From Pseudomonadota bacterium (lineage in GTDB: Bacteria; Desulfobacterota; Binatia; Binatales; Binataceae): 64,000 bases of DNA. The stretch is from positions 1 through 64,000 of the forward strand of contig JAJPKA010000020.1 of assembly GCA_021323945.1 (NCBI GenBank), in the 5' to 3' direction. Both the position numbers and the translations under genes were made by a program. Shown here piece after piece: positions 1 through 64,000 of this stretch. Below the pieces are notes generated by a model, which saw only the letters and a program-made list of their open reading frames with translations, searched no databases and was not told where the DNA came from. The stretch's first letter is position 1, and each line of letters begins with the position of its first letter.

Positions 1-171
1 AAGCACGCAACCTTTTTTGTCGACCCCCCCAAGGGACATCCCCTGTATCTCAATGAGCAGGCCCCTGCGAGCTATCTCGACATTACCCGATACACCACGC
101 CCACCGGACTAACGATGATTATGCGATAGTGAGAACTCTCAGATTCACGAGGAGCGCAGTAGAGACTTTGC

Positions 172-2052
172 TCACCGCCTGGTGAAGCCGTCAGTACTCC
201 ACCGTTCGGAGCCGACTCCATTGTGGACGAAAAAGAGCCCTTCCGGGTCGTATTTGCGTTTAATTTCGGCGAGCCGAGCATAGTTACTGCCCCAATATGA
301 TCGCTGCCAGTCTTTTTCAAAATAATCGCTCTCGCTAACGTATGAACCAGCTTGCGGTACTAGTGCACGAAGTCGGCTCATACAGGAGTTCACGTGCTGT
401 GCAGCGATCCGGCCTTGTGAGATCGCTGGTTCGTGTCCGCCGATCCCGGGATATGCCGGCCCCTGGGCTTCTGCAGCAATAGCCAGGGCGAAGGCGCTGA
501 AGACCTGCGGATTGATTGCAGTGTTATGCGCCTCGGCAATGGCTTCAGCTGGGGCGCCGGCGAGTCCCTTGTTAAAGTGCAGCGACAGTGTCGAGTAACG
601 AGAGCCAGCAAAGAGTGCGTCCGCCAGGTGTGCTTGCGCCTCACTCGCGAGAAGCGACGATGGCAACCAGAGTGAATCGAAACCCCAAATAAACCATCCC
701 ACCTGACTAGCATCAGCAACCCACCAGGCGTGCTGGGGACTAGCCCCGGGTCTTTCGTCAATGTCGAAGACTGGCTGCTCGTAGAGCCATCCCACCAGCC
801 GGCTTATTAAGGTCAAAAGCCGCCCGCCTCGTGGATTTGGGACAATCAATTCAGGCCAGTGCTTCTTCCACCAACTCACGTCCCACATGTGGCGCGCTGG
901 CCAACTTGCGATTATTCGTCGGCCTTCAAAAAAGTATTCGCGCGAGCGGGCTACCCAGCCGAGAAAGGGCTGCCAAACCGCCTCCGCCTGCCGGCTATCC
1001 AACCCGTATGAGACCATATTAATGGCGATTGAATTGTTGCGGTTAAAGCTAACCTGTTCTCCCCAGCAGTGATTGAAGAGCCCTTCCCCGTAGAAGCTCA
1101 GGAACTCGCGAATCAGGCGCTTGTAAGCATTTTCGGAGGTCGCTCTTACGGTGAAACTGGCAATGCCGAAATACTCAGGAAGCTCGCGGATGCGCAATGT
1201 GACCCTGGTCATCACACCAAAAGTCCCACCCCCGCCCCCTTTAAGGGCCCAGAACAAGTCGGCATTGGTGCATTCGTTCGCGATACGAATCTGGCCGTCC
1301 GCGGTAACTATTTCTGCCTCTAGCAGGCCAGCGGCAGCTAGCCCATAATGCTTCGAAAAACTTCCAAACCCACCACTTTGAATCAGTCCCGCTACGCCCA
1401 CCGTGGTGCAACCGCCACCTTGAACGTATCTCCCGTTCCGAGTGGTAACCGCGTCATAGACTTGCATCCAGATGGTTCCGGCGCCGATTGTGACAGCTGG
1501 TTGCGGACGGAGAGCAGCCGCGCAGCCCTGCGGCACGAATGCATCATGTATTGTGATGTCGTCGAGGTAACGCGTCCAAATCAAAAGCGAATCAGGAGCG
1601 TTCGAAGTGCCCTGATAACTGTGGCCGCCGCCTTTTATGGCAAGGCGCAGACGGTTCTCTCGTGCGAAGGTCACAGCGCTCGCGACGTCATGAGCATTCC
1701 TTGCCGCGACCGCGTAAACACTCGGGCTCGTGGTCCACGCCTCAAGCCATCCCAATGTCTGAGTAAGTCCTGGTTGATCGCGGATATAAAATGGATTGCT
1801 TAGATGTCGATAAAGTGCGCGTGCACTTGGGCTATCAGGAGCGGTTTTTAAGACGGAAAGTGGAAAATTTACAGGGATTAAGTCACCGCTAAGACTACGC
1901 TGCAGCTCCTTCCAAGCGGCTGGAGATGGCCAGTCCGGATCCGAAGGGCGGCAGCGACGGAACGCCGAAGCTGTAAATGCCAGCTTTGGACTAGGCAGAA
2001 TGGCTACAAGCTCGGCAGCTCCTATCCCCTTTAAGAATTGTCGTCTGTTCAT
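172..2052 (-). CDS. Tat-exported FAD-linked oxidase, berberine-bridge-enzyme type
   Basis: A 626-residue flavoprotein oxidase of the BBE/PCMH family, expected to oxidise a sugar, alcohol or secondary metabolite outside the cytoplasm; the substrate is unknown. The N terminus carries a twin-arginine signal (RRQFLKG, residues 3-9) followed by a hydrophobic stretch. The FAD-binding domain has GGGHSYQG with His144 and GGGCTTVG with Cys215. These are the two positions that hold FAD covalently in bicovalent members. The C-terminal BBE motif lies near YDPEGLFFVHNG. The gene stands alone, divergent from the ClC gene. The ATG start is chosen because it places the Tat motif at the extreme N terminus. 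Confidence 0.88.
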   Translation of the reverse strand: MNRRQFLKGIGAAELVAILPSPKLAFTASAFRRCRPSDPDWPSPAAWKELQRSLSGDLIPVNFPLSVLKTAPDSPSARALYRHLSNPFYIRDQPGLTQTLGWLEAWTTSPSVYAVAARNAHDVASAVTFARENRLRLAIKGGGHSYQGTSNAPDSLLIWTRYLDDITIHDAFVPQGCAAALRPQPAVTIGAGTIWMQVYDAVTTRNGRYVQGGGCTTVGVAGLIQSGGFGSFSKHYGLAAAGLLEAEIVTADGQIRIANECTNADLFWALKGGGGGTFGVMTRVTLRIRELPEYFGIASFTVRATSENAYKRLIREFLSFYGEGLFNHCWGEQVSFNRNNSIAINMVSYGLDSRQAEAVWQPFLGWVARSREYFFEGRRIIASWPARHMWDVSWWKKHWPELIVPNPRGGRLLTLISRLVGWLYEQPVFDIDERPGASPQHAWWVADASQVGWFIWGFDSLWLPSSLLASEAQAHLADALFAGSRYSTLSLHFNKGLAGAPAEAIAEAHNTAINPQVFSAFALAIAAEAQGPAYPGIGGHEPAISQGRIAAQHVNSCMSRLRALVPQAGSYVSESDYFEKDWQRSYWGSNYARLAEIKRKYDPEGLFFVHNGVGSERWSTDGFTRR

Positions 2053-2629
2053 CGATCTAGAGATTCACCACGCTGACGCGTCGATGACACGCTGAATCAA
2101 TCTGAGCTATTGGAGGCTTCGGGATACTCGAAAGATTTCATTCGACCGCGCTGCCGAAAAAGGGCATTCTCCAGGCTCCTCTTGGGCTTCTCGCTTATAG
2201 ATCCATCTCGAAGAGTAGTGGTCGATTCGCGGCGTTGCCGACGCCCGAGCACCGGATGCACCAGTGATTGTTGACCGCCGCTTCTGCAACCCGCCAGCGA
2301 TCGTCATGGGGCGGCGGAACAGAAAGCGAGTTATCAGAGGAATCCGCAAACTGACCTGCCGTCAAGCCGCAAATCCAACTCTCGGCGATTTCTGTCAGCA
2401 AGTTTAGAAAGCCTTATGCAGGTAGGACGGACTCGATAGCCGATTGAGTCAACTGGCAAGCAAAATTCCAGGTCGTTAGATATTCGGTTTATATCCATCA
2501 AATATTAAACTTGATATGGCTCATCATTAAACATCTCGGTATGTTCCACAACTGGCTGTTGGAACATCCGGCTTGAGCTTACTCCGTCGAATCGGAACTT
2601 TTAATCATCTAAGAGCAAACGAAATACTG
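2053..2629. other. Intergenic region between two divergent genes
   Basis: About 575 bases between the oxidase and the ClC start. Short open frames on the minus strand (up to 80 codons) match no family I recognise and look non-coding. The AT-richer part at about 2480-2540 probably holds the divergent promoters, but no convincing -35/-10 pair can be named. Confidence 0.4.
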
Positions 2630-4573
2630 ATGAGCAGAGATCGATCCCGACACCAGGACAATCCGCTTGCCAATGAAAACCGTTCAGGCCTTGGCACATC
2701 ATCCGCGCTCGGCCACGATGCCAGGACGCCAGATCGCAGCATTGCGGGTTCATCGTCAACCGAAGGTCTACCGGTCGCCCCATCGATGGGGTTAACGCTG
2801 CAGTCGGTCGTGACTCCCCAGATGATCACGACTGTCGGTAGCCGCGTCGTTTTCCTCAGCGTCATCGCAATTTTGATTGGGCTCGCAGCGGGAGTAGTAG
2901 CACAGATTCTACTCGCGCTTATTGGTCTGATTACCAATCTGAGCTTTTACGGCCGCTTGACGACGCAGTTCTTTTCTCCGGCTGAGAATAAGCTTGGACT
3001 CTGGGTCATAATCGTGCCGGCGGTAGGAGGTGTGATTGTTGGCTTGATGGCTCGCTACGGTTCGGAAGCGATCCGCGGACATGGGATCCCAGAAGTCATG
3101 GAGCAGATCCTTCGCAATCAGAGCCGTATTCCTCCGCGTTTAACCTTTCTCAAGCCGCTCTCCGCTGCCATCGCGATCGGAACCGGAGGACCGTTCGGAG
3201 CAGAAGGGCCAATCATCGCGACTGGCGGTGCCCTAGGCTCTCTCATCGGCCAATTGCTAAAAACCACGGCGGATGAACGAAAAATGTTGCTGTCGGCTGG
3301 GGCTGCGGCCGGAATGGCAGCTACCTTTGGCAGCCCGGTATCCGCCATTCTGTTGGCTATCGAGTTGTTGCTGTTTGAGTTTCGTCCTCGCTCTCTGATT
3401 CCGGTTGCCTGCGCCTGCGCTTCTGCGACCGCGCTGCGTCTCAAATTTATGGGTCCCACGCCGATTTTCCAGATGCCCAGCATCGATCCGCCAAGTCAGT
3501 CCGCACTGGCCCTGTATGTATTAGTCGGCGCGATCGTTGGCGTCGCGTCGGTCGCGGTCACACGCGCCGTATATCTGGCAGAAGACGGCTTTGATCTGCT
3601 GCCGATTCATTGGATGTGGTGGCCGGCACTGGGTGGCGTGGTGGTTGGCGTGATCGGGTACTTCGCTCCCCGCACGCTGGGTGTGGGCTACTACAACGTC
3701 CGAGATGAGTTGTCGGGAACACTCGCGACTAGTGCTCTTGCGATGCTCTGCGGGTTCAAATTTTTATCCTGGTCGATCTCGCTTGCCAGCGGCACTTCGG
3801 GTGGTACACTCGCTCCATTATTCACAATCGGTGGGGCAATGGGAGGAGCTATCGGGGCAGCCCTCGTGCGACTGTTTCCCACGGCAGGAGTCGACATCAG
3901 AGTCGCGGCTCTCATCGGCATGGCCGCGATGTTTGCAGGGGCTTCGCGCGCGCTTTTAGCCTCTATCGTGTTCGCCTTTGAAACCACCTTGCAGCCTCTC
4001 GCCCTGCTACCGCTCGCCGCCGGCTGCGTACCTGCCTTTCTCATCTCAGCTTTGCTGATGCGCCATACTATCATGACGGAAAAGATCGCGCGGCGAGGGG
4101 TTCAGGTTCCCGTCGACTACGCGGCCGACTTTCTTGAGCAGATGCTGGTAAAGGAAGTTGCGACTTCCAGGATCGTCTCACTAAGAGCCGATCAGACTTT
4201 GGGTGAAGTCCGCGCGTGGATCCTGCGGCGCGAGGAAGGAAGCACCCACCACGGTTTCCCGGTGCTCGACGACCAGCGCCTGGTCGGCATGATCAGTCAA
4301 CGTGACTTGCTTGATCTGAGCCAACCGGACTCGAAACGCCTATGCGAGCTGGTGCACGGCCCGTTTGCTGTCGCGTTCAAAGACAATACTTTGCGGCAGG
4401 CAGTCGAGTTGATGGCTAAAGAAGGGGTCGGACGCTTACCTGTCGTCGATCGCCAGGATCCGGGAAAATTGGTCGGAATTCTTTCTGATAGTGATATTAG
4501 GCGCGCAATTCGTAAATGGCTTGAAGAATCAGAACAAGCGCAACAAACCCTGCGCTTGCGCACTCTATTTTGA
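2630..4573 (+). CDS. ClC-family chloride channel/transporter with CBS pair
   Basis: Membrane chloride channel or Cl-/H+ exchanger with a cytoplasmic CBS pair. The ClC signature loops are visible: GHGIPEV (selectivity, GSGIP type), GAEGPI (gating glutamate of the GREGP motif) and GGTLAPLF (GxFAP type). About ten hydrophobic segments precede two CBS domains in the last ~130 residues, which probably sense a nucleotide. The ATG at 2630 is taken as start. The frame stays open to a TTG at 2573, which would add 19 residues without a clear ribosome site. Length (about 647 residues) is normal for ClC plus CBS. Confidence 0.9.
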   Translation: MSRDRSRHQDNPLANENRSGLGTSSALGHDARTPDRSIAGSSSTEGLPVAPSMGLTLQSVVTPQMITTVGSRVVFLSVIAILIGLAAGVVAQILLALIGLITNLSFYGRLTTQFFSPAENKLGLWVIIVPAVGGVIVGLMARYGSEAIRGHGIPEVMEQILRNQSRIPPRLTFLKPLSAAIAIGTGGPFGAEGPIIATGGALGSLIGQLLKTTADERKMLLSAGAAAGMAATFGSPVSAILLAIELLLFEFRPRSLIPVACACASATALRLKFMGPTPIFQMPSIDPPSQSALALYVLVGAIVGVASVAVTRAVYLAEDGFDLLPIHWMWWPALGGVVVGVIGYFAPRTLGVGYYNVRDELSGTLATSALAMLCGFKFLSWSISLASGTSGGTLAPLFTIGGAMGGAIGAALVRLFPTAGVDIRVAALIGMAAMFAGASRALLASIVFAFETTLQPLALLPLAAGCVPAFLISALLMRHTIMTEKIARRGVQVPVDYAADFLEQMLVKEVATSRIVSLRADQTLGEVRAWILRREEGSTHHGFPVLDDQRLVGMISQRDLLDLSQPDSKRLCELVHGPFAVAFKDNTLRQAVELMAKEGVGRLPVVDRQDPGKLVGILSDSDIRRAIRKWLEESEQAQQTLRLRTLF

Positions 4574-5106
4574 GTGGCGACTAATGTGCTCGTATTCCTG
4601 AAAAGACGTTGGGGCGCAGTCCGGTCTGCTCATTGACGCGCGATCCTATGCTACGGGCCGCTGCATGCTTGGTGTCGGGTGCGGGTGAGCTGCTGGTCTG
4701 GCAACCCGCCCCGCTATGGCGCTGTGGCTGCCGCGGCTAGTATGGCATTGGGAGTTGCGTTGGTGTGGCTTTTTCAGGCTGCGCTTCCCGCCGGCTCTAG
4801 CGGTCGCTCTCTTGCCACAATTTGATGCCCTCCCCGAGCATTAGGCATCGATTTTCCCTGTCGGCCCGGGTACGTTGCTGATAACGAGTTAGTTCACCCT
4901 TTACCGTTAGTTGAGGATGAAGCTGAATCGTCTGCCGTAACGCGCCATTTTGATGGGATTCAACGAGCTCACCAGCAAGCGGGCAGAGTGGCGAGTTAGC
5001 GCCAGATTCTGACCTCAAGCGCGTGCTCGTTCGCCCGCTCTCGCCCGGATTCAATTGGGATGTTCATCAGGAAGCAGTCGCTATCAGCTTCCTTGTCGGT
5101 AGCCGC
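4574..5106. other. Intergenic region, no recognised gene
   Basis: About 530 bases between the convergent ClC and radical SAM genes. An 85-codon open frame on the minus strand (4797-5054) has no recognisable domain and no clear ribosome site. I see no terminator hairpin with a T-run. Confidence 0.4.
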
Positions 5107-6150
5107 TTAGGCTAAAGCACCACTACAACTGGAACCGGCACCGGCCGTGCAACCGAAGCAATGGGGTCCGGTTACGATCCGGCTCCCACGGAGGGTACTA
5201 AGATCGTCGATTTGCCAAATCGTTAACGGAGTTCGCCGCACGGGAGAGATTGGCAGCTCCAACATCTGATTAAAATCACAATCGAACAACCTACCATCCC
5301 AGCCCACGCTTACCAGGCTGCGACACATCAGCCCATCCACCGTCGCGGGATTGAAGTGATTGACCAGCAACCCCATGTATTCCGACAGCTTACCATCTTC
5401 TTGCAGCTGACGGGCGAACCGATTGATGGGCATATTGGTAATGGTCAGCAACCGGTCGAACACGATACCAAAATCGCGGCCCAACTCTTCACGATACCGG
5501 GCTTCGAGCTGCGCCTGCGCAGGTGGCAACGCTGCATCGAGTGGATTGTAGACCAAATCCAGTCTGAGCTCGCGGCCATAACCGAGCTGATTAAGCTGTC
5601 GCAATGCCGCGATGCTTTTGGCAAACACCCCACGACCACGCTGACGCTCGACATTTTCGGGGCGATAACAAGGTAAGGAACAAATCAGGTGGACGTTCTC
5701 CTGGCGATAAAAATCCGCCAACCAATCCATCCCTGGTTCAAACAGCACAGTCAGATTACAGCGAACCTTGACCTGGTAGCCCCTGCTCCGCGCGTTTGTC
5801 ACCAGCCATCGGAAATTCGGATTAAGCTCGGGCGCGCCACCCGTGATATCGATCTCGCGGATACAGGAGCTGGTCGCCAGTAGGTCGAGTAGCCGTTGAG
5901 CAGTCGATAAAGTCATCACTTCGGTGCGCTTGGGCCCGGCATCGACGTGACAATGATGGCAGGCCTGATTGCAGAGCTTGCCAAGGTTGACTTGCAAGGC
6001 CACAGGCGCCTGTGTGCGGCGCAGCGGTCCTAATCCGTGCCGGATCAGGACCGCCTCAAAACTCGGAGTCAGAGGGTTAGGAGGATCTCGCTTTGGCAGG
6101 GATTGCTCCACTTGGTTGTCACGAACAGGAGAGCCTTGGCCTGTCCCCAA
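5107..6150 (-). CDS. arsS: ArsS-type radical SAM protein (Cys form of the rSAM/SeCys family)
   Basis: Radical SAM enzyme of the family linked to arsenosugar formation (ArsS; also described as rSAM/selenocysteine). CxxxCxxC is at C60, C64 and C67 (LCNQACHHCHVDAG), the SAM-cluster motif with the family's HVDAGP continuation. The C terminus, CFGCTAGAGSSCSG, keeps the auxiliary cysteines C331, C334 and C342. Cys342 (codon TGT) is where many relatives carry selenocysteine. It starts with TTG only 5 bases after the rpoD stop, so it is probably cotranscribed. No arsM or ars resistance gene is nearby, so the arsenic role rests on family membership alone. Confidence 0.82.
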   Translation of the reverse strand: MGTGQGSPVRDNQVEQSLPKRDPPNPLTPSFEAVLIRHGLGPLRRTQAPVALQVNLGKLCNQACHHCHVDAGPKRTEVMTLSTAQRLLDLLATSSCIREIDITGGAPELNPNFRWLVTNARSRGYQVKVRCNLTVLFEPGMDWLADFYRQENVHLICSLPCYRPENVERQRGRGVFAKSIAALRQLNQLGYGRELRLDLVYNPLDAALPPAQAQLEARYREELGRDFGIVFDRLLTITNMPINRFARQLQEDGKLSEYMGLLVNHFNPATVDGLMCRSLVSVGWDGRLFDCDFNQMLELPISPVRRTPLTIWQIDDLSTLRGSRIVTGPHCFGCTAGAGSSCSGALA

Positions 6151-6155
6151 ATCTG

Positions 6156-7916
<1,761 letters not shown>

Positions 7917-8443
7917 GCTTTTTCACTGACTCGCACGCGCCAGCGCGCGGGACTTTGTGGATGGTCCGCGCGACGTCTTGCAAACCACCAAAGTAGAACC
8001 ACGCCTCGCTTCTCCCAGCTCGGCCGGCCAACATGCAGATGGTATGGAGCGACCCGAGCGGCCTCCCGGTAAACCGCTCTGGGGCGCATGAGGCGGCGTT
8101 TTGTCGAACCCGCCGACACAAGAAGGAAAGCTAGCAAAGGTCCCAAGGCTAGGAAAATGACCCTACGAAATCAACCTAGCCCGCTTATCTCAACAAGCCG
8201 ATAATTTCAAGCCTAATATAATAACGATCGCTCTGAAATGACACTCTTTTCGGCCAGGCCTCGGAAAGTGCCCTAATTTGGGTCCTCCAGCCTTGTGCTC
8301 CGAAACCGGGATACGCCAGGATGCGAGAACTATAAAATTGCTTTTCAAAATGCATGCCCGAGAATTGATCAGCCCCGGCAGCGTGCCACTTAATGGCAGA
8401 GTCGGCACTCCAACTTTGAGACAATCCGGTTCTGATATTTAGG
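7917..8443. other. Divergent intergenic region rpoD / polB
   Basis: About 525 bases carrying the 5' regions of both genes. Several short overlapping frames exist but none has codon structure or similarity I can support. No riboswitch or hairpin was recognised. Confidence 0.4.
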
Positions 8444-10753
8444 ATGGCCAGTTATCAGCAGCTCAGTGGTCAATTTTATCATAACAAATTGCTCTTCGGA
8501 GAACAGACCAGGCCGAATGTCGTCGCGGTCGAAATCGCATCCCCACGCGAAATAGAACTTATTAGACGTGAAGGCAAGCAAACACGCCAAGAGCGATACC
8601 CGCTGAAGCTTTTCGCACTGCTCGCCGACAGAGCACTGTTGGACGGGTTCAGAGCACCGCATCAGCTGGCTGAATTGAAGGGCCAGTTCCCGTTCCGGTT
8701 TATCGCTTATTTTGATTCCCTGAGCGACCTTGATGCATTACGGCGCCACCTCCGGCTGCGCACTGGTAAAAGCTCCGGCGCCGCGGATGTACCGTATCTG
8801 ATACTCGCGGATCCGGTTGAGCAACACCTAATGTTGAGCGGTATAACCTTCTTCATCGGCATGAAATTTGAGCATCTCCGCCGCCTCCAACTCGACATCG
8901 AGACCTACATCTCCAAAGGCTTCGAATTTCCCTCGGCCGCTCGCGAAACTGATCGGATTATCGCCATCGCCCTGACCGATTCTGACGGTTTTGAGTGTGT
9001 CCTGTCGGGCAGAGAAATGGATGAGCGGTCGATGCTGATGGAGATGGTCCGCATTATTAGGGAGCGCGACCCTGACGTTATCGAAGGTCACAATTTATTC
9101 CGTTTCGATCTGGAATATCTCGAGAGCCGCGCTGCTCGTTACCGACTCCGGTTGAGCTTGGGCCGTGACGGTTCTCCGCTTCGCGCGCGCCCGTCACGTA
9201 TCCAGATCGCTGAGCGCACCATCGCTTATCGCCGATACGATGCTTACGGACGCAGTATCGTCGACACCTGGTTTCTGGCCCAGCACTACGATATAGCCAG
9301 CCGCCAGTTGGAGGGGTTCGGACTGAAGGAATTGGCTCAGCATTTCGGGATCGCACGTCGGGGTCGGGTTTACATCGAGCCGACCAAAGTGAGCGCATAC
9401 TTCGACCATGATACCGACAAGCTGCTTGAATATGCACTCGACGACGCGCGCGAGACAGGAACATTGGCCGCGCTGATGTCACCCAGTTATTTCGTGCAGG
9501 CTCAGATCTTTCCGTGTTCGTACCAGAGCACGATGCTGCGGGGAAATGCGACCAAAATTGACGCCTTGTTGATGCGAGCGTATCTGACGGCGGGCCATTC
9601 GATCCCTCAACCCCAGAAGCCTCAGCCGGTGGAGGGTGGCTATACTGAGATCCGGCGCTGTGGGGTGGCACGCAATGTTCTTCATTGTGATGTTACTTCG
9701 CTTTATCCCTCTCTGATACTCCAAGGCGGGCATCGGCCTCGGACTGACACCCTGAACATCTTTTTGCGGCTACTGGCCGATTTGCGCAGCTTTCGGATTC
9801 AAGCCAAGGCCGCCGTGGCTAAACTGGTCGGTATCGAGCGGCGCAATATGGAAGCGCTGCAGCAAACTCTCAAAGTTTTAATCAACTCGTTTTACGGTTA
9901 CTTGGGCTTTGCGTTGGGCCATTTCAATGATTTTGAACAGGCGAACATCGTCACTCGCAAGGGCCGTGAGCTGATCCAGCGGGCAATCGTCGATTTGGAG
10001 GCGCGCGGTGCCCTGGTGCTGGAGGTCGATACTGACGGAATCTATTTCGTCGCGCCGTTTGCACTCGACGATTCCGCAGCTGCGGAGCGATTAATCGAGG
10101 ACCTCGGGAGCTTCATGCCGGTCGGAATTCGCCTGGAGATCGACGGACACTATCCGGCCATGTTCAGCTACAAGATGAAAAACTACGTCCTCCTCGATCG
10201 ACTGGGTCAGATCACGATTCGCGGTTCGGGCCTGAAGTCGCGCGGCCTTGAGCGCTTCCTGCGCCGCTTCATGGAAGAAATGTTTGAATTGCTGCTAACC
10301 GGCCGGCAGGAACAGGTCGAACTTCTTTATGAGGACTATCTTGATCGCATCGCCCGTCATCAAATGGGCATCGCAGAACTCACAAAGACCGAAACCCTGC
10401 AAGATTCGCCGGAAATTTACCGGGGCAAGCTCAACCGTGGTCAGCGCAATGTAGCGGCCGCTTATGAGCTTGCGCTAAAAGCCTCACGAAAATATACGAG
10501 TGGCGATCAGATTTCCTACTATGTCAGCGGGCGCGGCAGTAATGTCAAAGTGGCAGCTGCGGCCAAAATGGCAACCGAGTACAACAGCAGCTTCCCCGAT
10601 GAGAATGTCGAATATTATCAGTGGAAGTTGGCAGACGTTTATCAGAAATTTCGACCATTCGTTCGCCGCCAGGGATTGTTCCCGGCCGGCGAAATTGACC
10701 CGGCCGAGAACAGGCCAGTGCAGCAGGAGCTATTCCCGTCGACCGAGCCTTAG
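8444..10753 (+). CDS. Family B DNA polymerase (PolB / Pol II type)
   Basis: DNA-directed DNA polymerase of family B, 769 residues, likely for repair or translesion synthesis beside the replicative PolC/DnaE. The 3'-5' exonuclease motifs are present: LDIETY (Exo I), GHNLFRFDLEYL (Exo II) and EYALDDARETG (Exo III), so proofreading should be active. The polymerase motifs are DVTSLYPSL (A), KVLINSFYGYLG (B) and VDTDGIYF (C, DTD). The ATG start fits the length of bacterial relatives. The gene stands alone, with no SOS-box-like palindrome obvious upstream. Confidence 0.92.
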   Translation: MASYQQLSGQFYHNKLLFGEQTRPNVVAVEIASPREIELIRREGKQTRQERYPLKLFALLADRALLDGFRAPHQLAELKGQFPFRFIAYFDSLSDLDALRRHLRLRTGKSSGAADVPYLILADPVEQHLMLSGITFFIGMKFEHLRRLQLDIETYISKGFEFPSAARETDRIIAIALTDSDGFECVLSGREMDERSMLMEMVRIIRERDPDVIEGHNLFRFDLEYLESRAARYRLRLSLGRDGSPLRARPSRIQIAERTIAYRRYDAYGRSIVDTWFLAQHYDIASRQLEGFGLKELAQHFGIARRGRVYIEPTKVSAYFDHDTDKLLEYALDDARETGTLAALMSPSYFVQAQIFPCSYQSTMLRGNATKIDALLMRAYLTAGHSIPQPQKPQPVEGGYTEIRRCGVARNVLHCDVTSLYPSLILQGGHRPRTDTLNIFLRLLADLRSFRIQAKAAVAKLVGIERRNMEALQQTLKVLINSFYGYLGFALGHFNDFEQANIVTRKGRELIQRAIVDLEARGALVLEVDTDGIYFVAPFALDDSAAAERLIEDLGSFMPVGIRLEIDGHYPAMFSYKMKNYVLLDRLGQITIRGSGLKSRGLERFLRRFMEEMFELLLTGRQEQVELLYEDYLDRIARHQMGIAELTKTETLQDSPEIYRGKLNRGQRNVAAAYELALKASRKYTSGDQISYYVSGRGSNVKVAAAAKMATEYNSSFPDENVEYYQWKLADVYQKFRPFVRRQGLFPAGEIDPAENRPVQQELFPSTEP

Positions 10754-10875
10754 CTATCCATTGCCACGCAGTGCGAGCCAGGCATAAAAGTCTAAGTCAG
10801 TGGCTAGAAGATACGGCACGGTCGAACGATAGGTGAGGCCCAACTTCAGAGTGGGCCAAGATGAGGGTATACGTC

Positions 10876-11949
10876 ATGGCTGAGCAAAGCACATCGCTTG
10901 ATTGGGATAAGGTAAAATCTTTCGCCGGAATAATGACTAATGAGCTAGGCGCAGCACTGATGGGCGCCCTCTCTTACATCGGCGACCGCCTGGAAATTTT
11001 TCAGGCGCTCGCGAATTCCGGTCCAGTCACCAGTGCCGAACTTGCAGCCAAGACCGGGCTCAACGAGCGCTATTTGCGCGAGTGGCTCGGTGCGATGACC
11101 GCGGCGAAATACCTCGAGTACGACCCAGCCAGCGGCCGTTACTCGATGCCGCGCGAGCATGCGATGGTGCTGGCTGATGAAAGCTCGCCATTCTACATGG
11201 GCGGCTTTATCCAGATGGTCGTGCCGGAAGTTGCGATGGCGCCCAAACTCATTGAATCTTTTCGCACCGGCCGAGGCATACCTCAAAGCGAATACCCCCC
11301 TGAGGTCTTCGAGGCTATCGAGCGCAGTTCAGCTCCCATGTACCGTCACAGCCTGCTCCGCAAATGGTTGCCGGCAATGCCCCAGGTAATCGAGTGCCTG
11401 AACAACGGCGGCGAGGTCTTGGACGTCGGCTGCGGCAGCGGGCGCGCCGCAATCACTATCGCATCCGCATTTCCTAAAGCCCGAGTTCATGGCTACGACG
11501 CGCATGCCGGCTCCATCGAACGCGCGCGAGCAAATGCTAAGGCAGCTGGTGTAGACGACCGTGTTAGCTTCGAAGTGGTCGATTGCACGCGTCTGCCCGC
11601 AGCGCGCTTCGATTTCATTTCGGCATTCGACGTGGTCCATGACTCCGTAGATCCTGGCGGTCTCCTGAAATCGATTCACGATGCGCTGAAACCCGATGGC
11701 ACATGCCTCATGGTAGAGGTCAACGCCTCAGCTCGGGTCGAAGACAATATCAACCCACTCGGGCGGATGATGTACGCGGCCAGCACTCTTTACTGCATGA
11801 CCGTCTCCCTCGCCCATCAAGGTGCAGGACTTGGGGCGTTAATGGGGGAAGCCAAGGCCCTGGAACTCGCCCAAAAGGCGGGATTTAGCCGCTCGCGCCG
11901 GCTCCCGGTCAAAGATGCGTTCTCGGCGCTCTACGAGCTTCGACCCTGA
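10876..11949 (+). CDS. SAM-dependent methyltransferase with N-terminal winged helix
   Basis: About 357 residues. The N-terminal ~90 residues form a winged-helix/dimerisation domain (TSAELAAKTGLNERYLREWL), as in Rv2258c-like methyltransferases. A class I Rossmann methyltransferase follows, with motif I VLDVGCGSGRAAITIA and an acidic residue at GYDAH. The substrate is unknown. GAGGG-like sequence at 10862-10867 lies 8 bases before ATG 10876, so this start is preferred over ATG 10861, five codons upstream. It precedes fabI by about 105 bases in the same direction, which may be chance. Confidence 0.85.
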   Translation: MAEQSTSLDWDKVKSFAGIMTNELGAALMGALSYIGDRLEIFQALANSGPVTSAELAAKTGLNERYLREWLGAMTAAKYLEYDPASGRYSMPREHAMVLADESSPFYMGGFIQMVVPEVAMAPKLIESFRTGRGIPQSEYPPEVFEAIERSSAPMYRHSLLRKWLPAMPQVIECLNNGGEVLDVGCGSGRAAITIASAFPKARVHGYDAHAGSIERARANAKAAGVDDRVSFEVVDCTRLPAARFDFISAFDVVHDSVDPGGLLKSIHDALKPDGTCLMVEVNASARVEDNINPLGRMMYAASTLYCMTVSLAHQGAGLGALMGEAKALELAQKAGFSRSRRLPVKDAFSALYELRP

Positions 11950-12054
11950 AACCTGCAAGGCGTTCGATCCTGAGTGCCAAAAAATCCGTGGAAGTTTGCT
12001 TAATCTTCAGCTATCCATCGCTCAGTTGGTCACGTGCGAGAGGGGTAACACCGA

Positions 12055-12825
12055 ATGGGAATCGCCGGTGGGAAGAGGGCACTGGTTATCGGAGTGGCGA
12101 ACGATAAAAGTCTGGCCTGGGCCATCGCGCGCGAGCTCCACGCGCAGGGCGCCGAAATCTGCCTGACCTATCAAGGCGAAGTCCTGGAAAAGCGAGTCCG
12201 TCCTTTGGCTGAGCAGATCGGCGCCACCGTTATTGGTGAATTGGACGTGACGCTTGATTCCCAAGTTGACGCGGTCTTTACCAAAATCAAGCAGCAGTGG
12301 GGCGGCCTCGACATGTTGGTGCATGCCGTTGCCTATGCCGCGCGGGAAGATCTGCGCGATCGATTCCTTAATGTGACCCGGGAGAATTTCGTTCGGGCCG
12401 TGGACATTAGCGCTTATTCTCTGGTGGCTCTGGCGCGAGCCGCCGAACCTCTGTTGCAAGCGCGCGGCGGCGGCTCGATCCTGACTATGAGTTACCTCGG
12501 CGCAGTTCGCGCAATTCCCAATTACAACGTAATGGGCGTGGCCAAAGCTGCGCTGGAAGCCTGCGTCCGGTATCTCGCTCTCGATTTGGGACCGCACAAC
12601 ATTCGCGTCAATGCGCTAAGTGCCGCCCCAGCTCGTACTCTGGCCTCGTCTGCTATCCGCGACTTTCATGTGATGGCGCACGAGGTCGAGCAGCGCTCCG
12701 CGCTGCGGCGCGCCATGCGGCCGGAAGAGGTCGGGACAATGGCGGTCGCGCTGCTGAGCGATCTCGCCAGTGGGGTCACCGGCCAAACGGTTTATGTCGA
12801 TCTCGGCTACAGTGTCGTTGGCTAA
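12055..12825 (+). CDS. fabI: Enoyl-[acyl-carrier-protein] reductase FabI
   Basis: NAD(P)H-dependent enoyl-ACP reductase, last step of each fatty-acid elongation cycle, 256 residues. It shows the FabI-type nucleotide motif (VIGVANDKSLAWAIA), SYLGA in the active-site strand and the catalytic Y-x6-K (YNVMGVAK). The C-terminal GQTVYVDLGYSVVG is typical. A purine-rich GAGAGGGG upstream of the ATG serves as ribosome site. Confidence 0.93.
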   Translation: MGIAGGKRALVIGVANDKSLAWAIARELHAQGAEICLTYQGEVLEKRVRPLAEQIGATVIGELDVTLDSQVDAVFTKIKQQWGGLDMLVHAVAYAAREDLRDRFLNVTRENFVRAVDISAYSLVALARAAEPLLQARGGGSILTMSYLGAVRAIPNYNVMGVAKAALEACVRYLALDLGPHNIRVNALSAAPARTLASSAIRDFHVMAHEVEQRSALRRAMRPEEVGTMAVALLSDLASGVTGQTVYVDLGYSVVG

Positions 12826-13053
12826 GCAGGAATTCTGCCGTCGCTTAATCTCTGACGAGCGAACGGCATTTGTGAGGGAGCGCGCTACGTCTCTGAAGCG
12901 CGCTCACCCGGCGATTTGTCGATTTCTAGGTCGTCAGGCCGGCGCATCCAACGACTGGGAAAAGACAGGCTCACGATATGACCTGGCGGAAGATTGCGCG
13001 GTCACGACCTGACAAACGTTCATCGCGACAGTACCAAATCGACGGAGAAAGCC

Positions 13054-13830
13054 ATGGCAATTATCCCCGTACCCCAACTTTCCGACAACTATGCCTACCT
13101 GGTCGTCGACGATCAAACCAACCAGTGCGGCGTTGTTGATTGTGCTGAAGCCGACAAAGTCCTGGCTGAAGTCAACCGGCGCCAGCTCCGACTGGTTGCC
13201 GTCTTGCCGACACACTGGCATTTCGACCACGTGGGTGGGAATCAGGACCTCGTCCGAGCGATTCCGGGTTTGCGAGTTTATGGTGCGCGCGGCGAGCACG
13301 GGCGAATTCCCGCTCAGACGCACGAAGTCGACGACGGTGACACGGTGGAGGTGGGCACTCTCAAAGGGCGCGTGATCGGAATTCCGGCGCACACCAACGG
13401 CCACATCGCGTACTACTTTCCCCAACTCAACTCGGTGTTTACCGGGGATACGCTGTTCATCGCGGGCTGCGGTCGAGTGTTTGAGGGACGTGCGCAAACC
13501 ATGGTCGATTCTCTGGCCAAGCTCGCGGCGTTGCCGGATTCGACCCGCGTCTACTGCGGTCACGAGTACACCGAAAAGAATCTGCGATTCGCCCTGACCC
13601 TAGAACCCAACAACCCTGCCCTAAAATCAAAGTACGAATGGGCCAAGGCCGTCCGCGCCGAGGGCAAATACACGATACCGTCAACCATAGGGGACGAGAA
13701 GCAATTTAATCCTTTTCTAAGGATTGATAGTCCGGAATTACGTACCAACCTCAAAAAACTGGTTCCAACACTGAGTGATGATGCGGTCGCGGTTTTCGCC
13801 AAAGTACGTGAACTCAAGGATCGCTTCTGA
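13054..13830 (+). CDS. gloB: Hydroxyacylglutathione hydrolase (glyoxalase II)
   Basis: Metallo-beta-lactamase-fold thioesterase that hydrolyses S-lactoylglutathione in methylglyoxal detoxification, 258 residues. The di-metal motif is THWHFDHVGG; further ligands are in FTGDTLF and YCGHEY. The C-terminal HAGH-type domain (FALTLEPNNPALK) separates it from generic lactamase-fold proteins. ATG 13054 is chosen because GGAGAAAGCC sits directly upstream and the family sequence begins at MAIIPVPQLSDNY. Confidence 0.92.
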   Translation: MAIIPVPQLSDNYAYLVVDDQTNQCGVVDCAEADKVLAEVNRRQLRLVAVLPTHWHFDHVGGNQDLVRAIPGLRVYGARGEHGRIPAQTHEVDDGDTVEVGTLKGRVIGIPAHTNGHIAYYFPQLNSVFTGDTLFIAGCGRVFEGRAQTMVDSLAKLAALPDSTRVYCGHEYTEKNLRFALTLEPNNPALKSKYEWAKAVRAEGKYTIPSTIGDEKQFNPFLRIDSPELRTNLKKLVPTLSDDAVAVFAKVRELKDRF

Positions 13831-13855
13831 CCGCACCCCTATAGGCAAAGGCCGG

Positions 13856-13901
13856 CCGGCGCATACCTGGCCTCGGAGGCCGGTATGCGCCGGGACTTTT
13901 T
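13856..13901 (+). terminator. Strong rho-independent terminator after gloB
   Basis: A perfect 12-base inverted repeat (CCGGCGCATACC at 13856-13867, its complement at 13882-13893) encloses a second 5-base stem (GGCCT/AGGCC, 13869-13881). Together they make a nearly continuous 17-bp hairpin followed by a T5 tract at 13897-13901. It lies between the gloB stop and the converging porin-like gene and may serve both strands, although the minus-strand side has only a short T run. Confidence 0.88.
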
Positions 13902-13917
13902 CAACTCGCGCTAACCC

Positions 13918-15696
13918 TCAGTAGGCAAACTCTACATTGGCAAAGATCGCGTGAGTATCACGCGGCACCAAATTGGGAATGGTGAAGTTCTTAAGGCTTG
14001 GCAACTGACGGCCATTGAATGTGCCAGGGGTATAACCAAAGCTTTCAGCGGTGCCTACCGGAATACCGAACTGGTTATGATAAAAGAGCGTGTTCTGGCT
14101 ATCGATCGCAAATCGCAGATACTCATTGAACTGATAAGCGATGCCGACCACAAAGCGCTGAAAATCCAGAGGGTTTTTGGCGATATTGTCGTTCGGCATG
14201 AACCACTGAAACATTCCAAACACACTCAATTTTGTGTCCGGAATGTTGAAATGACCAAAGAAGTCGACGCCGATATTGCGTTCTCGACCATTTTGCAAAA
14301 TGGCACGATAGACGGCGGTCTGCGCACCGTAGCTGCCGAACACGTTGTAGCAGGGTGTGCTGGTGCTACAGGAAAACTTGCCGGTCAATGGTGCACCGGT
14401 TAATACTTGACTCCCCGGGTTGTTGGCTGCAATTCCCGTCCCGCTGGCTATTCCAAATGCATCTGAAGGTCCATCGCCTGAGAACAGGTTGGCAAGATTG
14501 AAGGCATTTTGCCCATAGTCGAATTCCCCAGCTAGATTCCACAGTGGAGTCGAGTAGTGGAGCAGGGCGGCAATGCGTTCGAAGTGGGCATTGGTCGCCT
14601 TGAGAGTGGTTGGCACATCCATGTTGTCAGGTGTGGTATTGCCGTATCCATAGTCATAAAAGCCGGTCAACCCCAGGCCCTGAAACCGCCAGTCTGCGCC
14701 GAAGGGATAGGCAGTCAACCGTCCCATTACTTGTTTATTTTCACTTTGCTCGAAGGCGTGGAAGCTGCCGTTGTTGTAAACGCCGAGCCCATAATCCAAG
14801 TAAGTCTTCTCGCCACCCAACAGCCGAACCGGCCCCTCCATTGAAATACCTACTTGAGTGGATGACAGGCTATAGTAGTTCCATGGCGTCAAATTGACAA
14901 ACCGATATCCGTAAAGATCTTCCTCCCAGGCCACTAACGGATTTGGGATCTCACCCAAAGTAACGGTCCCGCCCCTCATTATTGGCACGTCCTTCCAAAG
15001 ACTGTTGTACTGAACATACGCGTACTTCATTCTTACCCCGAAATTGCCATCGAGGTTGCTGCCAAAAGACGTGCTTCCCGCGGTGCTTTTGCCAAGGTTA
15101 TTGGAACACGGTGTAGCGGAGGTCTGACAACCGATGGTTTTGTACAGGTTGGGCGTCAGTCGAAGCGTCCAGTCCTTAGTAGGAAAGAAATAAAAGTTCA
15201 AATAGGTCCTGCTGATATCGAACGAATTGTAGTTATTGTTGCCAGGTCCCGGGTTGGTAAGTTGAGTCAACTCCTGAGGCTGGAATCCGGTTAGGCTATA
15301 GAAGCGATAGTTGCCATAGAATAATGCGCCGACGCGAAACTTGTCCTGCCAGTTTGCCAAGTAGTTGCGCCAGGCCGGCTCCATTTGGTCGACCCTTTTG
15401 CTTAGTTCTTCGTCTCTCAAGCGTTGTTCAGTTTGTGCCCGCGCCATCGCCGCCTGTATCTTGGCGTTCGTGCTGTCTTCAACCTTCTGCTCGATTTTGG
15501 CCGCATCCAGCGGTGAACCGATCGTCATGGGAACGCGGCCATGTCCAGGACGGATGAAGACCTGTCCGGTTGTTTCGTCGACCCAGAGGGTTGTGGATTT
15601 CGAGGCCGTTGAAGTGTCCTGCGCGGAGAGCTCACGCGTACCGCAAAGCAGCGCCCAAGCTGCCAGCAACACGGCCAACTTTTTTTTCCCTTTCAT
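13918..15696 (-). CDS. Outer-membrane beta-barrel protein with N-terminal coiled coil
   Basis: About 592 residues. An N-terminal signal peptide (KKKLAVLLAAWALLCGTRELSAQ) is followed by a predicted helical/coiled region (roughly residues 70-115, rich in K, E, Q, R). A long segment of alternating aromatic and polar residues then ends in FANVEFAY, a terminal aromatic typical of barrels inserted by BAM. The exact porin family is not recognised. GGGAGG lies 5 bases before the second of two adjacent ATG codons, so 15696 is preferred to 15699. Disulphide-like cysteine pairs occur in loops near residues 190 and 460. Confidence 0.75.
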   Translation of the reverse strand: MKGKKKLAVLLAAWALLCGTRELSAQDTSTASKSTTLWVDETTGQVFIRPGHGRVPMTIGSPLDAAKIEQKVEDSTNAKIQAAMARAQTEQRLRDEELSKRVDQMEPAWRNYLANWQDKFRVGALFYGNYRFYSLTGFQPQELTQLTNPGPGNNNYNSFDISRTYLNFYFFPTKDWTLRLTPNLYKTIGCQTSATPCSNNLGKSTAGSTSFGSNLDGNFGVRMKYAYVQYNSLWKDVPIMRGGTVTLGEIPNPLVAWEEDLYGYRFVNLTPWNYYSLSSTQVGISMEGPVRLLGGEKTYLDYGLGVYNNGSFHAFEQSENKQVMGRLTAYPFGADWRFQGLGLTGFYDYGYGNTTPDNMDVPTTLKATNAHFERIAALLHYSTPLWNLAGEFDYGQNAFNLANLFSGDGPSDAFGIASGTGIAANNPGSQVLTGAPLTGKFSCSTSTPCYNVFGSYGAQTAVYRAILQNGRERNIGVDFFGHFNIPDTKLSVFGMFQWFMPNDNIAKNPLDFQRFVVGIAYQFNEYLRFAIDSQNTLFYHNQFGIPVGTAESFGYTPGTFNGRQLPSLKNFTIPNLVPRDTHAIFANVEFAY

Positions 15697-15789
15697 CATT
15701 GCCTCCCAGTTTTATAAGAAAGCCTCACATGGCAGCGCCCGAACTAATGCCCGCCGTCGGGCGTCGCGCTTGGTGAATTACTGGCGAAT

Positions 15790-16059
15790 TTACTTGCTCG
15801 CGACCTTCGGCGTCTCGACGCCGAGCCTGGCATCGCGCAACTCAAAAGCTGTATAGGTTTTGTTGTCGGTGCAGGCATACTTGGGCGGTGAGCTCATTTG
15901 GACCATGGCACACGCCCACACAGTCGGCTTCCCGTTTGGCGCTGACATAGAAGCAGTGAAAGGATTGTCGGTTGGGTTGTTGAGCGAGCATCCACAAAGA
16001 ACGACCACCATATATGCCGCTACCAACCCGCGCGTCAGTTTTAATACTCGACTAGACAT
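15790..16059 (-). CDS. Small lipoprotein, unknown function
   Basis: An 89-residue protein with a signal peptide ending in a lipobox (VVLCGC), so it is probably acylated and membrane-anchored. The mature part is short, has two further cysteines and shows no known domain. It lies upstream of the beta-barrel gene on the same strand (93 bases between), so the two may form an operon and act together at the outer membrane. AGGGAG lies about 16 bases before the ATG. Confidence 0.65.
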   Translation of the reverse strand: MSSRVLKLTRGLVAAYMVVVLCGCSLNNPTDNPFTASMSAPNGKPTVWACAMVQMSSPPKYACTDNKTYTAFELRDARLGVETPKVASK

Positions 16060-16910
16060 AGCTGTGCGACTCTACTCCCTAGGGTTTGCAAGAGTTCTGG
16101 GCATCGCTGACTCCATACACAGGCAGTGATGTAGTCGCGCGGGGAGTGTAGAAAGCGAATGTTACAGATTCGTGAGCAGGTCGTTGCCAAACCGCGAATT
16201 TCGAGCAGCTAATAAAACTTCTTCAAAGTTCGACTCCACAGCGAGATTGATGTCGCGCCGCGTCGTCCAGCGACATTAGTGAGCCCCGGTCGCAATGCGG
16301 TTGCCATCTTTGTAATGTCAGGGCGCACCCTGGCCTTGAGCTTTGAAGCGTCCCGCGGTTATCATCCCGCGCGCAGGCATGATCTTGGACAGGTCACACC
16401 GAGGTGCTTTCCGGATCGTTCGCACTACGTTGTGCCTCATCGGAATAATTATGTTGGTGGCATTTCCCCTGAGGTACGGACGCCGAACCTTTTCGCACTT
16501 GCGAATGCACGAAGTTCAGCGCTCGGTTTTGCGGCATCTGGTGTTGGAGCGAACGGCTTCACGTTCGTTCGTCGAGAAACCCTGTAACTATCGCCGCGAT
16601 TCTGCCGACTTGCTGCGGGCTTACGAACCGACCGAGCCAAGGTGTGAGCCTTGGCCCGTACGGTCAATTCCCATTAAATTGCGTCTGATGCGTCGAAAAC
16701 TTGGACATCGCGGAGAGAACGACAACGACCCATTGATTCAATAACAACTCTGCACGTCGCTAAGCTTGGAACCGACTTAGCAACGCCCACATTCGCTGTT
16801 GGTATCGGAGCACAAGCAAGAAAGGCGCGAGGGCTACTGCGAATTGGAGCTCTGATCCCCCGTCGCGTGAGTCCATCTCAGAATGCACTACGTGTTGGTG
16901 GCAATCAGAC
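16060..16910. other. 850-base stretch without a supportable gene
   Basis: Open frames exist. One at 16343-16744 on the plus strand would have a single hydrophobic segment (TTLCLIGIIMLVAF), but it has no ribosome site or recognisable family. A 7-bp perfect hairpin, GCCAAGG/CCTTGGC, lies at 16636-16655 without a T-run. Otherwise I see nothing. Confidence 0.4.
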
Positions 16911-17477
16911 ATGAAATCCGCCGATCTTATCGAGAGCAAAATCAAATCAGGTATTTTGTTTCTTACCATGCTGTGCACGGCCATATCAGCATGTGCTCAG
17001 CGACACCGGAATGCGCCCCCTGAACCGACCATTTCGCAACAACCACAGCAATTGATGCGCCGGTTAGAAGAGGCTGAAGAGATCAACGAGAATGATGCGC
17101 GCGATCCACGAATCGATCTCGTCCGCAGGGAAGACTTCTTTGAGCAGGCCGCTAAGGCCGAGCGCGCCCTGCGCAAATTGCTGTATGGCTACGATCTTGA
17201 GCCCGAGGAGTTAACGGAAGCGCTCGCGGTTCCTCCGAAGCATCTATCTCCTAAGCTCAAAGCTGAATTGCTTCGGCAGTTGCAGGATTCCATCGCGCTC
17301 AATGACCGGCGAGAACAGGAGATGCTCAACAACTCCTTCTCAGCGGCTAATTTCGATCCAGGGCCATTCGACCAGCAGAAGGCATTGGCGGCTGCCGTCA
17401 TAAGGGAATTGACAATCGGTGAAGATGTTCACTGGGACACGCTTCAAGCCGCCCTGCGCGTTCTACCAGCACCGTGA
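16911..17477 (+). CDS. Predicted lipoprotein, unknown function
   Basis: 188 residues. The N terminus has a hydrophobic stretch and a lipobox-like AISAC with Cys28 as the likely lipidation site. The mature part is almost wholly alpha-helical and charged (EEAEEINENDARDPR; KAERALRKLLYGYDLEPEEL), with low aromatic content. I do not recognise a family. The frame has consistent amino-acid composition, which supports it as a gene, but the ribosome site is weak. Confidence 0.55.
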   Translation: MKSADLIESKIKSGILFLTMLCTAISACAQRHRNAPPEPTISQQPQQLMRRLEEAEEINENDARDPRIDLVRREDFFEQAAKAERALRKLLYGYDLEPEELTEALAVPPKHLSPKLKAELLRQLQDSIALNDRREQEMLNNSFSAANFDPGPFDQQKALAAAVIRELTIGEDVHWDTLQAALRVLPAP

Positions 17478-17773
17478 CTGTAAGTGCTGCGAAAATTAAT
17501 CTGGCGGGATGCGCTTGACCGCGCTTCATGACTGTTCCTTTGCCGAAAGTTGACTGCTGAAAAGATACACAGATGGTTGCTCGGCGTGTTAGCGCCAGCA
17601 ATACTCCAGGTATCCAAACGGAACGACCCGCCAGAGCCGAGTTTTTTGAATTGCGCGCTACCCTTATCATTGCGGAACCCGCAAGCATCAATTATTGACG
17701 TTGTCGACAATCGTTGCGGTTAAGGCTTGAGCCTCCCACGTAGAGCTCCACGTGGATCTCGGAGCCGATTTAT

Positions 17774-19186
17774 ATGGGGCGCACGCATGCAATTGTAATC
17801 GGAGGTAGTTTTTCGGGGCTGGCGGCCGGGCGTGTGTTGAGTGAATTCTTTGATCACGTCACGGTGTTCGATCGTGATACTTTTCCTGAAGGTGTTACAG
17901 ACCGGCCTGGGGTGCCACAGGCGCGTCACGTCCACGGTCTATTAGTTCGCGGTTTGATCGAATATGAGAAGCTCTTTCCGGGGTTCGAACAGCTCGCTAT
18001 CGACCGCGGCGCGACCTTTCATGACCATACGCTCGATTTCGCCGTATTGCGGCCACAAGGATGGCAGCCACGGTACCGTTCAGGTCTCAAATTTTTGAGC
18101 GCCAGCCGTGAGCTCATTGAGTCGTGCGTACGCGAGATTTTTCGACACGCACCCAAGGTTGAATTGCGTGAGCGAACGGCAGTGACGGGTCTGTGCGCGG
18201 ATCGTTCCGGCCACCGCTGCCTCGGTGTCACAATTCCTTCGGGCGGCCCGGGTCGGCGCGAAACAATCGACGCCGACCTCATCGTCGACGCCAGTGGTTC
18301 GGTTTCGCGAGCGCCGCTTTGGCTACAAAATGCCGGCATCGCGCCACCCCGCGAGACGGTCGTGGATCCGTTGGCGGGCTACGCTTCGCGGTGGTTCCAA
18401 GGACCTGCGCGTTGGCCAGCTGATTGGTGGTGGTGGGCGGGTGCCTATATCAGGCGGCGACCCGACGATCTGGTCGAAGCCAATTTCCAACTGAAGGAGC
18501 ACAATCGCTGGCATCTGACTCTGTCGGGTTTCAACCGGCGATACCCTCCCAGTCGAGAAAGCGAGTTTATGGCGGCGCTCAGGCGATTACGCTCGCCGCT
18601 GATTGCCGAGATGGCTGCCCTCATGGAGCCGATATCGCCGGTTTATTCGAATCGTGCGATTCGTAATCGGTGGCGCCATTATGAAGGATGGAACCAGCAT
18701 TTTGAGGGATTTATTGCAGTGGGCGACGCGTATGTCTCCTACAATCCGGTTTACGCGCAGGGAATGACCGCAGCAGCGCTGTCGGCACAGATGCTACGCG
18801 TCTGTCTGGAGCAATACGATTCATCGAACATCGAATTCTGCCGCGCCTACCATCTCGCTCAGGCCGCAATTCAGCATGATCCCTGGATGATGTCGGCTGG
18901 GGTTGATCTGAGGTTTCCCTTCACCGTGGGGAACCGGCCATTACTGATCCGTCTGTTCAACATTTACTTAGACGGAATTGGTCTGGCAGCACGGAGCAGG
19001 CCTGAAGTGCGACGCATCCTGGTAGAAACCGCTCAGTTGGTCCGTCCTTTGTCCGACTTGTTTGAAGCCCGGATCGCCCTGCAAGTGGGTGCGACCGCGC
19101 TTAAGGAAGGACTTGCGAGAATCGCTGCAGGGCTTAGAGGGCGTCAACCGTCCCCGGTGACGCCGCTGCCGCCTATAGTTACCTAG
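17774..19186 (+). CDS. FAD-dependent monooxygenase/oxidoreductase
   Basis: 470-residue flavoprotein of the group containing tryptophan-halogenase-like and polyprenyl-hydroxylase-like enzymes. The N-terminal dinucleotide fold (AIVIGGSFSGLAAGRVL) is followed by VTVFDRDTFP and by RPGVPQARHVHGLL, a signature of this clade. The second FAD motif is near FIAVGDAYVSYNPVYAQG (GD motif). The substrate is not predictable. The gene stands alone, converging with the lipase-like gene. Confidence 0.85.
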   Translation: MGRTHAIVIGGSFSGLAAGRVLSEFFDHVTVFDRDTFPEGVTDRPGVPQARHVHGLLVRGLIEYEKLFPGFEQLAIDRGATFHDHTLDFAVLRPQGWQPRYRSGLKFLSASRELIESCVREIFRHAPKVELRERTAVTGLCADRSGHRCLGVTIPSGGPGRRETIDADLIVDASGSVSRAPLWLQNAGIAPPRETVVDPLAGYASRWFQGPARWPADWWWWAGAYIRRRPDDLVEANFQLKEHNRWHLTLSGFNRRYPPSRESEFMAALRRLRSPLIAEMAALMEPISPVYSNRAIRNRWRHYEGWNQHFEGFIAVGDAYVSYNPVYAQGMTAAALSAQMLRVCLEQYDSSNIEFCRAYHLAQAAIQHDPWMMSAGVDLRFPFTVGNRPLLIRLFNIYLDGIGLAARSRPEVRRILVETAQLVRPLSDLFEARIALQVGATALKEGLARIAAGLRGRQPSPVTPLPPIVT

Positions 19187-19263
19187 GTTGGAGATGCCAC
19201 CACGCCCAAATTTACCAGACGAGGCGGCGGTCTGGATACCATTACTCTGGGTCTTCCTCGGGC

Positions 19264-20025
19264 TTAAGTGACCGACCCGACACTGGCGCACGGCTGAACA
19301 TTAGCTTTCTGCTCGATTTGCGCGCGTATGATTCGAAGCGTATCGAGGTTATAAGGCAACCCGCAATGGGTGGAATCAACCTCAAAAGCGGTGACCAACG
19401 GCCCTTTCTCTATGCAGCTCTGCCAATCTACTATTCCATCGCTTTTTGAGTAAATCAATGTTTCCGGAATGTCGGGGGGCTCAGCAGAATGGACCCCGCA
19501 AATAGTTGTCAGGTCGCCGGTACAGGTATGGCCTGCCCGCTGAAGGCGGTGGGTTAAGAGTGCAACCATCTTAACATATGGATTGGAATGCAAGTATGGA
19601 TCCTTAAGCGGCGATCCCATGAGAATCACCTGCTCGATGCACTCGGGCAGTCGTCGCCCCAGCTCTCGGGCATAGATCCCGCCCAAACTATGGCCGATAA
19701 CGACGAGCTTTTCCTTGGCGCGGGCGTGGCATTCTTTGACGATATTCTGTAGGCGCTCGATTACCCGTCGGGGACAATCGGCATTAGTAAGAATACCCGA
19801 GAAAAAGACCTTATGACCACGCGAGCGTAGCCAATTAGCAAAAGGATAAAGAGTAGCGTCGCCAGCCAAAAAACCCGGGATTAGCAGGATGAAACGACTT
19901 TTTGCTGCCCGACCACTCAATTGCCAAGTCCAGGCATTACCGGCGAATTTTGCGAATTCTCCAACTGCGCGAAACTCCTGCAGCAAGTTGAGCAGCGTGA
20001 GGTCAGAAGTTCCAGGCTCGCGCAT
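19264..20025 (-). CDS. Alpha/beta hydrolase, lipase-like
   Basis: 253 residues. The first strand and oxyanion region are ILLIPGFLAGDATLYPFANW, the nucleophile elbow is VIGHSLGGIYAREL with Ser in GHSLGG, and a likely acid/histidine pair is in YSKSDGIVDW and DSTHCGLPYN. It resembles PGAP1/triacylglycerol-lipase-type hydrolases acting on esters. There is no signal peptide, so it is cytoplasmic. GGAGGG lies upstream of the ATG. Confidence 0.83.
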   Translation of the reverse strand: MREPGTSDLTLLNLLQEFRAVGEFAKFAGNAWTWQLSGRAAKSRFILLIPGFLAGDATLYPFANWLRSRGHKVFFSGILTNADCPRRVIERLQNIVKECHARAKEKLVVIGHSLGGIYARELGRRLPECIEQVILMGSPLKDPYLHSNPYVKMVALLTHRLQRAGHTCTGDLTTICGVHSAEPPDIPETLIYSKSDGIVDWQSCIEKGPLVTAFEVDSTHCGLPYNLDTLRIIRAQIEQKANVQPCASVGSVT

Positions 20026-20123
20026 CCATAGCCCTCCAGTCCCCCCGGAAAGATTAAATCACGTTTTACTATCGTTATTTTAACGCGATCGCAAGCTTTC
20101 TGGAATAAACCATGCTCTGCGCC

Positions 20124-20148
20124 GCCGCCACTGCCAACTCGTGGCGGC
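20124..20148. other. Perfect 8-bp GC hairpin downstream of rsfS
   Basis: GCCGCCAC (20124-20131) and its complement GTGGCGGC (20141-20148) with a 9-base loop. There is no T-run on either side, so it is not a canonical terminator, but its place between rsfS and the hydrolase suggests a transcription or RNA-stability role. Confidence 0.4.
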
Positions 20149-20186
20149 AGTAACATGGTGTTAGCAAACCAAAAGCAGCGAGCAGG

Positions 20187-20576
20187 TCAGACTGACGCTC
20201 TTAGCTGAAGGACGCTTGCTTGAGACCGCAAAGGCTCAGGAAGGACTATCTGGTGGGCATCAGACCAAGTGCGTTCCAGCCGGTAAAAGTCGCGCGTCGG
20301 CTCAAAAAAGACATGCACCACCAAATCGTCATAATCCATGACGACCCAGTGGGCGTGATTGAACCCCTCGATCGAGATTGGATGTTCATTTTCTCGATCC
20401 ATGCGCTCTTCAATGCCACGTACGATCGCCTGCACCTGTACGTCCGAACGGCCGGTTGCGATCAGGAAATAGTCAGCGATCGACTTCAAATGCTCCACCT
20501 GGACCACCACCAGATCGTATGCCTTCTTTTCCAGAGCCGCTTCGACCGCCACGAGTGTTTTGCCGAGTGAATCCAC
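20187..20576 (-). CDS. rsfS: Ribosomal silencing factor RsfS
   Basis: 129 residues of the RsfS/Iojap family, which binds ribosomal protein uL14 and blocks subunit joining when nutrients run low. The family blocks are LKSIADYFLIATGRSDVQVQ, HPISIEG and HWVVMDYDDLVVHVF. It lies 71 bases downstream of nadD in the same direction, the usual nadD-rsfS pairing. The customary rlmH does not follow. Confidence 0.95.
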   Translation of the reverse strand: MDSLGKTLVAVEAALEKKAYDLVVVQVEHLKSIADYFLIATGRSDVQVQAIVRGIEERMDRENEHPISIEGFNHAHWVVMDYDDLVVHVFFEPTRDFYRLERTWSDAHQIVLPEPLRSQASVLQLRASV

Positions 20577-20647
20577 GGTGCCTGAGACGAGTTTTAGCTA
20601 TGCGCAGTGTTTGACAGTCCTTTGGGCTGCTTAAAGACGGGACCCTA

Positions 20648-21289
20648 TCATTGATGCCTATAGAGCGCGTGCCGGTCGATGTAATCGGCAACATCGTTCG
20701 GCACTAGATAGCGGATCGATTCGCCCATGCTGAGCTTTCGCCGAATCATGGACGCTGATATTGGCAGGAACGTAGTACTGACAAAGTTGAGCGTATTACC
20801 GCTGGGATGCACGTAGTGACTTCCGCTCATAACGTAGCCAAAGTGCTTCAATATCGCAACTGAAGCCCCATCGTCCGGCTGATTTGACGGCCGCGAATGC
20901 ACGACGATGTTGCATAGTCTCGTTAGCTCGTCAGCTTCTTTCCAAGTGTCAAGGTCACGAAATTGGTCGCCACCCATGATGAGAAACAGCTGCGGATGCG
21001 ACTTCATCGTGGCGCGAAAATAACGAACGGTGTCGACCGTAAAAGAGCTGCCGCTGCGTTTCACCTCGACGTCGGAAACCATGAAATAACGGTTACCTTT
21101 GGTCGCTAATCGAACCATCTCCAGGCGATGTTCAGGCGGGGCCAGGTCAATCAAAGCTTTATGAGGCGGCGACGCGGCGGGCACAAAGTAGATCAGATCT
21201 AGGCCCAGTGCTTCGCGGTCCTCTTCGGCCGCCCTCAAGTGGCCAAGGTGGATGGGGTTGAAGCTGCCGCCCAGCAACCCTATTCGCAT
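20648..21289 (-). CDS. nadD: Nicotinate-nucleotide adenylyltransferase
   Basis: 213 residues; makes deamido-NAD from nicotinate mononucleotide and ATP. The nucleotidyltransferase motif GGSFNPIHLGHL is at the N terminus with the HxGH histidines. FVPAASPPHK, MGGDQF and the C-terminal ISASMIRRKL are all family signatures. It is the first gene of the nadD-rsfS pair. Confidence 0.95.
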   Translation of the reverse strand: MRIGLLGGSFNPIHLGHLRAAEEDREALGLDLIYFVPAASPPHKALIDLAPPEHRLEMVRLATKGNRYFMVSDVEVKRSGSSFTVDTVRYFRATMKSHPQLFLIMGGDQFRDLDTWKEADELTRLCNIVVHSRPSNQPDDGASVAILKHFGYVMSGSHYVHPSGNTLNFVSTTFLPISASMIRRKLSMGESIRYLVPNDVADYIDRHALYRHQ

Positions 21290-21863
21290 CGTGAGCTCCG
21301 GTGCGATCGGCCCGATCTGATTTGATCAGCAAGGGCCGACGTATAACGCTAGCGTGCAATAATGATTGAGCAACTCCTACCCAAAAAATCTAGTTGATTT
21401 CCAGGCGAATGCCATCAGCGCGATCAAAAACTCGGAAAAATAATCCGCCTTCGATCATCATCTGCTCTGGGACATGGGATGGTCTGGCATGGTTCAGCGT
21501 CAGAGCTGTGACGACTGTGCGAAGATCCATACGCTCGTGAATCTGACGCTATCTCCGTCCAAAGCTGGCCAAAGCTAAAAGGACTAGGCTAGCCCGCAAT
21601 GATGCAACCAAAATCAATCGTCATGATAAGGTGATGAGTCCGGAAAACAAGTGTGCCCGTCCGTAAGAGGCGACCGGCTGCCCACCGGCCCACGATTAGA
21701 TCGATTCACGGAATTGCGTTAATCTCAATAGCTCCGGCCCCATCTCCAACTCTCGCCTGAACGACCGGCCGATGGCAGCTGCTGCGAGAGAGTGCGCCCA
21801 AGGACGCCAAGTACGAAGCATTTTCCAACTGTGGCAACCCCGTCGGCGAAACCGGCTAACTGA
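21290..21863. other. Divergent intergenic region nadD / AI-2E transporter
   Basis: About 570 bases. Only short overlapping frames are present, none recognised. A segment near 21632-21650 (GTGATGAGTCCGGAAAACA) superficially recalls a hammerhead ribozyme core but lacks the closing stem. Confidence 0.4.
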
Positions 21864-22997
21864 ATGAACCGCGAACGAATTGTTATCGTATTTTTTTTCG
21901 CCTTCCTGGCGCTAATCACGTACGAGCTATACGCTCTCTTAGAACCCTTTCTAACGCCTATTGCGTGGGCCATATTACTAGCTTTTTTGGTGCATCCGGC
22001 ATTGACGATGCTGAATCGTATCGTCAAAAACCGAACGGTTTGTGCCGGGCTTCTCACGATTGTTATCGCCCTGGGCGTGATTTTGCCGGCGGTCTGGCTC
22101 TCGGCCCGCATGCTTCATGAACTGCAAAATCTCTATCGGGAAATCTCGACGATACCGGCCAGCGGCAGCTTTCACGGTGCCAGCGAGTGGATCCGACGCA
22201 GTCCTTTGGGGGCCCGGGGCGCAGCCCTACTCGAGCGGCACGGATTCAACCTCGAGGATGAAATTCACACGATAGCTGTGCGCGCAGCCAAAGCGATGAG
22301 CGACTATGTGCTCGCACACGGCGGCACAGTAGCGAGCAATATAGCCGGATTCGTTTTTCATTTCGCAATCGCGCTCCTTACTTTTTTCTATCTGCTGCGC
22401 GATGGCGAAACCTATTACGAAGCACTTCGTGACTTGACTCCCCTGCATGAAGAGGACAAGGCGGCAATTTTCGATACCTTGCGTCTCACCCTGTCTTCAG
22501 TAATGCGAGGGTTAATGTTGACGGCTTTGTTGGACGGGGTCGCATTAGGGCTCGGTTATTTTATCCTAGGCGTGCCATATTGGGCGTTACTAGCTTTGGC
22601 GAGCGCTGCGGCTGGTTTGTTGCCCTTGGGCGGTACCGCTTTGGTTTGGTTACCTATCACACTTTACCTAATTTTCACCAGCGGGTGGACCAGTGCCATA
22701 TTGTTGGCCAGCTGGGCGATTGTCACCGTTGTAGTTATGGATAACCTGGTCAAGCCTGTCGCGATGCGTCACGGCACAAATCTGCCAACTTTGGTTCTAT
22801 TTTTGGGCCTGGCGGGCGGGCTCGAAGTATACGGACCAATCGGTATTTTTGCCGGCCCAGCCATAGTCGCTGTCTTTACCGCCCTCCTAGGTGTTTATCG
22901 GAGGACCTACGTTACTGAATCAGAGGCTGGTTCCGTCGCCGCTCCAAAGCAGGTTAACGTGGGGCAGCGTCCCAAGATTCAGCCGCGGCACGGCTAG
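21864..22997 (+). CDS. AI-2E family transporter / PerM-like membrane protein
   Basis: 377 residues with about seven to eight hydrophobic segments. The PerM/AI-2E family arrangement is visible: a paired N-terminal helix (TYELYALLEPFLTPIAWAI), a central soluble domain (about residues 80-150) and the C-terminal pore block (GLPLGGTALVW-like LLPLGGTALVWLP; VMDNLVKPVAM; GIFAGPAIVAVF). Members export autoinducer-2 in some species or act as Na+/H+ antiporters, so the substrate is open. Confidence 0.88.
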   Translation: MNRERIVIVFFFAFLALITYELYALLEPFLTPIAWAILLAFLVHPALTMLNRIVKNRTVCAGLLTIVIALGVILPAVWLSARMLHELQNLYREISTIPASGSFHGASEWIRRSPLGARGAALLERHGFNLEDEIHTIAVRAAKAMSDYVLAHGGTVASNIAGFVFHFAIALLTFFYLLRDGETYYEALRDLTPLHEEDKAAIFDTLRLTLSSVMRGLMLTALLDGVALGLGYFILGVPYWALLALASAAAGLLPLGGTALVWLPITLYLIFTSGWTSAILLASWAIVTVVVMDNLVKPVAMRHGTNLPTLVLFLGLAGGLEVYGPIGIFAGPAIVAVFTALLGVYRRTYVTESEAGSVAAPKQVNVGQRPKIQPRHG

Positions 22998-23030
22998 GTC
23001 TGGCAGTGTCCGTGTGATGCGTCACTGGGC

Positions 23031-23504
23031 TTAGCGGTTATAGGCTCCTAGCCAGGCTCGTCGATCCTTGACTATCGGGCGGCGTCTTTTGATCAGCGAA
23101 TAGGCGTCATCGAGGCTCATCCCGCGTCGTCGACTTAGAAACCACGCTACCGTCAAAGGTGCTCGCTCGCATCCCTCTTCACAGTGGACCAGAACTGGCA
23201 GGTTGAGCCGAAGTGCCGCATCGATGAGCGCGGAGGTGGAGTCAAGAGTGGCTCGGCCGTTGGCCAGAAATGGCAAATGAATCGTCCGGTCTGGTTCGGC
23301 AGGCATGACATCGGCTAGCACACTGATGATCATGCCCTCAAAGTGTGCCGCATCCTGCAGGTCCCCCAGGAAAAGATTGGGGATAATCTCGCTTTCCCGC
23401 CATCCGCAACCCGGTTGCGCCTCTGCCTCAATCCCAGGGCGGGACCCGTTTTCATCAAACAGATAGAAGCTCGGTATAACCATACCACTTGTATCCCGGC
23501 TCAT
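23031..23504 (-). CDS. Dual-specificity protein phosphatase family protein
   Basis: About 157 residues. The catalytic CX5R loop is VHCEEGCERAP (Cys nucleophile, Arg binding phosphate), followed by the helix TVAWFLSRRRGMSLDDAY and RRRPIV, as in eukaryote-like DUSPs. The N-terminal part has IIPNLFLGDLQDA, the usual DUSP opening. Upstream ATG 23504 is taken as start. A longer form from TTG 23552 would overlap the divergent gene. No kinase is adjacent. Confidence 0.75.
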   Translation of the reverse strand: MSRDTSGMVIPSFYLFDENGSRPGIEAEAQPGCGWRESEIIPNLFLGDLQDAAHFEGMIISVLADVMPAEPDRTIHLPFLANGRATLDSTSALIDAALRLNLPVLVHCEEGCERAPLTVAWFLSRRRGMSLDDAYSLIKRRRPIVKDRRAWLGAYNR

Positions 23505-23542
23505 TATGGCGCAATGTGAGCAAAGGTGTGCGCGTAGCGTCA

Positions 23543-23974
23543 ATGGAGCCAAAAGCTGCGATGTCCGACCGCGAAGCCCTAATCGAAGCCAACCAGGCTT
23601 TTTACCATGCTTTCGAGAGTCTTGACCTCGAAAAGATGGAACCTATCTGGCTGCGCGACCCGAAGATCGTCTGCATCCATCCAGGCTGGCGCAAGCTGAC
23701 GGGCTGGGGACCGATCATGGAGAGTTGGGAACGCATTTTCGACGGCGTATTTGAAATGAAGTTCGAACTCCGCGACCTCCATCTCCTTATCAGTGGCGAT
23801 ATGGGTGTCGTAGTCACTGAAGAAAACCTAACCCAGAGAGGCTACGACGGCACTATGCGCACGCAAGTGCTGGCCACCAATATCTACGAGCGTGTGGGCA
23901 ACCGCTGGATGATGGTGCTACATCACGGCTCACCTGTGATGCAGCCTGCTGACAACGAGCCGCCGCTGCAGTAG
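23543..23974 (+). CDS. SnoaL/NTF2-like domain protein
   Basis: About 143 residues of the nuclear-transport-factor-2-like fold: an N-terminal helix (REALIEANQAFYHAFESLD), WLRDPKIVCIHPGWRKLTGW as the core pocket, and a C-terminal sheet (RWMMVLHHGSPV). This subgroup is often annotated as ketosteroid-isomerase-like or SnoaL_3; the ligand is unknown. A second in-frame ATG at 23561 is also possible. It is divergent from the phosphatase with only about 40 bases between starts. Confidence 0.75.
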   Translation: MEPKAAMSDREALIEANQAFYHAFESLDLEKMEPIWLRDPKIVCIHPGWRKLTGWGPIMESWERIFDGVFEMKFELRDLHLLISGDMGVVVTEENLTQRGYDGTMRTQVLATNIYERVGNRWMMVLHHGSPVMQPADNEPPLQ

Positions 23975-24000
23975 CCTCCGCGGTTGCCCAAGAGACCGCC

Positions 24001-25017
24001 TCAGCCGGTAGCACCGCCTTGGCGCAGATAGGGCAAGACGTCGGCAGCAAACTTTTCGAGTGACCGCATGGTCTTGGCAGGATTGAGACCGGGCAGCTGC
24101 ATGGCAATGATAAGTTCTGTCATCTCTGCCGCTTGGACGAGTCGCTGAAGGCGTTGTCGCACCTGCTCAGCCGAGCCGATTATCGCTGTTTGTTTGAGCC
24201 TGTCGGCGTCAGGCCAAACCCAGCTCTGATCGGGTCCGGAGGCAGCGGAGAGCCACTTTCCATACAGAGAGGCCTGGTAAAGTGCCGCCTGCTCGATATC
24301 TGACCACGCCTGGTCCGGATTATCGGCGATGTAAACGATGCGGTTGCCAACCACATTGAACCGACTCGGATCTTTGCCGTAGCGTTTGAGCGCGTCGCGG
24401 TAGAGCTGAATTTCTCGACGCCCCAGGTTACAGGCAAACGACAAACCCAGCCGGGCTCCCCGCTCGATGGCCTTGGACGTCATTCCACCCCACAATAGTT
24501 CTGGGTGAGGTTGGCTTAAGGGCCGTGGCAACACACGTACATCCTCGAATTTGAAAAACTTGCCCTCATAACTGAAGCGCTCGCCTGTCCAGGCTCGCTT
24601 CAGAATCTCGATGGACTCCAGCGTACGTCCAAGCCGCTCACCCCTTGGAACGCCGAACCCCTTAAATTCCTCATCGCGGTAACCAAGACCAACACCCAAA
24701 CGAAGTCGGCCGCCTGACATCACATCCACCGTGGCCGCGTCTTCGGCCAGTCGCAGGGGATGATAAAAGGGCACCAGCAGGACGTAGCTGCCCACGGTTA
24801 CCCGGCGGGTTCGTGAAGCGATTGCGGCGAGAGCCGGCATCACGGCACCGAGATACCCGTCGTCAGTAAAATGGTGTTCAGTGACCCAGATCGAATCGAA
24901 ACCCGCCTGCTCAACGAAGTCGACTTGGCGCAACATTTCGACATAAACGGTACCGAAGTCCAGTTTTGAAAAGGCTGGATTGCGGAAATCCAGCATGTAG
25001 CCGATCTTCATAGGCAC
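24001..25017 (-). CDS. LLM-class flavin-dependent oxidoreductase
   Basis: 338-residue luciferase-like TIM-barrel protein that uses FMN or F420. Family blocks are FDSIWVTEHHF, TRRVTVGSYVLLVPFYHPLRLAEDAATVD, GGRLRLGVGLGYRDEEF and PHPELLWGG. It is the last gene of a minus-strand run with an SDR and an acyl-CoA dehydrogenase, which points to lipid or terpenoid breakdown; the actual substrate is unknown. Confidence 0.87.
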   Translation of the reverse strand: MPMKIGYMLDFRNPAFSKLDFGTVYVEMLRQVDFVEQAGFDSIWVTEHHFTDDGYLGAVMPALAAIASRTRRVTVGSYVLLVPFYHPLRLAEDAATVDVMSGGRLRLGVGLGYRDEEFKGFGVPRGERLGRTLESIEILKRAWTGERFSYEGKFFKFEDVRVLPRPLSQPHPELLWGGMTSKAIERGARLGLSFACNLGRREIQLYRDALKRYGKDPSRFNVVGNRIVYIADNPDQAWSDIEQAALYQASLYGKWLSAASGPDQSWVWPDADRLKQTAIIGSAEQVRQRLQRLVQAAEMTELIIAMQLPGLNPAKTMRSLEKFAADVLPYLRQGGATG

Positions 25018-25076
25018 CTCGCCCTAAGCCCTCGCATCGCTAATGAGAACGTCATCCTTCGTCTGCCGAGAGCTAT

Positions 25077-25874
25077 TTATCTGGATTCGTACACCGTCCG
25101 AACCAGCGGATTCGACGAGCCCCCATCTACTACGAGAACCGCGCCGGTAGTGAAGCTCGCCGCCGGGGAGGCGAAATACAGCGCTGCCCCGACAACTTCC
25201 TCAGGCTCCCCGGCGCGCTGCAGAGGGAAAGTTTCTCTTGCGCGTTTGGTGTAGTCCTCTGTGCGCGACCATCCCCTACTAATATCGGTATGAAACGGGC
25301 CGCACATGATACAGTTCACCCGGACCTTGGGACCATACTCCTTGGCGGCCGCAACAGTAAGAGTGTTCAGGCCGGCTTTGGCACAGGCGTAGGGCGCGGT
25401 TTCTGGATTAGGGCGGATCGATGCGGTCGACGAAATATTGATGATCGAACCTCCATCTCCATCGATCATCCGGGATGCAAAGAGCGCGGTTAACCGAAAT
25501 GGCCCCTTGAGGTTGACCGCGATGATCTTGTCAAACAGGTCTTCGCTAGTCTCGAGTGATGACGGCGCCAGCGGCGACAAGCCGGCGTTATTGATTAAAA
25601 CGTCGGCACGGCCCCAGCGCGCATATACTTCCTCGACCAGGCGATTGCAATCTTCCCACTTGCCGACATGAGTGGCGTGAGACGAGCCGTCGCTACCTAG
25701 AGCCCGGATTTCGTCCACGGTCGCACGACAGGACTCGATTTTGCGGCTGGCAACCGCAACCCGCGCGCCCGCCTGTGCAAATCCCAGCGCCATCGCATGA
25801 CCAATACCGCGACTGCCGCCGGTGATGACCACCACTTTGCCGGTAAAATCGTAAAGGTTGGTAATCGGCTTCAC
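25077..25874 (-). CDS. Short-chain dehydrogenase/reductase
   Basis: 265 residues, classical SDR. The cofactor motif is ITGGSRGIGHAMALG, NAG is in LINNAGLSPL, the catalytic Ser is in IINISSTAS and the YxxxK pair is in YACAKAGL. It starts with GTG in a 4-base GTGA overlap with the acyl-CoA dehydrogenase stop, so the two are translationally coupled. It likely oxidises a 3-hydroxyacyl-CoA or similar alcohol in the same pathway. Confidence 0.88.
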   Translation of the reverse strand: MKPITNLYDFTGKVVVITGGSRGIGHAMALGFAQAGARVAVASRKIESCRATVDEIRALGSDGSSHATHVGKWEDCNRLVEEVYARWGRADVLINNAGLSPLAPSSLETSEDLFDKIIAVNLKGPFRLTALFASRMIDGDGGSIINISSTASIRPNPETAPYACAKAGLNTLTVAAAKEYGPKVRVNCIMCGPFHTDISRGWSRTEDYTKRARETFPLQRAGEPEEVVGAALYFASPAASFTTGAVLVVDGGSSNPLVRTVYESR

Positions 25875-27163
25875 TGAGAGGCCACCTCCAACTCAAGTAT
25901 GTTCGCATACTTCTTCAGTGCTGCCTCTCGCAGAGCAGGAATATGGCCGCTGGGGAACAGGCCGTCGGTAGCTTTGTACTCGCGCAAGATCTGGCGAGCA
26001 AGCGTGATCTTGTGGACCTCGGTAGGACCGTCAGCCAATCCCATGACAAAGCTCTCGATCACCTGGTCGACAAACGGCATTTCGGGAGTAACCCCCAACG
26101 AGCCATGAATTTGCAGAGCCCGAACGGCGACATCATGAAACACCTTAGGCATCTGTGCCTTGACCGCCGCGATATCTTTTCGGACTTTAAGATAGTCGCG
26201 ATAACGGTCGATGCGCCACGCCGTACGCAGGACCAGGAGCCTGAAAGATTCTATGTCTATCCAGGAGTCGGCAATCTTTTCCTGCACCATCTGCTTGTCG
26301 GCCAGTAATGAACCCTGTGTGGTACGCGATAATGCCCTCTCACACATAAGATCAAATGCTTTGCGGACCTGGCCGACGGTGCGCATCGCATGATGGATGC
26401 GGCCACCGCCGAGCCTGGTTTGGGCGACGACGAAGCCGCCACCCCGCGGACCCAGCAGATGATCCTTCGGGATCTGGACGTCCTGATAACGCAAATAGGC
26501 GTGGGTCCCTTCCCTTTCGTGTCCGACTCCGACGTTGCGCACCACGGTTAGACCTGGGGTGTCCATGGGCACAATAAAAGTCGATAGACGCTGGTAAGGA
26601 GGAGCATCGGGGTCAGTCACCGCCATCGTGATCAGAAAAGAGGCGTAACGCGCGTTCGAAGAAAACCACTTTTCTCCATTAATTACCCAGTTATCACCCC
26701 GAAGTTCGGCCCGGGTCTGAAACACCTTCGGATCCGCTCCGCCTTGCGGTTCAGTCATCGAAAAGCAGGACACGATCTCGTTCGCCAACAATGGTTCGAG
26801 ATAGCGCTTTTTCTGTTCGGGCGTGCCGTACTTGGCCAGTATTTCGCTGTTCCCACTATCCGGGGCCTGACAGCCGAAGACGGTTGGGGCGAACCGTGAG
26901 CGCCCCAGGATTTCGTTCATCAATGCCAGCTTGAGCTGCCCGTATCCCTGACCACCGAGTTCGGGTTCCAAATGACAGGCCCACAGTTTTCGCTTGCGGA
27001 CCTCGGCTTGCAGGGGGCGCACCAGTCGATTGCGTTTCGGATTCGTCACGTCATAAGGCGATTCCAGCACATAGTCGAGTGGTTCCACCTCCTGACGGAC
27101 GAATTGGTCGATCCAATCCAACTCGCGTTGAAATTCCGGTTCGGTCTCAAAATCCCAGCTCAT
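25871..27163 (-). CDS. Acyl-CoA dehydrogenase
   Basis: 430 residues of the FAD acyl-CoA dehydrogenase family. The N-terminal helical domain is followed by CFSMTEPQGGADPKVFQT (flavin/substrate motif) and VINGEKWFSSNAR. C-terminal blocks include RYQDVQIPKDHLLG, the helix with QIHGSLGVTPEMP and VHKITLARQILREY. It heads a coupled run with the SDR and luciferase-like genes. A plus-strand APH gene starts 228 bases upstream. That set resembles ACAD10/11-type acyl-CoA degradation. Confidence 0.92.
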   Translation of the reverse strand: MSWDFETEPEFQRELDWIDQFVRQEVEPLDYVLESPYDVTNPKRNRLVRPLQAEVRKRKLWACHLEPELGGQGYGQLKLALMNEILGRSRFAPTVFGCQAPDSGNSEILAKYGTPEQKKRYLEPLLANEIVSCFSMTEPQGGADPKVFQTRAELRGDNWVINGEKWFSSNARYASFLITMAVTDPDAPPYQRLSTFIVPMDTPGLTVVRNVGVGHEREGTHAYLRYQDVQIPKDHLLGPRGGGFVVAQTRLGGGRIHHAMRTVGQVRKAFDLMCERALSRTTQGSLLADKQMVQEKIADSWIDIESFRLLVLRTAWRIDRYRDYLKVRKDIAAVKAQMPKVFHDVAVRALQIHGSLGVTPEMPFVDQVIESFVMGLADGPTEVHKITLARQILREYKATDGLFPSGHIPALREAALKKYANILELEVASQ

Positions 27164-27391
27164 CTTCTCACCACTTTTGCTTGCCTTGCCGGAGCAGGGC
27201 TGATCACTGCGCTCCAGGCTGCGTTAATTGATTTTGTTGTCGGCCTTTCTCATCCGTTTCTTTGTTCTATACAATCACCACTAACATATGAAATCGGGGG
27301 CGAGGGGCACTGATTGGAGCGCCCGATGACGGAAGGCCGCACCTCGCCTGCACCGGGCAAAATGCAAGCCACCTCGAAATGGTGACCATGG

Positions 27392-28399
27392 ATGACGGCA
27401 GATTCTGACCAAACGCTCACACAATTAAAGCGGCTCGTGGTCGCCAAAACGCGAGACCCCAAGGCCCAAGTGTACTCTCTTGAGGTCCTTCCGGGTCATG
27501 CTGGTTTCAGCTACAGCTTCGTGCTCGAACGGAGCGATGGCGGCACGCCTGCGGGCAAACTAGTGTTGCGACTCGCGCCACCCAACGTCAAGATTGCCGG
27601 ACCGGCGGATATCGTTCGCCAAGCCCGCATCATGGCCTCGATGGCAGGCACCACGGTGCCCGTTCCACCAGTCTACTGGTACGGGGACGAGGCAGATTTC
27701 TTCGGCCGCCCCTATTTCGTTGTCGGTTTCCTCGACGGAGTAAAGTTGGCGGATGAGCCCTTTCCCCCTGACCAGATGGCGCGACTGGCCCGCCGAGGGA
27801 TTGAAACACTGGTAGCGCTGCACAGCTTGCCCTGGGAGCCGCGCAAGGACGCCTTCGGAGAACCGTTATCGCTAAGCGAGGAGATGAAGAGGCTCGATTA
27901 TCTCCTCGACCGCCCCACCCTCGACCCCTTGGTCGTCGCGCGTGCGCCGGAGTTGCGCGAACGGTTGCGGGCCACGCTGCCACGTGGGGCGCGAATCGGG
28001 TGTGTTCATGGCGACTTTCAGTGGTCAAACGTGCTGTTCGATGCCGAACGGCCCATAGCACTGATTGATTGGGAACTCGCTTCGATCGGTCCGACATTGC
28101 TCGATCTCGGATGGGTCTGCTTTTTCGCCGACCCAGACAGCTGGGTCGAAACCGCAGAGAAAAGAGTCCGCCCCCTGTCCCCTTATGAGATCATCGAGAC
28201 CTATGCCAACGCCGCCACATTTCCGGTATCCGAGGAAGAGGTCCGATGGTTTCGCGCCTTTGCGGGATACCGGTTTGGGGTCATCACCTGCTTTAACCTT
28301 ATGCTGCATCGACGCGGCAAGCGCGAAGATCCGCATTGGGAAGATATAGCTCTTTCCGCGCCGAGGATGTTCGAACGAGGCTTGGAATTAATCAGTTGA
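27392..28399 (+). CDS. Phosphotransferase family protein (APH-like, ACAD11-associated type)
   Basis: 335 residues with the aminoglycoside-phosphotransferase/choline-kinase fold. The Brenner motif is CVHGDFQWSNVLFD and the metal motif is ALIDWELASIGPTLLDLGW. Relatives commonly sit beside or are fused to acyl-CoA dehydrogenases and phosphorylate 4-hydroxyacyl-CoA rather than antibiotics. Here it is divergent from exactly such a gene, so drug resistance is unlikely. Confidence 0.87.
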   Translation: MTADSDQTLTQLKRLVVAKTRDPKAQVYSLEVLPGHAGFSYSFVLERSDGGTPAGKLVLRLAPPNVKIAGPADIVRQARIMASMAGTTVPVPPVYWYGDEADFFGRPYFVVGFLDGVKLADEPFPPDQMARLARRGIETLVALHSLPWEPRKDAFGEPLSLSEEMKRLDYLLDRPTLDPLVVARAPELRERLRATLPRGARIGCVHGDFQWSNVLFDAERPIALIDWELASIGPTLLDLGWVCFFADPDSWVETAEKRVRPLSPYEIIETYANAATFPVSEEEVRWFRAFAGYRFGVITCFNLMLHRRGKREDPHWEDIALSAPRMFERGLELIS

Positions 28400-28505
28400 T
28401 TGATCATTGGCGACATGCGAGCCGCTTCCAAAACGCCGAGGGATGGGTTAGCAGCAATATGATGTCCGGGTGGCTGTTTTCGCAGCAGCAGCATGGAGCC
28501 GCTCA

Positions 28506-30332
28506 GTGACCAATAACGGTCGAATCGCCGTCGTTGACCTTGGCGGACAATATTGTCATTTGATCACGCGGCGGCTGCGCGATTTCGCGATCCCGTCCGA
28601 CATCTTTCCGCCGGCCGTACCTGCCCAGACTCTTTCAGATTATGCCGGCGTGATTTTATCCGGCGGCCCCCAGAGCGTTTACGACTCTGACGCTTTGACC
28701 GTTGACCAAGATCTGCTCAACTTGCGCATCCCGATTCTCGGCATCTGTTACGGTCATCAACTGTTGGCCAAGCTGCTTGGCGGGCAGGTCAGCCGTCAGA
28801 ATGGGGAATACGGATTTGCTCAGCTCAGAACTACCAGCGCCACACGTCAAGGCGAAAATCTGCTGTTCCGCCACACACCGTCGGTACAGCAGGTCTGGAT
28901 GAGCCACGCGGATGCTATCGTCAGCCTCCCATCCGAGCTGATGACCCTGGCAACAACGGATAGGTGCACGTGCGCCGCTTTTGCTCACGCGTCAAAGTCG
29001 ATCTACGGCCTACAGTTCCACCCCGAGGTTGCCCATACGGAGTTCGGGTCCAGGATTCTGGAAAATTTTGCTCGCTATATATGCGGTATCGGTGCAAAAG
29101 ATACTCCGAACATCCGGGTCGGCATCTTATGCGAGCGAATTCGACAGGCCGCGACCGGTCGCTCGGTGTTCTTCCTGGTTAGCGGAGGCGTCGATTCGAC
29201 GGTCGCATTCGCCCTTTGCGGTCGGGCACTCCCGAAGGAGCGAGTGGTCGGACTCTATGTCGACAGCGGCCTGATGCGTCAAGGCGAGACTGAGGAACTT
29301 CGTGCCAATTTGGCAGCAGTTGGACTCGCCGAACGACTCCGCATCTGGGACGCTTCAGCGGTCTTCTTGAAAGCACTGGAAGGAAAGATCGAACCGGAGG
29401 AAAAACGACAGATAATTGGTCGCTTGTTCGTTGAGATCCAAGCCGAGGCAATGAAGCAGTTCGGCATTAATCCGGAACACTGGTTGCTCGGTCAGGGCAC
29501 AATCTATCCGGATACAATCGAATCCGGAGGCGACAGCGGACGCGCCGCGCTCATCAAAACCCATCACAATCGATGTGACGAGATCCGCGAATTGATACGC
29601 CAAGGAAAGGTCATCGAACCGCTGGCGGAATTATACAAGGACGAGGTGCGCGAACTCGGCCGTGAACTGGGGTTGCCGCCAAAGTTGACCGATCGATGGC
29701 CCTTTCCCGGCCCGGGGCTCGCCATCAGATGTTTGTGCACTCGCGAGCAGAGGGCCGCAGCGCCGCTGGCCAAGGAAATCTCGGCTGGACTGGCCGGCCA
29801 GGGAGTTCAGGGCGTAGTACTGCCGCTGCGTACCGTCGGCGTGCAAGGTGACGCCCGTACCTATCGAATGGTCATCGCGCTACAGCCAAGCGAACAACCA
29901 GTTGATTACCAGCGGCTTCGCTATCTCAGCAGTACGTTGTGTAACGAGAATACTCTGGCTAATCGCGTTATATGGCTGATCAGCCCGCTCCGGCCACTGA
30001 GCGGCGTCAGCATTACGCCTGCGACGATTACCCGTCAACGCATCGAGTTGCTGCGTCAAGCTGATTTCATCGTCCGCTCAGCAGTTGAGCGAGCGAATCT
30101 CGCCCACACGGTATGGCAGTTCCCAGTGGTGCTCGCGCCGATCGGCTTTGAGAGTGGCGAAAGCATCATCCTAAGACCGGTCAATTCAGTCGATGGAATG
30201 ACGGCGAGCTTCGCTGCGCTTCCCTGGTCGCTGTTGAACAGCATCAGCGCCCGACTTCAAGAGTTGACTGGTATTGATGCGGTTTTTCTCGACATCACCA
30301 ACAAGCCGCCGGCCACCATTGAATGGGAATAG
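28506..30332 (+). CDS. guaA: GMP synthase (glutamine-hydrolysing), long form
   Basis: About 608 residues. The class I glutamine amidotransferase domain has ILGICYGHQLLAKLLGG (Cys nucleophile) and LQFHPEV. The ATP-pyrophosphatase domain has LVSGGVDSTVAF (P-loop) and YVDSGLMR. The block IEPLAELYKDEVRELGRELGLP followed by FPGPGLAIR, and the overall length (versus about 525 residues in most bacteria), match the insert-bearing, eukaryote-like form. GTG 28506 is preferred because GGAG lies 7 bases upstream; the frame is open to GTG 28470. Confidence 0.9.
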   Translation: MTNNGRIAVVDLGGQYCHLITRRLRDFAIPSDIFPPAVPAQTLSDYAGVILSGGPQSVYDSDALTVDQDLLNLRIPILGICYGHQLLAKLLGGQVSRQNGEYGFAQLRTTSATRQGENLLFRHTPSVQQVWMSHADAIVSLPSELMTLATTDRCTCAAFAHASKSIYGLQFHPEVAHTEFGSRILENFARYICGIGAKDTPNIRVGILCERIRQAATGRSVFFLVSGGVDSTVAFALCGRALPKERVVGLYVDSGLMRQGETEELRANLAAVGLAERLRIWDASAVFLKALEGKIEPEEKRQIIGRLFVEIQAEAMKQFGINPEHWLLGQGTIYPDTIESGGDSGRAALIKTHHNRCDEIRELIRQGKVIEPLAELYKDEVRELGRELGLPPKLTDRWPFPGPGLAIRCLCTREQRAAAPLAKEISAGLAGQGVQGVVLPLRTVGVQGDARTYRMVIALQPSEQPVDYQRLRYLSSTLCNENTLANRVIWLISPLRPLSGVSITPATITRQRIELLRQADFIVRSAVERANLAHTVWQFPVVLAPIGFESGESIILRPVNSVDGMTASFAALPWSLLNSISARLQELTGIDAVFLDITNKPPATIEWE

Positions 30333-30501
30333 AAGCGCTCAAGCTGCTAACCGCGAAATAAGCCTACGCGGCTGACAGGCTACTTGCGCTGAGACCCCCA
30401 GCTGACTGCATAGTGTCGCGTTTTGCACCGTGCGCCGCACTGCTTCGCAGGAATGCATCATTCCGATCATTTACTTATTGTTGAGGGCGGGGGGTGTCAA
30501 A

Positions 30502-31356
30502 ATGGATTTTCTGCTGAATTGGAGCACGGCGTCACAGATCGCTTTTGTTGTGGTGGTGTTTTCGGGTCTGAGTGTCCTGGGTCTCTACGTGGTCCGTATG
30601 CTGGTTCCGCTCGAACATCTTAAGCAGAACCATGAGGTGGCAGGATTCACCTTCGGAGTTATCGGTGCCTTCTATGGCCTGCTGCTGGCTTTCGTGATTG
30701 TGGCTGCGTGGGAGCGGTTCGACCGCGCCCAGGCGGAAGTAGAAGGTGAAAGCGTCGCACTCATCTCACTCTACCAGCTATCGAAAGGACTCACCCAACC
30801 CGAGGCCAAAGAGATGCAAGATGCGATACGAGCTTATACTCGTAGGATTATCAACCAAGATTGGCCGGACATGGCGATGCGCCGCTTCAAATCGTTCGAC
30901 GATTCAATGGGTCCCTTCCTGCTATGGCAAATCATCAGCAATTACAAGCCCCAAGATAACCAAACGCAGCTGGTGGTGGAGAAGAGTATCGACCAACTCA
31001 CCGAGATCAGTAATGCATTCAGCCGCCGCTATTTGTACAGCAGGGAGGACCTTCCTTCGGTGGTATGGGTGGTAATCTACGTTGGTCTATTCATTACCAT
31101 TGGCTTCAGCTATTTTTTCGGGCTCGAGACGTTCTTCTCGCAGGCCCTGATGTGCGCTACCTTTTCAAGCCTTCTCGGCCTCACCCTGGTAGCGATCATT
31201 GAACTCGCGCATCCCTATCAGGGAGCGGTGACGGTCTCCAACGCGCCATTTAAATACGCGCTGTCGCGCATGAATGACATGGACAAGGTCGCGAGCGCCG
31301 CATCCCGTGCGTCGCGGATCGAGGCTGCGCCTGCGTTCGGGCACGAGCACGGGTGA
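30502..31356 (+). CDS. DUF4239 membrane protein (bestrophin-like)
   Basis: 284 residues: two N-terminal membrane segments (AFVVVVFSGLSVLGLYVV; FGVIGAFYGLLLAFVIVAAW), a cytoplasmic helical domain, then two more (VVWVVIYVGLFITIGFSYFFGL; ALMCATFSSLLGLTLVAIIEL) ending in LAHPYQGAVTVS, the family hallmark. Its function is not established; a distant link to bestrophin anion channels is proposed for the family. ATG 30502 follows a GGCGGGGGG ribosome site. Confidence 0.85.
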   Translation: MDFLLNWSTASQIAFVVVVFSGLSVLGLYVVRMLVPLEHLKQNHEVAGFTFGVIGAFYGLLLAFVIVAAWERFDRAQAEVEGESVALISLYQLSKGLTQPEAKEMQDAIRAYTRRIINQDWPDMAMRRFKSFDDSMGPFLLWQIISNYKPQDNQTQLVVEKSIDQLTEISNAFSRRYLYSREDLPSVVWVVIYVGLFITIGFSYFFGLETFFSQALMCATFSSLLGLTLVAIIELAHPYQGAVTVSNAPFKYALSRMNDMDKVASAASRASRIEAAPAFGHEHG

Positions 31357-31596
31357 ATTTTTAGAGTTACATAGGCGTTCCAACAAGAAACTTACTTGGT
31401 ACCAGCGCCGATCAAGTGCAGCGCGCGGCGCGAGCGCATGAGCGGCAGGGGCGCAAGCCTTGAACCGAGGCCTCGGTTGGGAGCAGACTGAACAGTCGGC
31501 AGAGCGACCGAGAGATCTATTCTTCTTCCACCACGCCGAAAATTGGGCGGCTTTTCGAAATGGGAACGACCACTCGAGTTTGGGGGAATAACGAAT

Positions 31597-34500
31597 ATGC
31601 CGTGCACTAATTGTGGCTGGGCTAATGCTCCCGACGCCACGTATTGTGAACAGTGCGGGCACAAACTCGAGTTTGTCTGTCCGACCTGCAATACGCCGAC
31701 CGGTGCCGGTGCACGATTTTGCAAGGCCTGCGGGGCCAGGCTCGCCTTCCCGCACACAGACCCCGATTGTGCGAATTCACGTTGGGCGCCAAGTTATGGA
31801 TCGCCGTGGCCCGATTCTCAGAACGCCGGGGAGCGCAAGATTCTGACCGCGCTGTTCGCCGATCTCGAGGGCTCGACTGAGCTGATCCGTGACCTCGATC
31901 CGGAAAGCGCGCGCGCAATCGTTGACCCCGCGCTTAAGATCATGGGTAACGCGGTCCGCCAATATGGCGGCTACGTCGCCCAGTCCACCGGCGACGGGAT
32001 TTTTGCCCTTTTTGGTGCTCCGCTGGCCGAGGAGGATCACGCCCAGCGCGCACTCTACGCTGCACTTTGGATGCAGCAGCAATTGCGCCAATACTCCAAC
32101 CGACTGGCAGCAGAGAATAGACCACGACTGGAGGCGCGTATTGGCGTCCACACCGGAGAAGTGGTGATGCGCTCGGTTGAAGCAGGCGGCCGGGTCGAGT
32201 ACCTGCCAGTCGGCTATGCCGCCAATCTTGCTGCGCGCATGCAGGCAGTTGCACCTGCGGGCGGCATCGCAATCAGTGAAGAAACCCGCCGACTCGTAGA
32301 GGGTTATTTCGAGCTCAAGGATCGCGGCCCGACGGATGTCAAGGGTGCTGCCGAACGGATCAATGTCTATGATGTTACCGGTCTTGGGCGATTGCGCACA
32401 CGCTTCGACCTATCCACTCATCGCGGATTAACACCGTTTGTCGGGCGCGCCCGCGAATTGCGGCAGATTCACGAGTCGTTCGAGCTTGCCCGCCAGGGAA
32501 AGGGGCAGCTGCTGGCGCTGGTAGGGGAGGCCGGCACAGGCAAGTCGAGACTACTCTACGAGTTTAAGCGGGGGCTTTCCGCAGGATGCAGGGTTTGGCA
32601 GGGGCATTCGGTCGCCCACCATAAAGGTTTGGCCTACCAGCCCGTGCTCGAACTGCTGCACAATTACTTCGCTATTGATCAGAGCGACAACAACGAGTCA
32701 CGCCGTCTCAAGGTCGCGAGTCGGTTAAACACACTGGACCCGACACTGTGCGACTCATTGCCCTTCCTGTTCGCGCTCTTGGGAATCCAAAGAATCCCCG
32801 ATCCGATTGCGGAAATCGGTCCGACCGTACGCCGCGCACGGACGCTCGAAGCTGTCAAGCGCATCGTTGTCGCCGAGAGCTCGAATCAACCAACAATTCT
32901 GATAATTGAAGACCTCCATTGGATCGACCCCGAAACCCAAGCGATGCTTGACTTCCTCGCCGAAGGAATCGCTGATGCGCGGGTGATGCTGGTGGTGAGC
33001 TATCGACCCGAGTATCGACACAAATGGAGCGGCAAAAGCTACTACTCTGAAATCAGACTTGATCGCTTGTCCCGGGAAAATGCGGGCGCGATGCTCGATG
33101 CACTACTGGGACGCGCGGTTGAATTGGACCATCTCAAACGGCTCATCGATGAGCGCACTGAAGGCAACCCCTTGTTCATCGAGGAAACCGTTCGCGCGTT
33201 GTTTGATGAAGGTGCGCTCGTGCGCGTCTCTCATCCTCACTCCGCTAGCGACGGTGATCATAGGCCCGGGGTTGAACCCGCGCTCACCGAGGTAAGGGTC
33301 ACGCGGCCGCTCTCAGAATTACGACTGCCCGCCACCGTGCAGGGAATTCTGGCAGCACGTATCGACCGGCTCCGACCGGAACATAAGCAGCTGCTCCAAA
33401 CCCTCGCGGTCATCGGTCGGGAATCGCCACTGGATCTCATTAGAGAGATCGCGCAGCAGACTCCTGAGCAGCTTTCTCGAATGCTTCGCGACCTACAGAC
33501 CAGCGAGTTCGTTTACCAGCAGCTCCAGCCGGTTAGCCTGAGCTACAGATTCAAGCATGTGCGAACGCGGGAGGTTGCTTACCTTTCACTGCTCATTGAC
33601 CAGCGCAGGCAGATCCATGAGCGCGTTGCGGAGACGATCGAGTCGCTATATTCGGGCCATTTGGAAGACCATTTTGCCGAACTAGCCCATCATTACAGTC
33701 GCGCCGGCAACGTTCGCAACGCCGTTAAGTACATGGGACTCTCCGCGAAACGCGAAATCGCGATGAGCGCCTACGATAGCGCCCTGCGGCAGCTCACCAC
33801 CGCGCGCGAGCTGCTCTCGCAGCTAAGTCCTGGACGCGAGCGGGATCAGCTCGAGCTCGACCTGCTCGTCGATTATGGCGTCACCCTGCTGGTCCTGAGA
33901 GGTTTTTACGTACCTGAACTGGGCGAGGTCTATCAGCGGGCAGCCAGTCTTTGCAAGCAATTGGGTGAGTATCAGCGCTTGATGCCGGTTCTGTTCGGAC
34001 TCTCCAGCTTCCATCTTTGCCGCGCTGAACTTAAGCTCGCTCGGCGCCATATCGAAGAGATGCGGGCGCTGCCGATTGAGTCCAAGAACGTCCTTACTAT
34101 TCTGACGGGCTGGCTGTTGGGCAACGCTCAGTTCTTCATGGGCGAATTCACCAATGCTCATCGCGAGTTCGAACACGCAATCGCCGCCTACGACCGTACG
34201 ATGCATCGCGGCCTCGCGGTTCAATCTGGCCAGGATCCGTGCGTCAGTTCCCTCATCTACGATGCCATGGCCTTGCTCATCATGGGCTTTGCCGACCAGG
34301 CTGAAAAACGGGTGAGCGAGGCGCTCTCTCTAGCGAAGGAGCTCAACCATCCGTTTACCCTTGTCGTCTGCCTGATGACTATCGCCAACTATCTGTGCAT
34401 TCGGCGCGACTTCAACCGGTTGGCTCCTGTGGTAGCGGAAGCAGCCGAGTTGGCCACTGAGCACGGCTTTGCCTTTTATCAAGAAGGGGTCAAGGCTTTC

Positions 34501-35064
34501 GAGATAATTGGTCTTGCCTTTCAGGGCAGGGTTGCGGAATTGCGGGCCAAGTCGCGAGTTTCAACGCGCTTCTCAGAGCTACGCTACGAACTCGCTTTGA
34601 CCTGGGCACAGTCGACCTTGGCCGAAGCATTCGCCCAACTCGGTTTCATCACCCGGGCGAATTCGCTTCTGACCGACGCCATGGCCAAAATGAATCGCAA
34701 TGATGAGCGCTTCGTTGAAGCCGAAATTCTGCGAATCCGCGGCCTGCTCCACATTTGGCAACTGCCCGATTCGATGACCGCGGAAGACAAGCTCAAGGCG
34801 CAAAAAGAAGCTGAAGTTGCCTTTCGGCAGGCCTATACGATAGCTCTCCAGCAAGGGGCCAAACTTTTCGCCTTGCGCGCGAGCAAAGCATTGGCCAAAC
34901 TCCTGGCCGGCAGCCCAAGGCAGGCTGAAGGTGCGGCAATGCTGGACCAATGCCTGTCTCGGTTTACGGAAGGTTACGATTGTCCGGATATCGTTGAAGC
35001 TCGCGTCTTGTTGGACGGACTGCTTAGGTCAACCACAACAGCTCCCTCGGCTTTCGTTCGATAA
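31597..35064 (+). CDS. Zinc-ribbon / class III nucleotide cyclase / AAA ATPase / TPR protein
   Basis: A 1155-residue signalling protein. Residues 1-50 are a double zinc ribbon (Cys 3, 6, 17, 20, 28, 31, 42, 45). A class III cyclase domain follows (TALFADLEGSTELI and YVAQSTGDGIFALFG carry the two metal aspartates). Next is an AAA_16-type ATPase (FVGRARELRQI; Walker A VGEAGTGKS; Walker B ILIIEDLHWID), then about 500 residues of TPR-like helices. The architecture is common in soil bacteria and known as cyclase/predicted-ATPase fusions; cAMP or cGMP production needs testing. ATG 31597 is preferred over TTG 31543 because GGGGGA lies just upstream. Confidence 0.9.
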   Translation: MPCTNCGWANAPDATYCEQCGHKLEFVCPTCNTPTGAGARFCKACGARLAFPHTDPDCANSRWAPSYGSPWPDSQNAGERKILTALFADLEGSTELIRDLDPESARAIVDPALKIMGNAVRQYGGYVAQSTGDGIFALFGAPLAEEDHAQRALYAALWMQQQLRQYSNRLAAENRPRLEARIGVHTGEVVMRSVEAGGRVEYLPVGYAANLAARMQAVAPAGGIAISEETRRLVEGYFELKDRGPTDVKGAAERINVYDVTGLGRLRTRFDLSTHRGLTPFVGRARELRQIHESFELARQGKGQLLALVGEAGTGKSRLLYEFKRGLSAGCRVWQGHSVAHHKGLAYQPVLELLHNYFAIDQSDNNESRRLKVASRLNTLDPTLCDSLPFLFALLGIQRIPDPIAEIGPTVRRARTLEAVKRIVVAESSNQPTILIIEDLHWIDPETQAMLDFLAEGIADARVMLVVSYRPEYRHKWSGKSYYSEIRLDRLSRENAGAMLDALLGRAVELDHLKRLIDERTEGNPLFIEETVRALFDEGALVRVSHPHSASDGDHRPGVEPALTEVRVTRPLSELRLPATVQGILAARIDRLRPEHKQLLQTLAVIGRESPLDLIREIAQQTPEQLSRMLRDLQTSEFVYQQLQPVSLSYRFKHVRTREVAYLSLLIDQRRQIHERVAETIESLYSGHLEDHFAELAHHYSRAGNVRNAVKYMGLSAKREIAMSAYDSALRQLTTARELLSQLSPGRERDQLELDLLVDYGVTLLVLRGFYVPELGEVYQRAASLCKQLGEYQRLMPVLFGLSSFHLCRAELKLARRHIEEMRALPIESKNVLTILTGWLLGNAQFFMGEFTNAHREFEHAIAAYDRTMHRGLAVQSGQDPCVSSLIYDAMALLIMGFADQAEKRVSEALSLAKELNHPFTLVVCLMTIANYLCIRRDFNRLAPVVAEAAELATEHGFAFYQEGVKAFEIIGLAFQGRVAELRAKSRVSTRFSELRYELALTWAQSTLAEAFAQLGFITRANSLLTDAMAKMNRNDERFVEAEILRIRGLLHIWQLPDSMTAEDKLKAQKEAEVAFRQAYTIALQQGAKLFALRASKALAKLLAGSPRQAEGAAMLDQCLSRFTEGYDCPDIVEARVLLDGLLRSTTTAPSAFVR

Positions 35065-35071
35065 GGCGGGG

Positions 35072-35935
35072 TCACTTGGTGCCCACCGCCACGCCGACTC
35101 CGGGCAGCAATTCCTCCCAGTAAAAGTCGTTGAAGCCCGCCCTGCTGAACAAGTCAGCCAACTCACTGCCAGTGTAAAACCTGACCCAACCCGGGTCGCC
35201 CATTTGAGCAAAGGGGGCTGCCATCAGGTTGGCCCACCACGTTCCACCGTCAATCACAAAGCTTTTACCCTCGGGAACCAGAACTCGGTATATTTCTCGA
35301 AGCACGCCGACAGGATCGGGATAGTGATGAAATGCAAATGAGCAGTGAACGACGTCGAATTTTCCGGCAAATTCGGCCGGCAAGCGCGTAACCTCTGCCT
35401 GCCAGAAGGCGGTATTGCGATAGCCCGCTCGCTGTGCCGATCGCCAGGCAATTGTGACCATTTCATCGGCCAGATCGATGCCTACCACTTCGCCTTGCGG
35501 GAACATTCGCGCCAGTCGAAGGAGTTGCGTGCCGGGCCCACACCCCAGATCCAGAATCCTCGCCGCCGGGGGCGTCAGCCGTGCGATCAGCTTCATTGCC
35601 TCAGCGTCGACCGGGCGAGTAAAGGGTGCGACGACGACCTCATACAGGCTCGCTCCGCGCTCGAATTCCGCCACAGAAACCCGCTCAACCTCATCGCTGC
35701 GCAGGTATACAGGCTGCCGGCGATGAACACTGAACAGTTGACCCTCGCCGGGCGTGGGCGCGCGAGTTGGATACTTCCCGATCGAGCCGCGTGGAAAAAA
35801 GCCCAAATGTTTGACTGCGCGCATCGGATACAGCACCGTCGCCGCATAGGTCCACAACTGACTTAGATAAATCGCGGTCGGCACGTCCTTGGCCGGGTCA
35901 AACTGCCACGCGCATCGTACATGCTCGCCTGACAT
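35072..35935 (-). CDS. Class I SAM-dependent methyltransferase (UbiE-like)
   Basis: 287 residues. Motif I is RILDLGCGPGTQLLRLA, followed by VVGIDLADEM (acidic ribose binder), FDVVHCSFAFHHYPDP (motif IV) and VLREIYRVLVPEGKSFVIDG. The N-terminal ~70 residues are specific to this subgroup. AAGGAGAG lies at ideal spacing before the ATG. It is divergent from the epimerase gene (52 bases) beside the isoprenoid-type operon, so a role in modifying that product is possible but unproven. Confidence 0.85.
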   Translation of the reverse strand: MSGEHVRCAWQFDPAKDVPTAIYLSQLWTYAATVLYPMRAVKHLGFFPRGSIGKYPTRAPTPGEGQLFSVHRRQPVYLRSDEVERVSVAEFERGASLYEVVVAPFTRPVDAEAMKLIARLTPPAARILDLGCGPGTQLLRLARMFPQGEVVGIDLADEMVTIAWRSAQRAGYRNTAFWQAEVTRLPAEFAGKFDVVHCSFAFHHYPDPVGVLREIYRVLVPEGKSFVIDGGTWWANLMAAPFAQMGDPGWVRFYTGSELADLFSRAGFNDFYWEELLPGVGVAVGTK

Positions 35936-35987
35936 GTTATCTCTCCTTATCAGTTATCAGGCCCGAGTTTTCTCAAGCTGCGTAGTT

Positions 35988-36986
35988 ATGGGAAGGGCGA
36001 AATCCAGTGCTCTGGTTATCGGGGCCGGTGGCCACGTCGGCAATGCGATCGCGCGAGCGCTGCTCGCCGCAGGGTGGACCGTCACCGCGTGTGGTCGCCG
36101 TCGCACTCCCCCTCTCAATCTACGCAACTTGCCGCTAACCTATCGCACCGGCGATGTTGAGGCGCCGGGTCAACTTGACCGTTGGATCGACCATCACGAC
36201 CTGGTGGTAGATGCGGCGGCGCCATATCCAATGGAATTAATCTTTCCTGGGGTGGAACCGAAACAGGCCCCCTTTGCCGCCGCCGAAGTGCGCACTGCTC
36301 GAATTATTGAGGCGATTAAACGGCATGACGTCACGCTCGTGTATGTTGGCTCGTTCATTAGTCAAGTCGCTCCGCGCACTGCGGCGCAGCGTCTTCGTGC
36401 CCGGCTCATCCGATGGACGCTGCCGTATTTTGAGGTGAAGGAATTGATCGAGTCTCGCCTGCTGGACGCGTCGAGGCGAGGCTTGCGGGTCATACTGCTC
36501 AATCCTACATACTGTCTTGGCCCGTGGGACCTGCACGATCGTCGCGTATGCACCATCCCGTTGCTCCTGAGCGGTGAGATTCCAGGCTGGATTACCCAGA
36601 TGCTCAACGTGGTCGACGTTCGCGATCTGGCCGCTGCGGCTCTGCGCGCTCTCGCGACCGAGCGATTCGGGGAGCCGCTTCTTATAAGCGGCCACCAAAT
36701 TTCGACTTACGACTTCTACTCACTGATATGCCGGCTTGGAGGCGTAAAGACTCCGCGTTTTGCCACCTCCGCCACCCTGGCGATGATCGGCTCATATCTG
36801 TTGGAAATGGGTTATAGCGTGCTCGGCCAACAAACCCCGATTATCACAGCGGGAATGATGATGGCGACGGCGATAGATTACCTCGAAACTGGCTCCGCCT
36901 TGAAAGGGTTGGGCATCGTGCCGCGACCACTGAGTGAGACGGTTCGCGACGCTATCGAATGGTACCGGATGATCGGCTACTGCTAG
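35988..36986 (+). CDS. NAD-dependent epimerase/dehydratase family protein, HpnA-like
   Basis: 332 residues, extended SDR. The cofactor motif is VIGAGGHVGNAIARALL, the active-site YxxxK is in YFEVKELIE, and a substrate-side block is LNPTYCLGPWD...LNVVDVRDLAAAAL, similar in layout to hopanoid-associated HpnA and 3-beta-HSD-like reductases. ATG 35988 starts the protein directly before the glycine motif; upstream in-frame codons look non-coding. It converges on the isoprenoid-type operon with only 6 bases between stops. Confidence 0.82.
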   Translation: MGRAKSSALVIGAGGHVGNAIARALLAAGWTVTACGRRRTPPLNLRNLPLTYRTGDVEAPGQLDRWIDHHDLVVDAAAPYPMELIFPGVEPKQAPFAAAEVRTARIIEAIKRHDVTLVYVGSFISQVAPRTAAQRLRARLIRWTLPYFEVKELIESRLLDASRRGLRVILLNPTYCLGPWDLHDRRVCTIPLLLSGEIPGWITQMLNVVDVRDLAAAALRALATERFGEPLLISGHQISTYDFYSLICRLGGVKTPRFATSATLAMIGSYLLEMGYSVLGQQTPIITAGMMMATAIDYLETGSALKGLGIVPRPLSETVRDAIEWYRMIGYC

Positions 36987-36992
36987 AACAGT

Positions 36993-39455
36993 TCATACCG
37001 CAGTTGGTTCGAAGCCGGGACCTTTCCAACCGTCTTTTCCGATTCTCCACCATCCAATTCCCGATGAGACAGCTCTCATTTTGCCACTGACAACCAACGA
37101 AGCCGACTTATTCACCCCCCGAGCCACTGGTCGCACGCGATAGACCCTTGTGGCGTGCGGCCAATCCTCACCCGCAGCAGGTGTAAAAACTTCGCGCTTC
37201 AAGCCCAGATTTGCTGCGATCGAGATTGCCGGGTATTCGGGTATCCGCAGTTCCAGATCGGCATCCAGCCATTGTATATCGTCCGGTATAAACTGGCGTT
37301 CCAACCAGACAGATGCTTGATAGTCAGCTTTTTGCGGATCGTTGGCGTTTCGCACCTGTTTGAGGGCTATACCATAAAATTTATATTGTCTCTGGCCCGA
37401 GCCGGACCCAGGCGCAAAATTCGGTAATCCCAAAGTTTGCAATGCTGAACCCACGGTTGACGCGGCACTGAGTTTACCCTCTGCTTCCGCTTGATCTCCA
37501 GCGTATGAAGCTGCGATCTCTATCACGGGCAGGTCAAGGACTTCCTCCGAATGCGCGCCATCGGGGAACAACTGCGTGCAGATCCGAAGTTCGGGTGTCA
37601 ATGCGGCGCGCGGGGGTAACGTAAATGGAAACGGGGCACTATCGAAGGTCGCTTGTAGTGTCCAGCGGCCATACACCTCGGCGCTGGTTATTGCGTTCCA
37701 GGTGGTCCCGGCGAACGTATAGATAGACACCAGGCCTACACCCGACGTTTTGGGCTTTGCGTAGTTGTTGGTCCAGATTACCGGCACTGCGAAAGTGAAT
37801 TCATAGTCATCGTACCTGATGCTGCGGGCGCTGACTGTTTCCATTTCCTCGAAGTTGCTGAGAATTGCCAGCACCGCCGCATGACCCCTGGCTGCACTAC
37901 CTTCGGGAAAGCGGATCGGGGCAAAGTCAAAGTAGCCGGTCGAACCGAGCCCGTCGGCGGCGGGATGCGCATTGCCCAGGTAATTCGCGATTAGCGCGGC
38001 GATCTTCGTATAATCGGCGGCGAGGGGCAGGATCCTCATCGTCAGATGTGGAAATTGAGTCGGTGCTGGGATCTCTTCAGCGGCACCGGCACCCAGTTTT
38101 ATGTAGGGAATATCCAGCCGTTTCTCGCGAAGCTGAGGAGTATTGTTCTCGGTCCAGTCGCTCCAAGTGGTACGCCACGCCTGATAATTAGCCAATCCGT
38201 AACGAAGATCCATCTTCACCCAGAAGGGTAGAAACGGGACGATCCGGTAACGGCGCGACTCTTCACCCCATGATTTCGACGGATCCGGCGTTGACTCAAA
38301 GAGTTGATAATGAATTCCAAGCTCAAGTGGACCCGCACCTTCCTCCTGTTCGAACAGATCGATATATATTCCGGCTGCCGGATCCGGATTAGTCGCATCA
38401 ACCAGTGAGCCCCCGTTCGAGATGCTTTTGATTAGCATCTGCGACTCAACAATTCCCTGGTAACAGGCCCGCTGATGTGAGTGCTTGCGCTCATCATCAA
38501 TGTCTCTCACCTGCTTAAAGGTAATAATACTGGTCGGCGTACTCACCTGGGCACGATCGGGTGAATAGGCGCCGGCCTGAGCAAGCCAGGCCGGTAGGTA
38601 GTTCGCAATCATGCGACCATACGCGGGAAGAATCGCCAGGAGACTACCAAGCTGCCGGGAGGGCAATTGAGCCGAATTCAACATGAACTTCAGAGCTTCC
38701 CAGCCGGTATTTAACGATGCGCCGATTGCCCGCGGTACCGCGCTCAGGACATCGGTCACCAGCGAACTGGTGGCTTGCAGATACCTCCCCTGCCGGATCT
38801 CTATCAATCTTCTCCTGAAAGCATCGCTCCTGGGCGTCCTACCGGGTATCACCCGGTTTGCGGCCAATAGCAACAGTTCGCCGGGGGGATTGAACACCGG
38901 CGCCAATGGCACCGGTAGCGAGTTCTCGCCATGCCTGCGCAACAGCGCGACTTCGATCGGTGCCTTGCTCCAGCCGTAGATCTCGCGGCCACCAGCGATT
39001 CCTAGCGGACTATCGACGTAGACATAGGGATAGATGAGAGCGTACTTGAGAAACGTAAGGGCATCGCCTTGCCGCGCGTACCATTCAACCGCCATCCCGA
39101 AGGCGATTTCACGTTGCGCAAACCATCCCGCATTCGCGATGTTGGAGGAAAGGCGGCCATAGTTGGCCACCTCGAGTAACACGAACGGTGCTGCGGGCTT
39201 GAAATAGACCGGCGGTGCATCCTCCAGGCTGGTTCCGCCTGGAAAATTGAGGTAACGGTCCAGAAAGTTCTGCATGCGAGTCGGATCAGCGCTTAAAGGA
39301 AAAATGTAGGCGAGCACGTCATCCAGGTCTTCGCGCAGGTTGCTCGGCAGGATGTCTTCGACCGTGTTGTTGTAGGCGGCAAGGTTGTCTGTGCTCGGCC
39401 GCAGTCCAGGCGCGGCCGGAGCGTCATCATTGGGGCTCAGCCTGGTGCTGGGCAT
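36993..39455 (-). CDS. Large protein with two acetoacetate-decarboxylase-like halves
   Basis: 820 residues, function unknown. In the N-terminal half YVYVDSPLGIAGGREIYGWSK (145-164) matches the active-site strand of acetoacetate decarboxylase (YLDN..A..GRE....PKK); Lys164 aligns with the Schiff-base lysine, while the next position is Ala instead of the second Lys. The C-terminal half repeats the layout (VSIYTFAGTTWNAITSAEVYGRW) without the lysine. This two-domain reading is my inference. It has no signal peptide or membrane segment. It is the last gene of a four-gene operon, 8 bases after the polyprenyl synthetase stop, with a GAGGTGAA ribosome site inside that gap. Confidence 0.6.
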   Translation of the reverse strand: MPSTRLSPNDDAPAAPGLRPSTDNLAAYNNTVEDILPSNLREDLDDVLAYIFPLSADPTRMQNFLDRYLNFPGGTSLEDAPPVYFKPAAPFVLLEVANYGRLSSNIANAGWFAQREIAFGMAVEWYARQGDALTFLKYALIYPYVYVDSPLGIAGGREIYGWSKAPIEVALLRRHGENSLPVPLAPVFNPPGELLLLAANRVIPGRTPRSDAFRRRLIEIRQGRYLQATSSLVTDVLSAVPRAIGASLNTGWEALKFMLNSAQLPSRQLGSLLAILPAYGRMIANYLPAWLAQAGAYSPDRAQVSTPTSIITFKQVRDIDDERKHSHQRACYQGIVESQMLIKSISNGGSLVDATNPDPAAGIYIDLFEQEEGAGPLELGIHYQLFESTPDPSKSWGEESRRYRIVPFLPFWVKMDLRYGLANYQAWRTTWSDWTENNTPQLREKRLDIPYIKLGAGAAEEIPAPTQFPHLTMRILPLAADYTKIAALIANYLGNAHPAADGLGSTGYFDFAPIRFPEGSAARGHAAVLAILSNFEEMETVSARSIRYDDYEFTFAVPVIWTNNYAKPKTSGVGLVSIYTFAGTTWNAITSAEVYGRWTLQATFDSAPFPFTLPPRAALTPELRICTQLFPDGAHSEEVLDLPVIEIAASYAGDQAEAEGKLSAASTVGSALQTLGLPNFAPGSGSGQRQYKFYGIALKQVRNANDPQKADYQASVWLERQFIPDDIQWLDADLELRIPEYPAISIAANLGLKREVFTPAAGEDWPHATRVYRVRPVARGVNKSASLVVSGKMRAVSSGIGWWRIGKDGWKGPGFEPTAV

Positions 39456-39463
39456 GCTTCACC

Positions 39464-40516
39464 TCATTTGCGTTCGATTACCCATATCGGCATCTGTTGA
39501 AAGAATTCTTTGTCGCGTGAATCGGGGATTTGCTCGGCAATCAGGTCAAATTCGTGCAGAGCCGCTCCAGCCAGCTCCTGGGCCATTTGTCGCGCATAGG
39601 GAATCGCCTGGTACTTGCCAATCAGCTGCCGCATCCATCTCACCTCCTGCGCCGTCCGCTCACTGCGTGTCCTGCAGAGAATGGAGCACAACCGCTCTCG
39701 CTCCTCGATGCTCGATTGGTGCAGTACGCGAATCAGCATCAGGGTCCGCTTGCCTTCCCACAGATCGCCGTCGCGCTCCTTGCCATAGCGATAGTCGCCG
39801 GACAAGTTGAGCAAGTCATCCTGGATTTGGAAGGCTGCTCCCAGGAAAAAGCCGAAACGCACAAAGGCGTCGGGATCCACGCTCCCGCGACTGCCAATCA
39901 GGACGCCGGCGCGAATCGGAAAGATAGTAGCCAGCCAGCAGGTCTTCTTAAGCACCATTTCGAGATACTGACCCTCGTCTATCGAGGTTGCGTTATGTTG
40001 TCGCCATCCCAAATCGATCGCCTGGCCCTCCGCACACTCACGCCCCATCCGCTGCATGTCATCAAACAGTCGCAGCCATAAACCGTCGGCGATTCTGCGG
40101 CGAGCCTCGAGAAGGGGCTCCAACGCTATCAGGGTCAGCGCGTCACCAGCATTGAGTGCCAGCGGGATTCCATGGACCCGGTGGAGCGCAGGGCCACCCC
40201 GCCGCTGCTCGCTGCCGTCCTCAATGTCGTCATGGATCAGAAGCGCATTGTGGAGTAGTTCAATCGCCACCGCGACGTGGAGCACTTCTTCGGTTTGTCC
40301 GCCGAACATCCGCGCCGCCGCGATACAGATCGTCGGTCTCATCATTTTGCCGGAGCGAGCCGGATAATCCGCGAGCAAGTCGTAGAGATACTTCCTGGGC
40401 TCACGGTCCGGCAGGTATTCGCACAACGCCGCCCGGGTGATACTGCCGTACTCGTCAAGCATCGCTTGGACCAGCTCTGTCTTTCCGTGAGTCACGAGAA
40501 CGCCCGATTGGGTCAC
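39464..40516 (-). CDS. Polyprenyl (isoprenyl) diphosphate synthase
   Basis: 350 residues, trans-isoprenyl diphosphate synthase. The first aspartate-rich motif is LIHDDIED (96-100) with GSEQRRGGP; the second is FQIQDDLLNLSGD, followed by GDLWEGKRTLMLI. The DDxxD has no two-residue insert, and the residue five before it is Ala, which in this family points to products of C20 or longer (inference). It starts with GTG in a 4-base GTGA overlap with the preceding gene, so the two are translationally coupled. Confidence 0.9.
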   Translation of the reverse strand: MTQSGVLVTHGKTELVQAMLDEYGSITRAALCEYLPDREPRKYLYDLLADYPARSGKMMRPTICIAAARMFGGQTEEVLHVAVAIELLHNALLIHDDIEDGSEQRRGGPALHRVHGIPLALNAGDALTLIALEPLLEARRRIADGLWLRLFDDMQRMGRECAEGQAIDLGWRQHNATSIDEGQYLEMVLKKTCWLATIFPIRAGVLIGSRGSVDPDAFVRFGFFLGAAFQIQDDLLNLSGDYRYGKERDGDLWEGKRTLMLIRVLHQSSIEERERLCSILCRTRSERTAQEVRWMRQLIGKYQAIPYARQMAQELAGAALHEFDLIAEQIPDSRDKEFFQQMPIWVIERK

Positions 40517-41217
40517 GGATCAGCGATTCGCAGCGTAAGCATTCCGCGACTCTCGCCTGTCTCTCGGTTGACGATCACGCCGCAGTAGTTTCCGGATGGA
40601 GCGCAGGGCGGCACCCGAATTCGAAACCTCAGCCGGCCAGCTTCATCAGGCTCAATTTGGATATCCGAGAGCTCGGGTTTACCGGGATCGACTGCCCGCA
40701 ATCCAAGGGTGACCAAAGGCATTTGCTCCGAGTGCTCTCGCAGATCGACCAAAACCGTAACCGGCCGGTTGGCAGCCATTTCAATCGCGATTGCAACCCC
40801 GCGCTGGACACCGTCGGACTTGTCCGCCACCGTCGACTGCGAGGCCGACGGCACCCGCGGCGGATCGATGCTGACGGCTGAGGCTAGTGCCTCGAGCCAT
40901 AAGGGCAACAGCTCGCTCGCTAGTCGCAGACTGCGCTCGATTACTTCTTGTAGACGGTCGGTAGCCGGCCGGGTGCTGTAATGCTGACCGTTGAGTTGAG
41001 CCGCTGCCCGCCGGCCGTCGTTGATGTGCTTATCAATCACCTGGTAAGCGAGTTCCACCCAGTGGGCGGTTCGACCTGCTGAACCGCTGACGGTTCCGCT
41101 CGCACTGGTTTCTCGGTTCGCCTCGCCGGGCCATTGTGGAGAAAAAGTCTTGCCAAAACTTCGAATCGGCCCGGTTCTTTCGGGATCCGGGCGGCGAAGC
41201 CGTGTTTCGTCCCCCAT
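40513..41217 (-). CDS. Unknown 234-residue protein, helical plus beta-sandwich
   Basis: I do not recognise a family. The N-terminal ~40 residues look disordered. Residues about 50-125 are an amphipathic helical region (ELAYQVIDKHINDGRRAAAQL; ERSLRLASELLPLWLEAL) that recalls phasin-like packing. The last ~95 residues (RPVTVLVDLREHS...LRFRIRVPPCAPSGNYCGVIVNRETG) read as an Ig-like beta-sandwich. It lies between the FAD enzyme (13 bases upstream) and the prenyl synthase (4-base overlap), so it is probably a partner or scaffold of the pathway. Confidence 0.7.
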   Translation of the reverse strand: MGDETRLRRPDPERTGPIRSFGKTFSPQWPGEANRETSASGTVSGSAGRTAHWVELAYQVIDKHINDGRRAAAQLNGQHYSTRPATDRLQEVIERSLRLASELLPLWLEALASAVSIDPPRVPSASQSTVADKSDGVQRGVAIAIEMAANRPVTVLVDLREHSEQMPLVTLGLRAVDPGKPELSDIQIEPDEAGRLRFRIRVPPCAPSGNYCGVIVNRETGESRGMLTLRIADP

Positions 41218-41230
41218 TGGCCGTGCCCTT

Positions 41231-43390
41231 TTACGGATGGTCGTAGCCGACGATTTCGGACAACGGAGGATAGCCGGAAATCGCGTGAGCGGCCAGCTTG
41301 CCCGCGATCACGGCAGATTCGACGCATCCTGTATCGAGCCCGCAGGCTGTCCAGTCACCCGCGATCGTCAGGTTATCGTAGGTATTGTCGAGCGGCGAGA
41401 TACGGTATTTCTGCGTACCGGGGGTCGACAGGACATAACGATCACTTGGGTTAACATTGGCGGTATAGAATTGCGTATTGAACCGCTCCTCCCCCTGCGT
41501 TTGGTCTGCCACGTTGGGACTCATCAGCAATTCCCACCTGAAAGCACCCGATGGCGTCACGGCTTTAGGCCACAACTGACCAATACAGGAATTGAGAAAG
41601 GCGATGGCGTCGCACTTCACCTGCTCGCGGCGCCTCAAATCATAGTCAGGTTGCTCTCGGGCCTGGTCCTCAGCGCCACTCATGGCACTGCAAAAGTAGG
41701 CAATTGCCCTGGGAGAGATTGGCCACCGCTCCTCGTCGATCAAATGACGCATGTCGCCCCAGGTATCGAAGGGTCGGGCAAAACCGCACATCGAGACCGC
41801 CGGTCCCGGCCATCCCAGGGCTTCCATGTCCTCATTCATCCACAATTGGAAAGCCTGGGTCTCAATCGTTGGAATATTCGCCACCATCTCTCGCCAGCGC
41901 TGGTCGCGTGCGAGCAGTTCGGGGCAAACATATGGGATCGCGCCCAGGCCGACCGCCAGAATGACAAAGTCAAAGTCTTTGCGGACTCTTAGGGTTTTTC
42001 GCGAGGTGCACCGGGTGTCCCAGTGAGACTCGAATCTGCGATCGCGCAATTCGTCGGCGTCGACCAGCTGGGCCAGATCCGGAGCTGACGGCCAGCACGG
42101 CAGGCCATCCACATCGATCAGCGGCTGATATTCGCCGTGCTTGACTTCGGCCTGAACCGCGAACTCCAGCGCCTTGACGTAAGGCCGCTCACCAGGCATC
42201 AGCTCGGCCTTATCCGCGATTCGCACCGCCTCGAGGCGATGAAAAAACTGGAACGATACCCCGCGCCGCTTCAGTACCTGATAAAGCGGGGCGAACACCA
42301 CGTCGCCCATCCCCGCGCGCATCTTCCAAACAATCGCCCCTCGATAGGTAAACAGAAATCGCAGCGAACCGCGCAGAGCGACGCCGGCCGCATGTCGTGC
42401 TTTCGAATAGTCGCCGTTTTCATAGGCCATCGCCAGGTCGTACGATGCGCGCACCAGAGGGGAATTGATCGTCGTCTCCGAGGCACCGTTAAGCCGCATC
42501 CACTCGCGGAAATCGTACTCATTGATAGCGTCGAATCCGCGCGGGTCGGAGAAAAGGCCGAACCGGATTATCCCAATCATCGAGGTCAGTTCAAGGTCGA
42601 TAGCCTGCCAAAGGACCTCAACCTCTGGGTCGTTATTGATCAGGCTCTCGACTTGCATTCGCAGGGTCGAGGCGATTGTCTGCAAGACCGGAACGAAAAG
42701 TTCCGGGTATATGGCCGAACGCTCGCACAGGCTCTGCAGAATGCCCAAAGCTTCCAGTATCCCGGCCGTAGTCGCCAAAAGCCCCAACTTTAGAAGACGA
42801 GCAATCCGGTTGACCGCCAGGCTCGGCCAGTCTGGCGTCGCCCAAATCGGGCGGTCGGGAGTTTCGAAAGATGGTGGCTGGTTGGCGTCGGGGCGCAGCT
42901 TCCGCTCGACCGTCAGCAGCATCGTTCGTAAGGCATTGGCCGCGTGCGCCAGATATGAATTCACCGTAAACGGGTTGTTTTGTGAGATCGGATCGCCCGG
43001 GAGTCCCTCTGCAGCGGGGAAGTACGACGTCAGGATTGAGTAGGAATTATCAGGTTTGGGTGCGGCGACCGTTAGAAACGGCGCCGGGAAGAACGCGTCG
43101 CGCCAGTCCGCGATGCGACATGAACGCGGGTCACGTCCCAGCTCGCGGTAGCATTCCCGGATCAGCCGGAAAGCGTTTTCGTAAAAGCCCATCCAAACAT
43201 GAAAGCCATGCTCCTCGATGCGACTGTGGGGACCGCGACCCGAAGCTCCCTTTCCGCCCAACCTCCAGCCCAGCTGGTAGAGGGTAACCTGGTACTTCCC
43301 GTTATGCTCCGGGCGGCTTAACTCGAAGGCGGCGGCAATTCCTGCACACCCCCCGCCGACGATGGCGACCTTGACCGGACGTGAACCCAA
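41231..43390 (-). CDS. FAD-dependent desaturase/amine-oxidase-like protein
   Basis: 719 residues. The dinucleotide fold VAIVGGGCAGIAAAFEL is followed by WRLGGKGASGR and IEEHGFHVWMGFYENAF, the layout of carotenoid/phytoene desaturases and hydroxysqualene dehydroxylase-type enzymes. The C terminus has AGDWTACGLDTGCVESAVIAGKLA, the second FAD motif of that group. It is longer than typical carotenoid desaturases (about 500), with a helical insert in the middle. It begins with TTG four bases after AGGAGG. It is first in the four-gene operon, so it probably oxidises an isoprenoid product. Confidence 0.82.
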   Translation of the reverse strand: MGSRPVKVAIVGGGCAGIAAAFELSRPEHNGKYQVTLYQLGWRLGGKGASGRGPHSRIEEHGFHVWMGFYENAFRLIRECYRELGRDPRSCRIADWRDAFFPAPFLTVAAPKPDNSYSILTSYFPAAEGLPGDPISQNNPFTVNSYLAHAANALRTMLLTVERKLRPDANQPPSFETPDRPIWATPDWPSLAVNRIARLLKLGLLATTAGILEALGILQSLCERSAIYPELFVPVLQTIASTLRMQVESLINNDPEVEVLWQAIDLELTSMIGIIRFGLFSDPRGFDAINEYDFREWMRLNGASETTINSPLVRASYDLAMAYENGDYSKARHAAGVALRGSLRFLFTYRGAIVWKMRAGMGDVVFAPLYQVLKRRGVSFQFFHRLEAVRIADKAELMPGERPYVKALEFAVQAEVKHGEYQPLIDVDGLPCWPSAPDLAQLVDADELRDRRFESHWDTRCTSRKTLRVRKDFDFVILAVGLGAIPYVCPELLARDQRWREMVANIPTIETQAFQLWMNEDMEALGWPGPAVSMCGFARPFDTWGDMRHLIDEERWPISPRAIAYFCSAMSGAEDQAREQPDYDLRRREQVKCDAIAFLNSCIGQLWPKAVTPSGAFRWELLMSPNVADQTQGEERFNTQFYTANVNPSDRYVLSTPGTQKYRISPLDNTYDNLTIAGDWTACGLDTGCVESAVIAGKLAAHAISGYPPLSEIVGYDHP

Positions 43391-43592
43391 TTTTCCTCCT
43401 GACCGTGGTTATTACCCTGAGTTGGCTCGACAAACTTTGTTCGAGGCTCCCAGGATATTGACCGAAACTTCAGATTCGAGCCAATTGGGGCAGCTGAGCC
43501 GCAATTTCGCTCCTCAAGCTCGAGACCGAAAGGGTCAGCGGCGATCCCATGCGGCGCCGCCCGTTGCCCAGCAACTGACTACCGGGAGCAGG

Positions 43593-44285
43593 TTATAGGC
43601 CGGCGAGCAGGACGGCGAGCACGCCGGTAAGAAAAATCGCGTCGAAAGTCCCCGCTCCCCCAATCGATGCGACGGGCGCTCCAAGGTCGGCGATGCGGTC
43701 AAGATTGGTCAGGTCTGCCCCGATCAGCGTTCCCAACACGCCACCAACGTAGGCAATGACGTGAATGGCGCGTGGTACATTCATCGCTCGGCCAAGAAAC
43801 AGGCCTGCCAGAACCGCCACCAGCGGCGGAATGAACATCGGAACGGTGATCCCAAGGCCGGCCACCGTATGGGCAAACCGATGGGTCACCAGCGCAACCA
43901 CAACGGTTGCAATCGCTGCTCCTGGCAAGGCTTGCGGGGAGACTGAAAGCGCGTAGCCCGCAATCGCCAAGGGAACGATGGCGCCGCCGACGTTAACGGC
44001 CACTTTGGTGTCGTCACCCGCGTACTCGTATGGAATCGCGTAGATGATGCCGTCAATATTCACGGTCATGACGGCCGGCGGAGGACCCGAGCGCACGGTG
44101 TACAAGGGTATATTTACGTAACTGCCGATAAGACTCGCCAACAGAGCCAGGACCGCCGCGCGCGGTGGCAGTCCCAGCGCCATGAAGGCGTAGCTGATGA
44201 GATCGAGCTGAATTAGCAGAAACAGGACGGCGAGAAAACTGAAACCGATGATCAGGTAAATCAGCAGGAAAGGTGCGAATAACAT
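43593..44285 (-). CDS. DUF1614 membrane protein
   Basis: 230 residues with about seven hydrophobic segments and the DUF1614 features (LIGSYVNIPLY, VNVGGAIVPL, GLGITVPMFIPPLVAV, SIGGAGTFDAIFLTG). Function is unknown; conserved Gly and Asn residues inside the membrane suggest a transporter or enzyme. It lies about 200 bases upstream of the isoprenoid-type operon on the same strand. Confidence 0.85.
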   Translation of the reverse strand: MLFAPFLLIYLIIGFSFLAVLFLLIQLDLISYAFMALGLPPRAAVLALLASLIGSYVNIPLYTVRSGPPPAVMTVNIDGIIYAIPYEYAGDDTKVAVNVGGAIVPLAIAGYALSVSPQALPGAAIATVVVALVTHRFAHTVAGLGITVPMFIPPLVAVLAGLFLGRAMNVPRAIHVIAYVGGVLGTLIGADLTNLDRIADLGAPVASIGGAGTFDAIFLTGVLAVLLAGL

Positions 44286-44709
44286 ATTTGCGTCTGCTCA
44301 GTTGTAGCGCCCAAGGTTACGCCTTCGTTTTATGGTCGCAAGCGCTCCGTAGCAAACCAGCAGGTGGAGCGTTCCAGTTCAAGAGGTTGGCCATCCATTA
44401 GGCTCAACAGGACTTCTCCCGCGTGTCTGAAAATATGGCAAGGTGTCGAGCATCCGCAAACGCCGCCCATCGGCTTGCGCCGTCTCGAATCGCCCAGCTG
44501 ATCAACGATCGGACCCAGCCTGATTGTGGAAAAAACTCATACATGCCCAGCCCTTTATATAGACGGCCGACTACTGCAAATTATAAGAGAGGTTGAGTTG
44601 CGGTGGGGTTTGTTCCGGTCCTGCTGGAGTCCTCAGCTGCTTCTGTTGCAGCCTGCGCATTAGCAACAAGCTAGCCGATCATTCGACGACCGCCATCAGG
44701 AGTTAGGTG
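44286..44709. other. Intergenic region with ftsZ 5' region
   Basis: About 420 bases between divergent genes. The segment 44524-44562 is AT-rich (TTGTGG...TTTATATAG) and is a possible but weak promoter for ftsZ. No gene or stable hairpin was recognised. Confidence 0.35.
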
Positions 44710-46287
44710 ATGGTCCATTTAATCGAAAACGAACCGGGCGCGCGGATCAAAGTGATAGGCGCCGGTGGTTGTGGCGGTAACGCAATCAACCACATGATCG
44801 CTTCAGGCCTGCGCAACATCGATTTCATCGCGGTGAACACAGATGCCCAGGCCTTGCTCAACAATCACGCGCCTACCCGCCTTCAGATTGGACAGATGCT
44901 GACGCGGGGACGTGGGACCGGAGGCAATCCCGAGGTCGGTCGCAAGGCCGCGCTCGAGGACGAGGATCGCCTACGCGAGTTGCTGGCCGGAGCTGAAATG
45001 GTGTTCGTGACCGCCGGGATGGGCGGCGGCACCGGTACCGGTTCGGCTCCGATGATCGCGCGGTTCGCCCGTGAGACCGGCGCTCTTACCGTCGGCGTGG
45101 TTACCAAACCTTTTCTGTTCGAAGGCCGCAAACGAAGGAGCCAGGCCGAAGAAGGCGTGCGTCAACTCAAAAGCGAGGTCGATACACTCATCATCATTCC
45201 CAACGACCGCCTTTTGTCGGTGGCCAGCCGCAGTACCAGCCTCAAAGCCGCGTTCGAGAAGGCCGACGATGTGCTGCTCCAGGCGGTGCGGGGAATCTCT
45301 GAGCTGGTCACCGAGCATGGCTTAATCAATCTCGACTTCGCCGATGTGCGCTCGGTGATGGCCGAGATGGGTATCGCGATGATGGGTACGGCTCACGCCT
45401 CAGGCGAGGATCGCGCGACGCAGGCTGCACAACGCGCCGTCTCGAGCCCGTTGCTCGAAGACACCTCGATCAATGGCGCTCGGGGCTTGCTGATCAATTT
45501 TACTGGCGGTCCGGACATGTCGCTCTACGAGGTCACCGAGGCAGCCAGCTGGATCCAGCAGCACGCCCACGAGGACGCCAATATCATCTTCGGTGCAGTC
45601 ATAGACGAAAAGATCGCTGATGAAATCCGTGTGACGGTAATTGCAACGGGATTCGGTCAGTATCGCGAGGCTAAATCGCCACGCCCCTCGATGGCACCTT
45701 CGCGAAACGACCTGATCACGGATGGTTTGCCACAGAGCCCGGTGGCACCCCCATCAGTCCCAATTGCGCCGATAGAATCCACAGCAACCGACGCTCAACC
45801 AACCGGGTCTGGACCAACCGAGTCTGCCCCGGCCGGGAGCGAGCCGACCCAATATCAAGTACAGGATGCGTCTGGGGCGGGGATGGCGCCCGAGGTCGCA
45901 CCTTCAGCATCATCAGACCCCAGCGCAACGACCGATCCTACCGAAGCTGCGGCTCCGCCCGTTGAACCGCCGCCTGCAGAGCCCGAGGGTGTACCGGACA
46001 CTTCGACCACTGAAGCGACCCCGTTGCCATCGGGTGGCATTGCTAGCAATGGCAAAGCCCGACCGGTTGGGCGGTTGGCGCTGATAAAGGAGAGCGTGTT
46101 GGATCTGGCAGCGTTTGTGCGGCGCAATACGGCGAGCCTCGCTGAATCCGCCGCACGCAAAAGCCGCGTCTCGCTACGAAGCCATCCGACACAGCGTGTC
46201 TGTAAATCATGCGGCGCGGTCGAGCTTAGCCACCGATCGGCTTTCTGTACGAAATGCGGGGCACTGATGCGCGATGAAGCCGAATAA
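44710..46287 (+). CDS. ftsZ: FtsZ-family cell-division GTPase with C-terminal zinc ribbon
   Basis: 525 residues. The tubulin/FtsZ GTPase domain is complete: [15 protein letters not shown], the tubulin signature [15 protein letters not shown] and the T7 loop [11 protein letters not shown]. After about residue 330 comes a Pro/Ala/Thr/Ser-rich linker of roughly 130 residues, then LDLAAFVRR (46099-46125), which resembles the FtsA/ZipA-binding tail (LDIPAFLRR). An extra tail follows with CKSC and CTKC (near residues 498-516) forming a zinc ribbon. Ordinary FtsZ ends at the tail peptide. AGGAG is 7 bases before ATG 44710. No ftsA, ftsQ or mur genes are adjacent. Confidence 0.88.
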
Positions 46288-46306
46288 ATTCACGATCGCG
46301 CAGCTT

Positions 46307-48217
46307 CTATTTCATCTGAACGTGCAGCAGCCCGCAGCTATTATCATAGCTGTCCACGCGGTTATCTCTGAATTGAACTGAGCATCCGAACGGACCGTAG
46401 TCCCATTCCTCGGTGAAGACGAGGTCGAGAACTCGCGATGGCGTCCCCTGAAGTGCCAGGACCCGCTCCTTGCTTGAGCCGATCGTAAAATAGCGAAGTC
46501 TTGGTTCGCTTTCTCGACTTTCGGGCGGTTCAGCCTCGGGCGGCGACAGAGACTTGAAAAATTCATCCGCACTCATGACAGATTCCTCGCCCATCGCACC
46601 CGCTCCGCGTGATGGCTCAGTCATTGCTGCAGCAGCTCGCGCCTTCAGAGCCAGCATTCGCTCGTCGATTTTGGCAGAGAGTTCAATAACAAGTCCGCTT
46701 TCCTGGTCGTCTGACGCTAACTTTGCTGCCTTCTGGAGCGCGACCCGTGCCGCGGAATAGTTGCCGGTTGAGCTGTAGGCAAGGGCGAGGATTAATTCAG
46801 CGCGGAAAGAGCCGGGGTTTGTTGCCAGCACCTTCTGGCACTGTGGAATTGCCCGGGACCCTTCGCCCACCTCCACATAGGCCTTCGCCAGCTTCAGTCG
46901 CACCGCCGGATCGTTACCACCCTGAGCAAAGTAACGCTTATACACTAGCACCGCTTTTCCGTACTGTTTCCGCTGGAAATCGATATTGCCCACCTCGCAC
47001 AGCGCCTCGAGATTGTACGGCGCCAGTTCCAATACGTGTTGGTACGCGTACAACGCCTGCGGATAGTACGCCTCGTCGACTTGCGCCCGCCGATACCAGG
47101 CACGTGCGGCGCGCAGCCAGGTGCCAACATCATCGGGATTTGCACGCGCCTCCGCTTCAAGCTCCTCGGCCGACGCTGGAGAGCCGACGGAGGCGCCGCC
47201 TATCGGTGTAGCTTCCGCCGGTGGCGCCGACTCTTCCGCCGCAGGCGTCGGACTCCCGGTCTTCGATCGGTGGGCTGGGTTCGGTTGGAGCAACAAGCTC
47301 GCCGCAGTTACAGCGGCCAGGCCGAACGCGTGGGCCATCCAGGCAAACCTAGCAGGTCGGCGCTTCGCTGTTACTGGGCGTGTAATCGCAGTTGGCGAAG
47401 CTGCTCGCGGACTGACTTTAGCTTTTGCGCTCATGAGACGCCGCCTGAATTCGGCGGCGCTCGCCGGTCTGTCCTCGGCTCGATAGGCCAGTGCCTGATT
47501 GATCAGTTTTGCCAGGGCCGCGTCACAATCTGGGCGCAGCTGTTCAAGGGGCGGAAAGCTGAACGGTGGCTCCATCGCCGGGTCACGACCGGTGAGAAGA
47601 TGATGCATGGTCGCCGCCAGCGCGTAGAGGTCGCTTCTGACCTCGGCTTTGCCCCGGTACTGCTCGGGGGCCGCGTAACCTTGGGTACCAATCGCGGTCC
47701 CGGTCTTGAGCGGCTGAAAATAGCGCGCGATTCCAAAATCGATCAGTTTCACCAGACCGGCGGAAGTGATGATGACATTGGAAGGTTTGAGGTCTCGGTA
47801 GACAACCGGCGGTCTCAGCCCGTGCAGGTATTTGAGAGCGTCGGCGATCTGCAGACCGAGGTCGATGACCGCCTTCTCCTCCAACCTACCGCCGCACCGA
47901 GCCAACTCTTTTTCGAGCGTGGTACCCGGGACGTATTCCATCACCAGATAGTGGCGGTTCAGCTCGCTGAAATTGTCATAAATGCGTGGGATGTGCGGAT
48001 TATCGAGGGTGGCGAGCATTTCCGCCTCGCGCTTAAACGCCGCTACTGCTTTGCGCTGCAAAGTTGGATCGGCGAAATTGTCCAGCATTTCCGCCAATGC
48101 ACAGCGGCGCTTGGCCAGGCGGAGATCCATCGCCAGGTAAACCTGTTTCATCCCGCCGCCGCCCAAGAGCTTCACGATTTGATAGCGGCCACCCACGACA
48201 GTGTTAACGGTGAGCAC
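46307..48217 (-). CDS. Membrane Ser/Thr protein kinase with TPR sensor domain
   Basis: 636 residues. The N-terminal eukaryote-like kinase has a glycine loop LLGGGGMKQVYLA, catalytic YRDLKPSNV, LIDFGIA (DFG) and AAPEQY (APE). The position of the usual ATP-binding lysine reads CALAE, that is Ala42, while Lys24 sits in the glycine loop as in WNK kinases. One membrane segment (about residues 290-308) precedes TPR-like repeats (AWYRRAQVDEAYYPQALYAY...), and the C terminus has an SmpA/OmlA-like stretch (SKERVLALQGTPSRVLDLVFTEEWDYG). It starts with GTG and converges on ftsZ with 19 bases between. Confidence 0.87.
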   Translation of the reverse strand: MLTVNTVVGGRYQIVKLLGGGGMKQVYLAMDLRLAKRRCALAEMLDNFADPTLQRKAVAAFKREAEMLATLDNPHIPRIYDNFSELNRHYLVMEYVPGTTLEKELARCGGRLEEKAVIDLGLQIADALKYLHGLRPPVVYRDLKPSNVIITSAGLVKLIDFGIARYFQPLKTGTAIGTQGYAAPEQYRGKAEVRSDLYALAATMHHLLTGRDPAMEPPFSFPPLEQLRPDCDAALAKLINQALAYRAEDRPASAAEFRRRLMSAKAKVSPRAASPTAITRPVTAKRRPARFAWMAHAFGLAAVTAASLLLQPNPAHRSKTGSPTPAAEESAPPAEATPIGGASVGSPASAEELEAEARANPDDVGTWLRAARAWYRRAQVDEAYYPQALYAYQHVLELAPYNLEALCEVGNIDFQRKQYGKAVLVYKRYFAQGGNDPAVRLKLAKAYVEVGEGSRAIPQCQKVLATNPGSFRAELILALAYSSTGNYSAARVALQKAAKLASDDQESGLVIELSAKIDERMLALKARAAAAMTEPSRGAGAMGEESVMSADEFFKSLSPPEAEPPESRESEPRLRYFTIGSSKERVLALQGTPSRVLDLVFTEEWDYGPFGCSVQFRDNRVDSYDNSCGLLHVQMK

Positions 48218-48358
48218 GGCTACATCTCCGCCGTTTTCAGCCCGACGTCACTTGGCTGCCTCCCCAGCAATCAGTGGTGTCGTCGGCCATCTTATCGTCT
48301 TAAAACATAAACTCTTTGAGAGTTTCCATGCTTCCGCGCGGACCTCGATCTTATTTCG

Positions 48359-51300
48359 TCATTCTGCCTCGGTCCCTCCGAAAATCTCGGGATATGCCGC
48401 CAACTGGTCAGCGAAAGCGCGGTCGTGCCGGATTGCGACCACCCTGAAGCCCCGGTTTTCGAGCTCGGCGCGCACGGCGGCATCGCGTTGGCTGTTAGGT
48501 ATACTGTCGTGATGAGGCCCGTCGACGAAGACACAAACACCGGGGAGCTTCCCGCGTTCGTAGAAGAAGTCGACTTGGACCGGAAGATCCTCCAGCGGAC
48601 GGTGCTGCGCAAAATCCGGCAGACGATAGCCTCCTTTGTAGAGAAAGTTTAGGAAATCGCGCTCGAATGATGACGCGGGATCCACTCGCTCAAGCAGCCA
48701 GGCATACTGCTCATCACGAGTGCGCTGCGCTTTCGCTGCCGTCAGGCGGGTGTTCTTCAGCTCCATGAGAAAATCGTGAATCCGCCGGCGGTCGATCAGG
48801 CGATGCTGAAGCTGGTTGGAAAAGCTCAACAGGCAGTCGTAGCAGGCGGCACTGCAGCGGCCAATCCAATCTTTGCGCGGTCCGCCGGTCTCAGGATCGT
48901 AATGGCAAAGGCGGAGTGCTTCTTGTGCCAACTCCGCAAGCGCCTCCGGATTCTCGACGATTCTGGCGAGCACGCCGACACCGCCTTCAGCCGCCTCCCA
49001 AAGCATTACGGACAGGTTTGTGCCCTGGCCAATCAACTCGACCGCGATTTCCTGCTCCTCGACTTCGTAGATCAACTGGATGGCTCGCTGGATCGCATAG
49101 GCGAGCGTTGTCAGCGTGGCGGGTTCGCGCTCCGAGGACCGGAGTGGGCGCAATAGCAGGACATTTCGCCGCTCGGACACGTAGGGCTTGATACCAGTTT
49201 CGATGTTTTCCCGCTGAGCCGCATCGTTTGCGCCCCCATCTAGCGGGTCGCCTCCAAGCCACTCCCCCGTCTTGGAGTCGATTACGAAGCCATTGCGATC
49301 ACCGGACCGCTTCCAGCAGTGATTTATCCGCCAGAGTTCGGCGGATGGGACGATGACGGTTTCGAGCATAGGCTGACCGTCCGCGGTCCGCTCAACCGCG
49401 CTCTTTCGCAGCCCTCCGCCGCCGGCCGTCCGAAAATGTGTGGTTACGTAATATCCTTCGCGTCTCCTTTCTTCTTCTTCAGAAGATATTCGCGCCCGCC
49501 GGCGCGCGCGCACGATCGCCATGTTGTACAGTCTTTGTGGTCGCTCCACATTTCCCCCGGCCAATTCGGTTTCGCAGAACGCACAGTGCGAATTAGCGGT
49601 TTCCTGCTCGCGATGGATATAGCCGCAGTTTTTGCAGATAACCGCCTAACTCAGACGGGACTCCAAACCAGTCGCCGGCAGGACCGAGTTATAAACCCGA
49701 TGCGTTTCGCCCTCGTGATAGATAAAGCTGCCCGGACCGAACTCGGTCAAACCCAAGAACCGTGGACGGTCGATGACTTCGCTGCTGTTTCCACTTCTGA
49801 CGAACGCGCGGACGGGTAGGCGCGGGAAGTTGTAGCCGGGTATGAAGCCCTGGTTTGCCAAGTAGCGATAGGGATAGAAATCGGCCTCCATTGACTCGCC
49901 ACGATTTAGCAGCAGTTCGATTTCGCGTAGCGCTTCCTGCTCGGCCCGCCGCGCCTCGTCACTTTCTTTCTTTGGCTTGGGTTTCGGATCATCGATGTGT
50001 TTGCGCGCTTCGTCGCGCTGCCGTGTTGCGGCTCGATACAGCTCGCGCCATGGGTCAAAGGTCCTGTCGAACTGATCAGCGCTCGATTGCAGAACCTCTT
50101 CCAGCCACTTGTCCGAATACCAGGGCTGCGAGGTCAGAACCGGCCCTACCGCGTCCACCACTGATCGTGCCGCTCTCACAGCGGCTTCTTTGGCCGAATC
50201 AGAGAGCGCAAGCGAAGCTAATATATCCGCTCGGATTGGAAATCCTTCGCTGGCCAGATCCAGGACTTCGGAGATCGAGCGGCCAAGCGAGATTGAGGTG
50301 TAAGCGAGCCAGAGCGAGTGCAGATGGGCTTCGATCAATTCTTGGTTGGAGAGGTCGAAACGGGGCCGAGCCACCGACCCTTCGATCATTTTCTCGCGCG
50401 CCCGGAAAAAGTACTGATCGTGAGCGTTTCCTTGGCTGCCGAAGGCCAGGATCAGCGCGGGTTGGCCGCCGCGCCCGGCACGCCCGCTGCGCTGAGCGTA
50501 GTTCGCTGGAGTCGGCGGTATGTTACGCATATGGACGGCATAAAGATCGTGTATGTCGATGCCCAACTCCATCGTCGGTGTGCAGCAGAGCACCGGCAGA
50601 CGCCCATCGCGAAATTTCTGCTCTCTATCAATCCTTTTCTCCGCCCCCACCGCACCGGTATGGGGCTGGGCATGCAGTCCAATGAGCGTGCTCGCTCGTC
50701 CGCGATAGAGTCGGTTGAAGAAAGCATTCGGGGGTCGCTGCGTGAGATGATGCCGGCGCAAATGGAGATGGCGGGCGCGGACCGGATCGGGCCCGGGTGA
50801 ATTGTTATTTCCCTTTGTCCACCGAAGCGCCGCACTGTTGATCTGAACCGCCCGCTCTTGTCCGCGGCTCGTTACGACCGTCAGAATGTTGCCGCGCAGT
50901 ACGGCAACGAGGCGATCGACGATCCTCTCGACCTGCTCTGGCGAAAGATCTTCATTCCGCTCAAAGCCCCACGTATGCCAATATCGCAGGTAGCGAGCGA
51001 GTGCCGAGCGCTGCCCAACCGGATCCCATAGCGATCGTCGCGCTCCGGTTCGACGCCCGGTAGGTAGGCGAGGCTTGCGGTTCGCGGATTATCGCCGTCC
51101 TCGAAGGTCCAAGGCTCGCGCAGCAGTTGCGTGGCGCGTTGAGCGAACGAGCGGATCTTGTCTGCTTCCAGGGCTTCTGCGCTGATAGCGAGCGAACGGC
51201 GCAAATGATCCAGAAAAGCGCGGAGCACGGCTTTGCGGTGCTCGAAGCTCACTTCGCCGATCGCAGGCGCCCCGCGCCACAAGGCGTCATTTGCAGCCAG

Positions 51301-53481
51301 ATCATCGAGCCCGTTGTACTCGATCGCGAGCAATCCGCACTGTTCAAGGTTCGGTTGGGCGACGCGCCACGCACGCGCGAGATCGGTGATAGCCCTGTAT
51401 TCGAGCAAATCGATCAATGCCGCCCGCGCTTCACGCCATCCTGGGCTGTTTTCAGGCGCTGGGTCGCGCATGAAATCTTCGGGCCGAAGCGCGAGCGCTT
51501 CAAAAGCACGCGGACCGAGTTCGCCAAGTCTCAACTCGCCGTGCTCGTCGAGCGCTTTGTAAATCGCGCTTCGAAGCAGCGCGACCTGTCCGAAGTCGTT
51601 CAGATGTCCCGCCTGGAGCGACGCATCCTGGCGATTATCGGTAAAGCTCAGAACCTTGCGCGCTTCCTGCTCAACCCCCCTGAGGCCGGCAACCGTCGCA
51701 CTCGCCAGGATGGTCGTCGCGGTGGACCTCCCTGTTTGGGTAAGGGTTGCGAGCTTTCGAAATTCGCCCTCGCGACGGTCGTAAACCGTGCGGCAGCGCA
51801 GACAGATCAGCATTGGCCGCGGCTCGAACCATCCTTGAACGGTTCCGAGAGCCTCAACGTCGCTCACCCGTCCGTCGGGATTGACCCAGATTTTGCGCGG
51901 GCGATATGGGGCGTAATTATCTTTGATTTTCGGACCGCTCTTGCGCTGGACGAACCACGTATCCGGCAGGTCTGTGTCGTCGCCGGCCCACATCTCGTCA
52001 GCTTCAAGGGCAAAGTAACCGTACTTACCCAACTCGTCATCGTCGGGCGCGTTAAGCTCGGGTGCGCGCGGCACTAGCGTCGCGCCGTCCGAATCCTTGC
52101 GGAGCGCAACCAGATAGTATTCCTGACCGCACTCACGACAGAACGCGAGAGGGAAGAGCACGCGCTCATCGTGCTCACCACCCGGCGCGCTGTAACCGCC
52201 TTCCATCGTGAGGAACCGGTTAGCCGATCCCTCTATGGTCGCAAAGACACTGCTGCCCGACGACAAAAACTGATGAAGCCTGAAGGCGAGCACCGGCTCG
52301 CCGCCGGCGCGTGCCCGGTTGCCGTCCTCGAGGGCCGCGCGGAGCTTCTGGTCGCACAAGTCGGTGGGCAAGCCGCTTGCTTCGACGAGTTCTTCCAGCC
52401 CCTGCCGATAGGTAATGGGGCTTTTTCGAACCAGGCGGCCGTTTTCCTCGCACACGCCGAATGTGGTCTCGACCCAGGCGGCCAGCGGATGGCACCGTAT
52501 CGCCTCGACATCGCCACCCGGACGCGAAGCCTCGACGGCGGCCCTGAGTTCTTGCGGCGTTGTCGGCGGTGGAACTGCCGTTATGCGCCGGAGCGTCGCG
52601 TCGACCACGCTTTCGGGCTGCACCTCGACACCAAATAGACGGCTGCCTGCCTCAGCGATCTCTTTTCGACGCTCATCACGGCCTCCCTTGGTAACGATCG
52701 TGGCCGAGGTGCCCGCAAAGACGATATCTTCGGCTTTCGCTCGTTCGCGCAGCCGCCGCATCAGCATCGCGACGTCCGCCCCCTGCCGTCCCCGATAGAC
52801 GTGAAGCTCGTCCATGACGATAAAACGCAGCTTGCCGGTTGCGAGGCTCAGCATCGTGCGTTCGGCGGGGCGGAGCAGCATATACTCGAGCATCACATAG
52901 TTCGTAAGCAATATGTGGGGCGGATTGTTCTGGATTTCGTCTCGCTCTTCTTTGCTTTCCTGACCGGTATAACGGGCAAAACGGATGGGACAGTCCTTGC
53001 CGAAGCGTTTCTGGTACTGTTCAAGCGCCTGTTTCTGACTGTTGATAAGCGCGTTCATCGGATAGACGATGAGCGCGCGGACAGACGCCTCAGCCGGGTT
53101 GTTGCGCAGAATATCGTCGACGATCGGGAGCAGGTACGTCAGGCTCTTTCCGGAGCCGGTCCCAGTCGAGACTAGGTAGTGCTTGCGAGCCTTCGCGAGA
53201 CGCAGCGCCTCATCCTGATGAGTGTAGAGACGCAGGGATTCGCCGAAAAAACGTGCTGTATCGGCAAGGATTACACCATTTCGCGCGAGCGAGGCCAGAT
53301 CGGGTCCGGTTTGGAACGCTGGATTTAGCTCAAGGACGGCTTCGGGCCAGAGACGTCCGCTTTCGAGTTCCTGCTTGACGAAGGAATCGATCCGGTCATC
53401 GAAAATATTGATGAAGCTGGTAACATAATCCCGATATTCGCCGACGACCTGCTCTCGCAGCCCGAAAACGTCAAGCGGCAT
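48359..53481 (-). pseudogene. Helicase-DUF1998-nuclease gene, broken by frameshift and amber codon
   Basis: A single ~1,710-codon gene in three pieces. It starts at ATG 53481 after GGAGGGGG. Walker A TGTGSGKS (about 106-113) and VMDELH (DExH) define a superfamily 2 helicase; SGRAGRGGQ is motif VI. The frame shifts at the G-run 51014-51016: one missing base breaks [14 protein letters not shown] at 49646-49648 then interrupts just before the zinc-binding VICKNCG...CAFC. The DUF1998 region ends in CSAACYDCLLSF. The last ~110 codons are a Vsr/DUF559-like nuclease (QVDFFY, VFVDGPHHD, RDAAVRAELENRGFRVV). It resembles defence helicases (MrfA/DrmB kind). It could be decayed or misassembled. Confidence 0.8.
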
Positions 53482-53511
53482 CGAGCTTCCCCCTCCAATC
53501 GCTTCTTTCAC

Positions 53512-53840
53512 TCAGGCTGCGAAGGTGGTGCGGTGAACTGGAATCCGCTCAAGCCTGTCGGCGAGCACGCGTTCGGCGTGCCACAAATCGTAAGCCTGCT
53601 GCATCCGCAGCCACAGTTCCGGCCCGTTGCCGCAAAAGCGGCCCAGCCGCACGGCCATCTCCGGCGTGATCGACACCTTCTCGCCATAATCCGATGGAGC
53701 GTCTGACGGGTTACGCCGAGCTGCCGCGCCGCTTCGCTCACGGAAAGCCCTAGCGCGGGAAGCACGTCATCGCGCAGGATCGCGCCCGGATGGGTCGGCG
53801 GCCTGACACGTCGGTATCTCGCGTTAGTGGGATGGTTCAT
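53512..53840 (-). pseudogene. higA: HigA-type antitoxin with a frameshift
   Basis: XRE-family addiction-module antitoxin. The intact N-terminal part reads THPGAILRDDVLPALGLSVSEAARQLGVTRQTLHRI. The frame then needs one extra base near 53684-53686 to continue as GEKVSITPEMAVRLGRFCG and LWLRMQQAYDLWHAERVL, the normal HigA C terminus, ending at TGA 53512-53514. Without it the tail is nonsense. ATG 53840 is chosen as the family start. The corrected stop touches the upstream GTG of the helicase frame (TGAGTG), implying one mRNA. No intact HigB lies beside it. Confidence 0.75.
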
Positions 53841-53901
53841 TCTTTTCTTCAATGAAGGCCTCAAGGTCATCGAGCCGAGCTCTGTAGCGCTGTAGCGTCA
53901 T
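53824..53901 (-). CDS. Possible 25-codon coupling peptide between PIN and HigA
   Basis: ATG overlaps the PIN-gene stop (ATGA) and the TAA lies 17 bases inside the higA start. It encodes MTLQRYRARLDDLEAFIEEK and five more residues. The layout suggests a leader that couples translation, or a remnant of a lost gene. There is no family match and the size is too small to be sure. Confidence 0.3.
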   Translation of the reverse strand: MTLQRYRARLDDLEAFIEEKNEPSH

Positions 53902-54416
53902 CCCTTTCTGGCTCTCGGAAGGAGAGATAATTGTTGGTGTAGTCCAAGCGTTCGAGCGAAGTCAGTCCAACCAACGCAGGGAATACCTTCGAGCATGCAG
54001 GCAAGTCGCACCGCCCGATCATCGGAAACCGCAGTGAGGTTCGGCTTTTTTGCCAGAGCGACCACCTGACCATCCACTGCTTTCCTGCCATGCGCGCTTT
54101 TCCAAAAACCAGGATAGTGACGAGTGCCCACCCGGATCTCTTCCCCGTATAGACGCTCGATGCGCGCTAGTTCCTCTCCAAGTCGCGGTACGCGGTCAAT
54201 CTGAACCAAGCTATTTGGGTATTTCTTTACCAGGTACTGCACTATTCCATGGGCCCAGTCGCTTTTTCGACCTAGCTCACGCTGTACGCCTTCAGAAATC
54301 TTCACTTGTGACGCACTTGCCAGATGGCCCAAAGCATCCCTAATTTGGCGTGAGTGAAAGTGCTGCGAGAGATCTATCAGTACAGTACTGTCCAACACGT
54401 AGCTGGGGTCCATCAA
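53898..54416 (-). CDS. PIN-domain protein, DUF4411 type (toxin-like ribonuclease)
   Basis: 172 residues. PIN acidic residues are visible in YVLDSTVLIDL, DGQVVALAKK and AVSDDRAVRLAC. A relation to VapC-like ribonucleases is likely. The DUF4411 group typically pairs with an ImmA/IrrE-XRE protein, and here that gene ends 12 bases upstream, so the two form a toxin-antitoxin-type module. ATG 54416 is followed directly by a second ATG, and either may serve. Confidence 0.8.
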   Translation of the reverse strand: MMDPSYVLDSTVLIDLSQHFHSRQIRDALGHLASASQVKISEGVQRELGRKSDWAHGIVQYLVKKYPNSLVQIDRVPRLGEELARIERLYGEEIRVGTRHYPGFWKSAHGRKAVDGQVVALAKKPNLTAVSDDRAVRLACMLEGIPCVGWTDFARTLGLHQQLSLLPRARKG

Positions 54417-54428
54417 CAGTGCTCTCGG

Positions 54429-55631
54429 CTATTGATGGATTCCCACGTATCCCCTCGACCAGTCGAGAAATTCGGGTATTTTCTCCACTTTCATATCGAG
54501 CGCATAAGCGCTATCCAGAACTGGCAGCGCCCCTTTATCTCTGAGGCTCAGCAGCACCCGTAACGGCGAGGAGCCGAGCTCTGCAGCCCTGCGCTCTTTT
54601 TTGGTCCGAGCCTGGCCAGGCCCCCACGGTCTCCATTTGGCGTACCTCTGCTGCCATCGGGCCCGCTTACGGTCGTAAAAGTCGGCGGGTGCCAGACCCA
54701 TCTCCGCAAGCCGTATGGCAACTACGTCGCGGCTCACGAAGAACGGGGCGCGAAGCTTGTCTAACTCGGCGTCGCTCCACTCCGGCTTCCAGCGAAGCCT
54801 CTGGGACTGCGCGAAGGTAGTGAACGCATCTTCAGGCAACAGCACCCGGGCGGCGAAGAGATTCGCCGCAGGCTCGCCCTGATGGTTCCGGCCACGCCCC
54901 TGAAAGTCACAAGCGATGCCTGCTCCGCCAAGAAGCAGGTGACCATATTCATGAAGCAACGTGAAGATGCGGCCGGCGGCTGCCTCCGCGTCTTGACGGT
55001 TGACGAGCACGAAGGGGTAGCGGTCTTTCATCCAGACGGATGCTCCGCGAATGTCTTTCGGATGCAGCCTCATCTGAAGGCAAAATACACCGGCATCCTC
55101 GATGCGGCGCCGCCACCAGTCAAAGGCCTGTTCGGCGCTGTGCCACGTCGCACGGACCTGAGAATCGCAGCCGAGTCTGCGCCGCTCCTCTTCAGCGACT
55201 CTCTTTAAGTCTGACACGCCGGGCTGCTGGCGAAGTTCGACCTTCCAATCAACACCGTTCTCTTCAATAAGGGTGACCAGCCACTCGGCTAGTTCCAGGA
55301 AGCGGCGCAGATTCTTCTGTGTTTCGGCGCCGAATTGTTTCTCCTTGTCAGGGGCCAGCCCGCGGAAACTCAGACCACGAGGCAGCGGCGGTGGCTCGTC
55401 AAGAAAGAAGTGGCCCACAGGACAGCCGTAAAGTTCGGAAAGGGTTTCCAGATGCGCAAGTCCGGGGGTTGCCTTTCCTTGCTCCCACGCCTTGAGATCA
55501 GCGGCCGTGAAAGCATCATATCGAGACCGGGCAAGGCTTTTTGCCTCTCTCTCGACATCTTCGGGATGAAGGCCCAGTCGGCTCCGAAGCGCCCGTAATG
55601 TCTGTGGCCTGACCCAAGCCATACCCGTCAA
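54429..55631 (-). CDS. XRE/ImmA-IrrE family metallopeptidase
   Basis: 400 residues. An N-terminal helix-turn-helix (TLRALRSRLGLHPEDVEREAK...AWEQGKATPGLAHLETLSELYGCP) is joined to a zinc peptidase domain with HEYGH (near residue 227). Such proteins cleave a repressor or act as antitoxin to the neighbouring PIN protein. It begins with TTG in a 4-base overlap with the HigB remnant, or at ATG 55622 three codons later. It is the first intact gene of the island's minus-strand unit. Confidence 0.88.
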   Translation of the reverse strand: MTGMAWVRPQTLRALRSRLGLHPEDVEREAKSLARSRYDAFTAADLKAWEQGKATPGLAHLETLSELYGCPVGHFFLDEPPPLPRGLSFRGLAPDKEKQFGAETQKNLRRFLELAEWLVTLIEENGVDWKVELRQQPGVSDLKRVAEEERRRLGCDSQVRATWHSAEQAFDWWRRRIEDAGVFCLQMRLHPKDIRGASVWMKDRYPFVLVNRQDAEAAAGRIFTLLHEYGHLLLGGAGIACDFQGRGRNHQGEPAANLFAARVLLPEDAFTTFAQSQRLRWKPEWSDAELDKLRAPFFVSRDVVAIRLAEMGLAPADFYDRKRARWQQRYAKWRPWGPGQARTKKERRAAELGSSPLRVLLSLRDKGALPVLDSAYALDMKVEKIPEFLDWSRGYVGIHQ

Positions 55632-55822
55632 CTAACCGCTGCTGGTGAGACGTTGCAATAGGCGGTCGCGTAGCTCTGCTTCACCTCCGCCGAGTTCCGC
55701 CATCCCGCTCGCTGCACCTCATGAAGCCAGGCGTCCAGGGCTGCCTTTACCGCCCTTTGCCCCTGCTGCCCCTTCAGCTATTCGACGAATCGCGTCAGCG
55801 TGTTTCGCCCGATCACACGCAC
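55628..55822 (-). pseudogene. higB: HigB-type toxin remnant
   Basis: Reading from GTG 55822 gives VRVIGRNTLTRFVE, then TAG (55778-55780), then AVKAALDAWLHEVQRAGWRN and SAEVKQSYATA. This matches the start and middle of HigB toxins (PF09907 type). The expected VVFNI...YRL C terminus is missing; the frame runs into unrelated sequence and stops at 55628-55630, at the ImmA start. Both an internal amber codon and 3' loss indicate decay. Confidence 0.55.
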
Positions 55823-56008
55823 CGAAGGCCTTTTAGCAGAGTTCCCAGTACGGGAACAGGCTCGCTGAGATCGACCGAGAGTTGACAGCGACGGCGCCGC
55901 CATGAGGCCCAGACTCGGGGCTGCAAGCTGCGCCGCTCGCAGCCATCTCGGCTTCGGTGCCGCTTTGAGTGGTGTTTGGCGTGAGCTCAGCCAATATGCC
56001 GCGCTTGA

Positions 56009-56030
56009 CTAGACTGACCGGTTGGTATAG
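56009..56030. promoter_or_regulatory. Probable TetR operator
   Basis: Imperfect 22-base palindrome centred on ACCGGT: CTAGACTGACC (56009-56019) against GGTTGGTATAG (56020-56030), with 8 of 11 positions symmetric. It ends 14 bases before the tetR start, the usual place for autorepression. The GACC/GGTC-type core is common in TetR operators. Confidence 0.5.
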
Positions 56031-56043
56031 AAGATCGCGGACG

Positions 56044-56769
56044 ATGTCCGAAGCGTCGTCACGAATCAACATTCTCGAGGCGGCTCGCGACCTGATGCTT
56101 AGGTATGGCTATGCCGCGACGTCGGTCGACGACATCTGCGCCAGAGCGCGGGTGACGAAAGGAAGCTTCTACCATTTTTTCGCAACCAAGGAAGCACTCG
56201 GAGTCGCAGTGCTAAACCGGTTCTACGAGGAAGGCGTCGCGCGAATGGCCGGTGGCACTTACGCCAAGATGAATGACCCACACCGGCGCCTGCTCGCTCT
56301 GTTCGATCACCTCGAGGCAATCGGACCTGAACTCTGGCGCGACGGGTGCCTGATGGGCAGCTTCGCCTGCGAGCTGGCCGAGTCAAGCCAGGTCATCCGG
56401 CGGAGCGTTGCTGAGATCTTCGCCGAGCTGGTGGACAGGTTGGCGCCAATCTTCCAACCAATCACGCGGCGCCGCAAAGAAGCCGAGGAATTGGCCGAGC
56501 AAACCCTCATGGTGATCGAAGGTGCGGTCGTGATGGCACGGGCGCGCAACGATCCAAGTCGTATCGCCTCGGCCTTGCGCCGCTGGCGACGCATCATCGA
56601 GGCGCATCTGGCGAGGTCCAAAAAAGCCCCCAGAAAGACTAACCGCTGGCGAGCAAATTCGCCCCTGCCACCCACGCGAGGAGCGCGACAATGGCTGAAT
56701 CATGGACGCTTAAAGGTTCATATTTCGAAACCTGCAACTGCGAGACCGCCTGCCCGTGCGTCTTTTTGA
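56044..56769 (+). CDS. TetR/AcrR family transcriptional regulator
   Basis: About 241 residues. An N-terminal TetR helix-turn-helix (ILEAARDLMLRYGYAATSVDDICARARVTKGSFYHFFATKEAL) is followed by a ligand-binding core with a TetR_C_6-like layout. The last ~45 residues are basic, proline-rich and overlap the next gene by 79 bases; the true end may once have been earlier, or the tail is an extension. It likely controls its own operator and the DUF1326-DUF2182 pair. Confidence 0.85.
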   Translation: MSEASSRINILEAARDLMLRYGYAATSVDDICARARVTKGSFYHFFATKEALGVAVLNRFYEEGVARMAGGTYAKMNDPHRRLLALFDHLEAIGPELWRDGCLMGSFACELAESSQVIRRSVAEIFAELVDRLAPIFQPITRRRKEAEELAEQTLMVIEGAVVMARARNDPSRIASALRRWRRIIEAHLARSKKAPRKTNRWRANSPLPPTRGARQWLNHGRLKVHISKPATARPPARASF

Positions 56770-57293
56770 GTCCGCCCACCGAAGGCGATTGCACGGTGCT
56801 GGTCGCCTGGCACGTCGATCAAGGTCGCTTCGGTGAGGTCTCGCTCGACGACCTCAACGTGGCGCTCGCCGTCCACAGCCCAGGCCACATGGCAAAGGTC
56901 AAGTGGAAAGCGGCCCTTTATCTCGACGAACGCGCATCGCGCGACCAGCAAGAGGCCCTAACCAAGATCTTCAGCGGCCAAGCCGGTGGCCATCTGGGGC
57001 GTATCGCTCAGCACATCGACCAACTCCTTGGGGTGCGAAGCGTCGCGATCGAGTATCGGGCTGAAGGTAAGCGGCGCTCAATTCGAGTGGGCAACGTGGC
57101 CGAGGCGACGATTCAAGCACTCGAGGGACCCGCGGGCGACGTTACTGTCAGCGGCCATCCGCTGGCGATCGCACCGGGCTTTCCGGCGGTCGCTGCCCGG
57201 TCGGACAAACTCCGCTACCGGGACCACGGCTATAGTTGGGAGATCTCGCACAAGAACGGCTTCTATTCGCCTTTCCAGTACAGCAATGGGTGA
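56691..57293 (+). CDS. DUF1326 domain protein
   Basis: 200 residues. The N terminus, LKGSYFETCNCETACPCVFL, carries the cysteine cluster that marks this family, followed by TVLVAWHVDQGRFGEVSLD and AIEYRAEGKRRS. Function is unknown; the CNC...CPC pattern suggests metal or redox binding. It is coupled to the downstream DUF2182 gene by an 8-base overlap (ATGGGTGA), a pairing seen repeatedly in bacteria. Confidence 0.88.
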   Translation: MAESWTLKGSYFETCNCETACPCVFLSPPTEGDCTVLVAWHVDQGRFGEVSLDDLNVALAVHSPGHMAKVKWKAALYLDERASRDQQEALTKIFSGQAGGHLGRIAQHIDQLLGVRSVAIEYRAEGKRRSIRVGNVAEATIQALEGPAGDVTVSGHPLAIAPGFPAVAARSDKLRYRDHGYSWEISHKNGFYSPFQYSNG

Positions 57294-58086
57294 GCGGGGC
57301 CCGAAGTTCAGGGGGCCGTTGAGTGCTCTGCTACGCCGCGACCGCTGGGCGGCTGTCGGCGGGCTGGCCGCGTTAACCCTGCTCACCGCTCTCCAGAGTC
57401 GTTGGGTCGCGAATGCGATGATGCGCAGCTCATCGCCCTGGTTTGTCTCACCATTGGCCCGCTGGGGACCCGCCGAACTGGCGACGGTCGGGCTGATGTG
57501 GGGCGTGATGATGGTCGCCATGATGACGCCGATCGCAAGCCCGATGGTGCTGACCTTCGCCGGGCTTGAGCGGCGGCGTCTCGGCGACAGGGGCAGCCCG
57601 TGGTGGACGACCAGCTCTTTCTTGGGTGGATACCTGCTGCTCTGGATGGGCTTCGGCCTGGTGATGACGCTCGCGCAGTGGGGGCTTCATTCCGCAGCGA
57701 TGCTATCGACTTGTGGAATGAAGGCGGCGAGCTCTGCGGTCGACGCCGTGTTGCTCGCCAGCGCGGGACTCTTCCAGTTCTCCTCGGCGAAAGCGGCTTG
57801 CCTGAAGCACTGCCGCACGCCGGTCGGCTTCCTGCTCTCCGAGTGGCGCGCCGGAATGAGCGGAGCACTCGTCATGGGAATGCGTCACGGCCTGTACTGC
57901 GTCGGCTGTTGCTGGCTCTTGATGGCTCTTTTGTTCGTCGTCGGTGTGATGAACGCGGCGTGGTGCGCCGTATTGGCCGCCCTGGTCCTGGCCGAGAGGC
58001 TACTGCCGGGCGGTCAATGGCTCGCACGCGCAGTCGGCGTCGTGCTGGTTCTCTGCGGCGTTGGTGTGGCCGTAGCGATCGTCTAG
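57286..58086 (+). CDS. DUF2182 integral membrane protein
   Basis: 266 residues with about six membrane segments. Family signatures are VGLMWGVMMVAMMTPIASPM, AACLKHCRTP and GMRHGLYCVGCCWLLMALLFVVGVMN. The clustered cysteines and methionines point to metal binding. ATG 57286 starts inside the DUF1326 stop region; the longer open frame upstream lies within DUF1326 and is not coding. It is predicted to act with DUF1326 at the membrane; the substrate is unknown. Confidence 0.88.
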   Translation: MGERGPKFRGPLSALLRRDRWAAVGGLAALTLLTALQSRWVANAMMRSSSPWFVSPLARWGPAELATVGLMWGVMMVAMMTPIASPMVLTFAGLERRRLGDRGSPWWTTSSFLGGYLLLWMGFGLVMTLAQWGLHSAAMLSTCGMKAASSAVDAVLLASAGLFQFSSAKAACLKHCRTPVGFLLSEWRAGMSGALVMGMRHGLYCVGCCWLLMALLFVVGVMNAAWCAVLAALVLAERLLPGGQWLARAVGVVLVLCGVGVAVAIV

Positions 58087-58281
58087 CTGTCATGGCTATT
58101 CGCACTTGGAACTTCAGCGAGACCTGGACAATCTGAAGCGAGCGAAATCTATCCGCCAGCAGTTTTGCAGCTGGGTTGGCAGCGGTTAAGCTGCCATGCA
58201 CCCCGTGAGCAAAGGAAATTGGATTGCGCCGCGCTCAGCGTTCCGAAATGGTCGATTGGCAGAGGTTCTGACGACAACGCG

Positions 58282-58322
58282 GTACAATGGCTGTTACGCG
58301 GTCGGCATAACAGCCATTGTAC
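58282..58322. repeat. Perfect 15-bp inverted repeat
   Basis: GTACAATGGCTGTTA (58282-58296) and its exact complement (58308-58322) flank an 11-base loop. There is no T-run, so it is not a simple terminator. It lies 37 bases before the tandem array, and the two may form one element. Confidence 0.9.
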
Positions 58323-58359
58323 GGTTCCGATCTCACTAGCGCCCAAGGAGGGCCGTCAG

Positions 58360-58464
58360 CAACCCGTGGGGCAGCGCAGGCAACCCGTGGGGCAGCGCAG
58401 GCAACCCGTGGGGCAGCGCAGGCAACCCGTGGGGCAGCGCAGGCAACCCGTGGGGCAGCGCAGG
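58360..58464. repeat. Five perfect 21-base tandem repeats
   Basis: The unit starts CAACCCGTGGGGCAGCGCAG and ends with one more G; five identical copies are at 58360, 58381, 58402, 58423 and 58444, then a partial copy (CAACC) from 58465. There are no spacers, so it is not CRISPR. Identity between copies implies recent expansion or assembly-sensitive slippage. Confidence 0.97.
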
Positions 58465-58600
58465 CAACCTGCAGCCGCGTCGCTTGCGGTCGTTCTACAC
58501 GCATCCGCGATTACGCCTCAAACGTCCACCTGAGTGCCATGAATCGCGCGGCCCCTCGGCAGTGATTTCTTCCGTCCCTCCCGGTGCAATCCGGCGAAAA

Positions 58601-59209
58601 TTATTGAAGGGCAAATTCGAGAATACCTTTAAGCACGAGCGCTAGACTGCCGATCAAGCTGTCTCCGCTGATGACGAGGGTGCCGGCTCCGGCGCCACCA
58701 GACGCATAGTCGCCATTAAGTTTGCTAAAACGGGAACCGGAACCACCGGTCACAAAGAAGTTGCCGTTAAGTGTGGTAGGTTCGGAAGCCGCGGAAAGTG
58801 ACCCCTGAGCAATATCACAATAGTCCCCCACAAATCCCATAGTAATGCTTTGCTTCGAGCCATTGAATGATAGCGTCATCGTACCGCTGGCGGGTGCGCA
58901 TAACCCGCTGGAGCCGTTGTCGACGGTGACGTTGGAGACGTCGAGCGTCCCCGTGAAGGTGCCGTTACCGATCGGATCGCCGCTCACGTTCCCGCTTATG
59001 CCGTAGCAGGTGTCGCCAACCGATGCGCCGGGTGGGCAGCTGGAAAGCGGCGTCGCCAGACCCGTCCCAAGGCCGTTTGCCTCAAACTTCTGGATGACAC
59101 CGTGCGGCACCGGTTGAGCCTGAGCAACGGCTGGCCCGCAAACGAATCCGCAAGCGCCTGCGACTGCAAAAAAACCGGCAAAGGTGCTCAGCCTGCGTAT
59201 CCCTCTCAT
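58601..59209 (-). CDS. Secreted protein of unknown function
   Basis: 202 residues. A signal peptide (RLSTFAGFFAVAGACGFVCGPAVAQAQ) is followed by a Gly/Ser/Thr-rich, beta-prone mature part with paired cysteines (SSCPPGASVGDTC; DYCDIAQ), probably exported and disulphide-bonded. No family is recognised. AGGAGGT sits 7 bases before the ATG and an extended -10 promoter lies about 100 bases upstream, so it is probably well expressed. Confidence 0.72.
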   Translation of the reverse strand: MRGIRRLSTFAGFFAVAGACGFVCGPAVAQAQPVPHGVIQKFEANGLGTGLATPLSSCPPGASVGDTCYGISGNVSGDPIGNGTFTGTLDVSNVTVDNGSSGLCAPASGTMTLSFNGSKQSITMGFVGDYCDIAQGSLSAASEPTTLNGNFFVTGGSGSRFSKLNGDYASGGAGAGTLVISGDSLIGSLALVLKGILEFALQ

Positions 59210-59595
59210 TTCTAGACCTCCTCCCCTCGCGACCGGAATTAGTGAGTTTTAAAAACTGGTCGCTGTACGGCAGGATATTGTACTAGTGTCTAGGAATGTC
59301 AGCAAGAATTATATCATGTTATAAATAGCTATTAGGATTAATCAGGCTTTATCTAGTACAGGTAATCATAAATTTACTTTAACTACTTTTAATAAAGACC
59401 AAGTGTCGAAGCAGGATGGCACTATTGCCAGCACGAACTTTGCCGCCGTGTGAAATCGCGCCTGAATCTTGACCGCTTCAGTGTCAGCCCCGATGTTGTC
59501 TGCGGAGCTGTTGACAATTCACGAAAATGAGCGTGGTGCGAATCGAGCATTCGCCGGGGAGACGATAGCTTGGCAGCTCGACGGCCGTCGCCGGC
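59210..59595. other. AT-rich intergenic region
   Basis: The segment 59270-59420 is far more AT-rich than its surroundings and holds the promoter listed below. An 8-base inverted repeat, TGTACTAG (59279-59286) / CTAGTACA (59353-59360), flanks it. The rest shows no gene. Confidence 0.5.
59308..59316 (-). promoter_or_regulatory. Extended -10 promoter for the secreted protein
   Basis: On the minus strand TGATATAAT is a perfect sigma-70 TATAAT with the TGn extension. No good -35 lies 17 bases upstream, as is usual for extended -10 promoters. Predicted start of RNA is near 59300, giving a leader of about 90 bases. Confidence 0.45.
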
Positions 59596-59721
59596 AAAAC
59601 CCGGTATCCGGCCACCGTGCGCGCCGGACGCGCGAAAAGCCCGCGCCGCTCGTAGTTAGCGGATAGTCTCGCGATTGACGCCGGCGCGCGTCGCCAGTTC
59701 GCCGATTCTGAGCCCGGACAC
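59596..59721 (-). pseudogene. MerR-family regulator fragment
   Basis: GTG 59721 begins VSGLRIGELATRAGVNRETIR, the first helix-turn-helix of MerR proteins. A TAA follows at 59656-59658. Removing one base there restores YYERRGLFARPARTVAGYRV, the next MerR block, so one base was inserted. The rest of a MerR protein (dimer helix, metal loop) is absent. It lies just downstream of the thioredoxin-like gene. Confidence 0.7.
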
Positions 59722-59765
59722 TACTGAGACTCGTTCACGGAAGCGGCGCGCCGATAACGGAGGCT

Positions 59766-60002
59766 CTAAGCGCTCTCCTCCGGACCCGCGCTCGCGCAGC
59801 ATGCGGCAAGCCTGCCGTCGATTACGACCGCCGGGACCGTGCGGACGCCGAGGCCTTTCGCACGCGCCGCGACCGCCGCATCGCCCATATTGAGCACCTC
59901 GACTTCGCATGAACCGCACGCGATTCGCCTTACCATTAGGGCCGTCTCTTCGCCGAGAGCGCATCCCGCGCTATACACCTCGACTCTTGGTTTACCTGCC
60001 AA
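59766..60002 (-). CDS. Thioredoxin/glutaredoxin-like small protein
   Basis: 78 residues of the thioredoxin-like group found beside MerR regulators and metal-resistance genes. The core reads RVEVYSAGCALGEETALMVRRIACGSCEVEVLNMGD...VPAVVIDGRLAACCA. The first motif has CALG instead of CxxC, so the usual second cysteine is lost there; a second pair CGSC and the CC near the end remain. The cis-proline is in VPAVV. TTG 60002 is used as start because no upstream ATG is in frame. It is driven by a MerR-type promoter. Confidence 0.75.
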   Translation of the reverse strand: MAGKPRVEVYSAGCALGEETALMVRRIACGSCEVEVLNMGDAAVAARAKGLGVRTVPAVVIDGRLAACCASAGPEESA

Positions 60003-60028
60003 AGCAACGCCATCTTTAGGCTGATGAG

Positions 60029-60059
60029 CTTACACCCTGTACGGTCGGTACAAGGTCAA
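60029..60059 (-). promoter_or_regulatory. MerR-type promoter/operator
   Basis: On the minus strand TTGACC (60054-60059) and TGTAAG (60029-60034) are 19 bases apart, the over-long spacer of MerR-activated promoters. The dyad ACCTTGTAC (60048-60056) / GTACAGGGT (60034-60042) sits between them with 8 of 9 bases symmetric. It lies about 30 bases upstream of the thioredoxin-like gene. Confidence 0.75.
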
Positions 60060-60699
60060 GGGACATCGATTGGCGATGATATTAGGCGGCATTGAGTCTC
60101 AGGACTGTAATTAAAAATCGCGCCCGCCTTTTTAGCACCTCGAGGAGCCGATTCGCCGCAAAACGGACTAAACGCAGAGGCCGCTGACAGCTCGGTCTGG
60201 TCCCTTGGTGCGAACGTCCGAGATCCGCGAGGAAAGCACTCGGATGAAAGATCCAAAAAATTTGAACTCTTTTTTCAGAAAAAAACTTCGTCGCACAAAG
60301 CGAACGAGTCACCAACCCGCAAGAAGTCGTCAGCGCTGGCAGAAAAGCCGCCACCTGATGATTGTCGAACTTGAGAATCTCGGCGATGTCGGACCCACGA
60401 AACTTGTATAGACTTCTCATCGACTCCAATGCTCAGCCGTCACTTGCATCATGAGGCTCAAAGGGACTTTCGGACAATAACCCGAATACGGAGCCCATAG
60501 CTTCCAAGCCGCAGCGGCAACTTGCGAGATAAGTTGTTCGTCAAACCAATCGCCCTGGTCATCCCTGCCTTTAAAGTGACTCGATAGGCTTCCAGAAAAG
60601 GGCAGTATTTCGGCTCTGGTCAACTGTGGCAAACAGTCACCAGATTAGGATCAGCAGCAGTGACCGACGGTTGGTTGGTCGTGTACGCCGATTAATGGT
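60060..60699. other. 640-base stretch without a supportable gene
   Basis: Several frames of 65-115 codons on both strands overlap one another and match nothing I know. No hairpin with T-run, no repeat and no integrase fragment were seen. It separates the accessory island from tRNA-Ala. Confidence 0.4.
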
Positions 60700-60776
60700 T
60701 GGTGGAGCTGAGCGGGATCGAACCGCCGACCTCCTGAATGCCATTCAGGCGCTCTCCCAAACTGAGCTACAGCCCC
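60700..60776 (-). tRNA. tRNA-Ala (anticodon GGC)
   Basis: A 77-base tRNA with encoded CCA. The acceptor stem GGGGCTG pairs with CAGCTCC and includes the G3:U70 wobble that identifies tRNA-Ala. The D arm is GCTC/GAGC, the anticodon arm CCTGA-ATGGCAT-TCAGG with anticodon GGC, and the T arm GGCGG-TTCGATC-CCGCT. Confidence 0.98.
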
Positions 60777-60961
60777 ACCCCGAGCGATTCAAAGGCTATT
60801 CTTAAGCCGCCAACAGAGTCAACTGCCAGTTGCAAATTTTACCGGTTGAGAATGACGATAGGACGTGCCACAAAATTAACTGCGGTGTGACCGATAGCTG
60901 AGGCCCGACACTCATTCGCAACAAAAGAGCGCGATCTCATCAGAACCAGGGAGCGGCAACC

Positions 60962-61147
60962 ATGGCAGTTGAAGTTACGTGGGACAAGAACGTTTGTATT
61001 CATTCGGGCAATTGCGTCAAGACACTACCCCAGGTCTTCAAAGTCGAGAACGGCAAGTTCGTGATCGATCCCAGGGCCGCTGAAGAGGACAAAGTTCGCA
61101 AGACGGTCGCCGCCTGTCCGTCTGGGGCGCTCCGCATCAAAGAATGA
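60962..61147 (+). CDS. Small ferredoxin-like (4Fe-4S) protein
   Basis: 61 residues of the divergent mono-cluster group (YjdI-like, Fer4_19). Cluster ligands are in VCIHSGNCVKTLPQVF and AACPSGALRI, giving C-x5-C ... C-P. It probably carries electrons or binds a cluster for a redox partner that is not adjacent. AGGGAGCGGCAACC precedes the ATG. Confidence 0.87.
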   Translation: MAVEVTWDKNVCIHSGNCVKTLPQVFKVENGKFVIDPRAAEEDKVRKTVAACPSGALRIKE

Positions 61148-61201
61148 AGATGGCGAGCTTCGTGACAACCGAAGCAGCTTCGCTCATCCGGACCGAGTTT
61201 C

Positions 61202-61657
61202 TCACGACTTGTTGCGCCAGCTGAGCCCGTGGCGACTGAGCTGGTCGAGGGTGGCAAAATTCGCGCGATCCGCTGCCAGCATCCTTAGCTGGGCATGAAC
61301 TTTCTCAGAAAGTTCGCGCCGCACTACTGGCTTGGCGATGAAGTCGCTTATACCGACTTCGATGCCCTCAGCACGTGCCTCAATGTCATTACGGGCGGTC
61401 AGCATGATAACCGGGATTTCAGTGGTCGAAGGATCAGCCCGCAGGGCGCGGCATAAGGTGAACCCATCCATCTCCGGCATCATCAGGTCCATTATGATGA
61501 CGTCGGGGCGACATTGCTTGACCGAAGCGAGACAGTCGGTAGCCGAAGAGGCCGGGATCACGACCAGTCCTTCGCGACGGAGGTAGCGGACCAGGATCGC
61601 GAGGCTGTCAGGGTCATCATCGACCACCATAATGCGCGGGGAACCCTGCTGTTTCAT
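61202..61657 (-). CDS. Stand-alone response regulator receiver protein
   Basis: 151 residues: a CheY-like receiver with IMVVDDDPDSLAIL (acidic pocket), phosphorylation site Asp in VIIMDLMMPEMDG, the Thr in MLTARND and Lys in FIAKPV. The last ~25 residues are an uncharacterised tail without a DNA-binding or enzyme domain. It lies 19 bases downstream of the sigma54 activator in the same direction. No histidine kinase is present here. Confidence 0.9.
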   Translation of the reverse strand: MKQQGSPRIMVVDDDPDSLAILVRYLRREGLVVIPASSATDCLASVKQCRPDVIIMDLMMPEMDGFTLCRALRADPSTTEIPVIMLTARNDIEARAEGIEVGISDFIAKPVVRRELSEKVHAQLRMLAADRANFATLDQLSRHGLSWRNKS

Positions 61658-61676
61658 CGACTCGCGCCCCGGCTTC

Positions 61677-62708
61677 CTATTGACCCTCGCTGGAGGGGGC
61701 GATGATACCGCAACGGCGTAATTTGGCCGAGAACGTGGTGCGTTTGAGGCCGAGCAAGCGGGCAGCTGCCTGCTTGTTGCCGCCCGCCAGCTTCAACGCT
61801 TCGTTGATCATGCGCCCCTCGAGCTCGCGGACAAGGGCATTGAGATCAACTCCACCTCGTCCGATCTCAGCGGGGGGTGGCGCCTCGACCAGGGCGCTGC
61901 GTCCACTGGTAATATTTTCCGGCAACATCGGGACGTCGATTACAGGACCATCGGCCAGGATGACGAGCCGTTCAATCAGGTTTTCGAGTTCGCGCACATT
62001 GCCGGGCCAGTCGTAGGACCATAAGTGGACCATTGCTTCGCGCGTGATAGTCCACTGTCCGCCAAAGCGTTCGCGATTACGTTGGAGGAAAAAATCGACC
62101 AGCAGGGGGATGTCAGAGCGGCGTTCGCGCAGTGGCGGGACCATCACCGGCACCACCTGTAAGCGATAATAGAGGTCCTCGCGGAACTTCCCTTTTTTGA
62201 CCGCCGTCAAGAGGTCGACGTTCGTTGCAGCTATTACGCGCGCGTCGACTCTGACCGCCCGGTCCGAACCCACCGCTCGCACGAAGCCGTCTTCCAAGAC
62301 GCGCAGGAGCTTCGCCTGCAGCAACAGAGGCATTTCGCTGATTTCATCCAAAAAGATCGTCCCGCGGTCGGCGAGACTGAACAGCCCATGACGCGGCAGC
62401 GCCGCGCCGGTGAAGGCACCGCGTTGATGGCCAAACATTTCCGATTCCATCAACTCGTTGGGAATCGCCGCGCAATTAACTGGCACAAAATTGCGCATCG
62501 CGCGGGGCGAAAGGGCATGAATCTCCCGTGCGACAATTTCCTTGCCGCTCCCACTCTCGCCGGTAATCAGAACGGTCGAATCAGTTGCAGCAACTCTTTC
62601 GATCAAAGCGCGCAGTTTGGCGATCGTCGGGTGATTGCCAATCAGGTTGTGCTCGGGTACCGGGCGCCAAGCCGCATCCGCGGTGCTGAGCTGAGATGCC
62701 ACTGCCAT
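61677..62708 (-). CDS. Sigma54-dependent activator without receiver domain
   Basis: 343 residues: the AAA+ domain of bacterial enhancer-binding proteins (ITGESGSGKEIVAREIH Walker A; RGAFTGA sigma54 loop; GTIFLDEISEMP Walker B; YYRLQVVPV; WPGNVRELENLIE) and a C-terminal Fis helix-turn-helix (ALKLAGGNKQAAARLLGLKRTTF). There is no N-terminal receiver, PAS or GAF domain; only ~25 residues precede the AAA+ core. Control may come from the downstream receiver protein. Confidence 0.93.
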   Translation of the reverse strand: MAVASQLSTADAAWRPVPEHNLIGNHPTIAKLRALIERVAATDSTVLITGESGSGKEIVAREIHALSPRAMRNFVPVNCAAIPNELMESEMFGHQRGAFTGAALPRHGLFSLADRGTIFLDEISEMPLLLQAKLLRVLEDGFVRAVGSDRAVRVDARVIAATNVDLLTAVKKGKFREDLYYRLQVVPVMVPPLRERRSDIPLLVDFFLQRNRERFGGQWTITREAMVHLWSYDWPGNVRELENLIERLVILADGPVIDVPMLPENITSGRSALVEAPPPAEIGRGGVDLNALVRELEGRMINEALKLAGGNKQAAARLLGLKRTTFSAKLRRCGIIAPSSEGQ

Positions 62709-62901
62709 ATTCCCCTCTTTATCTACCTTGCTCCTACACCGGATAAGAGTTTGTCATGTTTTTAGAACCGATGGCAAACAAGCAAGCCGTACGGCACGAC
62801 TAGTTCCGCTAAAGCTTGCTTTGTGCGAATAAATCCTATTCTGTAGCAACAGAGAGGAATATAAGACGTTATCCTAGCCTGGTGAGGAAAAGTACCTAGG
62901 A

Positions 62902-63390
62902 TTACGATATTTCTTCCCTATAGATCGCGGCTTGTCCCGGCCCTTCCGCCACCGAGACCTCCATCGCCCTGACGTCTTTGAGAGCGTCCCGCGCCATTAG
63001 CTCATTGCGCAGTTCGCGCCAGATGTAATGCGCCAGCTCCTCGGCTGAGCTATGTACAATCGGCAAAAGCGCTACGTCCGAACGCGGAAACACAAAGCAA
63101 TCGTCTTCGTACTTCACTGTGAGCCGAGTTCCCTCGTCATGGATGGTCAAGCAATCACTATGAGCCGGGATAAGTGTGTGCTCGTCGAGGGGGGCTACAA
63201 TCTGACGGGTGAGCTTTTTGACCAGCCCGAAATCGAGCACGTAACCAGTGCTGGTGAGACGACCCTCAACTTTCACGCCAACCTGGTAGTTGTGTCCATG
63301 CAGTGGCTCGCGAAATCCTCGGTAGGCGATAAAATGAGCCGCGGAAAATTTCAGATTTTCCTTCGCCACGTAAATCGAAAAGTCAGCCAC
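62902..63390 (-). CDS. queD: 6-pyruvoyltetrahydropterin synthase / QueD family protein
   Basis: About 162 residues of the T-fold family. Zinc histidines appear in FSAAHF and LHGHNYQV; VLDFGLVKKLTRQIV and PLDEHTLIP follow, and the C-terminal Glu is in VSVAEGPGQAAIY. It is most likely 6-carboxytetrahydropterin synthase (queuosine path) or a pterin synthase. GTG 63390 with GAGG 9 bases upstream is preferred; the frame is open to 63438. No queC/queE is visible nearby. Confidence 0.82.
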   Translation of the reverse strand: MADFSIYVAKENLKFSAAHFIAYRGFREPLHGHNYQVGVKVEGRLTSTGYVLDFGLVKKLTRQIVAPLDEHTLIPAHSDCLTIHDEGTRLTVKYEDDCFVFPRSDVALLPIVHSSAEELAHYIWRELRNELMARDALKDVRAMEVSVAEGPGQAAIYREEIS

Positions 63391-63467
63391 TGTTCTCTGC
63401 CTCGGTGATCGCGTAGCGTTATCGCGGTCGGGCCGCAAAACACAACAGTTTGAGCGATACGCTGAGG

Positions 63468-64000
63468 TTATTCAAACAGAGCTTGCAAAGCCGCGCGTGG
63501 CGCACCGCTGAAATGTTTGCGGTAGGTCTGCTCGTCCAGTGAGGTGGCTTGCAAAAAGAGCTCGCGTTCGATGGGTGCGACCTCAGCGAGGCGGCGTGTG
63601 AGGCGCCTTAGCGTGTCGCCTTCCAGTGGCTTGTCGGCGACCAAATCACCGATGGCAAGCCCATGCATTCCACCGAGCAAACATTCGACAAAGTAGCCGA
63701 CCTGGCCCTCATGGTCGAGCCTGAAGGTTTTGAGGTTAAGGGCTTCGCTCAAGCAAAGCAGCCGATCCATTCCGAATTCGCTGCGCTTCGACCGCACCGC
63801 CGGATCGCCACTCCCGTCGAAACCGGACCCGATCGCTGCAATCGCCACCCGGCCGTCGCTCAGTGGGATTGGGTGGAAGATGTAGCCGTGCGAAGTGTAG
63901 TTGAGCAGCTCGCGCAATGCACAACGATAAGCGAGGAGGTTAAACCTGGCCCGTTCGGCGATTTGCAGGAGAAATTCGCCCAGTGGCTTGCGGGCCCGGT
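63468..64000 (-). CDS. Unknown protein, 5' end outside the window
   Basis: The frame runs without a stop from 63468 to the window edge, giving at least 177 residues. The upstream part reads RARKPLGEFLLQIAERARFN and continues into LLNYTSHGYIFHPIPLSDGR. I do not recognise a family. It is soluble, with no signal or membrane segment in the visible part. It lies upstream of queD on the same strand (about 78 bases to the GTG start), so it may be cotranscribed. Confidence 0.6.
   Translation of the reverse strand, partial: RARKPLGEFLLQIAERARFNLLAYRCALRELLNYTSHGYIFHPIPLSDGRVAIAAIGSGFDGSGDPAVRSKRSEFGMDRLLCLSEALNLKTFRLDHEGQVGYFVECLLGGMHGLAIGDLVADKPLEGDTLRRLTRRLAEVAPIERELFLQATSLDEQTYRKHFSGAPRAALQALFE

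Follow-up and report, generated by a model that had tools for sequence, protein, structure and literature searches.

A widespread bacterial gene cassette that may direct the synthesis of an isoprenoid-type lipid

A 64,000-nucleotide stretch of a Binataceae contig, referred to here as the window, carries a compact group of genes that we interpret as a biosynthetic cassette dedicated to an isoprenoid-type lipid and spread by horizontal transfer. From sequence comparison and predicted structures, we place the probability of this reading at roughly 0.6. The core of the cassette encodes an FAD-dependent oxidoreductase (FAD), a protein without family name (P234), a prenyl diphosphate synthase, and a protein with acetoacetate decarboxylase (ADC) folds (Table 1). 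The ORF coordinates agree with a preliminary description of this DNA on the four genes, their order, and the spacing between them (13, -4, and 8 bases); all four lie on the minus strand. The ORF map also bears out that an HpnA-like gene, which encodes an extended short-chain dehydrogenase/reductase (SDR), converges on the operon, its end at 36986 and that of the ADC-like gene being 6 bases apart, and that a SAM methyltransferase gene adjoins it. The four-gene unit is real, conserved, and co-inherited, but it was drawn too narrowly, as a cyclase and a reductase are normally included; the cyclase gene of the window, uncounted in that description, is part of the conserved neighborhood. The methyltransferase, in turn, is mostly unconserved and was left out of the unit; only a few other loci (L088, L095, L125) have a similar gene in the vicinity of FAD. 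Because homology to its family starts near residue 40, the true start of the SDR is probably the ATG at 35988, the TTG at 35889 being too early. A promoter and terminator scan of the locus gave signals no more frequent than chance.

Table 1. Genes of the cassette and the adjoining methyltransferase in the window
Feature	Position	Strand	Remarks
FAD-dependent oxidoreductase (GR2/HpnE-CrtP-like clan), 719 aa, TTG start	41231..43390	-	PF13450 and PF01593 over cut-off
P234, 234-aa protein without family name	40513..41217	-	kept directly downstream of FAD gene
trans-Prenyl diphosphate synthase, GGPP-synthase-like, 350 aa, GTG start	39464..40516	-	PF00348; DDIED and DDLLN
Tandem acetoacetate-decarboxylase-fold (ADC-like) protein, 820 aa	36993..39455	-	fold match; Lys164 in GREIYGWSK
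Extended SDR, HpnA/SdmB-like, convergent with operon	35988..36986	+	HpnA model below cut-off; probable ATG start
Zn-ribbon, class III nucleotide cyclase, and AAA_16 NTPase, 1173 aa	31543..35064	+	PF00211 and PF13191 over cut-off
SAM methyltransferase beside SDR	35072-35935	-	

The FAD gene is patchily distributed among 57 related genomes, with a strong match in 15 (one a fragment). Both P234 and the ADC-like protein were found solely in FAD-positive genomes, the former in 11 of 15 versus 0 of 42 (Fisher p 7e-9) and the latter in 9 of 15 versus 0 of 42 (Fisher p 6e-7). Most loci of these relatives, viewed over up to 20 kb, show the FAD gene, P234, the synthase, the ADC-like gene, a convergent SDR, and then a cyclase protein of 1000-1200 aa. 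When the FAD alignment was run against 84,980 species genomes, at least 540 relatives were returned; the best 80 of them were kept, and the rates obtained from these 80 named loci describe that part of the family and not the whole. Within 9 kb of the FAD gene, 70 of the 80 carry the synthase, 58 P234, 51 the ADC-like gene, and 51 the cyclase, and the exact order FAD>P234>synthase is kept in 54. Where at least 8 kb is available on both sides (46 loci), the synthase is present in 40 and the cyclase in 38. Among the matches listed, the named relative closest to the FAD protein belongs to a Candidatus Binataceae MAG (from the same-genus genome G001), and the host is accordingly most likely a member of the Binatota.

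The recurrence of the set in other genomes, which the preliminary description had proposed as a check, extends to at least eight phyla. Carriers belong to Binatota, Pseudomonadota (Rhodopila globiformis, Methylotetracoccus, Xenophilus, Novosphingobium, Sulfitobacter, Variovorax), Myxococcota (Archangium, Polyangium, Enhygromyxa), Acidobacteriota, Gemmatimonadota, Cyanobacteriota (Synechococcus BO 8801, Aphanothece, Microcystis elabens), Actinomycetota (several Mycolicibacterium), and, with one MAG, Planctomycetota. Since many of these carriers are isolates, the cassette is not a binning artefact. The set had also been called undescribed, and a search of 5.4 million open-access papers for the gene combination yielded nothing relevant and no account of it.

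Divergence of the FAD protein is correlated with that of the synthase (rho 0.74), P234 (0.67), and the cyclase (0.65), against a shuffled maximum of 0.24, while the correlation with the ADC-like protein is weak (rho 0.30, shuffled maximum 0.39). As expected, the correlated divergence fits genes that travel together, a pattern that could arise by transfer of the whole set or by its vertical inheritance. FAD proteins from different phyla are as similar to one another as those within the family of the window, and this likeness speaks for spread of the cassette by horizontal transfer. The presence of the synthase changes state only four times on the FAD tree (86 rows), and three in-group rows that lack it (L087, L108, L134) are contig-edge truncations. 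The synthase was therefore probably gained once in the FAD family.

This synthase matches PF00348 at 175.5 bits (cut-off 27) and has the first motif DDIED and the second motif DDLLN, which places it among the trans-isoprenyl diphosphate synthases. The nearest solved structure is a GGPP synthase (1wmw), and the scores fall far below all NCBIfam chain-length equivalogs (best IdsA, 196 against 468; GGPP_syn, 163.5 against 500). The genome encodes two other prenyl synthases, an FPP synthase in the hopanoid operon and a second, roughly 50 kb farther on in the same contig, that scores with long-chain synthases among others; the cassette enzyme is thus a third copy, presumably dedicated to the cassette. 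An encapsulin compartment was also considered and set aside, as the model for polyprenyl-transferase cargo of family 2 encapsulins, f2_encap_cargo4 (NF041169), scored 166 bits, far below its cut-off of 450; a PF19307 search for the encapsulin shell gave no match in the genome or in any control genome.

The best NCBIfam model for the FAD protein is HpnE (TIGR03467) at 67 bits against a cut-off of 283, a score that places it outside HpnE. Its nearest models are HpnE and the plant-type carotene desaturases, all far below their curated cut-offs, and the matches from a profile search of the PDB were all short and weak and lay at the FAD-binding end. These nearest models, together with the resemblance of the SDR to HpnA, would fit an alternative branch of carotenoid or hopanoid biosynthesis. 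However, the SDR too scores far under the curated cut-off (131 bits on the HpnA model TIGR03466, cut-off 368, compared with 465 for the true HpnA of the genome), and a complete hopanoid operon encoding HpnH, FPP synthase, SHC, HpnC, HpnD, HpnE, and HpnA lies elsewhere in the same genome (G000:C15:40000-59900, locus L160). All of its genes for HpnH, SHC, HpnC, HpnD, HpnE, and HpnA exceed their cut-offs, with its own HpnE at 432 bits. The only two phytoene/squalene-synthase-family (PF00494) genes of the genome are both in this operon, on another contig, and none was found among the recurrent neighbors examined, in agreement with the earlier remark that no phytoene or squalene synthase sits beside the set. 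The cassette thus matches neither known pathway; a hopanoid or carotenoid assignment is rejected on the strength of the missed cut-offs and the separate complete operon, and we regard an alternative branch of either pathway as very improbable.

The 820-residue protein contains two ADC folds in tandem, spanning residues of about 21-434 and 458-802. The first half matches ADC at Z 19.4-19.6, the value of 19.6 being for the Legionella ADC and falling within residues 25-434, and the second matches the Methanoculleus ADC (Z 17.9); a Foldseek E value of 4e-10 supports membership in the ADC superfamily fold, and the fold matches include the aldolase-dehydratase 6eej and MppR. Residues K164, E116, and R157 are invariant in 27 ADC-like sequences. 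K164 lies in the first half within GREIYGWSK, in agreement with the Schiff-base lysine motif GREx.GxPK, which is present in most loci; in the second half the glutamate and glycine of this motif remain but the lysine is gone. The match to PF06314 is weak and below threshold (18.3 bits, cut-off 29.8). Single-domain relatives in the same kind of cluster pass this model, for example at 35.3 bits, and a single-domain version with the same motif occurs in Cyanobacteria, sphingomonads, and others. True acetoacetate decarboxylases have a second lysine directly after the Schiff-base lysine. Here the residue after K164 is alanine, and it is mostly not lysine in relatives, which sets the protein apart from the true decarboxylases. 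Because alanine rather than lysine follows K164, aldol-type chemistry, by analogy with ADC-like aldolase-dehydratases, would be at least as likely as decarboxylation. The ADC-like gene went undetected near the FAD gene in 28 of 86 loci, and a genome scan with the ADC-like protein alone gave no match, its patterns probably being too specific.

Outside the synthase-bearing group, FAD-ADC pairs occur without a prenyl synthase in L018, L151, L152, L155, and L156, and a natural fusion of the FAD oxidoreductase and ADC domains is found in Qingshengfaniella (L017:8830-11829) beside a cyclase and a Crp/Fnr regulator. The synthase-free pairs and fusion come from Gammaproteobacteria, Alphaproteobacteria, and others. 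In Azospirillum (L019:8911-15640), two FAD genes flank an ADC gene and a gene annotated as an outer-membrane transport protein. The FAD-ADC pair may be the older core of the system, and because pairs without any prenyl synthase exist, its ancestral substrate need not be an isoprenoid. For the same reason, we infer an isoprenoid substrate for the synthase-bearing group, and the terpenoid product of the preliminary description keeps this inferential standing, while the conserved unit and the imine-forming lysine retained in the ADC-like protein uphold other parts of that interpretation. A different chemistry is conceivable, in which FAD and ADC act on keto compounds derived from fatty acids or polyketides and the prenyl donor for a combined, meroterpenoid-like product comes from the synthase. 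Such a scheme would suit the synthase-free pairs and fusion as well as the transport protein annotated between the two Azospirillum FAD genes, but no aromatic prenyltransferase, ketosynthase, or thioesterase was found among the recurrent neighbors examined, and we consider it unlikely.

P234 is a new, unnamed protein family: each Pfam model finds at most one of the 47 members, and then only weakly. The AlphaFold model contains a helical hairpin (residues 47-115) and a C-terminal beta-sandwich (143-231, pLDDT about 95-98), and an N-terminal peptide, RxxRPxPxRxxPxR, is conserved. Whole-model Foldseek and VIA searches returned weak Ig-like sandwich matches only (Z 4.7 or less), none of them significant. 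Our guess is that P234 may be a scaffold or a lipid-facing partner. Alternatively, the locus could encode a lipid- or polyprenyl-granule system in which the other enzymes make a hydrophobic isoprenoid store and P234 forms its coat. The predicted hairpin and sandwich with the conserved basic N-terminal peptide might be expected of a surface protein; a search for Pfam families shared by the members, phasin included, nonetheless came up empty, and the fold search was without significant match, leaving a granule coat improbable. Some carriers have further genes in this region. In Mycolicibacterium (L149:4114-4866 and 6105-6812), ORFs near the prenyl synthase resemble P234 by eye, with a helical part and a C-terminal beta-sandwich, and a 536-aa protein without Pfam match (L149:4690-6300) is encoded between the P234-like ORFs and the cyclase and is conserved across seven mycobacterial loci. 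Rhodopila globiformis has a second P234-like gene near the cassette on the opposite strand (L082:19302-19751).

Two types of reductase accompany the cassette. The HpnA-like SDR is near the FAD gene in 18 of the 80 best-match named loci, and a saccharopine-dehydrogenase-like NAD(P)-binding protein is present in 40 of 86 loci. The two are nearly exclusive, with both in one locus and one alone in 39 and 21 (p 2.6e-6, loci not being independent), and the reductase type switches many times on the FAD tree. This near mutual exclusion and the many switches suggest that the two proteins carry out an equivalent step.

The cyclase protein matches PF00211 at 74.9 bits (cut-off 21.9) and contains the metal and substrate motifs FADLEGST, TGDG, and NLAAR, which identifies it as a class III cyclase. 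Its long C-terminal region is TPR-like by eye, and we take the architecture of cyclase, NTPase, and repeats to be akin to that of soluble adenylyl cyclase-like class III proteins. The only other near-full-length homologue in the genome (G000:C18:83267-86692) is split into two neighboring pieces, and one of the matches contains a TGA in frame; with just one such homologue, chance adjacency of the cyclase and the cassette is ruled out. Crp-type cyclic-nucleotide-binding regulators neighbor the cassette in several other genomes. The cyclase protein is likely a regulator of the cassette, and these arrangements are most simply read as control by cAMP or cGMP. We also weighed a role in cyclic-nucleotide defense or stress signaling, with the enzymes producing or processing the signal. 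PADLOC reports similarity to the Pycsar cyclase PycC, as this idea would predict, but the likeness is limited to the cyclase domain, there is no effector match among the six proteins, and the other genes encode metabolic enzymes, so that a defense role is most improbable.

Under the favored interpretation as a biosynthetic cassette for an isoprenoid-type lipid, the synthase would make a linear prenyl diphosphate, probably C20 (GGPP-like), and the flavoenzyme would oxidize or desaturate the chain; the closest named relatives of this flavoenzyme work on C30-C40 isoprenoids. The ADC-like protein would then form an imine between Lys164 and a carbonyl intermediate, followed by the making or breaking of a C-C bond, either by decarboxylation or by the aldol condensation-dehydration known from ADC-like aldolase-dehydratases, with the second ADC half serving a structural role. 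The product might be reduced by the SDR at the window locus, or by the saccharopine-dehydrogenase-like reductase elsewhere. P234 would be a non-enzymatic scaffold or lipid-facing partner, and the cyclase/NTPase protein would sense a condition and turn the cassette on via cAMP or cGMP. The catalytic motifs are intact in the synthase (DDxxD), the first ADC domain (Schiff-base Lys164), and the cyclase. Counting against this pathway, the cassette contains no transferase or cyclase that would consume the prenyl diphosphate.

More specifically, and tentatively, the cassette could define an undescribed class of isoprenoid lipid, built by a flavoenzyme and an imine-forming tandem ADC enzyme that makes or breaks C-C bonds in a prenyl chain, with a cyclase of its own as the switch and with horizontal transfer as the route to at least eight phyla. 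To our knowledge, action of an ADC-fold enzyme on prenyl chains would, if true, be new chemistry for the ADC superfamily. Because the same core genes are present in at least eight phyla, the product is likely a common but unrecognized bacterial compound. The wide gene set, the intact active sites, and the new family P234 together point to a common metabolite that is seemingly unassigned, and cultured carriers (Rhodopila globiformis, Novosphingobium sediminis, Mycolicibacterium, Variovorax, Archangium, Synechococcus) make this product directly searchable.

The cassette can be compared with four known systems. Like the HpnCDE squalene/hopanoid operon, it combines a prenyl synthase, a GR2-type flavoenzyme, and an HpnA-like SDR, but it lacks HpnC, HpnD, and SHC, and its ADC, P234, and cyclase have no counterpart there. 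It shares with the CrtI/CrtP carotenoid desaturase clusters a prenyl synthase and an FAD oxidoreductase, which in those clusters acts on polyprenes; it differs from them in having no phytoene synthase and in an FAD protein that scores far under the carotenoid-desaturase cut-offs. The ADC fold with a Schiff-base lysine is common to the ADC-like aldolase-dehydratases (Streptomyces bingchenggensis, Swit_4259) and MppR, whereas the cassette protein is a tandem whose second half is without the lysine and is encoded beside a prenyl synthase and a flavoenzyme. Finally, the cassette's cyclase has the cyclase, AAA_16 NTPase, and long C-terminal region of the class III cyclase-NTPase-repeat proteins, and is distinguished from them by its Zn-ribbon N-terminus and its fixed link to the cassette.
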